From Calditrichia bacterium (GTDB lineage: Bacteria; Calditrichota; Calditrichia; JAJRVZ01), in the NCBI GenBank assembly GCA_023132435.1, contig JAGLYF010000128.1, forward strand, positions 1 to 37,302: a stretch of DNA of 37,302 bases. The letters are read 5' to 3'. Each line of letters begins with the position of its first letter. Within the stretch, counting starts at the first letter, position 1. A program made the position numbers and the translations under genes. The notes beneath the pieces are model-generated. The model was not told the DNA's origin. It made no database searches and was given only the letters and a program-made list of their open reading frames with translations. This document shows positions 1 through 37,302 of this stretch, piece by piece.

Positions 1-820
1 AAGTTCCACCACCAAAATCAACCGGTTGTAATGTGTTGTCAAATACCATCGGTACACCACCGAGAAAAACACCATCGAGCGTATTTATAAAGGGGATATC
101 CGTTACATAAGGAATATTAGCCATAATAATCACCGTCTTCGGCAGATCATTTTGTAACTGGGTGAGGATTAATTCCATCCGGGTCTCAAAATCGGATTGG
201 GAGGTGATTTGGCCAAGGTCTCCTCCATCAAGAGCAGCGCCGAGTACATCATTATTACCTGCCCAAAGTAGCAGCACAGTTGGCTGTAATAGTGATACCT
301 GTTGTAGCTGGGTAGTGTTTAGTAAATTTGGATTGCGCAGGATCAGTTTGAAAAAAGGATTACCTGATTTTCCGTCAGGTCGATCGGAATCATCAATAGT
401 ATATAAGAGATCATATAGATCAGCGCCGGGTACTCCCAGGTTATCATATGGCCTTTCTAAAGGAAGATTTAAAAGAAGGTATATGGGATCTATAAGCAAA
501 GGATCTTGTGCAATATTTCCATCCTGGTCAAGATACATTGGAGACATACCTGCCGGTGAACCGATGCCCGGTTCCCCAATAATCGGTTGCTCAAATTGTG
601 AATTTTTCATCTGCTGTGCAATCAAATAGGGATAACTATTCATCTGAAAATCTTCCATTAGTCCCGATGACTGAAATCCCGCCGTCAAACTATTACCTAC
701 TGTGGCAATCGTTATATCATTTTTGAGTACGTTTAATGTTGGTGCTGACGGCTGATCAGGTGTACAGGCATAGAAGAAAGTCATACCTGCGATGAGTATA
801 AGTATTAGTATTTTTTTCAT
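1..820 (-). CDS. SGNH/GDSL-family hydrolase-like lipoprotein (C-terminus off the left edge)
   Basis: Reverse-strand translation from the ATG at 820: MKKILILILIAGMTFFYACTPDQPSAPTLNVLKNDITIATVGNSLTAGFQSSG... with a lipobox-like FYAC, a GNSLT block and a GNND block (WAGNNDVLGAAL). Open to the window edge, so missing from the ORF track. Confidence 0.75.
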   Translation of the reverse strand, partial: MKKILILILIAGMTFFYACTPDQPSAPTLNVLKNDITIATVGNSLTAGFQSSGLMEDFQMNSYPYLIAQQMKNSQFEQPIIGEPGIGSPAGMSPMYLDQDGNIAQDPLLIDPIYLLLNLPLERPYDNLGVPGADLYDLLYTIDDSDRPDGKSGNPFFKLILRNPNLLNTTQLQQVSLLQPTVLLLWAGNNDVLGAALDGGDLGQITSQSDFETRMELILTQLQNDLPKTVIIMANIPYVTDIPFINTLDGVFLGGVPMVFDNTLQPVDFGGGT

Positions 821-853
821 TATTTTTCTCCTGAAATATTGTTCTGAATCAGA

Positions 854-2119
854 TTACTCAAAATGATAACCGAAACTAACGAAAAATAAATTGGCGATCG
901 TAGCATAGCTTCCGTCAAATCCGTTATGGTTTTTGCCTTCTTCGTTTTCAACGGTTGAACGCTCACCAAAATCAACCAGCATGTAACCGGCGTCAAACTG
1001 CCATTTGTTCAGAGTATAACCTAATCCGATCGAAAAGTCATTACGGTCATTATCGGGCAGAAGCGGAGAGACTGATTCAATCGGTTGCGGTGTCTTATCG
1101 TATATATAGCCTCCGCGTAATTGCCAGTTTTCAGCAAAATCATAATGGACACCGATCCTGAATTGAATAGAATTTTCGTAACCTTCCGGAATTATTACTT
1201 CCCCAAGCTCTTCAAAATCCAGGACGATTTCATTAAAAACATCCCATTTATACCACATGAAATCTAATTCCGCACCAAAATTTTCTAAAAACTTGTAATA
1301 CATACCCACAGCAAAAAAACTGGGGAATGATAAAGAACCGTTTACTTTCTGATCGGTCAATAAAGATGCTGCAGCTGGAGCGGCATAGGTATCAAGAATT
1401 GTGAAAGTGGCATCACCATCATCCATTTTATTTTTTACCGAGTGGCGGTACAATGCACCAAAACCAAGATTTTCAGAACGATACATTGCACTGAGTGTAA
1501 ATCCTACGGCAGGACTTGTACTACCCTCAATCTTCGATTTGGCAATTTCAAGTCCATTTGAACTTTCGTCATCAAAATTCTTCACATATTGTTCTAAAGT
1601 TATAGCTCCTATAACAATATCAGCACCGGCACTGATACTAAAAGAATCGTTTAGTTTATAAGCGAAAACCGGCGAAATATAAAATGATTTTAAATCAGTA
1701 TTAAACGCAACATATCGACCGGGAAAATTTTCTTCCCATTCCAAACCTAAGCCAAAGGGATTGGTCACACCAATACCGGCATACATACTTTCATTAAACT
1801 GGTAGGTAAAATAAATTCCTATCGGATGGTGAATTCTATCAACGGATTGATGTTGCTCATTATGAAATATCGGCTCGGCTCCGGTGTATTTATTAGTTGA
1901 AGAAATTAAAGTAACACCTCCGTAAAAGTGAGCTCCGTCATCCAGGAATGCGATACCAGATGGATTGTAGAAAACAGTAGAAGCATCCCAGGCACGAGCG
2001 ACTGCGGCACCGGCCATTGCAGAGGAAGCCGCACCAAATTCATACAGTCCAAACCCTCCTGCGGCTGCCCATCCGACCATAAGAAAAATAAGTAATATAG
2101 ATAGTACTTTTCCGTTCAT
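854..2119 (-). CDS. OmpP1/FadL/TodX-family outer membrane protein
   Basis: 421 aa with signal peptide; GLYEFGAASSAMAGAAVARAWDASTVFYNPSGIAFL is the typical FadL N-terminus; beta-barrel-like C-terminus ending in FGYHFE. Confidence 0.88.
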   Translation of the reverse strand: MNGKVLSILLIFLMVGWAAAGGFGLYEFGAASSAMAGAAVARAWDASTVFYNPSGIAFLDDGAHFYGGVTLISSTNKYTGAEPIFHNEQHQSVDRIHHPIGIYFTYQFNESMYAGIGVTNPFGLGLEWEENFPGRYVAFNTDLKSFYISPVFAYKLNDSFSISAGADIVIGAITLEQYVKNFDDESSNGLEIAKSKIEGSTSPAVGFTLSAMYRSENLGFGALYRHSVKNKMDDGDATFTILDTYAAPAAASLLTDQKVNGSLSFPSFFAVGMYYKFLENFGAELDFMWYKWDVFNEIVLDFEELGEVIIPEGYENSIQFRIGVHYDFAENWQLRGGYIYDKTPQPIESVSPLLPDNDRNDFSIGLGYTLNKWQFDAGYMLVDFGERSTVENEEGKNHNGFDGSYATIANLFFVSFGYHFE

Positions 2120-2425
2120 AAGACCTCCTGCAAAATTTTAATAGATGGAAAATAAGAAGACGGTAAGATGAAACATGGGATGATTCTAACCAAAAAGCTG
2201 AGAAAAGTCAAGAAAAAAGGATCGGTTCTGATGATTATGTGAATATTAGTTACATTTCAAAGATTGCTTAAAATCACAGAAAAATCTAAAAAAAACGATA
2301 ATAGGGTGATTTTTATTTTCTCATATATTATCTTAAGGCAGGTGCTCGTAATAATCGAACATTTCAGATTGAACAAATCTACAGTAATTCAGAATAGAGG
2401 ATGTAACTATATTCATGGAGGCGTT

Positions 2426-2974
2426 TTGGCTCGATCGGTATTCATAGCAGTTATTCTGATTTTAAGTAGTATCGTTTTTGCTCAACAAACAGAGGATCCA
2501 TTGTGTATTGACTGTGAAGCCCCCACGTTCTCCCTGCCATCACTCGATCAGGAATATGTATCTTTACGTGATTTTTGTGGACAAAAATTACGGAAGCCAT
2601 GGATCAATAAAACCAAACATGTTGTGGTCTTAAGTTTTTTTGCTACCTGGTGTAAACCCTGTAAAGCGGAAATACCACATCTGACAAAATTAATGGATGA
2701 GTTTAAAGACCAACCGGTAAAATTCTTTTTGATCGATGTGGGGGAGGAGAGGGAAAAAATCTTAAATTTTGTTAATTCTGAGGGTATTGAAATTCCGGTT
2801 TTGCTGGATCGGTATCAAAAAACCGCGCAACGATTTGACGCTCTCACATTGCCCCGGCTGTTTGTATTAGATAAAAATGGATTAATTCAGCGAAAACAAA
2901 AAGGATTTTCCAATCCGCAGGATTTTGAGATTGAGATGAGAGAATTGATCACACTATTACTTGAAGAAAGTTAA
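2426..2974 (+). CDS. TlpA-like thioredoxin-fold protein (secreted/periplasmic)
   Basis: ORF 2264..2974. A TTG start at 2426 (preceded by GGAGGC) gives signal peptide MARSVFIAVILILSSIVFAQ. FFATWCKPCKAEIPHL contains the CxxC (WCKPC) motif. Confidence 0.82.
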   Translation: MARSVFIAVILILSSIVFAQQTEDPLCIDCEAPTFSLPSLDQEYVSLRDFCGQKLRKPWINKTKHVVVLSFFATWCKPCKAEIPHLTKLMDEFKDQPVKFFLIDVGEEREKILNFVNSEGIEIPVLLDRYQKTAQRFDALTLPRLFVLDKNGLIQRKQKGFSNPQDFEIEMRELITLLLEES

Positions 2975-2990
2975 ATACGTAAAACAATTA

Positions 2991-3135
2991 ACCACGGATT
3001 TACACTGAAAAATACACGGAATTAATTTAGAAGAGAGATAATAATATTATTACAATTTTTGATTTAATTAATTCCTGAAGTTTTACGAAATATATTAGTT
3101 ACTTTTTTCCGTGCTACTCCGTGTGATTCTGTGGT
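2991..3135. repeat. Dispersed intergenic inverted-repeat element, family B (accacgga...tgtggt)
   Basis: accacggatttacactgaaaaatacacggaatt ... ttccgtgctactccgtgtgattctgtggt. Confidence 0.7.
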
Positions 3136-3241
3136 AAATAGTTTTAAAAAATTTATCAGATAGTTCGATTTAAAAAAATAACTTGCTTTCCAATATAATA
3201 AGTTTAAATTAATGTATCTAATAACCTGCAAATTAAGTATC

Positions 3242-3643
3242 ATGAAATTTACTGCTTCCATAATATTAGTCCTGTTTTTTGTCGTGTCACTGGCCTTTGC
3301 CAATTTTATATTTCTTGAATACGAAGCTAATCCTTATAATAATAGTGTTCTCATTGAATGGGTAACAAAGTCAGAGTCAGGTGTCGCCCGATTTGTGATT
3401 TTACGCAGTCCTGATGATCGGAATTTTAAGGAGATTGGTACAGTTGAATCTGAAGGAGCTGGAAATAATTATTCCTTTACAGATGATAATGATCTCTACA
3501 AAGATAGTCAGACATTTTTCTACAAGTTAAAAGCAGTGAGATCTGATAACTCTTTGATTGAAGAAACAGAATCACTCATTGTACATCCAAACATCTCTGG
3601 CATCTATCGTACATGGGGTGGGATAAAAGCGCTTTTTAAATAA
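3242..3643 (+). CDS. Small secreted protein with fibronectin-III-like domain
   Basis: ATG at 3242 gives signal peptide MKFTASIILVLFFVVSLAFA, then ...VLIEWVTKSESGVARFVILRSPDDRNFKEIG...YSFTDDN, typical of FnIII-like modules in FCB secreted proteins. Confidence 0.55.
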   Translation: MKFTASIILVLFFVVSLAFANFIFLEYEANPYNNSVLIEWVTKSESGVARFVILRSPDDRNFKEIGTVESEGAGNNYSFTDDNDLYKDSQTFFYKLKAVRSDNSLIEETESLIVHPNISGIYRTWGGIKALFK

Positions 3644-3670
3644 AATATTCCCGAAATAGATTATAGAATA

Positions 3671-3700
3671 CCCTTTTCAATTGAGAAGGGTTTTTTTTTG
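3671..3700 (+). terminator. Rho-independent terminator
   Basis: cccttttcaattgagaaggg followed by a run of T. Confidence 0.8.
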
Positions 3701-3740
3701 CCTGAAAAATCATCTTTCGCCACGACATAAATGTTTTTAT

Positions 3741-3826
3741 CCACGAATTTCACGAATTTTCACGAAATTCTATTTAAATTTATAGATATATTCGTGTTAA
3801 TTTGTGCTAATTAGTGTAATTCGTGG
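3741..3826. repeat. Dispersed intergenic inverted-repeat element, family A, copy 1
   Basis: ccacgaatttcacgaattttcacgaaattc...attagtgtaattcgtgg; near-identical to the copy at 23490-23576. Confidence 0.85.
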
Positions 3827-3888
3827 AGAAATCTTTTGCGGCGTTGTAATAATTGACTTATTCTGGCTAAAATATAAGGTTGTAAGGA

Positions 3889-5226
3889 TTGATTATGATG
3901 TTTGAAAAATTTTTCAAGTTTAAGGAATTGAACACGAATCTAAGACAAGAATTTATTGGGGGCAGTACAACTTTTCTCACAATGGCATATATAATATTTG
4001 TTCAACCGACAGTTTTATCGGCAGCCGGGATGGACTTTGGTGCCGTGATGGTTGCAACTTGTATTTCCAGTGCTGTTGCTATACTGGTTATGGGATTTTA
4101 TGCCAGATACCCAATTGCCCTGGCTCCGGGAATGGGGCAAAACTTCTTTTTTGCCTATACTGTTGTATTAACCATGGGTATCAGTTGGCAAACCACACTG
4201 GGCGTTGTGTTTATTGCCGGTTTTATTTTTATAGTTTTATCATTTTTTGGGATTAGAGAGAAAATTATCAACGTTATTCCGGATTCACTCAAAAATGCCA
4301 TTGCAGTGGGTATCGGATTGATGATCACTCTGGCCGGTTTGGAATGGGCAGGTCTGGTTGTGGATCATCCTGTACTTCTTGTTTCACTAGGTGACCTTTC
4401 TGAACCAACAACACAACTTGCTCTACTCGGACTTGGTCTTACATCGATATTGCTGATCAATAAAGTTCGGGGGGCTATGTTGATCGGAATTTTGATAACT
4501 ACTTTGGTAGGTGTGCTAAGTGGTCTTATTCCTTATGAAGGGATCATAAGTTCACCTCCATCTCTGGAACCAACCTTGTTTAAACTGGATATTATTGGGG
4601 CTTTACAATTCGATCTGATCGTCGTTATTTTTACTTTTCTTATTCTTGACCTGTTTGATACGATAGGTACTTTGATCGGAGTTGCCAGTGAAGCCGATCT
4701 TCTTAAGGATGGAAAACTCCCACGAGCGAAAAATGCACTACTCTCCGATGCGATCGGAACAGTGATCGGGGCAATTTGCGGCACATCGACAGTAACAAGT
4801 TATGTGGAAAGTGCGGCTGGCGTGGCAAGTGGTGCTCGTACAGGCCTGGCAAATGTATTCACGGCCGCATTATTTATCATAGCTTTATTTTTTTATCCTT
4901 TGATCCAAATGATCGGAGGAGGTGTTGAGATTAGCGAGGGTGTTCGTCACTATCCGGCAATTGCTCCGATATTGGTTTTAGTAGGAACCTATATGATCAA
5001 AGGGGTACGAAAGATTCCCTGGGATGATCTTTCAGAGAGTATTCCTGCCTTCATAACGATTATCTTTATACCTTTCTCATTCCGGATCACGGAGGGTATT
5101 GCTTTTGGATTTATTAGTTATACCTTACTAAAATTATTTGCTGGAAAAGGAAGAGAGGTTCCGTTACTGATGTGGATATTTGCGGTAATTTTTCTGTTGC
5201 GTTATATCTTTATCGGAACAAATTAA
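3889..5226 (+). CDS. NCS2-family (AzgA/PbuG-like) purine permease
   Basis: 445 aa; N-terminal EFIGGSTTFLTMAYIIFVQP, PGMGQNFFFAYTVV, and DLFDTIGTLIGVA are typical of AzgA-type permeases. Start may be 3895. Confidence 0.92.
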   Translation: MIMMFEKFFKFKELNTNLRQEFIGGSTTFLTMAYIIFVQPTVLSAAGMDFGAVMVATCISSAVAILVMGFYARYPIALAPGMGQNFFFAYTVVLTMGISWQTTLGVVFIAGFIFIVLSFFGIREKIINVIPDSLKNAIAVGIGLMITLAGLEWAGLVVDHPVLLVSLGDLSEPTTQLALLGLGLTSILLINKVRGAMLIGILITTLVGVLSGLIPYEGIISSPPSLEPTLFKLDIIGALQFDLIVVIFTFLILDLFDTIGTLIGVASEADLLKDGKLPRAKNALLSDAIGTVIGAICGTSTVTSYVESAAGVASGARTGLANVFTAALFIIALFFYPLIQMIGGGVEISEGVRHYPAIAPILVLVGTYMIKGVRKIPWDDLSESIPAFITIIFIPFSFRITEGIAFGFISYTLLKLFAGKGREVPLLMWIFAVIFLLRYIFIGTN

Positions 5227-5228
5227 TC

Positions 5229-6602
5229 TCAGGACTCATACCCAAACTGTTTTAACTTCCTGTACATTGTTGCCCTGCTGATGCCAAGTAACTTAGCTGC
5301 TTCTGCTGCATTCCGGTCGGAATGAAGATAAGCTTTTTCAATTGCCTGTTTTTCAATTTCATCAAGCGGTGTAAACTCCCCGTTTGTCGACCGTGTTTTA
5401 ACCCCAGTTGCTGTCCCGGATTCATCCTCCTCAACCCGGGATTTTTCCTCAAATTTACCGAATTCTACTTCATCAATGAGATCAGTGTTCACACGTACCG
5501 CTGTTCTACGCACGACATTTTTCAATTCTCTGATATTCCCGGGCCATGAATATTGAGCCATAGATTGTATTGCATTTTTACTGAACCGTTTAGGACTAAT
5601 GTTGTTAGATTCACAAAATTCTTTTAAAAAATATTGAGCCAGCAAAGGTAGATCTTCTTTCCGTTCACGCAAGGGAGGAAGATATATGGGATACTCCTCC
5701 AATCTGAAATAAAGATCCTTCCTGAATTTATTTTCTGTTGCTGCCTTGGACAAATCGTGGTTAGTGGCAGAGATAACACGGAAGTTAATCGGGCGTTCTT
5801 CCTTTTCGCCTACCCGGCGGACCTTTTTTTCCTCCAGAATTCGCAGGACTTTTGCCTGAATCTCCAATTCCATATCACCGATTTCATCTAGAAAAATAGT
5901 GCCCTTGTCAGCCTGCTCAAAATATCCAGCCCGGTCTTCGGTTGCTCCGGTAAACGATCCCTTCTTATGTCCAAACAACAAACTTTCTGCCAGTTCACTG
6001 GTTATCGCAGAACAGTTTACTGCTATAAACGGGCCTTCGCGCCGTTTGCTGCCCTGATGTAATGCTTTGGCCACCAATTCTTTCCCGGTTCCGCTTTCTC
6101 CGATAATCATCACATTGATGTCTGTTTCAAGGACCCTGTTTACTAATTCAAATACTTCGTTGACTTTTTCACTTTCACCGACAATATCGGAAAAAAGCTC
6201 GCTTTGCCGGAGTTTGTCCTGCAATTCTGTTACTTCTTCTTTAAGATTAGAAAGGTCTAAAGCATTACGCAGAACTGTAGAAAGGCGGTCGAAATCGAGT
6301 GGCTTGGTCAGATAATCAAAAGCACCCATCTTTATCGCTTTAACCGCCATGTCCAGATCGTAAAGGGCTGTTACCATAATGACCGGTAATTCGGAAAAAT
6401 TTTTCCGGGCATATTCCAATACTTCAAGGCCATCTTTTTCAGGCATTTTTATATCAAGGAGCACAGCCCTTATTTCCGGAGTAAGTTTTTTAATTGCATC
6501 TTCTCCGTCAGAAGCAAGGACAGGTGAGTATCCCAATTCCTGTACCATATGTGTATGAAGTTTCAGTATGCTAGGCTCATCATCTGCGATTAATATGTTC
6601 AC
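5229..6602 (-). CDS. Sigma-54-dependent NtrC-family response regulator
   Basis: 457 aa; REC (LLDIKMPEKDG), AAA+ Walker A GESGTGKE, GSFTGA loop, C-terminal Fis-like HTH (AAEAAKLLGISRATMYRKLKQFG). Confidence 0.95.
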   Translation of the reverse strand: MNILIADDEPSILKLHTHMVQELGYSPVLASDGEDAIKKLTPEIRAVLLDIKMPEKDGLEVLEYARKNFSELPVIMVTALYDLDMAVKAIKMGAFDYLTKPLDFDRLSTVLRNALDLSNLKEEVTELQDKLRQSELFSDIVGESEKVNEVFELVNRVLETDINVMIIGESGTGKELVAKALHQGSKRREGPFIAVNCSAITSELAESLLFGHKKGSFTGATEDRAGYFEQADKGTIFLDEIGDMELEIQAKVLRILEEKKVRRVGEKEERPINFRVISATNHDLSKAATENKFRKDLYFRLEEYPIYLPPLRERKEDLPLLAQYFLKEFCESNNISPKRFSKNAIQSMAQYSWPGNIRELKNVVRRTAVRVNTDLIDEVEFGKFEEKSRVEEDESGTATGVKTRSTNGEFTPLDEIEKQAIEKAYLHSDRNAAEAAKLLGISRATMYRKLKQFGYES

Positions 6603-6617
6603 AGCTATACCCTGTAC

Positions 6618-6998
6618 TTATTCCTTATTCCCAAGAAAGTTAGAGATCGTCAAAAGCAAAAGCTCCGGCTCAAACGGTTTGATGAGAAAATGATTGACAC
6701 CTAATCCCATTCCCCTGAATTTATCATCTGTTTGAGTTTTTGCTGTTAAAAAAATAAATGGAATATCTCTGAAATTTTCGTTACTGATCAGGTTTTCACG
6801 AAGTTCATATCCGTCCATTTCAGGCATAGATATATCACTGATTATCAGATCCGGTCGTTGTCTGTTACAGAACTCTAATGCCAGTTTTCCATTCTTAACG
6901 GAAGAAAATATATACCCCTCCTGTTCAAGATTATATTTAATGAGAGTAACCATACTCTCTTCGTCTTCGACCAGTAAAATCGTATATTTTTTACTCAC
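6618..6998 (-). CDS. Single-domain response regulator
   Basis: 126 aa REC domain: LLVEDEE, phosphoacceptor in DLIISDISMPEMDG, conserved Thr and Lys (FLTAK, LIKPF). Confidence 0.92.
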   Translation of the reverse strand: MSKKYTILLVEDEESMVTLIKYNLEQEGYIFSSVKNGKLALEFCNRQRPDLIISDISMPEMDGYELRENLISNENFRDIPFIFLTAKTQTDDKFRGMGLGVNHFLIKPFEPELLLLTISNFLGNKE

Positions 6999-8631
6999 TA
7001 TTCTCTTCCATATTTTGAATAGAAAAAATCACCCGAACTGTTGTTCCTTTATTTTCTTCACTGTCAATCTCGATCTTTGCCTTATGGGCATCGAGAATCT
7101 CCTTCACAATCGATAGACCAAGTCCTGTACCTTTAATTTCTAATCCGGGCCGGTATACACGATAAAATTTATCAAAAACTTTGTCCTTTTCTTTGTCAGG
7201 AATACCAATTCCTGTATCGCTTATCTCGAGGATGATATCGGTATCAGTTTTGATCAGGCGAACGCGAATCTGACCATCATTGGGAGTAAATTTAATCGCA
7301 TTACCGAACAAATTCGATAAGACTTGTTTAAGTGCATCAGGATCGGCAAAAATTTCATAACGTTCATCAGAAAATTTGTGAAAAACTTCTATGCCTTTTT
7401 CTTCGGCTTGAATTTTGTGTACTTCAAGAATTTCTGAAATTATTGGCTGGCTATCTACTTTGCGCATTCTGTAGGTAAAACGTCCGGATTCAATCCGGGA
7501 AATATTCAGAATGTCCTCAATTAATTTTGATAATCGTTGACTTTCCTGGTAAATAATGTTTATAAATTCTTCTTTAATCGCTTCGTTCATTTTTTTGTCG
7601 CGCAAAATTGTACTTGAAAAGCCTAAGATGGAAGCGAGTGGTGTTCTCAGTTCATGGGAAACACTGGAGACAAAATCACTTTTCATGCGGTCACTCTCAC
7701 GTAGAGTTTCTTCAGCATGTTTTCTGACCGTGACATCGCGCATGGATCCTTCAATGGCAACCGGATTACCATAACTGTCAAAAACCAGATGCGCATTTAC
7801 GGAAGTGAATACCTCTTTTCCGAGCCTGTCCTTTAGGCGTAAATCGAAATCTTCGATTTCTTTTTTTTCCTTTAATGCCTGCAACAGCCTGGGATGATCC
7901 ATAGGATCATTATAAATAGTTGTTACGGGTTTGCCCAGTAAGTTTCCCCGATGATTATCAGTGTAACGGGAAATTGATGGGCTGACCTCGAGTATATTTC
8001 CCTGAAGATCGGTCTGGTAAAATACATCCTGGACATTTTCAAAAATCGTTCGATATTTTGTTTCGCTTTCACTTAAGGCATTTTGTGACTTTTCCAGTTC
8101 AAGGGTTTTTTGTCTTAACTCACGATTTATATCGATTGCTATTTTATGTGCTTTTTTCAGTTCTCTGTTTTGTAAACAGGCATTACAGGCCACCGCCAGT
8201 TTTGCGTTTAATGGGCTGATGGATTTAATAATTTGTGTATTCAATTCGCCGTTTGGCCTGATAAGAATAAGCATTCCAAAACCCGGTAGATCGAGCAGAT
8301 GGTAAAAGTCACTTCCTTCACCACCACCAATAAGAGGTAATTTCTTCTTAAAGGTGTTTAACTGATTTTCATTAAACGATGGTGAAAGAAGATCAATAAT
8401 TCTAAGATAAACACCGTTCTCCTGAATGCTTCGAGGGGTGATATAAACTTTTCGAAAAACAAATCTGTTCGTGGATCTTTCTTGAAGATGTAGAATAGCG
8501 CTGGCGGTACAGTTGAGGTTTTTCAGGTAGGAAGTCAGAGCCACCTTGAGCATTTTATTCATGTCCAGGGTAAGCCCAATTGACATGGCGATTTCGTAAT
8601 ATAATTGAATGAGATCAATCGGTTTAGCCAC
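6991..8631 (-). CDS. PAS-domain sensor histidine kinase (no obvious transmembrane segments)
   Basis: 546 aa; PAS region (YRTIFENVQDVFYQTDLQGNILEVSPSISRYT), H-box SSVSHELRTPLASILGFS, HATPase motifs (NLFGNAIKFTPNDG, DTGIGIPDKEKDKVFDKFYRV, GTGLGLSIVKEI). Overlaps the downstream REC gene by 8 nt. GTG start. Confidence 0.94.
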   Translation of the reverse strand: MAKPIDLIQLYYEIAMSIGLTLDMNKMLKVALTSYLKNLNCTASAILHLQERSTNRFVFRKVYITPRSIQENGVYLRIIDLLSPSFNENQLNTFKKKLPLIGGGEGSDFYHLLDLPGFGMLILIRPNGELNTQIIKSISPLNAKLAVACNACLQNRELKKAHKIAIDINRELRQKTLELEKSQNALSESETKYRTIFENVQDVFYQTDLQGNILEVSPSISRYTDNHRGNLLGKPVTTIYNDPMDHPRLLQALKEKKEIEDFDLRLKDRLGKEVFTSVNAHLVFDSYGNPVAIEGSMRDVTVRKHAEETLRESDRMKSDFVSSVSHELRTPLASILGFSSTILRDKKMNEAIKEEFINIIYQESQRLSKLIEDILNISRIESGRFTYRMRKVDSQPIISEILEVHKIQAEEKGIEVFHKFSDERYEIFADPDALKQVLSNLFGNAIKFTPNDGQIRVRLIKTDTDIILEISDTGIGIPDKEKDKVFDKFYRVYRPGLEIKGTGLGLSIVKEILDAHKAKIEIDSEENKGTTVRVIFSIQNMEENSE

Positions 8632-8673
8632 GGGCGCAATTACTCCTGTTAAACAACAGGAATATAGATATAA

Positions 8674-8707
8674 AAAAAGTAAAAAGTAAAAAGTAAAAAG
8701 TAAAAAG
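8674..8707. repeat. Heptanucleotide tandem repeat (aaaaagt) x about 4.9
   Basis: Direct reading: aaaaagt aaaaagt aaaaagt aaaaagt aaaaag. Confidence 0.9.
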
Positions 8708-8884
8708 ATGATGATTTTGATTTTCTTTCCTTTTTATTCTAATTTTGGCAAACCTCTTGGATATCCTATTCCTCACACAATTATTCAGAGGTTGATTTCT
8801 TCTGATGACATAACAATATGTGTTCCTGTGCGTCAGTGTATAAAATAAAAAATTTAGAATTTCATTTATTAGGATTTACTCAAG

Positions 8885-9949
8885 ATGAAAAAAGCCAAAT
8901 TGGTTCTGGAAGATGGTACAATTTATAATGGATTTTCGTTTGGGGCAGAAAAAAGTACCAATGGAGAAGTCGTATTTAATACTGGTATGGTTGGATATCC
9001 GGAAGCCTTAACCGATCCATCTTATCGCGGTCAAATTTTGACTCTCACCTATCCTTTAATTGGTAATTATGGTATCCCGGATAAAGAGAGAGAAAATGGG
9101 CTTTATAAAAATTTTGAATCAGAAGAGATACAGGCATCTGCTCTGGTCGTTAGTGAGTATGAAAAAAAATATTTCCACTGGAGTGCGGTCAAATCACTCT
9201 CCGAGTGGCTTAAAGAACAAAAAATTCCGGCTATTTATGATATAGATACCCGGGCCCTGACGAAAAAATTGCGTTCGCAAGGTACCCGGTTGGGGAAAAT
9301 TATCATTAATAAAAAAACTGATCCCGGTTTTAAAGATCCAAATAAACAAAATCTGGTTGCTGAGGTAAGCGTTCCTGAACCTGTTGAATATATTAAAGGA
9401 AAGAAGACGGTAATCATCATTGATTGTGGGGTGAAAAACAATATCATTCAATCATTTTTACGAAGAGATGTATCTGTCATTCGATTGCCCTGGAATTTTG
9501 ACTTTAGTAATCAACAGGCGGATGGAATTATCGTATCAAACGGACCTGGTGATCCGACGATGTGTCCGGAAACCGTTGAAAATATCAAGCGGGCTATGAA
9601 TTCAAATCGTCCAATACTGGGAATCTGTCTTGGATCCCAGTTGCTTGGACTGGCGGCGGGCGCCAAAACTTACAAATTAAAGTACGGGCATCGCGGGCAA
9701 AATCAACCCTGCTCGGAAATGGGAACAAAACGCTGCTATATTACCTCACAAAACCATGGATATGCTATCGATTCAAAATCTTTACCCGAAGACTGGCGGG
9801 AGTGGTTTTATAATGATAATGATGGAACCAATGAAGGACTCTTGCATATTTCTAAGCCATTTTTTGGTGCCCAATTTCACCCGGAAGCATCACCCGGACC
9901 GGATGACACGGAATTTCTATTTGATATGTTTATCCGGGCAATGAATTAA
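8885..9949 (+). CDS. carA: Carbamoyl-phosphate synthase small subunit
   Basis: 354 aa; KKAKLVLEDGTIYNGFSFGAEKSTNGEVVFNTGMVGYPEALTDPSYRGQIL; class I GATase ILGICLGSQLLGLAAGA and FGAQFHPEASPGP. Confidence 0.97.
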   Translation: MKKAKLVLEDGTIYNGFSFGAEKSTNGEVVFNTGMVGYPEALTDPSYRGQILTLTYPLIGNYGIPDKERENGLYKNFESEEIQASALVVSEYEKKYFHWSAVKSLSEWLKEQKIPAIYDIDTRALTKKLRSQGTRLGKIIINKKTDPGFKDPNKQNLVAEVSVPEPVEYIKGKKTVIIIDCGVKNNIIQSFLRRDVSVIRLPWNFDFSNQQADGIIVSNGPGDPTMCPETVENIKRAMNSNRPILGICLGSQLLGLAAGAKTYKLKYGHRGQNQPCSEMGTKRCYITSQNHGYAIDSKSLPEDWREWFYNDNDGTNEGLLHISKPFFGAQFHPEASPGPDDTEFLFDMFIRAMN

Positions 9950-9967
9950 TTGTAGAAGGAATCATAA

Positions 9968-12900
9968 ATGATCAGGAAAATCCACCCGAAAAAAGTACTA
10001 ATCCTCGGGTCCGGTGCTCTTCAGATCGGACAAGCGGGAGAATTTGACTATTCTGGCAGCCAGGCAATCAAGGCGCTTAAAGAAGATGACATCTCAACAG
10101 TATTAATTAATCCGAATATTGCGACAATCCAGACTTCGGAAAAATTTGCCGATAAAGTTTATCTATTACCCATCACTCCACACTTTGTTGAAAAGGTCAT
10201 TAAAAAAGAAAAACCGGATGGAATCCTGCTTGGATTTGGTGGCCAAACAGCATTAAATGTTGGGGTTGAATTATTTAAGAAAGGTGTGCTTAAGAAACTT
10301 GGTGTCAAAGTGCTTGGTACGCCGGTAGAGGCCATTGTGGATACGGAAGACAGGGATCGATTTACGCTTAAAACCAAAGAAATAGGTTTCAAAGTACCTT
10401 TTAGCAAAATTGCCACTAATATAGATGAAGCACTCGCTGCCGCTGAAGAGATTGGTTTTCCATTGATGATGCGTATTGCCTACGCTTTAGGAGGTTTAGG
10501 TTCGGGGATTGTATCTTCCCGTAAAGAGGTGACCGAGAAATGTGGCCGGGCATTTGCCTTTACCAACCAGATTTTAATTGAAGAGTCACTCTATGGTTGG
10601 AAAGAAGTAGAATACGAGATTGTCCGTGATTATCATGACAATTGTATTACGATCTGTTCCATGGAAAATGTAGATCCGATGGGTGTACATACGGGAGATA
10701 GTATCGTTGTTGCACCCGTTCAGACCCTGACCGCCAGTGAAAACTTTATGCTACGTTCAATTGGGATAAATCTTATCCGACATCTTGGGATTATCGGTGA
10801 ATGCAATATTCAATATGCATTAGATCCTCATTCTGATGATTACCGCATCATCGAAGTAAATGCCCGTCTGAGCCGTAGTTCTGCTCTGGCTTCAAAAGCA
10901 AGTGGTTACCCCTTAGCGTTTATTGCCACTAAATTAGCCCTCGGCTATGCGCTGAACGAAATTCCAAATATCATTACGGAAGTTACTTCTGCCTGTTTTG
11001 AGCCTGCTTTAGATTATATCATCGTCAAATTCCCTCGCTGGGACCTGCAGAAATTTACCCAGGTGATTGATGATCTTGGCACGGAAATGAAATCAGTTGG
11101 TGAGGTCATGTCTATAGGCAGGAATTTTGAAGAGGCATTCCAAAAAGCGGTGCGCATGCTTGATATTGGTCTTGAAGGGTTGAATGCTGATCATATGGAT
11201 TTTGACAGTCTGGATAAGTCGATTAAAGTACCGAATGATAAAAGGATGTTTGCTATAGCGCAGGCCCTCAATGATGGCTATACGTTGGAAAAAATACATG
11301 AATTGTCAAAAATCGACTTATGGTTTCTGAATAAACTTAAGAATATCGTTGATCTTGGGAAAAAACTGCGGAAAAAATCACTTAAATCTTTAAACCATGA
11401 TTTATTGCTAAAGGCAAAGAAATCCGGATTTTCAGATAAACAAATCGCGCAGTTTATAAAGAGTAATGAACTTAAAATACGAAAACTACGCAAAAAAAAT
11501 AAAATTGTACCCTATATTAAACAAATTGACACACTGGCTGCTGAATATCCTGCAATGACCAATTATCTATATTTAACCTATCATGCCATTGAAGATGATC
11601 TTACAGAAAAAATGGAAGACCAGATTATTGTTCTCGGGAGTGGTCCTTATCGGATCGGTTCCTCAGTGGAATTCGACTGGTGCTGCGTGAATTCGGTAAT
11701 GACGCTTAATCGTCTGGATTATACAACAATAATGATAAATTGTAATCCGGAAACCGTAAGCACGGATTATGATATCTGTGATAAACTATATTTTGAGGAA
11801 CTTAGTTTTGAACGGGTTATGGATATTTATGAAAAAGAGAATCCACAGGGAATGATCATATCTATGGGGGGGCAGGTAGCCAATAACCTGGCTGTTAAAC
11901 TACATGAACAAAAAATTGAAATATTAGGAACATCACCGAAGCAGATTGATAATGCAGAAAACAGATTTAAGTTTTCAAAAATTCTTGATCAGTTAAAAAT
12001 TGATCAACCCGAATGGCGCGAGTTTACAAATATAAAAGAAGCAAATGTTTTTGCGGAAAAAGTGGAGTACCCGGTTTTGATCAGACCCAGTTATGTCCTA
12101 AGCGGAGCAGCGATGAATGTTGTTCGATCTTCCGGTCAGCTTCATGCTTTTCTTAAGGAGGCCACGGAAGTCAATACAGAACATCCGGTGGTGATTAGTA
12201 AATTTATTACCGGCGCCCGGGAACTGGAAATAGATGCCGTTGCTGATAAAGGTGAGGTGGTTTGCTACGCGATCACCGAGCATGTGGAAAATGCCGGTGT
12301 CCATTCAGGTGATGCCACCATGGTGTTTCCACCACAAAGAACCTACATTGAAACAATGCGTCGGGTAAAAACAATTGCCCGGGAAATTGCCGAGGCCTTG
12401 CAAATCACCGGACCTTTTAACATCCAGTTTATCGCTAAAGATAATGAAATAAAAGTCATCGAATGTAACCTTCGTGCTTCGCGAAGTTTTCCATTTATTT
12501 CGAAGATAACTAAAAATAATTTTATCGATATTGCTACTCAGGTAATAATGAACAAGAAGATTAGTAAATCACAGTTATCTTCATTTGATCTGGATTATGT
12601 CGGTGTGAAGTCACCACAGTTTTCATTTACACGTCTAAAAGGATCCGATCCTGTACTTGGTGTAGAGATGTCCTCAACCGGTGAAGTCGGTTGTGTTGGA
12701 GAAGACTTTGAAGAAGCCTTTCTTAAAAGTCTTATCTCAATAGGGTTTAAAATTCCCGATAAAACAATTTTATTATCGACAGGAAATCTGGAAAATAAAC
12801 TTGATTTTCTTCAGGAAACGAGAATGCTCTATGATATGGGATTTAAATTTTATGCAACCGGGGGCACGGCAAAATTTATAAATAAGCATGATATGAATGC

Positions 12901-13162
12901 CCAAATTCTTCACTGGCCTTTGGAGAAAAAAGAACCCAATGCTTTAACATATATTTCTACGGGGAAAATAGATTTAGTCATTAATATCCCCAAGAGTACG
13001 GAAAAAACAGAATTAACAAATGGATATCTGATAAGAAGAGCAGCTGTCGATCATAATGTGCCTTTACTCACCAATTCTCAACTAGCCAAAAGATTTGTTA
13101 AATCTCTGATGACCAAGGGTGAAAAAGATTTAAAAATTAAAAGTGTGGAGGAATACACATAA
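9968..13162 (+). CDS. carB: Carbamoyl-phosphate synthase large subunit
   Basis: 1064 aa; KKVLILGSGALQIGQAGEFDYSGSQAIKAL; two ATP-grasp halves; C-terminal MGS-like domain. Confidence 0.97.
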   Translation: MIRKIHPKKVLILGSGALQIGQAGEFDYSGSQAIKALKEDDISTVLINPNIATIQTSEKFADKVYLLPITPHFVEKVIKKEKPDGILLGFGGQTALNVGVELFKKGVLKKLGVKVLGTPVEAIVDTEDRDRFTLKTKEIGFKVPFSKIATNIDEALAAAEEIGFPLMMRIAYALGGLGSGIVSSRKEVTEKCGRAFAFTNQILIEESLYGWKEVEYEIVRDYHDNCITICSMENVDPMGVHTGDSIVVAPVQTLTASENFMLRSIGINLIRHLGIIGECNIQYALDPHSDDYRIIEVNARLSRSSALASKASGYPLAFIATKLALGYALNEIPNIITEVTSACFEPALDYIIVKFPRWDLQKFTQVIDDLGTEMKSVGEVMSIGRNFEEAFQKAVRMLDIGLEGLNADHMDFDSLDKSIKVPNDKRMFAIAQALNDGYTLEKIHELSKIDLWFLNKLKNIVDLGKKLRKKSLKSLNHDLLLKAKKSGFSDKQIAQFIKSNELKIRKLRKKNKIVPYIKQIDTLAAEYPAMTNYLYLTYHAIEDDLTEKMEDQIIVLGSGPYRIGSSVEFDWCCVNSVMTLNRLDYTTIMINCNPETVSTDYDICDKLYFEELSFERVMDIYEKENPQGMIISMGGQVANNLAVKLHEQKIEILGTSPKQIDNAENRFKFSKILDQLKIDQPEWREFTNIKEANVFAEKVEYPVLIRPSYVLSGAAMNVVRSSGQLHAFLKEATEVNTEHPVVISKFITGARELEIDAVADKGEVVCYAITEHVENAGVHSGDATMVFPPQRTYIETMRRVKTIAREIAEALQITGPFNIQFIAKDNEIKVIECNLRASRSFPFISKITKNNFIDIATQVIMNKKISKSQLSSFDLDYVGVKSPQFSFTRLKGSDPVLGVEMSSTGEVGCVGEDFEEAFLKSLISIGFKIPDKTILLSTGNLENKLDFLQETRMLYDMGFKFYATGGTAKFINKHDMNAQILHWPLEKKEPNALTYISTGKIDLVINIPKSTEKTELTNGYLIRRAAVDHNVPLLTNSQLAKRFVKSLMTKGEKDLKIKSVEEYT

Positions 13163-13227
13163 ATACCGATACAGGCTTTTCTAAATTATTTTATTCTGCT
13201 TGATTAAAACCTTCAAAAGATATCAGG

Positions 13228-14634
13228 ATGATCAAATATCATTCATTATCAGCCATTGTCAGATCAATTATTCTGGTCGGATCCATCATTGCGACAGGAT
13301 CATTCTTAACTCTGCTCACTCAAAGTCCGGACAATACAATCCTGCAAATAATAACATTTCTGCTCATATTCGTTTCACTTTATTTAATTTTCAATTTTAA
13401 AGACTTGAAAATTTACAATAAAATATTTATTGGATTGGCGCTGGGAATCATTGCCGGATTGGTTTTTGGTGAACAAATACAGATATTTCAGCCTGTCGGA
13501 AAAGCCTTTATCAAGCTGATCAAGATGATTGTCATTCCACTGGTTTTTGCTTCGCTTCTGGTAGGAACCGCCAGCATGAATAATATTAAAAAACTGGGAA
13601 AAATCGGTGTTCGCACCTTTGCTTTCTATATATTGTCAACCGCGCTGGCGATTACGATTGGTTTGATTATCGCGAACACGATCAAGCCGGGGAGTAGCAT
13701 TCCTGCTGAAATTCAAACCGAGCTCAGACAGGATTACGAACAGGAAGCCGGCGATAATATATCCAGGGCAACGGACCGCCCTTCAACGATTGATTTACTG
13801 CTCAATATCATTCCGGAAAATCCGGCCCAATCTATGGCGGATGGCAAAATGCTTCAAATCATCTTTTTTGCCATAATTTCCGGTATCGCCGTAACCTATT
13901 TGCCAGAGGATAAAAGAAAAATCATTCTCACTTTTTTTGAGGGGATAACGGATATTACCATCCACATGGTTCATATGATAATGAAGCTTGCACCTTATGG
14001 CGTTTTTGCCCTGGTCGCTTCTGTGATAGGTGAATACGGGACGACAATCATTCTGACTTTGCTTACATATTTTATCACCACCCTGCTGGCTCTGGCGGTG
14101 CATGTATTTTTCTTCAATAGTGTGGTTATTAAATTTTTCACCGATTTGAAAGTTTCAGAATTTTGGCGAGGCATTTATCCTGCTCTTCTGGTTGCTTTTT
14201 CGACCAGTTCGAGCTCGGCGACCATTCCTGTCAGTATTGAATGCGCAGAAGAAAATTTAAAAGCAAAGCCGGAAGTAGCCAGTTTTGTTCTTCCATTAGG
14301 GGCTACGGTTAACATGGATGGAACGGCAATTTTTCAGGGCGTTTCTGCTGTATTTATTGCCACGGTATACGGTATGGATTTGACTTTAGTTGATCAATTA
14401 ACTATTATTTTCACCGCTACGCTGGCTTCTATTGGAACAGCTGGAGCCCCGCAGGTGGGCATAATTATGTTGACCCTTGTTTTACAAAGTATTGGCATAC
14501 CACTGGAGGGAATTGCACTCATTCTTGGGGTGGAAAGATTCCTCGACATGGCCCGGACAACCGTCAACGTTACCAGTGATCTTTCCTGCACGTCACTCAT
14601 AAGTTATCGTCTTGATAGGGGTAATCGTCTATGA
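13228..14634 (+). CDS. Dicarboxylate/amino acid:cation symporter (DAACS family), acidic amino acid type by signature
   Basis: 468 aa; FSTSSSSATIPVS, GATVNMDGTAIFQG, and TM8 motif RFLDMARTTVNVTSD matching the GltPh LDMGRTMVNVTGD substrate/Na+ site. Confidence 0.93.
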   Translation: MIKYHSLSAIVRSIILVGSIIATGSFLTLLTQSPDNTILQIITFLLIFVSLYLIFNFKDLKIYNKIFIGLALGIIAGLVFGEQIQIFQPVGKAFIKLIKMIVIPLVFASLLVGTASMNNIKKLGKIGVRTFAFYILSTALAITIGLIIANTIKPGSSIPAEIQTELRQDYEQEAGDNISRATDRPSTIDLLLNIIPENPAQSMADGKMLQIIFFAIISGIAVTYLPEDKRKIILTFFEGITDITIHMVHMIMKLAPYGVFALVASVIGEYGTTIILTLLTYFITTLLALAVHVFFFNSVVIKFFTDLKVSEFWRGIYPALLVAFSTSSSSATIPVSIECAEENLKAKPEVASFVLPLGATVNMDGTAIFQGVSAVFIATVYGMDLTLVDQLTIIFTATLASIGTAGAPQVGIIMLTLVLQSIGIPLEGIALILGVERFLDMARTTVNVTSDLSCTSLISYRLDRGNRL

Positions 14635-15467
14635 AAGTTCAACAATCATTTAATGAACGATTGAACATGTTAATTTCCAATAAAAGTTCATTACTCTGCA
14701 TTGGTTTAGATCCTGTGGTAGAAAAAATTCCTTCACATCTGAGATATGAAAAGAATCCCCTCATGTTGTTCAACAGGGAAATAGTGGAAGCAACCAGTGA
14801 TCTGGCAATCGCTTATAAAGCAAATTTAGCGTTTTATGAATCAGAAGGACAAAACGGTCTTGAGGCACTTAATGATCTGGAGACGATGATCTCAAAAGAT
14901 ATACTTTTAATTTTGGATGGTAAACGCGGCGATGTGCCACATACTTCCGAAAAATATGCACATGCCTATTTTGATCAACTGGGTGCCGATGCTGTCACTC
15001 TCTCTCCATACATGGGAGAGGATAGTGTCAGATCTTTTATGAATAATCCTGAAAAAGGGGCCTTTATATTGTCCCTAACATCGAATGAAGGCGTACAGGA
15101 TTTTCAATATCTTCAGGTAGGTGTCGATCCTTTATATCTCTATGTTGGAAAAATGGTAGCTAAGTGGAATGCTAATAATAATTGTGGTCTGGTGGTAGGT
15201 GCCAGGGATATGGAAGGATTGAAAATTTTACGCAACGCACTGCCGGATCTGCCGTTTCTCGTACCCGGAGTAGGTGCCCAGGGAGGTGATCTGAAAGAGG
15301 TGGTAAAATTTGGTCGTAATAAAGCGGGTACGGGCCTGATTGTAAATATCGGCCGGGACATTATCTATACTGATGGTGGAAAAAAATTTGCTCAAAAAGC
15401 CAAAGAGAGAGCAAAATCTTATGTCGATGAAATGAGCAGTCTTATGAAAACAACCTGGAATTATTAG
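14631..15467 (+). CDS. pyrF: Orotidine 5'-phosphate decarboxylase
   Basis: 278 aa; [61 protein letters not shown] overlap with the upstream transporter. Confidence 0.96.
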
Positions 15468-15471
15468 TAAG

Positions 15472-16035
15472 ATGACAGATGAGATTTTAGAAATTTTTCA
15501 AAAGAGCGGAGCACTTTTAGAAGGACATTTTCATCTGACTTCCGGTTTACACAGTCCCACTTACTTCCAGTGTGCTCTGGTCCTTCAATATCCTGAGTAC
15601 AATCAATTTTTGGCAAAGAGAATCGTTACACATTTTAAATCCGAGTTAATTGATGTCGTTATCTCACCGGCCATTGGCGGCATCGTAGTTGGACAGGAGG
15701 TTGGTCGTCAACTTGGTGTGCGAACCATTTTTGCAGAACGAAAAGATGGGAAAATGATATTACGCAGGGGTTTTGAACTCGGATCAGGAGAGAAAGTTCT
15801 TGTTTGTGAGGATGTTGTTACAACTGGTGGTTCTGTTTATGAAGTGATCGATCTGGTTAAAGGTGAGGGAGCAGAGGTTAAAGGCGTGGGGATTATTGTT
15901 GACCGGAGTAATGGAAGTGTTGATTTTTATGTAGAACAATATGCGGTCGTACAATTAAACGCGGAAACTTTTTCACCCGAAACATGCCCCTTGTGTCAAA
16001 AAGGTGTTCCGATACAAAAACCGGGAAGTCGGTGA
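15472..16035 (+). CDS. pyrE: Orotate phosphoribosyltransferase
   Basis: 187 aa; [18 protein letters not shown] and PRPP loop [14 protein letters not shown]. Confidence 0.96.
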
Positions 16036-16103
16036 TGGAATAAACATGACTTATTTACCACGGAATCACACGGAAAAGACACAGAATTAGGAATTGGATT
16101 CTC

Positions 16104-16138
16104 GATACTGGATGCTGGATACTCGATGCTCGATATTG
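16104..16138. repeat. Heptanucleotide tandem array (gatactg/gatgctg/gatactc/gatgctc/gatattg)
   Basis: Five consecutive 7-mers of the form GAT[AG][CT]T[GC]. Confidence 0.85.
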
Positions 16139-16152
16139 GTTGATAAATTTCT

Positions 16153-16375
16153 GTTCCCCCTTAAAACAGGGTGTTGCAGATTAAGCAATTTTAAACAATT
16201 TTGAGGTTTAAAACGCGCAGATTGTCATTCCCGTCCCGCACCTGCGGGAGGAATCTATAAAAAAACAATGACTTAGGCAATTTTTCTACATGGATCCCTG
16301 CTTTCGCAGGGATGACATTTCAGTATAATTTCACTAATCTGCAACAACCTCAAAAAAGGAGGTTAGGGGGTTGTA
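16153..16375. repeat. Nested intergenic inverted repeats
   Basis: tgttgcagatta (16172-16183) pairs perfectly with taatctgcaaca (16335-16346). Inside, tgtcattccc (16223) pairs with gggatgaca (ends 16317). Outside, ttccccctta pairs imperfectly with ggttaggggg. Confidence 0.8.
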
Positions 16376-16379
16376 AAAT

Positions 16380-16407
16380 ACGAGATACGAGTAACGAGAA
16401 ATGAGAA
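16380..16407. repeat. Heptanucleotide tandem array (acgagat/acgagta/acgagaa/atgagaa)
   Basis: Four consecutive related 7-mers. Confidence 0.75.
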
Positions 16408-16464
16408 GCAAGCATTAAATTTGAAACATTTTAACAATTAAATCATATTAAGCCTGAGGGAGAG

Positions 16465-17016
16465 ATGAAAAGATATATTTTTCTGATATTAATTTGTTCG
16501 ATTATGTTTTTTTCCTGTACACAGAATCCGCGGGTAGTGATTGTGACGAACCTGGGTGAAATTGAAATTGAATTAAATGCAAAGGATGCGCCAAAACATA
16601 CGGAAAATTTTATAAAATTGGTTAACGATGGTTTTTATGTTGGCACTATTTTTCATCGGGTAGTTCCCGGAGCGATTATTCAAGGTGGTGATCCTTTGTC
16701 AAAGGATACAGATCCCTCCAATGATGGCACTGGTGGTACCGGATATACTATAGATGCGGAAATCAAACTCCCTCATAATCGGGGGAGTGTTGCTTCTGCC
16801 CGGTTGGGGGATAAAATGAATCCAAAGAAAGAATCAAATGGTAGCCAGTTTTATATTTGTCTTAAGGATCTCCCTCAACTTGATAAAGCAGGGTATACGG
16901 TTTTCGGTAAGGTGGTTCGTGGTATGGAAACAGTCAACAAAATTGGTAGTTTAAAAATAGATGCCAGACAACGGCCCAACCGCCGGGTGGTCATGGAGCG
17001 GGTCTACGAAGATTAG
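16465..17016 (+). CDS. Cyclophilin-type peptidyl-prolyl cis-trans isomerase lipoprotein
   Basis: 183 aa; lipobox FFSC, then VVIVTNLGEIEIELNAKDAPKHTENFIKLVNDGFYVGTIFHRVVPGAIIQGGDP...GSQFYICL. Confidence 0.94.
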   Translation: MKRYIFLILICSIMFFSCTQNPRVVIVTNLGEIEIELNAKDAPKHTENFIKLVNDGFYVGTIFHRVVPGAIIQGGDPLSKDTDPSNDGTGGTGYTIDAEIKLPHNRGSVASARLGDKMNPKKESNGSQFYICLKDLPQLDKAGYTVFGKVVRGMETVNKIGSLKIDARQRPNRRVVMERVYED

Positions 17017-17024
17017 AGGTAAAA

Positions 17025-18965
17025 ATGCTGTTTAATAAGGTAATCCTTCTCATAGTTATTCTTGTTACTATTCTGCCGGCCGATGAAAATGGCCGTTACT
17101 GGATCTATTTAAAGGATAAAACCCCATTTTCACAAAATAATCTTCCGGGTTTATCTGATATACCGATCAGTGAACGCGCGATAAAACGAAGACAACTTCG
17201 TGGTGATGGTACCATCTTTGATCATACTGATTTACCTCTGTCCGGGAATTATATTGATAAACTGGAAAATATGGGCATTGAGATTTACAGACAATCGCGC
17301 TGGCTGAATGCAGTGAGCTGCTATTTGAACGGCGTTGATAAAGAAGTCTTGATGAACCTGTCTTTTGTCTTAAAGGTTGAGCCGGTAAGATCTTCTAAAA
17401 TTAAACCGGTTGAAATGTCTGAAGAACAGATATTTCATAAACCTGTTTCTGAAGATTATGGTCCCTCATTTAATCAAAATGATATGATTGGAATCCCATT
17501 TGCCCATGAAATAGGTTCCCATGGGGAGGGGGTACTGATCGCTTTATTTAATGGCGGATTCATCCTTGATCATGAAGCATTACAACATATCGAAGTTGTA
17601 GCTGCCTGGGATTTTATCTATGATGATGACAACGTAGCGGATGATGACGAAGATGTACCAGGGCAACAAAATCATGGTACACTGGTATTAAGTGTTCTTG
17701 CCGGATATTCTCCCGGTCATATTATCGGTCCGGCCTATGCCTCACAGTTTCTGTTGGCAAAAACGGATCATCTCACCCTGGAAACAAAGCAGGATGAGGA
17801 TAACTGGGTGGCTGCGGCGGAATGGGCTGAAGGTCTTGGGGCGGATGTGATTTCCTCATCAGTTGGTTATGACTATGACCTTGACTATACTTATGAAGAT
17901 ATGGATGGTAATACCGCTGCGGCAACCATTGCAGCAGATTTGGCCGTCAAAAAAGGGGTTTCGGTTTTTCAGTCAGCCGGAAATGAGGGTTCTTCATACT
18001 GGAAATATATCATCGCACCGGCTGATGGTGACAGCGTAATTGCCGTGGGTGGTGTGACACCAGAAGGTAACTTTTGGGCAGTCAGTTCGCGGGGACCGAC
18101 CTATGATGGCCGAATTAAACCGGATCTTGTGGCTCAGGCGCAGAATGTCTACTGTGTCAATCCCCGGTCAACAGATCGTTACACGACGGCAAATGGCACA
18201 TCTCTATCATGTCCCCTGGGGGCAGGAGCCGGTGCCATCGTTCTTTCTATTAATCCATCTCTTACACCGATGGCATTGAGAGATTCATTGGTCAATAATG
18301 CCTCACAGGCTGATAATCCGGATACTTTAATGGGATATGGTCTCATTGATCTGGAAAAATTAATTTTCAAGATGATCGGAGAACCGGTCGTTTCGGTAAG
18401 TAGCTTTCAAGCAGTCCCTCTTGAAGGGAAAAATCTCATACAATGGGTTGTGGATTTGGAAATAGCGAATGAACGTTGGCTGATCAGCAGGAAGACACCA
18501 ACGACACCCTATGTTGAAATAGGACAAATGGATGGAAAATTATCCGGAATCAGCCAAGAGACGTATTCTTTTTATGATTTTAAAATCGAAGGCGGTGAAT
18601 ATTTCACCTACAAATTGTCATCACAATTCGTATGGGGAAGAATCAGTATCGTCGATACTGCTCAAATACAGAGTATAGAACCCACAGATATTTCCTTGTC
18701 GGCAAATTTTCCAAATCCCTTTAATTCGGATACAAAAATTATTTTCGGATTAAGTTCACCGCAGAAGTTGAGTTTAAAAATTTATGATATAACCGGCCAA
18801 CTTGTGAAGACACTCATAGATAATGAAGTGTTAGAGGCCCGATATCATCATTTGCTCTGGGATGGTTCAAATAATCTGAATCAATCTGTCAGCAGCGGAA
18901 CGTATTATCTTCAATTGACTGCAGAGGGCACTCAAAAAATGATGAAAATGCTGTATCTTAAATAA
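17025..18965 (+). CDS. S8 subtilisin-family protein with C-terminal FlgD/T9SS-like sorting domain; Asp of the triad replaced by Asn
   Basis: 646 aa; NHGTLVLSVLAG (His), NGTSLSCPLGAGAGA (Ser), SSRGPTYDGRIKPDL. C-terminus NFPNPFNSDTKIIFGLSSPQKLSLKIYDITGQLVKTL...GTYYLQL. Catalytic Asp block reads IALFNGGFILDHEAL. Confidence 0.9.
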   Translation: MLFNKVILLIVILVTILPADENGRYWIYLKDKTPFSQNNLPGLSDIPISERAIKRRQLRGDGTIFDHTDLPLSGNYIDKLENMGIEIYRQSRWLNAVSCYLNGVDKEVLMNLSFVLKVEPVRSSKIKPVEMSEEQIFHKPVSEDYGPSFNQNDMIGIPFAHEIGSHGEGVLIALFNGGFILDHEALQHIEVVAAWDFIYDDDNVADDDEDVPGQQNHGTLVLSVLAGYSPGHIIGPAYASQFLLAKTDHLTLETKQDEDNWVAAAEWAEGLGADVISSSVGYDYDLDYTYEDMDGNTAAATIAADLAVKKGVSVFQSAGNEGSSYWKYIIAPADGDSVIAVGGVTPEGNFWAVSSRGPTYDGRIKPDLVAQAQNVYCVNPRSTDRYTTANGTSLSCPLGAGAGAIVLSINPSLTPMALRDSLVNNASQADNPDTLMGYGLIDLEKLIFKMIGEPVVSVSSFQAVPLEGKNLIQWVVDLEIANERWLISRKTPTTPYVEIGQMDGKLSGISQETYSFYDFKIEGGEYFTYKLSSQFVWGRISIVDTAQIQSIEPTDISLSANFPNPFNSDTKIIFGLSSPQKLSLKIYDITGQLVKTLIDNEVLEARYHHLLWDGSNNLNQSVSSGTYYLQLTAEGTQKMMKMLYLK

Positions 18966-18980
18966 GGGTATAAGGTTTAG

Positions 18981-19008
18981 GGAATTCGGAATTCGGAACT
19001 TGGAATTG
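18981..19008. repeat. Heptanucleotide tandem array (ggaattc x2, ggaactt, ggaattg)
   Basis: Direct reading of four consecutive 7-mers. Confidence 0.75.
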
Positions 19009-19043
19009 GATTCTTGCAGCCTGAAATAGGATGGCACAATTAT

Positions 19044-19098
19044 GTTCCCCCTTAGAAAAGAGCCTGTCCCGCAACTGCGGGAGGGTTAGGGGGTTGTT
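19044..19098. repeat. Intergenic inverted repeat (ttccccctta...ggttagggggttgt) with internal tcccgcaactgcggga hairpin
   Basis: Same outer arms as the element at 16153-16375. Confidence 0.7.
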
Positions 19099-19153
19099 TG
19101 AATAGAGATGCGAGATATCAGTTTCGTGATAATGGATAAATGTTTTGAGCACT

Positions 19154-19216
19154 CGTTCCGATGCTCTGCGTCGGAACGAAAAAAAACTAAAGTATAGGTT
19201 ACGACGCAGAGCGTCG
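19154..19216. repeat. Double-hairpin inverted repeat (gctctgcgtcg/cgacgcagagc)
   Basis: cgttccga...tcggaacg hairpin at 19154-19178; gctctgcgtcg (19163-19173) is the reverse complement of cgacgcagagc (19202-19212). Confidence 0.85.
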
Positions 19217-19232
19217 CAATCAGGTGGCGAGA

Positions 19233-20420
19233 ATGAAAATTGAAGTGAAAAAAAGGGCGATTGTAATCATCATTGATGGGGTTGGTGTCGGTGAATTACC
19301 GGATGCCGATAAATATGGTGATATTGGCAGTGATACGCTTGGAAATCTATCGCGTGAAACCGGCGGTTTAAATCTGCCAAATTTAGAGAAACTCGGATTG
19401 GGATGTATCCATCCGATAACCGGTGTTAAGTGCGTAGATAATCCCCTCGCCAGCTATGGAAAATTAGCAGAAACTTCACCGGGTAAGGACAGCACGACGG
19501 GGCACTGGGAACTTGGAGGTTTGGTTCTTGATAAACCTTTTCCTACCTATCCGGATGGATTTCCGGAAGAAATATTAAAAGCGTTTACAAAAGAAACCGG
19601 TTTGAAAGTTTTAGGAAATTATGCTGCTTCAGGTACTGAAATTATCAAGGAATTGGGTGAAGAGCATGTGAAAACCGGAAAACCGATTATATACACATCT
19701 GCCGATAGTGTATTTCAAATTGCTGCTCATGATGATGTGATTCCGCTTGAAAGACTATATGAAATTTGTCAAATATCCAGAGATATCTTGCGGGACGAAC
19801 ATGCTGTGGCTCGTGTTATCGCCCGACCTTTTGTTGGAAAAAATAAGGATGATTTTGTCAGAACCAGATATCGGAAAGATTTTTCTCTGAAACCTACCGG
19901 AGAAACTTTATTAAGAAAACTACACAAGACTCAAATTCCGACGGTTGCAATCGGAAAAATTAATGATCTCTATGCATATGATGGGATAAGTGAAAGTTTG
20001 CAGACGAAAACAAATGCTGAAGGTATGCAGGCTCTCTCTGAATCATTATACAAGTATGAAAGTGGATTCATCATGGCAAATCTTGTTGATTTTGACATGT
20101 TATGGGGGCATCGGAATGATAAGGAAGGGTTTAAACGCGAATTAGAGGAGTTTGATGCATGGCTCGGTGGTTTTCTGAAAAAACTGGATAAAAATGATAT
20201 TTTAATCGTCACTTCGGACCATGGAAATGATCCTACCACACCGGGTACAGATCACTCCAGGGAATATGTACCAATATTAGTAGTTGGGGAAAGAATAAGC
20301 AATGGTGTTAATATTGGTATACGAAAATCATTCGCGGATTGCCAGGCTAGTCTGGCAGAATATTTTTCAGTTGAGAAAACACCCTGGGGCGAAAGCTTTT
20401 TACAACTTATTTATCATTAA
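19233..20420 (+). CDS. deoB: Phosphopentomutase
   Basis: KRAIVIIIDGVGVGELPDADKYGDIGSDTLGN; GKDSTTGHWELGG; VTSDHGNDPTTPGTDHSREYVPILV. ORF opens at GTG 19224; ATG 19233 has SD aggtgg just upstream. Confidence 0.96.
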   Translation: MKIEVKKRAIVIIIDGVGVGELPDADKYGDIGSDTLGNLSRETGGLNLPNLEKLGLGCIHPITGVKCVDNPLASYGKLAETSPGKDSTTGHWELGGLVLDKPFPTYPDGFPEEILKAFTKETGLKVLGNYAASGTEIIKELGEEHVKTGKPIIYTSADSVFQIAAHDDVIPLERLYEICQISRDILRDEHAVARVIARPFVGKNKDDFVRTRYRKDFSLKPTGETLLRKLHKTQIPTVAIGKINDLYAYDGISESLQTKTNAEGMQALSESLYKYESGFIMANLVDFDMLWGHRNDKEGFKRELEEFDAWLGGFLKKLDKNDILIVTSDHGNDPTTPGTDHSREYVPILVVGERISNGVNIGIRKSFADCQASLAEYFSVEKTPWGESFLQLIYH

Positions 20421-20473
20421 TATGCTTAAAAAAATGAAATTGTATTTTCTATTTTATAAATTAAACGTCGCTT

Positions 20474-20791
20474 ATGGGAACTACCTGGAAAAAAATTAAA
20501 AATGGAATGTCTGAGGGTTTTCAGAATTTGTCAGAGAAAACCGGTGAGATGACACAGATCGGTCGTCTGAAGATTGAAATCATCGCAGTTAAAAGGGACA
20601 TTGAAAAAGCCTTTATCGAACTCGGTGGCCGGGTATATCATAATCTGGAAGAAAAGCATGAAGATGATATCCTTTCTGATCAGAGAATAAAAAAACTGGT
20701 CAAGGATATAAAAGCTCTGGAATTAAAGTTAAAAACGCTGGAAGAAAAAATTGAACAGGTGCGTGAGCATCGAATGATAAAATCTGAATAA
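20474..20791 (+). CDS. Small coiled-coil hypothetical protein
   Basis: 105 aa, Lys/Glu-rich heptad-like C-terminus (KLVKDIKALELKLKTLEEKIEQVREH). Confidence 0.6.
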   Translation: MGTTWKKIKNGMSEGFQNLSEKTGEMTQIGRLKIEIIAVKRDIEKAFIELGGRVYHNLEEKHEDDILSDQRIKKLVKDIKALELKLKTLEEKIEQVREHRMIKSE

Positions 20792-20911
20792 CTGGCTTAA
20801 CGCTTAACACGCTTCGGTTTCAAAGGGTTTAACCGACACATCACAAATTAAGGAACTAATCAAAACGAAATTTCGTAGCAGTAGGTGTATTCTTAAAATG
20901 GGGTTATTTTA

Positions 20912-21757
20912 GTGAGTGATTTTTTTATCAGCAAGAATCAATCGTTAGAAAATTATTTGCGTGAAATTGGTGAAGTCAAATTATTAACACCTGCGGAAGA
21001 AATTGAACTGGCGAAACGGATTAAACAAAATGATCAGAGAGCACTCAAGAGACTGGTAAGTGCCAATCTGAGATTTGTGGTAAGTGTTGCAAAATCGTAT
21101 CAAAATTATGGATTATCTCTGGAAGATTTGATAAATGAAGGTAATTTAGGACTTATGAAGGCCGCCTATCGATTTGATGAGACACGTGGATTCAAATTTA
21201 TTTCATATGCAGTTTGGTGGATAAAACAGTCAATTCTACAAGCAATTGCTGAACAATCACGTCTGGTAAGACTCCCGTTAAACCGCGTCGGAACCCTGAC
21301 AAAAATTGGTAAAGTCTATAGCATGTTAGAACAGGAATTCGAACGCGAACCAACACCTGAAGAAATTGCCAGTGTATTAGAAGTGGAATCCGGAGATATC
21401 TCCGATACGATCAAGATGGCGACCAGATCTGTCTCAATGGATTCACCGCTTCAAAGAAACAGTGACAGTCGGCTTATCGATATTATTCAAAATCAACAGG
21501 ATCCGGAACCCGATTCAGAAGTTATGGGAGAATCTCTCAAAGAGGAGCTTAATCATATCCTGAATACCCTGACTGGCCGGGAGGCAAGGATCTTAAAACT
21601 ATATTTTGGATTGGATGGCGAAAAATCTCATACACTCGAGGAAATAGGTGAAAAATTTAAACTTACCCGAGAACGTGTACGACAGATTAAGGAAAAAGCA
21701 CTTCGCAGACTGCGACATAGTTCGCGCAGCAAGGTGCTCAGATATTATCTCGGTTGA
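20912..21757 (+). CDS. RNA polymerase sigma-70 factor, short primary-type (RpoD/SigA-like lacking region 1.1)
   Basis: 281 aa, GTG start; region 1.2 ([26 protein letters not shown]), region 2 ([41 protein letters not shown]), region 4 HTH ([28 protein letters not shown]). Confidence 0.95.
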
Positions 21758-21777
21758 TTACAAAAAACATTCATTTT

Positions 21778-21807
21778 AAAAACCCCGTCATTTGGCGGGG
21801 TTTTTTA
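21778..21807 (+). terminator. Rho-independent terminator after the sigma factor gene
   Basis: aaaaaccccgtcatttggcggggtttttta. Confidence 0.85.
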
Positions 21808-21868
21808 TTATATAATATTATGTGTAAATTTACCTAATGTATCAAAAAAGTTGATGTATTCGATTTAT

Positions 21869-21927
21869 TGTTGTAGAGACGTAGCATGTCGAAGACCCCG
21901 TTTTACGGGTGCTACGTCTCTACAACA
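21869..21927. repeat. Perfect 18-bp inverted repeat with 23-nt loop
   Basis: tgttgtagagacgtagca (21869-21886) and tgctacgtctctacaaca (21910-21927). Confidence 0.92.
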
Positions 21928-21990
21928 TGATGATTGTTGATATATTTTATAAATTTCCAGATAAACTGACGATGCGATGAGGTCATATTT

Positions 21991-23472
21991 GTGAGAATAA
22001 TTCTTAGTATACTTTTTATCATAAATATCACACTGGTACCATATTGTATTTCGCAGGATTTTTCCAAACTATCCGATGGAAAAATTAAGTCCGTCGAATT
22101 AATTATTCCAAGTTTTTTAGGCGATAAGTGTCGAAATTATTACGGTAATGAAGCACCCGATCGCCTTGACCTCCTCTGGAAGTTTAATCTGGGTAAAGGA
22201 AAGACGGTTATCTCCAAAAAGATCGGAGAGAAGGAATGGGCCGGAAGCGGTTGGACCGGGCAACCACTTTTAGTTCGTGAAAACGATCAATTGTATCTAA
22301 TCCAGGGCTCCCTTGATCATCATTTAAGAAAAATTGATGCAAAATCAGGGAAAATGGTTTGGGAGTATAAATTTGATGATGTGATAAAAGGCACGGGTAC
22401 GCTTTGGATCAATAAGAATGCCAGAAATCTGGAAGAAAGTGTGGTTATTCTACAGGGTAGCCGGAGGGGTTATGAAAATGATTTATATTCAAAATACGTA
22501 CCCAGTTTTAGAGCAATCTCGTATTTTACCGGTAATGAACTTTGGAGAATGAATGTTTCCAGAACCGCAAGCTATAGCCGCGATGTTGATGGGTCAGCAC
22601 TCATAAGTGATGATACGGCATATATAGGATTAGAGAATGCTCTTTTTACAGTGTTTAATCCGGACCCAAAGTTTGCAGCAATTAAACAAGGTATGTTGCA
22701 ACCGAAAATCTACAAACAGGTTAAACTATACGAAAAATCAGACCAATTCCGGCATGGTGGAAATCTTGTCGTAGAGTCATCGCCTGCTTTGCTTGATGAT
22801 AGAATTTATATTACTGCCGGATCAGGTCATGTATATGGCTATGATTTAAATACGGACATCCTGAACTGGGATTTCTATATTGGTTCAGATATGGATGGTT
22901 CACCGGCTGTCACAAAGGACAGTTGTCTTATCGTTACGGTGGAAAAACAATATATTGAAGGGCAGGGTGGTGTTTTTAAACTCGATCCTTCCAAACCACC
23001 TTCTGAGTCAGTTGTCTGGTATTTTCCGACGGAGGATGACAGTGTGGAGTCCTGGCAGGGGGGAATTATTGGTTCTGCGGGTATAAATGATCTAACAAAA
23101 GGTCCAACAGATCCTTCCCTATGTACCTTTATTGGGATTGATGGATATTTATATGTAGTGAATCATAAAATAATCGCTGAACAAGCGGGAAAAGTTTCCG
23201 GCCCAAATAATAAAAGACAATATGCGACACCAAAACTTGTCTTTAAGAAACAAATCGGGCCTTCAATCTCAACGCCGATTATAGTGAGAAACAAAATAAT
23301 TGCTACAGGGTATAAAGGCATTTACTTATTTGAGTTTGATAAAGATCTGAATTTTAGATTGATTGATAAACAAAGAAGAAGCGCTTTTGAATCAACTGCA
23401 ATTGTACACGATAAAAAGATTTATGTCGGCGCCAGAGATGGATTCCTGTATTGCTTTGGAGAAGCAAAGTAA
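21991..23472 (+). CDS. PQQ-like beta-propeller repeat protein (secreted)
   Basis: 493 aa with signal peptide; repeats such as DQLYLIQGSLDHHLRKIDAKSGKMVWEYKFDD and DRIYITAGSGHVYGYDLNTDILNWDFYIGSDMDGSPAV, ending KKIYVGARDGFLYCFG. Confidence 0.8.
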   Translation: MRIILSILFIINITLVPYCISQDFSKLSDGKIKSVELIIPSFLGDKCRNYYGNEAPDRLDLLWKFNLGKGKTVISKKIGEKEWAGSGWTGQPLLVRENDQLYLIQGSLDHHLRKIDAKSGKMVWEYKFDDVIKGTGTLWINKNARNLEESVVILQGSRRGYENDLYSKYVPSFRAISYFTGNELWRMNVSRTASYSRDVDGSALISDDTAYIGLENALFTVFNPDPKFAAIKQGMLQPKIYKQVKLYEKSDQFRHGGNLVVESSPALLDDRIYITAGSGHVYGYDLNTDILNWDFYIGSDMDGSPAVTKDSCLIVTVEKQYIEGQGGVFKLDPSKPPSESVVWYFPTEDDSVESWQGGIIGSAGINDLTKGPTDPSLCTFIGIDGYLYVVNHKIIAEQAGKVSGPNNKRQYATPKLVFKKQIGPSISTPIIVRNKIIATGYKGIYLFEFDKDLNFRLIDKQRRSAFESTAIVHDKKIYVGARDGFLYCFGEAK

Positions 23473-23489
23473 GCCCAAAATAAAGAAGT

Positions 23490-23576
23490 CCACGAATTTC
23501 ACGAATTTTTACGAAAATCTATTTAAAATTTATGAACAAATTTGTGTTAATTCGTGATAATTAGTGTAATTCGTGG
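23490..23576. repeat. Dispersed intergenic inverted-repeat element, family A, copy 2
   Basis: ccacgaatttcacgaatttttacgaaaatctatttaaaatttatg...ataattagtgtaattcgtgg. Confidence 0.85.
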
Positions 23577-23643
23577 ATAGTTGTCGTGCCGTTGGAGATA
23601 TGCTATTGCAGCCAAAAACTTTGTTATTTAAGCAAAATTTTAA

Positions 23644-23714
23644 TGTCATTCAGAATGAATCTTCCTGCGTGCCGAAATCGCATCTACACGAAGGAAGATC
23701 CCTACGGGATGACA
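23644..23714. repeat. Inverted-repeat element (tgtcattc...gggatgaca)
   Basis: Same terminal arms as the inner element at 16223-16317. Confidence 0.65.
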
Positions 23715-23972
23715 CAGTAGAATTTGCGATTTGTTTGCAGCATTGTACTGCACTATGAATAGTTCAGGTTAATTAATTGATTGGTTTTGTGGTGAAATCT
23801 GGTAAAAATTGCGATAAAGTTGTATAAGTTGTTTATTAACAGAGAGTTAGTTTAAAAAGTATCATTTTTTATTAAATTTTATAAAATTTTGTTAAATTTC
23901 CTGAAAATCGACCGAATTTAATAAATAACAGAAATTTAATTAAAAAAATGCGTATGCAGAGCAGAAAAAAGC

Positions 23973-24001
23973 TTGACAAAAATATTGATTTTGGATATTT
24001 T
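23973..24001 (+). promoter_or_regulatory. Candidate sigma-70-like promoter upstream of the M23 peptidase gene
   Basis: TTGACA, 17-nt spacer, TATTTT. FCB organisms often use different promoter consensus sequences. Confidence 0.4.
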
Positions 24002-24083
24002 CTAGGGTACTGGTGGGTCTATCCTGTTTTGCAATCACCATATAAAATTTATTTTCAAGGATTAAGGGGTTAAGGAGACTATT

Positions 24084-25037
24084 TTGGCTAAAGAGGAATC
24101 TACGATCATTTTTGTCTCGAAGGACAAATCTTATATTAAAGAGTACAAAATCTCACGTAATAAATTCTTGCTCTACTCAATTATTTTTCTTGTTGTTTTC
24201 ATGGTTGGTGGAAATTATTCTTTAGATTGGTTATTGGAATTCCGTTATGATTCGAAAGTGGAATTTCTTGAGAAGAACAATCAATTTTTAAAAAGTCAAC
24301 TGGGAGATATGGGAGATAAAATTGAGTTAATCAATGGCCAGCTTACCATCATTGAAGATCGCGACGATGAGATCAGAATGATTATGGGAATAAAAGAACT
24401 GGGGGATGATGTCAGGGATGTGGGTATTGGTGGTACAAATTTTGAATATAAATTCGCTGATCAGATTGTCAATCCTGATGTTGCCGATGATTTAAATAAA
24501 CAGATGTTACTGATCGATAAACTCGAACGTGAAGTAAAACTGGAACTACAAAGTTTCGGTGATCTGATTAACACCTACCATGCGAAAGAAGACAGTATCA
24601 GGCACATGCCTGCCTTACATCCGGTCGTAGATGGGCGGATTACTTCAGATTTTGGCATGCGCTTACATCCAATATTTAAAAGATACAGGAAACATCCGGG
24701 AATCGATTTTGCAGCCAAAGCTGGATCTCCAATTTATGCAGCAGCTGATGGTATTATAAAACTTGCCAAATATAATGGTGGCTATGGCAATTGTGTGATT
24801 ATCGATCACCTCTATGGTTTTGAATCAAGATATGGCCATATGCAAAAAATTCTTGTCAGAAGAGGTCAACGTGTTGAACGAGGTGATAAAATAGGATTGG
24901 TAGGCAAAACCGGAATCGCGACCGCACCACATTTACATTTTGAAGTACATTATAAAGGCAAGGAAGTCAATCCAAGGCATTATTTCTTTGACGATCCTTC
25001 ATTGAACCGTCTTGTCGTAGAAGAAAATCGCCGGTAG
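24084..25037 (+). CDS. M23-family (LytM-type) metallopeptidase, membrane anchored
   Basis: 317 aa; TTG start; N-terminal TM, coiled coil, then DFGMRLHPIFKRYRKHPGIDFAAKAGSPIYAAADG...GKTGIATAPHLHFEVHYKG. Confidence 0.93.
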   Translation: MAKEESTIIFVSKDKSYIKEYKISRNKFLLYSIIFLVVFMVGGNYSLDWLLEFRYDSKVEFLEKNNQFLKSQLGDMGDKIELINGQLTIIEDRDDEIRMIMGIKELGDDVRDVGIGGTNFEYKFADQIVNPDVADDLNKQMLLIDKLEREVKLELQSFGDLINTYHAKEDSIRHMPALHPVVDGRITSDFGMRLHPIFKRYRKHPGIDFAAKAGSPIYAAADGIIKLAKYNGGYGNCVIIDHLYGFESRYGHMQKILVRRGQRVERGDKIGLVGKTGIATAPHLHFEVHYKGKEVNPRHYFFDDPSLNRLVVEENRR

Positions 25038-25050
25038 GCGATTTTCTTTT
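25023..25050 (+). terminator. Rho-independent terminator overlapping the stop codon of the M23 gene
   Basis: gaaaatcgcc-ggta-ggcgattttc followed by ttttgcc; TAG stop at 25035-25037. Confidence 0.8.
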
Positions 25051-25231
25051 GCCTTTTAAACCTCTGTGCAGGTTATCAGAAAATTATATCAAATTTTGAT
25101 CCATTTAAACCATATAGTTTGTCTCTACTCAAAAAATCAGATTTAGAATTTCTTCCTGCTTCAGTCATCTATTAGCAACTAGTAAGTATTAGTATTGTCA
25201 ATCAGTTCATGATACAGCTCATTAATTTTAC

Positions 25232-25268
25232 AAAATCCACAGATATTAAAAGTGGATTTTTTATTTTA
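25232..25268 (+). terminator. Terminator-like hairpin upstream of kdsB
   Basis: aaaatccac-agatattaaaa-gtggatttt then ttattttat. Confidence 0.65.
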
Positions 25269-25324
25269 TATTTCAGCGAATTTTTGTAACTTTAAACCCC
25301 ATAGAATATATTTTGTGGAATACT

Positions 25325-26101
25325 ATGAAAATAGTCTGTGTAATTCCTGCCCGTTTTGCTTCTCAAAGGCTACCTGGTAAGCCGATGCTAAAGATTGGTA
25401 ACTCTCCGATGATTGAATGGGTGTACAGAAGGGCTTGCAAAGTTAAACGATTCGATACTGTTATTGTCGCCACAGATAGTAACATAATTTATGATCATAT
25501 TATTTCGATAGGTGGCCGGGCAATGATGACACCTGAGGATCTGCCTTCCGGTACAGACCGTGTTGCTTATACCGCCAAAGATATGGATGCGGAAATTTTT
25601 GTCAATTTACAGGGAGATGAACCATTAATAATCCCTGATGTCCTTGAAAAAGTGTGCGATGCTTTTTCTGATCCGCAGGTGCGGATCGCCACACCGGTTA
25701 CGAAAATCAAATCTGTCGAGGATCTGACAGATCCAAATCTAGCCCGGGTGGTTCTGGATCATGATGGAAATGCCCTCTATTTTACCCGGGCGGTGATTCC
25801 ATATTTTCGTGATATTGAAAAATATGAAGATTGGTTAGACAATTATGATTATTACAAACATATTGGTATATATGCTTATCGGAAGGATATTCTCCAGCAT
25901 TTGACCAGTTTAAATCCGGGGAAATTAGAAAAAGTTGAGAAGCTGGAACAACTGAGGATGTTGGAACACGGATATAAAATACGAACCGTAATAACAGATT
26001 ATCAATCCCGAAGTGTTGATACCGAAGAGGATTTAATAGAAATGAACGAGTTCATTTCTCATCACCATTTAACCATGGAAGAAATTGATGCAAAAATGTA
26101 A
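25325..26101 (+). CDS. kdsB: 3-deoxy-manno-octulosonate cytidylyltransferase
   Basis: MKIVCVIPARFASQRLPGKPML; VATDSN; NLQGDEPLI; YFTRAVIPYFRD; KHIGIYAYRKD. Confidence 0.95.
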   Translation: MKIVCVIPARFASQRLPGKPMLKIGNSPMIEWVYRRACKVKRFDTVIVATDSNIIYDHIISIGGRAMMTPEDLPSGTDRVAYTAKDMDAEIFVNLQGDEPLIIPDVLEKVCDAFSDPQVRIATPVTKIKSVEDLTDPNLARVVLDHDGNALYFTRAVIPYFRDIEKYEDWLDNYDYYKHIGIYAYRKDILQHLTSLNPGKLEKVEKLEQLRMLEHGYKIRTVITDYQSRSVDTEEDLIEMNEFISHHHLTMEEIDAKM

Positions 26102-27716
26102 ATATATATTTATTACCGGCGGTGTTGTCTCCTCACTCGGTAAAGGAATTTCCTGTGCCTCACTTGGCTATTTATTGAAGGCCAGGGGTCTTAAGATCTC
26201 TATAATGAAACTTGATCCATATTTAAATGTAGATCCAGGAACAATGAGTCCCTTTCAGCATGGGGAAGTATATGTCACAGATGATGGCGCTGAAACGGAT
26301 CTTGATCTTGGTCATTATGAAAGATTTCTTGATCAAAATATGTCACGTGATAATAATGCAACCGCCGGACAAGTATATCATCATGTTCTAAAACAAGAAA
26401 GGGAAGGAATTTTTCTTGGCTCAACGATTCAGGTAATACCACATATTACAGATGAAATTAAGAAAAGAATAAGAATGGTTAACCGTGAAAATGATCTTGA
26501 TGTGGTTATAGTTGAAATCGGTGGCACGGTCGGCGATATTGAGGGTTTACCCTTTCTAGAGGCAATCCGGCAATTTGGATTAGATGAAGGAAGATCAAAC
26601 ACATTATATGTCCATTTAACCCTGGTACCATTTATATCGGGTGTGGATGAATTGAAAACGAAACCTACACAACATTCGGTCATGCGCCTGCGTGAAATAG
26701 GTATTCAGCCTGATATTCTTCTTTGTCGCAGCGATCGCACACTGCCCGTTCCGGTAAAGGATAAAATTGCCCTGTTTTGTAATGTTCCTCCTGAAGCGGT
26801 CATTGAGGCAATAGATGTTCCGACTATCTACGAGGTGCCTTTATTATTTGCCCGGCAAAAATTTGATAAAATCGTGGCAGATCATTTTGGATTTAACGGA
26901 AAAGAGGCAGACTTAGATACATGGGGAAAACTTATTAAACGATTCAAGTCTATCAGTCAGGAAATAACCATTGCTATCTGTGGAAAATATGTCTCGTTGC
27001 CTGATGCATACAAAAGCATTATGGAGGCCTTTGTACATGCCGGGATTGAAAACGATGTTAAAGTTAAACTAAAATGGGTGAATACCGAAGAAATTGTCCC
27101 GGGGACAGAGAAGAATCATTTAGATGATGTCTCCGGTATTCTGGTACCCGGCGGTTTTGGTGAGCGGGGGATCGAAGGAAAATTAAATACGGTTAAATAC
27201 GCGCGTAATAATAACATTCCTTTTCTTGGGATATGCCTTGGATTACAGTGTGCTGTAATTGAATTTGCCAGAAATGTGGTGGGCTGGGAGGAGGCCCATA
27301 GCGCAGAATTTGAACCGGAAACGCCCTATCCGGTGATCGATATCATGGAAGAGCAAAAGCATATTACCCAAAAAGGCGGAACCATGCGCCTGGGTGCCTA
27401 TGACTGTAAACTGATCAAAGAAACAAAATCATATGAGGCCTACGGTTCAGAATTAATAAGCGAGCGTCACCGACATCGTTTTGAGGTAAATAATAAATTC
27501 AGAAAACAGTTGGAAGAAAGTGGGATAATTATAAGTGGTATCTCCCCCGATGGCTCTCTTATTGAAATGTTAGAGTTACCTGAACATCCCTGGTTTGTTT
27601 GTTGTCAGTTTCATCCTGAACTAAAATCAAGAGCTACACGGGCACATCCCCTTTTCAGGGAATTTGTAAAGGCCTCTTTGATGTTCTCTAAAATATTGAA
27701 AAAGGTTGGCCAGTAA
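26088..27716 (+). CDS. pyrG: CTP synthase
   Basis: KYIFITGGVVSSLGKGISCASLGYLLKARGLKISIMKLDPYLNVDPGTMSPFQHGEVYVTDDGAETDLDLGHYERF; GATase LGICLGLQCAVIEFARN. ORF opens at 26085; overlaps the 3' end of kdsB. Confidence 0.97.
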   Translation: MQKCKYIFITGGVVSSLGKGISCASLGYLLKARGLKISIMKLDPYLNVDPGTMSPFQHGEVYVTDDGAETDLDLGHYERFLDQNMSRDNNATAGQVYHHVLKQEREGIFLGSTIQVIPHITDEIKKRIRMVNRENDLDVVIVEIGGTVGDIEGLPFLEAIRQFGLDEGRSNTLYVHLTLVPFISGVDELKTKPTQHSVMRLREIGIQPDILLCRSDRTLPVPVKDKIALFCNVPPEAVIEAIDVPTIYEVPLLFARQKFDKIVADHFGFNGKEADLDTWGKLIKRFKSISQEITIAICGKYVSLPDAYKSIMEAFVHAGIENDVKVKLKWVNTEEIVPGTEKNHLDDVSGILVPGGFGERGIEGKLNTVKYARNNNIPFLGICLGLQCAVIEFARNVVGWEEAHSAEFEPETPYPVIDIMEEQKHITQKGGTMRLGAYDCKLIKETKSYEAYGSELISERHRHRFEVNNKFRKQLEESGIIISGISPDGSLIEMLELPEHPWFVCCQFHPELKSRATRAHPLFREFVKASLMFSKILKKVGQ

Positions 27717-28688
27717 ATGTCACAAACAATGTATCTCCTCGTATATAAACCTGAGGGTACAGACCCGGATATTGATTTTGAATTCCTAAAGCAGCAGGGA
27801 ATTGATATTGTCTATGCTTCTAATATGAAATCGATGATCGATATGATGCGAAAGAGAGAAGCTACTGCCGTTATGGCATTTTATGAGTCTGAAGAAAAAA
27901 ATGCTATCGATTTTTTAAGATATATTATGCGGCAGCATCCAAACACACAAAGAATTTATATTACAGAGCGATTAGAAAAAAATCTGATCGAAAATGCTGT
28001 AAATAAAGCTCATATTAATTATTTACTCATCTCACCCCCGGATGGTGATTATCTCTCTGGGTTAATCGGTAAGGCTTTTCGAAGATACCAGTTTCTCACG
28101 CAACCAATGAAACGCTATGATGATCTTGCCGGTATAACAGTAGATTTACTGGAACATGTGGATAAATATAAAAATGAAGCCAATACCGATCCCCTTACCA
28201 AATTATTTAATCGCCGGTCATTTGATAAAATTCTCGATAAGGCCATGGTGTTGTATAAGGAGAACAATCTTCATTTTTCATTAGTACTAATAGACCTGGA
28301 TGATTTTAAAAAGTTGAATGATACCTATGGTCATCAGGCAGGTGATGAAGTTTTAAGGGTATTTGGGAGTATACTCCAGAATAATATGCGTCAGGAAGAT
28401 TCAGCTTTTCGTTATGGTGGTGAAGAGTTTGCTATAATCGCCAGCGGAGATAAAGCCGAAAATATCAGACTATTCATCGATCGAATCCGTATTCAAGTAA
28501 AAAATAAAGTCATAACCTTTGAAGACCAACAAATTTCTTTTACATTCAGCGCGGGACTGGCATGTACAAAAAAATCATTTTCGAGGGATGATTTAATAAA
28601 TGCGGCTGATAAGGCCCTTTATCATGCTAAAAAGCATGGTAAAGATCAAATTGTTGTTTATCAAGAGATCGTATCAAATAGTCACTAA
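27717..28688 (+). CDS. GGDEF diguanylate cyclase with degenerate receiver-like N-terminus
   Basis: 323 aa; DPLTKLFNRRSFDKIL, RYGGEEFAII active site and RQED I-site five residues upstream. N-terminal about 120 aa resemble REC without a clear phosphoacceptor Asp. Confidence 0.9.
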   Translation: MSQTMYLLVYKPEGTDPDIDFEFLKQQGIDIVYASNMKSMIDMMRKREATAVMAFYESEEKNAIDFLRYIMRQHPNTQRIYITERLEKNLIENAVNKAHINYLLISPPDGDYLSGLIGKAFRRYQFLTQPMKRYDDLAGITVDLLEHVDKYKNEANTDPLTKLFNRRSFDKILDKAMVLYKENNLHFSLVLIDLDDFKKLNDTYGHQAGDEVLRVFGSILQNNMRQEDSAFRYGGEEFAIIASGDKAENIRLFIDRIRIQVKNKVITFEDQQISFTFSAGLACTKKSFSRDDLINAADKALYHAKKHGKDQIVVYQEIVSNSH

Positions 28689-28868
28689 TCTTATTCAGGA
28701 ATATTTATAGAAATCTATGTTTAGGGAACGACTGTCACCGCTAAGAGTTTAAAACGGACAAAGAATTTTTTTCAATATTTCTAAATTATGAGTGGCAATT
28801 AGTCGAATATAAAATCTCAGGGTCTTTCCAGTATATGGTAAGGAATAGCTTAAACAAATAATTATACC

Positions 28869-29783
28869 ATGGAAGAAAAAATTAATCAGGTTTCCATATG
28901 GTCTTCTTTCGACAATCTTGTCGAGGAAGCCGAAGGTACATTTTTTGATCATCATTATGAAAATGCCATTAAAAAATGGCAGGATTATGCACAAATAACC
29001 GGTGCACCAAGTTGGCAACAGGCGGCAGATGATTTAAAAAAATTGATAACAGAATACCTCTCGGCACAAATTTCGGAACCTCAGCAATTATTTGAATCCT
29101 GGTTAAAATTGCGCAAACTAATGAATGAGAATAAACTCAGTTCATATGCATACAATATCATGCAACGTTTGTACGCAAAAATATTTCTGTCATCGAAACA
29201 GACGGTCTCCTTTGATATTGCAACAGGCGTTTTTTGCTTTATTGAGGAAAGATATGATACGGCAAAAGAAAATCTAACCGATGTGCTTAACAGAGAGCCT
29301 GATAATCTTCTGGCAAGAATTTTTCTAAGTAAATGTCATTTTATTTTAGGTGATGAAGATCGGGGGATGGCCACTCTGTCTCAAACTGTTTTTCTCGGTG
29401 GTAATGAAATTCTTTCAGAAGATATCGGTGCTGAACAAATAAGAAATCTTTATGGTCGCTTACGCTCAATTCACGGAAAAGGTGAGGTAGGTGTATGGCT
29501 GGTACCCTTTGAGGCCTGGTACAGAAGCTGGCTTGTTTGGGTAGAAGACACGCCGTTTTTTCAGGTGATGCAACAAAAGGAAAGAAATGAGAGAATCTTA
29601 CAAGTTAAGTACTATGCCTCAGAAAAATATCGTCATTTTGTCAGATGCCTGTACATTGCCGAATATGTTCGGGAGTTCCTGCCGAAGGAAAAAGGTATTA
29701 TCTGGGAACAGGAAGCGTATATGGAAAAACTCGATGCCAATCTTTTCCAGAGATATCGTAAAAAAAGAAAACCAATTGTTTGA
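28869..29783 (+). CDS. Hypothetical protein, helical TPR-like
   Basis: 304 aa; repeat-like segment CFIEERYDTAKENLTDVLNREPDNLLARIFLSKCHFILGDEDRGMATL. Confidence 0.55.
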   Translation: MEEKINQVSIWSSFDNLVEEAEGTFFDHHYENAIKKWQDYAQITGAPSWQQAADDLKKLITEYLSAQISEPQQLFESWLKLRKLMNENKLSSYAYNIMQRLYAKIFLSSKQTVSFDIATGVFCFIEERYDTAKENLTDVLNREPDNLLARIFLSKCHFILGDEDRGMATLSQTVFLGGNEILSEDIGAEQIRNLYGRLRSIHGKGEVGVWLVPFEAWYRSWLVWVEDTPFFQVMQQKERNERILQVKYYASEKYRHFVRCLYIAEYVREFLPKEKGIIWEQEAYMEKLDANLFQRYRKKRKPIV

Positions 29784-29841
29784 ATTACATAAAAGGAGCA
29801 GTAAAGGAAAGGAATCCAGTGAATATCTTAAGAAAAATATT

Positions 29842-31911
29842 TTATCTTAATAAATTTTTGAGAAACTCATAAGTTGCTATCTGAGATCTTACTTTTTCCT
29901 CTGAACCTGCTTTAATGTATTCATTTTTCTGTAATCTATCTATACACCGTGCTTTTTGATTATCCTTCCATTGAATTTCAAATATAGATTTTATCATCTT
30001 TTTTATATTACTGTCATAAATAGGAAAAGCGACTTCTATCCTCTGGAATAAGTTTCTACGCATCCAGTCGGCTGAAGCTAAGAAATATTTCTCCCTGCCA
30101 TTGTTGTAAAAGATAAAAATTCGGGTATGTTCCAGAAATCGGTCCACTATACTGATGATTTCAATATTGTCACTTAAATTTTTAATTCCGGGAACAAGAC
30201 AACAGATACCACGCACAATAATCCGGATTTTCACACCGGCCTGACTGGCCTGATATAATTTTTCTATAATTTTTTTATCTTCCAGGTTGTTCATTTTAAA
30301 ATCGATACGAGCATTTTTTCCTGCTCTGGCATTTTCAATTTCACTCTCGATCAGTTCATTAAATTTCTTTCGCATGATGAAAGGAGCCACTAAAAGATGT
30401 TTAAAATTATATTCTTTTTCCTTCTTTTCCAGATAGATAAATACCTGTTCCACCTCTCTGGTAATTCTGTTATCGGAGGTAAAAAGACCAAAATCACTGT
30501 ATAGTTTGGCCGTCTTCTCATTAAAATTACCTGTCGCCAGATAAGCGTATTTTTTTATAGTTTTCCCTTCTTTTCGCCTAACAAGACAAAGTTTAGAATG
30601 CACTTTTAAACCGGGAAAACTGTAAAGTACTTTTATACCGGCATCCTCCAGTTTTTGTGCCCACATTATATTTGATTCTTCATCAAATCTCGCTTTTACC
30701 TCAACAAATACCGTGACAGATTTTTCTTTATTTGCTGCTCTTATTAGATTACTTATTATCTGAGAATCAGCGGCACTTCTGTATAAGGTGATGTAAATAT
30801 TCTGTACCGAAGGGTCCTCTGCCGCATCCTTCAAAAATCTGATTACATTATCATAGTTTTGGTAGGGAAAATAAAGTAGATGATCTCTTTCGGAGAGCGC
30901 CGACCAAAAATTGGTAGATGACTCAAGTGCAGGAATTCGGAGAGGTGGCAACTTTTTATCCTGTAAAGAGATTGGACCGAGCCGGGGGAAAGAGATAAAA
31001 TCACTAAAGTTATGATATTTCCCGCCAGGAACCAGATCCTCCTTTTGCAATATCAATGAATCTTTAAGAAATTGGAGGAACTCGGAAGGCATTCGCTCAT
31101 CATATAAAAACCGGGAGGGTTTTCCCGTTTTACGCCTGGTTATCCCTTTTTTTATCTTTTCCAAAAGATCACCGGTAAATTCATCATCAATATAAATCTC
31201 AGCGTCGCGGGTTAATTTGATCTCATAGATATCTCTTACTTTATAACCGGGAAATATTTCATCCAGATGCAGTCTAATAATGTCATCAAGAAAAATAATG
31301 GTCTGCTGGTGGTTAGAAGATGGCAATTCTATAAATCGTGGTAAATTTATCGTAGGAATTTCCACCACTGCATATGTTGATCTTAATGATTTTACAGATT
31401 GATCGTTCTTTTCATTTTTTGAATGAAGTCTCACAGCAAGATATAAAACTTTATTCTGGAGAAAGATTGTCACTTTTTTTCTTACCAGTATACAAGGCCT
31501 GAGGAAAGGTGATATTTCATATCGGAAATAGTCTGATACAAATGAAGCTTGTTTTTTATTCAAGGATTTTTCATCGGTTAATATTATATTATTCTTTTTG
31601 AGTTCAGGTATAATAATATTTCTGAAAATATCCCCTAATTCCTGTTGCTGTTTGTCGACCTTTTTTTGAATCTCTTTTAACAAAGAGGCCGGATTAATTT
31701 TTAATTTTTCTCTTGATTTTTTTTTTAAGGTGAGTAAATATCTTAGAGCCGCTACCCGTACCCTGAAAAATTCGTCGAGGTTTGATGAAAAAATGGCCAT
31801 AAATTTAATTTTTTCATGCAAGGGTACATTTGGATCCTTTGCTTCCTGGAGAACTCTATGGTTAAAAGATAACCAGCTCAGTTCCCGGTCATAGAAAATG
31901 TTGTTGTGCAT
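29842..31911 (-). CDS. ppk1: Polyphosphate kinase 1
   Basis: 689 aa; FYDRELSWLSFNHRVLQEA, YIPYQNYDNVIRFL-type block (FPYQNYDNVIRFLKDAAEDPSVQNIYITLYRSA), VHSKLCLV, LEHTRIFIFYNNGREKYFLASADWMRRNL. Confidence 0.95.
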   Translation of the reverse strand: MHNNIFYDRELSWLSFNHRVLQEAKDPNVPLHEKIKFMAIFSSNLDEFFRVRVAALRYLLTLKKKSREKLKINPASLLKEIQKKVDKQQQELGDIFRNIIIPELKKNNIILTDEKSLNKKQASFVSDYFRYEISPFLRPCILVRKKVTIFLQNKVLYLAVRLHSKNEKNDQSVKSLRSTYAVVEIPTINLPRFIELPSSNHQQTIIFLDDIIRLHLDEIFPGYKVRDIYEIKLTRDAEIYIDDEFTGDLLEKIKKGITRRKTGKPSRFLYDERMPSEFLQFLKDSLILQKEDLVPGGKYHNFSDFISFPRLGPISLQDKKLPPLRIPALESSTNFWSALSERDHLLYFPYQNYDNVIRFLKDAAEDPSVQNIYITLYRSAADSQIISNLIRAANKEKSVTVFVEVKARFDEESNIMWAQKLEDAGIKVLYSFPGLKVHSKLCLVRRKEGKTIKKYAYLATGNFNEKTAKLYSDFGLFTSDNRITREVEQVFIYLEKKEKEYNFKHLLVAPFIMRKKFNELIESEIENARAGKNARIDFKMNNLEDKKIIEKLYQASQAGVKIRIIVRGICCLVPGIKNLSDNIEIISIVDRFLEHTRIFIFYNNGREKYFLASADWMRRNLFQRIEVAFPIYDSNIKKMIKSIFEIQWKDNQKARCIDRLQKNEYIKAGSEEKVRSQIATYEFLKNLLR

Positions 31912-31932
31912 GCTGCCTCTCGTATATCAAGA

Positions 31933-32424
31933 TTAAAGATTTTTTGGAGACTTAAAAAATTTAAACGTCCCACAATTTTCCGAAATTTCCTGCCAGGAAG
32001 AAATATCTAATTCAGTACAAAAAATACCACAAGTCGGGATATTATCGATACGGGCGTTGGCAAGCATATTGGCAAAATAGGTCATGCCCGGATTATGGCC
32101 GATCAGCATCGTGCTATTAAATTTATCATCCACCCTGCTAACCACCTTTAAAAGTGAGGTGGTATCAGCCTCATAGATTTCATCAGAATACTTCACACGG
32201 CTAAGAGTGTAGGAAAGAATATCAGAGATAATTTTTGTCGTCATTGACGCTCTGACAGCTGGACTGGATATAATAATATCCGGCATAATATCTTTATCCT
32301 TTAGAAGGCGACCCATTGCCGGGGCATCTCTCTTACCGCGTTTATTTAGCGGTCTTTCAAAATCATCGAGTTCCGGAAATTTCCAACTCGATTTTGCATG
32401 ACGAACCAGATATAGTGTTTTCAT
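31933..32424 (-). CDS. SixA-like phosphohistidine phosphatase (histidine phosphatase family)
   Basis: 163 aa; YLVRHAKSSW, FERPLNKRGKRDAP, ISSPAVRA, LIGHNPGM. Confidence 0.9.
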   Translation of the reverse strand: MKTLYLVRHAKSSWKFPELDDFERPLNKRGKRDAPAMGRLLKDKDIMPDIIISSPAVRASMTTKIISDILSYTLSRVKYSDEIYEADTTSLLKVVSRVDDKFNSTMLIGHNPGMTYFANMLANARIDNIPTCGIFCTELDISSWQEISENCGTFKFFKSPKNL

Positions 32425-32453
32425 TGGCTACTTTTTGAAATTTTTTTATATTA

Positions 32454-32597
32454 ACCACGGAATAACACGGAATAAATACACGGACTTATAAAATTTAATA
32501 GTGTGATACATCATTACATTATCATATTCCATTTTAATTTTATATTCTTTTATCGCTATAATTTTAATATTCTGTGTTAATCCGTGTACCTCCGTGG
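32454..32597. repeat. Dispersed intergenic inverted-repeat element, family B
   Basis: accacggaataacacggaataaatacacgg ... ttctgtgttaatccgtgtacctccgtggt. Confidence 0.75.
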
Positions 32598-32758
32598 TAA
32601 ATAATAAATATTGATAAGGGAATTATCAATTATTCAAATCGTTATAGTTTAATGAGATTGAAAATAGATAAATGTATTTTGAATTGCAATGAATAAAATG
32701 TAAGATTTTTTCCTATATTCATAAATTGATGATGTGATCATATTTAAGATGTTTCTGT

Positions 32759-33874
32759 ATGGCCGACCGGAGGAATGAAGTGAGCGAAGAGAAAAAAGCT
32801 TTAATCTACATCCCAGATATAAGTGGATTTACACGTTTTGTAAACGATACCGAAATCCAGCACAGTCAGCATATTATTGAAGAATTGCTTGAAGTAATCC
32901 TGCAATCGAATGATCTGAAGATGGAAGTATCTGAAATTGAAGGGGATGCCATTTTATTTTATCGGGAGGGCGATCCACCCCAGCCGGATCAGATTAGTGA
33001 ACAGATCAAAAGTATGTTTATAAATTTCCATACTTATCTGCAAGTAATCGAACGAGATACAGTTTGTCAGTGTGGCGCCTGTCGCACTGCCAGTAAATTG
33101 ACTCTTAAATTTTTTATTCATTATGGAGAAATCGGGATATCGAGAATTCGCGATCATATACAATTGATGGGAAAAAATGTAATACTTGCTCACCGGTTGA
33201 TGAAAAATAATGTTGACAGTAATGAATATCTTCTGATGACAGAAGATTATACAAATTTTCATAATAAGTCACAGATAGAGAATCACCTAAACTGGTCTGA
33301 GATAAAGGAGGGTAAAATTAGTTATGAACACATTGGTGACGTCTGCTATAAATACATTGAATTATCCTCCTTGCGCTCACAGTTAAAACCTTTATTTCCA
33401 GCCTCCGATGCAGAAAAATTTCCCAATCCAATAGAAATTATGACCCATATTGAAGCACCGATGGAATTTACCTATCAGGTTGTTACAGATCTAACCCGAC
33501 GAACCAAATGGTCAGAGGGTCTAAAGAAAATTACTTACGATGAGAAAGAAATCCTGCGAATTGGCTCAAAACATATTTGTGATTTGCCTGCAGGTCTGGT
33601 TGAGTTGGAAATTGTTCAAAATAAACGTCTTGAAAAAAAAATTGAGTATGTCGAGCAGGCAACAAAAAGCTTTCTTTTTCCGAGAGCAACTACATTTTTT
33701 GTATTTGAAGAAAATCAACATGCTACAAATTTACTAATACAATTTCATTATAAAAGACTATTCCTGCTTGGTTGGCTGGTGGATCTTTTTTTCCGAAAAA
33801 AAATGGAGGAAAATTTTATGAAATCCGGTCGGAATTTGAAAAGATTTTGTGAAGAGTCAATAAAAAAACTATAG
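32759..33874 (+). CDS. DUF2652 (class III nucleotidyl-cyclase-like) N-terminal domain fused to a SRPBCC/START-like C-terminal domain
   Basis: 371 aa; YIPDISGFTRFVN, EIEGDAILFY, CQCGAC, LKFFIHYGEIG, LMGKNVILAHRLM; then PIEIMTHIEAPMEFTYQVVTDLTRRTKWSEGLKK... SRPBCC-like. Confidence 0.75.
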   Translation: MADRRNEVSEEKKALIYIPDISGFTRFVNDTEIQHSQHIIEELLEVILQSNDLKMEVSEIEGDAILFYREGDPPQPDQISEQIKSMFINFHTYLQVIERDTVCQCGACRTASKLTLKFFIHYGEIGISRIRDHIQLMGKNVILAHRLMKNNVDSNEYLLMTEDYTNFHNKSQIENHLNWSEIKEGKISYEHIGDVCYKYIELSSLRSQLKPLFPASDAEKFPNPIEIMTHIEAPMEFTYQVVTDLTRRTKWSEGLKKITYDEKEILRIGSKHICDLPAGLVELEIVQNKRLEKKIEYVEQATKSFLFPRATTFFVFEENQHATNLLIQFHYKRLFLLGWLVDLFFRKKMEENFMKSGRNLKRFCEESIKKL

Positions 33875-33879
33875 AATAA

Positions 33880-35070
33880 TCATAAGGCAAAAGCAATAAT
33901 ATAGGCAATAACCGAGATAATGAGCCCATACATAAAAAAATTGTATGCAATCCGTAAATAGCGATATTTTTTGCCCAGGACTACACCTAAATAATAGATA
34001 TCTCTAATCAGATTATTGTAAAGATATTCTCCATCCTCCATCAACTCCTTCATTCCCCATTCGTAGTCCTCAACCGGCATATTTATAAAGTTCCCAAAAA
34101 AAAGCAGGTTTCCTTTTCTTTGGGTAATATCTTCCCTGGAGATTGTAAATGACGTGACTTTGGGTCGGGTGGAAAGTACAGCAAAAATAATCGTACCCAT
34201 AAGAGTTATTAAAATTATTACCGTAGGAAATATTAATTGTGGATCTTCATGCAGTCTACGGACTAATACTGAAATGATGATTGAGATGATTAAAGCGCTG
34301 ATGCTTATTAAGGTGCTTGCTTTGTTATCAGCGATTGAACTTAATGTAAAATGGTTTTTAGAGGTTAAGCGAAACATCGTCTCAATACCACGATCCGGTG
34401 TTTTTGCTCTTTTTGATTTCAGTTGAAAAATGTTATCGACTTTTTCATTAGTATCATCGGTTTTTGTATCCATCTTTTTTGATCTCTCCAGGGATTCCTG
34501 CAATGTCGAAAGATTTATTAAACGCTGATCGCCAAATTTTTCACGGGCATATTCGGTTTCAAAATCATTTTCGCTGATAAATTGAATGTTTAATTTAATC
34601 CATTCCTCATTTGACAAAGATTTACCAGGAATATTTTTCCACTCTTTAAATAATTCTTTGTTTCGTTTAAAATAATTATTTTTACCAAGATGAATCAGAT
34701 TTGCATCATGAAGAATTCTTTCAAGTACGTTCCCGGGCTTATTTTCCGGTTTTGTTGAATTTATACAGCCAATAACTTTTTCTATATTTTCATCCGGATA
34801 GTTTTGTTTTTCTAAAAACCGTTTGGCTATATCCATACTTTTATCTTCATGACCTTCGTATAATTCTGATATTCCGCAATCATGAAACCAGGCAGCGAGG
34901 ACAATGATCTCTAAATCTGTCGCTGAAAGAAAACTTTTTTCACCAAGAAGTATCGCATTTTTGGCTGTCCTTCGTGTATGGGCGAATGAGTGAAAGGTAT
35001 ACCTGGAATCAATATTTTTGGTAAAGTGATCTTTAACAAATTTTTCACATTTTTTTATAATTTCTGTCAT
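33880..35070 (-). CDS. HD-domain protein with C-terminal Pycsar-effector-like (DUF5706/PycTM) transmembrane domain
   Basis: 396 aa; HD ligands FHSFAHTRRTAKN, WFHDCG, ILHDANLIHLG. C-terminal TSKNHFTLSSIADNKASTLISISALIISIIISVLV and further TM helices. Confidence 0.78.
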   Translation of the reverse strand: MTEIIKKCEKFVKDHFTKNIDSRYTFHSFAHTRRTAKNAILLGEKSFLSATDLEIIVLAAWFHDCGISELYEGHEDKSMDIAKRFLEKQNYPDENIEKVIGCINSTKPENKPGNVLERILHDANLIHLGKNNYFKRNKELFKEWKNIPGKSLSNEEWIKLNIQFISENDFETEYAREKFGDQRLINLSTLQESLERSKKMDTKTDDTNEKVDNIFQLKSKRAKTPDRGIETMFRLTSKNHFTLSSIADNKASTLISISALIISIIISVLVRRLHEDPQLIFPTVIILITLMGTIIFAVLSTRPKVTSFTISREDITQRKGNLLFFGNFINMPVEDYEWGMKELMEDGEYLYNNLIRDIYYLGVVLGKKYRYLRIAYNFFMYGLIISVIAYIIAFAL

Positions 35071-35485
35071 GACAAATCCTGTTTTTGGTTATTTAGCGCA
35101 AAGTTATAAAGTTTTTCAACTGAAAACTATCTAGAACCACATTTAGGCAAACTTTATTCTTTTATATTTAAAATAGTGACACAATATTTTAATATCAATA
35201 GGTGCTTCAGGGTGTTATCTTAAGTTAGTTGAAATTTAAAAGAAAATACTCATCCAAATGAAGATTTTATTTGATTCAGGTTATTTTTTATTTATTTTTC
35301 AGATGGAATTTCATTTTTACTAAATGATCGTTCATAATGACTGATAACTATATGATGTTTTTCCCGCCTAAAAGCTATATTGTAAACTATATGGCGAAGA
35401 AAAAGTCTATTTAGTATTAATAATTACAATTTTTATGCCAGGGTGATTCGTCCGGCTAATTATAGTTAGCTCTCTGGAGAAGAAG

Positions 35486-35932
35486 ATGGTTATTAGAGAG
35501 ATAGAAAAATCTGATATTAAGGACATACTCGATATTCGTGTATCTACCAAAGAAAACCATTTCAGCATGACAGATCTAGCTGATGTTGGAGTAACGCCCG
35601 AATCCGTTGCAGAGTGGCTTGATGGTTCTGTCAATGGATGGGTTTGCGAAATTTCCGGGCAGCCTGTTGGTTTCGCATTGGCTGACAGCAAAACTGCAGA
35701 AGTGCTTGTGGTTGCATGTTATCCGAAATTCGAAAAGAAGGGTATTGGCAAAGCATTGATGCACAAAATTCACGATTGGTTGTGGTCCTTTGATCACGAT
35801 GAAATCTGGTTATGGTCAGATCCCGACCCTGGCGTTCGCGCATATGGGTTTTATCGCAAACTGGGATACGAACCAACAGGCGCAACCAAGGGGAACGATG
35901 AAATGTTGAAACTTAAGAGGAAAGCGAGCTAA
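35486..35932 (+). CDS. GNAT-family N-acetyltransferase
   Basis: 148 aa; VIREIEKSDIKDILDIR, VLVVACYPKFEKKGIGKALMHKIHDWL, GVRAYGFYRKLGYEPTG. Stop overlaps the attC R'' box. Confidence 0.9.
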   Translation: MVIREIEKSDIKDILDIRVSTKENHFSMTDLADVGVTPESVAEWLDGSVNGWVCEISGQPVGFALADSKTAEVLVVACYPKFEKKGIGKALMHKIHDWLWSFDHDEIWLWSDPDPGVRAYGFYRKLGYEPTGATKGNDEMLKLKRKAS

Positions 35933-36019
35933 CAAGCGCATCAACGCGGACGCCTTCAGCTCTAGCATGCGTAGTTGAGTTACTAAGGCCCGGCGCCGGT
36001 TATGCGCCAATCGTTAGGC
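35927..36019 (+). other. attC recombination site (complete)
   Basis: AGCTAACAAGCGCATCAACGCGGACGCC ... GGCGCCGGTTATGCGCCAATCGTTAGGC; imperfect palindrome with GCGCAT/ATGCGC and GGACGCC/GGCGCC arms and terminal RYYYAAC/GTTRRRY-type boxes. Confidence 0.87.
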
Positions 36020-36055
36020 GTATTACTGATACACACAATATTTTGGAGATAAAAT

Positions 36056-37228
36056 ATGTCAATACCCACGGTGATGGTAAGTTCCACCTTTTATGACCTA
36101 AAACAAATTCGTACTGACATTGGACATTTTTTGAGTAAAGAAATGGGCTATACACCTCTTCTATCAGAACTTCCATCATTTCCAATTGATCCTAATAGAG
36201 ATACAATTGAAAACTGTAGAAAGCGCGTTGAAGAAAGTGCTGATATTTTGATATTAATTATAGGCGGAAGATATGGCTCAATCGATGACAAAACGGCAAA
36301 ATCAGTTACAAATTTAGAGTATCTCACCGCACGTAAAATAGGAATTCCAGTATATACTTTTATCGAAAAGCACATCCTTTCAATCCTTCCACTTTGGAAG
36401 AAGAATCCTGACGCTGATTACTCGAATGTTGTAGACACAACAAGTTTATTCCAATTTGTTGAAGAAATCCGTCAAATAGAAAGCAAGTGGACATTCCCCT
36501 TTGAAACAGCACAAGATATCATAACTACTTTGAGAATTCAATTTGCTTATCTTTTTTCTGATTCACTTCAGTTGCGACGTCGACTAGGAGAAAATGGAAT
36601 TCCACCAGATTTTGAAATTTTAAGTCCAAAAGCGTTAAAAATAGCACTTGATAAGCCTGAGGCATGGGAATACTTTTTATTTTTTCAGGTTTTGATTGAT
36701 GAAAATCAGAAACATGAACATATGTTTAAGGAGTATAAGGCAGGATTATTAATAGGCACTTCAGAACAAGTTGAAATTGAAACGGCGATTGGTTGGATTC
36801 AGACAAGACTTCGAGAACTAAAAGGATTGATAAATTCGGCTAATCAGCTGCTTAGTAAATCGTTACAAGAGGCATTCGGTGAACCTGGACAGGCAGGAGA
36901 TGCAGATGAAATAATCTGGAATGCTAAAAAACTTAGCGAAGTCACTGAAGAGGCTGTTAAATGGGCTTTACTCATTCGTAAGGCCAAAGTCGCAGAACCA
37001 TTTACAAATGTTATTGCTGCAATGTCTGAATTTCCTACCTCTGCTATTGAACGACTTCAATTTTATCCAATAGAATGCATTCCTCAAATTGAAAATGCGC
37101 TTAAAGGTGCATCATCAGGTACACCAATAAGTTTAGAGCTAATATTAAAATTGGAATTAAATAATGTGGAAGGCTTTAGCGCAGCTTTAGCTGAAGCTGA
37201 AAGGCGATTCAATGCAGGAGATTACTGA
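36056..37228 (+). CDS. DUF4062 domain-containing protein
   Basis: 390 aa; N-terminal TVMVSSTFYDLKQIRTDIGHFL ... ADILILIIGGRYGSI ... VTNLEYLTARKIGIPVYTFI matches the DUF4062 (TIR/deoxyribosyltransferase-like fold) pattern; C-terminal half unrecognised. Confidence 0.83.
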   Translation: MSIPTVMVSSTFYDLKQIRTDIGHFLSKEMGYTPLLSELPSFPIDPNRDTIENCRKRVEESADILILIIGGRYGSIDDKTAKSVTNLEYLTARKIGIPVYTFIEKHILSILPLWKKNPDADYSNVVDTTSLFQFVEEIRQIESKWTFPFETAQDIITTLRIQFAYLFSDSLQLRRRLGENGIPPDFEILSPKALKIALDKPEAWEYFLFFQVLIDENQKHEHMFKEYKAGLLIGTSEQVEIETAIGWIQTRLRELKGLINSANQLLSKSLQEAFGEPGQAGDADEIIWNAKKLSEVTEEAVKWALLIRKAKVAEPFTNVIAAMSEFPTSAIERLQFYPIECIPQIENALKGASSGTPISLELILKLELNNVEGFSAALAEAERRFNAGDY

Positions 37229-37244
37229 TTAATTGTTATATTAC

Positions 37245-37302
37245 GCCTAACAAGCGCATCATCGTGCCAAGATAAACCCAGATCGTTGGGAAATGATCTA
37301 CT
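37245..37302 (+). other. attC recombination site, 5' part only (cut by window edge)
   Basis: GCCTAACAAGCGCATCATCGTGCC, sharing TAACAAGCGCATC with the attC at 35927. Confidence 0.78.

Follow-up and report, generated by a model that had tools for sequence, protein, structure and literature searches.

Integron cassettes behind an attI-like leader at a contig end of a Calditrichia bacterium, in a draft genome with an internally deleted integrase relic

At one end of a contig of a Calditrichia bacterium (JAGLYF010000128.1, assembly GCA_023132435.1), two genes are bounded by complementary boxes. This raises the question of whether they are captured integron cassettes and, if so, how they came to stand where no integrase gene is seen. 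The window is the entire 37,302-nt contig (C33) and belongs to a 3.70 Mb genome in 360 contigs that is 92% complete. In the final 1.8 kb we found the two ORFs where the original prediction had placed them, both on the forward strand (Table 1). The GNAT protein has relatives on plasmids that are at most 34% identical and are annotated simply as GNAT acetyltransferases. Six relatives of the DUF4062 protein were found in genomes, with 36-38% identity in the N-terminal part only, and PADLOC matched neither cassette protein. The GC3 values of the two genes (0.42 for GNAT and 0.24 for DUF4062) fall on both sides of those of three host genes (0.33-0.35), as genes of different sources would be expected to.

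Table 1. Positions of the features at the right-hand end of the window
Feature	Position	Strand	Details
HD domain + PycTM membrane-domain protein	33880..35070	-	left flank; Pfam PycTM E 1.5e-32
attI-like leader	35261..35465	+	three-copy repeat; best conserved 35345-35465
Gene cassette 1, 548 bp	35466..36013	+	begins TTAGCT, ends at the G preceding the next TTAGGC; 8-nt complementary ends; attC model
GNAT-family N-acetyltransferase, 148 aa	35486..35932	+	Pfam Acetyltransf_1 E 8.8e-12
attC of cassette 1, 93 nt	35927..36019	+	R'' AGCTAAC, L'' GCGCAT, L' ATGCGC, R' GTTAGGC
Gene cassette 2, cut by contig end	36014..37302	+	start and R'' complementary over 10 nt
390-aa protein, N-terminal DUF4062	36056..37228	+	Pfam PF13271 E 2.9e-18
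Left part of cassette 2 attC, 58 nt	37245..37302	+	R'' GCCTAAC 37245-37251; contig ends inside

Both genes carry the mark of past circularisation, a cassette 5' end complementary to the R'' box of its own attC. These ends had been predicted to be exact reverse complements, and the match extends further than described. At 35465 cassette 1 opens with GTTAGCTC, which is matched in its attC by GAGCTAAC with its last base at 35933 (exact over 8 nt). At 36013 cassette 2 opens with GTTAGGCGTA, matched in its attC by TACGCCTAAC with its last base at 37251 (exact over 10 nt). Among the 410 GTTA...TAAC pairs that lie 300-1500 nt apart in the window, five attain 8 nt, including cassette 1, and cassette 2 is the only one to reach 10 nt. 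The first match is therefore only moderately unusual, while the second is unique.

For the first attC, the decisive evidence is a leave-one-out covariance model together with covariation. The site scores 91 bits (E 3.7e-28), against 12.7 bits for the next site. In the model of five sites, 90% of the pair cells are paired, compensatory changes are seen at 4 of 21 pairs, and shifting the partner by a single column makes the pairing collapse. The GNAT ORF is thus followed by an attC whose R''/R' and L''/L' boxes pair according to both model and covariation. The site shares 88% identity with an attC on contig C202 and 81% with another on C138, both of which follow unrelated genes. The 93 nt do fold into the imperfect palindrome originally described, with the bottom strand more stable (-17.2 kcal/mol) than the top strand (-15.0 kcal/mol) and with unpaired bases on one arm; known attC sites likewise leave individual bases of one arm without a partner. 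The folding energy is not decisive, being no better than that of shuffled sequence (z -0.76 and -0.01). Taken by itself, that energy would suit a reading with no cassettes, only chance palindromes around two unrelated genes; this reading is refuted by the 91-bit score, the homologous attC sites between unrelated genes and the complementary cassette ends, and its probability is close to nil. The window ends in a genuine integron cassette array with two captured genes.

The second site fared differently in the covariance check that the original prediction had proposed: the model alone gives it no support (12.7 bits, E 0.15), and only its left arm lies on the contig. It is called from the 10-nt complementarity and from related sites at the end of contig C9 and in genome G037, its inner sequence TCATCGTGCCAAGATAAACCC occurring again at the C9 end and six times in G037. 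Since this site runs off the contig, the window strictly holds one complete and one partial attC. The strict CALIN definition counts at least two attC sites (PMC12444791), a number reached by other contigs of the genome (C202 with three matches, C138 with two). The proposal of a possible CALIN holds for an array with no functional integrase beside it, whereas the site count within the window is one complete and one truncated. As a separate observation, a sequence starting TCATCGTGYCAAGATAAAYCCAGATCGTTG is found at array ends in two genomes of different families (37252-37302 of the window; L028 1-32; six places in G037, L043-L047), always exactly 7 nt after the R'' AAC. It continues for about 100 nt in G037, and of six cases only about two have a complementary right arm. 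The sequence may be a variant core of attC or, alternatively, a further element targeting attC.

The array begins beside conserved chromosomal genes. In the sister genera G001 and G002, orthologues of the HD-PycTM gene adjoin the same DUF2652 and histidine-phosphatase-like genes, and no cassettes were seen beyond this flank. In G001 that position is taken by other genes; the G002 contig stops about 100 bp past the flank gene, so that array absence is fully tested in G001 alone. The comparison with sister genomes suggested earlier finds the flanking genes kept and shows no array. The flank itself (32759-35070) is a convergent pair made of a DUF2652 protein and the HD protein with its PycTM (Pycsar-effector membrane) domain, in an order kept in 3/3 genomes of the family. 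The DUF2652 protein looks like a putative cyclase, and the two may form a conserved Pycsar-like signalling pair.

Between this flank and the first cassette lies a leader that the original prediction did not mention. It closes with CGTCCGGCTAATTATAG, the final base ahead of the G/TT crossover, and is present in exactly three copies in the genome, on C33, C232 and C9. The C33 copy is 88% identical to C232:8185-8302 (reverse strand) over 118 bp and 73% identical to C9:460-583 (reverse strand), the C9 homology reaching back to about 35261. In all three, homology stops in AATTATAGT and a cassette begins at the identical base. These first cassettes are different ones: that of C33 starts with GTTAGCTC, that of C9 starts with GTTAGTTGGCGC and has an attC reading GCGCCATCTAAC, and that of C232 starts with GTAGGTGT and has an attC reading ACACCTAAC, with one T missing. 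A search for the leader core allowing three mismatches returned the same three places in the genome and no empty copy. No leader copy was found in 39 relatives, in which scattered matches to the core stayed at the level of a reversed-pattern control, and the leader pattern was not found in 84,980 species genomes or in viral contigs.

A constant leader, a variable first cassette and a G/TT junction together look like attI, and from its position we take the leader to be a candidate attI, apparently duplicated. An attI would be adjacent to intI and recombined by it, and no intI was found at any of the three leader loci. The leader could instead be a dispersed non-coding repeat with an off-target (attG-like) site that IntI used in trans. 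Insertion of cassettes into genomes at attG sites is known (PMC12901181; PMC12444791), and the region before the C202 array, where the integrase relic described below probably lies, is not clearly homologous to the window leader: shuffled sequences reached its score in 3/500 cases against the C33 leader, 123/500 against C9 and 442/500 against C232. A consistent signal of a general attI core (CTAA-N-GTT) was not found in the integrons of relatives. A repeat that is indifferent to cassettes should, however, show empty copies, and 3/3 copies are occupied at the identical base. We regard such a repeat as somewhat unlikely and favour an attI-like site.

The array is not isolated. Among the matches listed by the covariance model, 19 to about 20 attC-like sites are spread over 15 to about 16 contigs. 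Several of these contigs are cassette arrays with genes for HicA/HicB (Pfam), a Gp49-like toxin with its HTH partner, DUF5677, a papain-like peptidase and others, while other contigs have single attC-like sites amid chromosomal genes. The HicAB, Gp49-like/HTH and DUF5677 genes are typical of chromosomal integrons. Neither the window nor the 15 contigs with cassettes gave an Rfam match, and a group II intron start suspected after the C202 site at 7136-7228 was dropped for that reason.

Other elements also occupy these sites. Insertions in attC directly after the R'' TAAC were seen on C125, on C17 (L082, from about 3711), on C163 (L087) and at the ends of L090, L027 and L088. On C125 (L085, 1918-3540) the element has a full IS110-family transposase gene and subterminal inverted repeats TTTGTCCTTTA...TAAAGGACAA. 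On C163 (about 2920-2767) it is a 150-bp non-autonomous form, ACATATTAAAGGTCC...GGACCTTTTAGGTAATATC set between TAAC and AAGCG, whose ends are found again on C123, C138, C52 and C125. The elements on C125 and C163 resemble IS1111-family elements, which are known to target attC sites. On C125 (75-195), an inverted-repeat element of 130 bp (GAGACTGTCGAAAAA...TTTTTCGACAGTCTC) fits exactly between the R' side of an attC and the cassette start that follows; it is also found, 99% identical, before a cassette-like start on C237 (L080, 2086-2215); these positions point to another small element that inserts at cassette boundaries.

We found no intI in the window, in agreement with the original prediction: none occurs in the 35 kb to the left of the array, and the right side lies beyond the contig end and is unassembled. 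Among the matches listed for the integron-integrase family, none in the assembled genome reaches the curated cut-off, none is an intact intI, and those found were only Xer-like genes. The second-best match (C200:1714-1938) was examined and set aside as an Xer/IS-like C-terminal fragment rather than IntI. A 48-codon in-frame ORF at C319:4348-4494 (reverse strand), first seen as a short tyrosine-recombinase match, is an intI relic. In it the N-terminal start of IntI, MSEKKLLDQLRDLIR, is fused in frame to the C-terminal TVQELLGH...GVKSPLD, the sign of an internal deletion. Its last 35 amino acids are 71-83% identical to the IntI C-termini of relatives, its best model is the TIGR02249 integron integrase (E 7.4e-15) and its best solved structure is IntI4 (2a3v). 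A complete integron has a functional intI; in this 92% complete genome only the 48-aa relic on C319 was found. No intI occurs at the same miaB neighbour in sister genomes.

The ends of C319 and C202 overlap by exactly 25 bp, which would probably put some 650 bp between the relic and the start of the C202 array that follows it, with the relic on the opposite strand. In classical integrons intI is opposite in strand to the cassettes, and a relic facing the C202 array is independent support for joining the two contigs. From the 25-bp overlap, then, the relic probably lies beside the C202 array.

An integrase that is present in the cell and missing from the draft would make the CALIN appearance an assembly artefact, the true state being an ordinary chromosomal integron that is complete and has an active intI. 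Repeated attC sites are points at which assembled arrays break, C33 and C9 both stop inside similar attC sequence, and the integron-integrase family scores above cut-off, with full IntI, in 19/60 related genomes; in a draft of 360 contigs and 92% completeness, the unassembled remainder, or the sequence to the right of 37302, could contain an intact intI. The search gave only Xer-like genes and the deleted relic (recognised by its C-terminal motif), however, and the window array starts next to conserved chromosomal genes rather than intI. We therefore consider an assembly artefact unlikely, and loss of the integrase from the genome remains the preferred reading.

Damaged integrase genes are also seen in relatives. 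The complete genome G004, of the same class and probably that of Caldithrix abyssi, has an intI (L091, 1742-2824) that is split by an in-frame TGA, and fragmentary intI genes occur in G014, G016, G029 and G038, so that members of this class may often have a decaying intI. The G004 locus resembles ours in that the broken intI is followed by an attC array, and differs in that intI is on the cassette strand and no homologue of the leader is present. Caldithrix abyssi has been listed as CALIN (PMC10295459); otherwise we found little literature on integrons in the Calditrichota. Integrase-less arrays in general are attributed to off-target insertion, intI loss or rearrangement (PMC8618304). The present array shares with them attC-bounded cassettes on one strand, no intact intI nearby and, as one of their proposed origins, intI loss by deletion, but has one complete attC in the window, a leader common to three loci and an intI relic elsewhere in the genome. 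In Xanthomonas, the sedentary chromosomal integrons that have an inactivated intI, accompanied by secondary CALINs, are alike in their truncated or lost integrase and their several chromosomal array loci (PMC12444791); they belong to another phylum, and the Calditrichia arrays differ in having unrelated flanking loci and a homologous leader before three arrays.

The explanation that we favour, with a probability of about 0.8, is an integron lineage with dispersed arrays whose integrase was lost through internal deletion and whose leader is an attI-like insertion site. IntI would once have cut out circular cassettes, which attI x attC recombination then inserted at G/TT, the 120-200 bp ahead of cassette 1 being an attI-like insertion site or a copy of one. 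The presence of cassettes at several chromosomal loci may reflect earlier action of IntI in trans at leader copies or other sites, or rearrangement. The integrase gene would then have lost about 265 internal codons, leaving the arrays frozen. Of the routes by which arrays are known to become integrase-less, the one best supported here is intI loss through an internal deletion. Because the cassettes are dispersed over many loci and share a leader, IntI may have used several landing sites before its loss. It is a further and tentative step, which we hold to be rather doubtful, to see the scattered attI-like leaders as separate landing sites served in trans by one integrase, since deleted, and thus as a multi-platform integron rather than off-target insertions.

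In kind the system is an ordinary integron, and its unusual points are the repeated leader and the readable intI deletion: an integron has apparently been caught after the loss of its integrase, with the deletion still legible. Should the leader prove to be a genuine attI, a single integrase would have served several such platforms, and this would change the explanation of scattered integrase-less arrays, which are now put down mainly to off-target insertion, intI loss and rearrangement.
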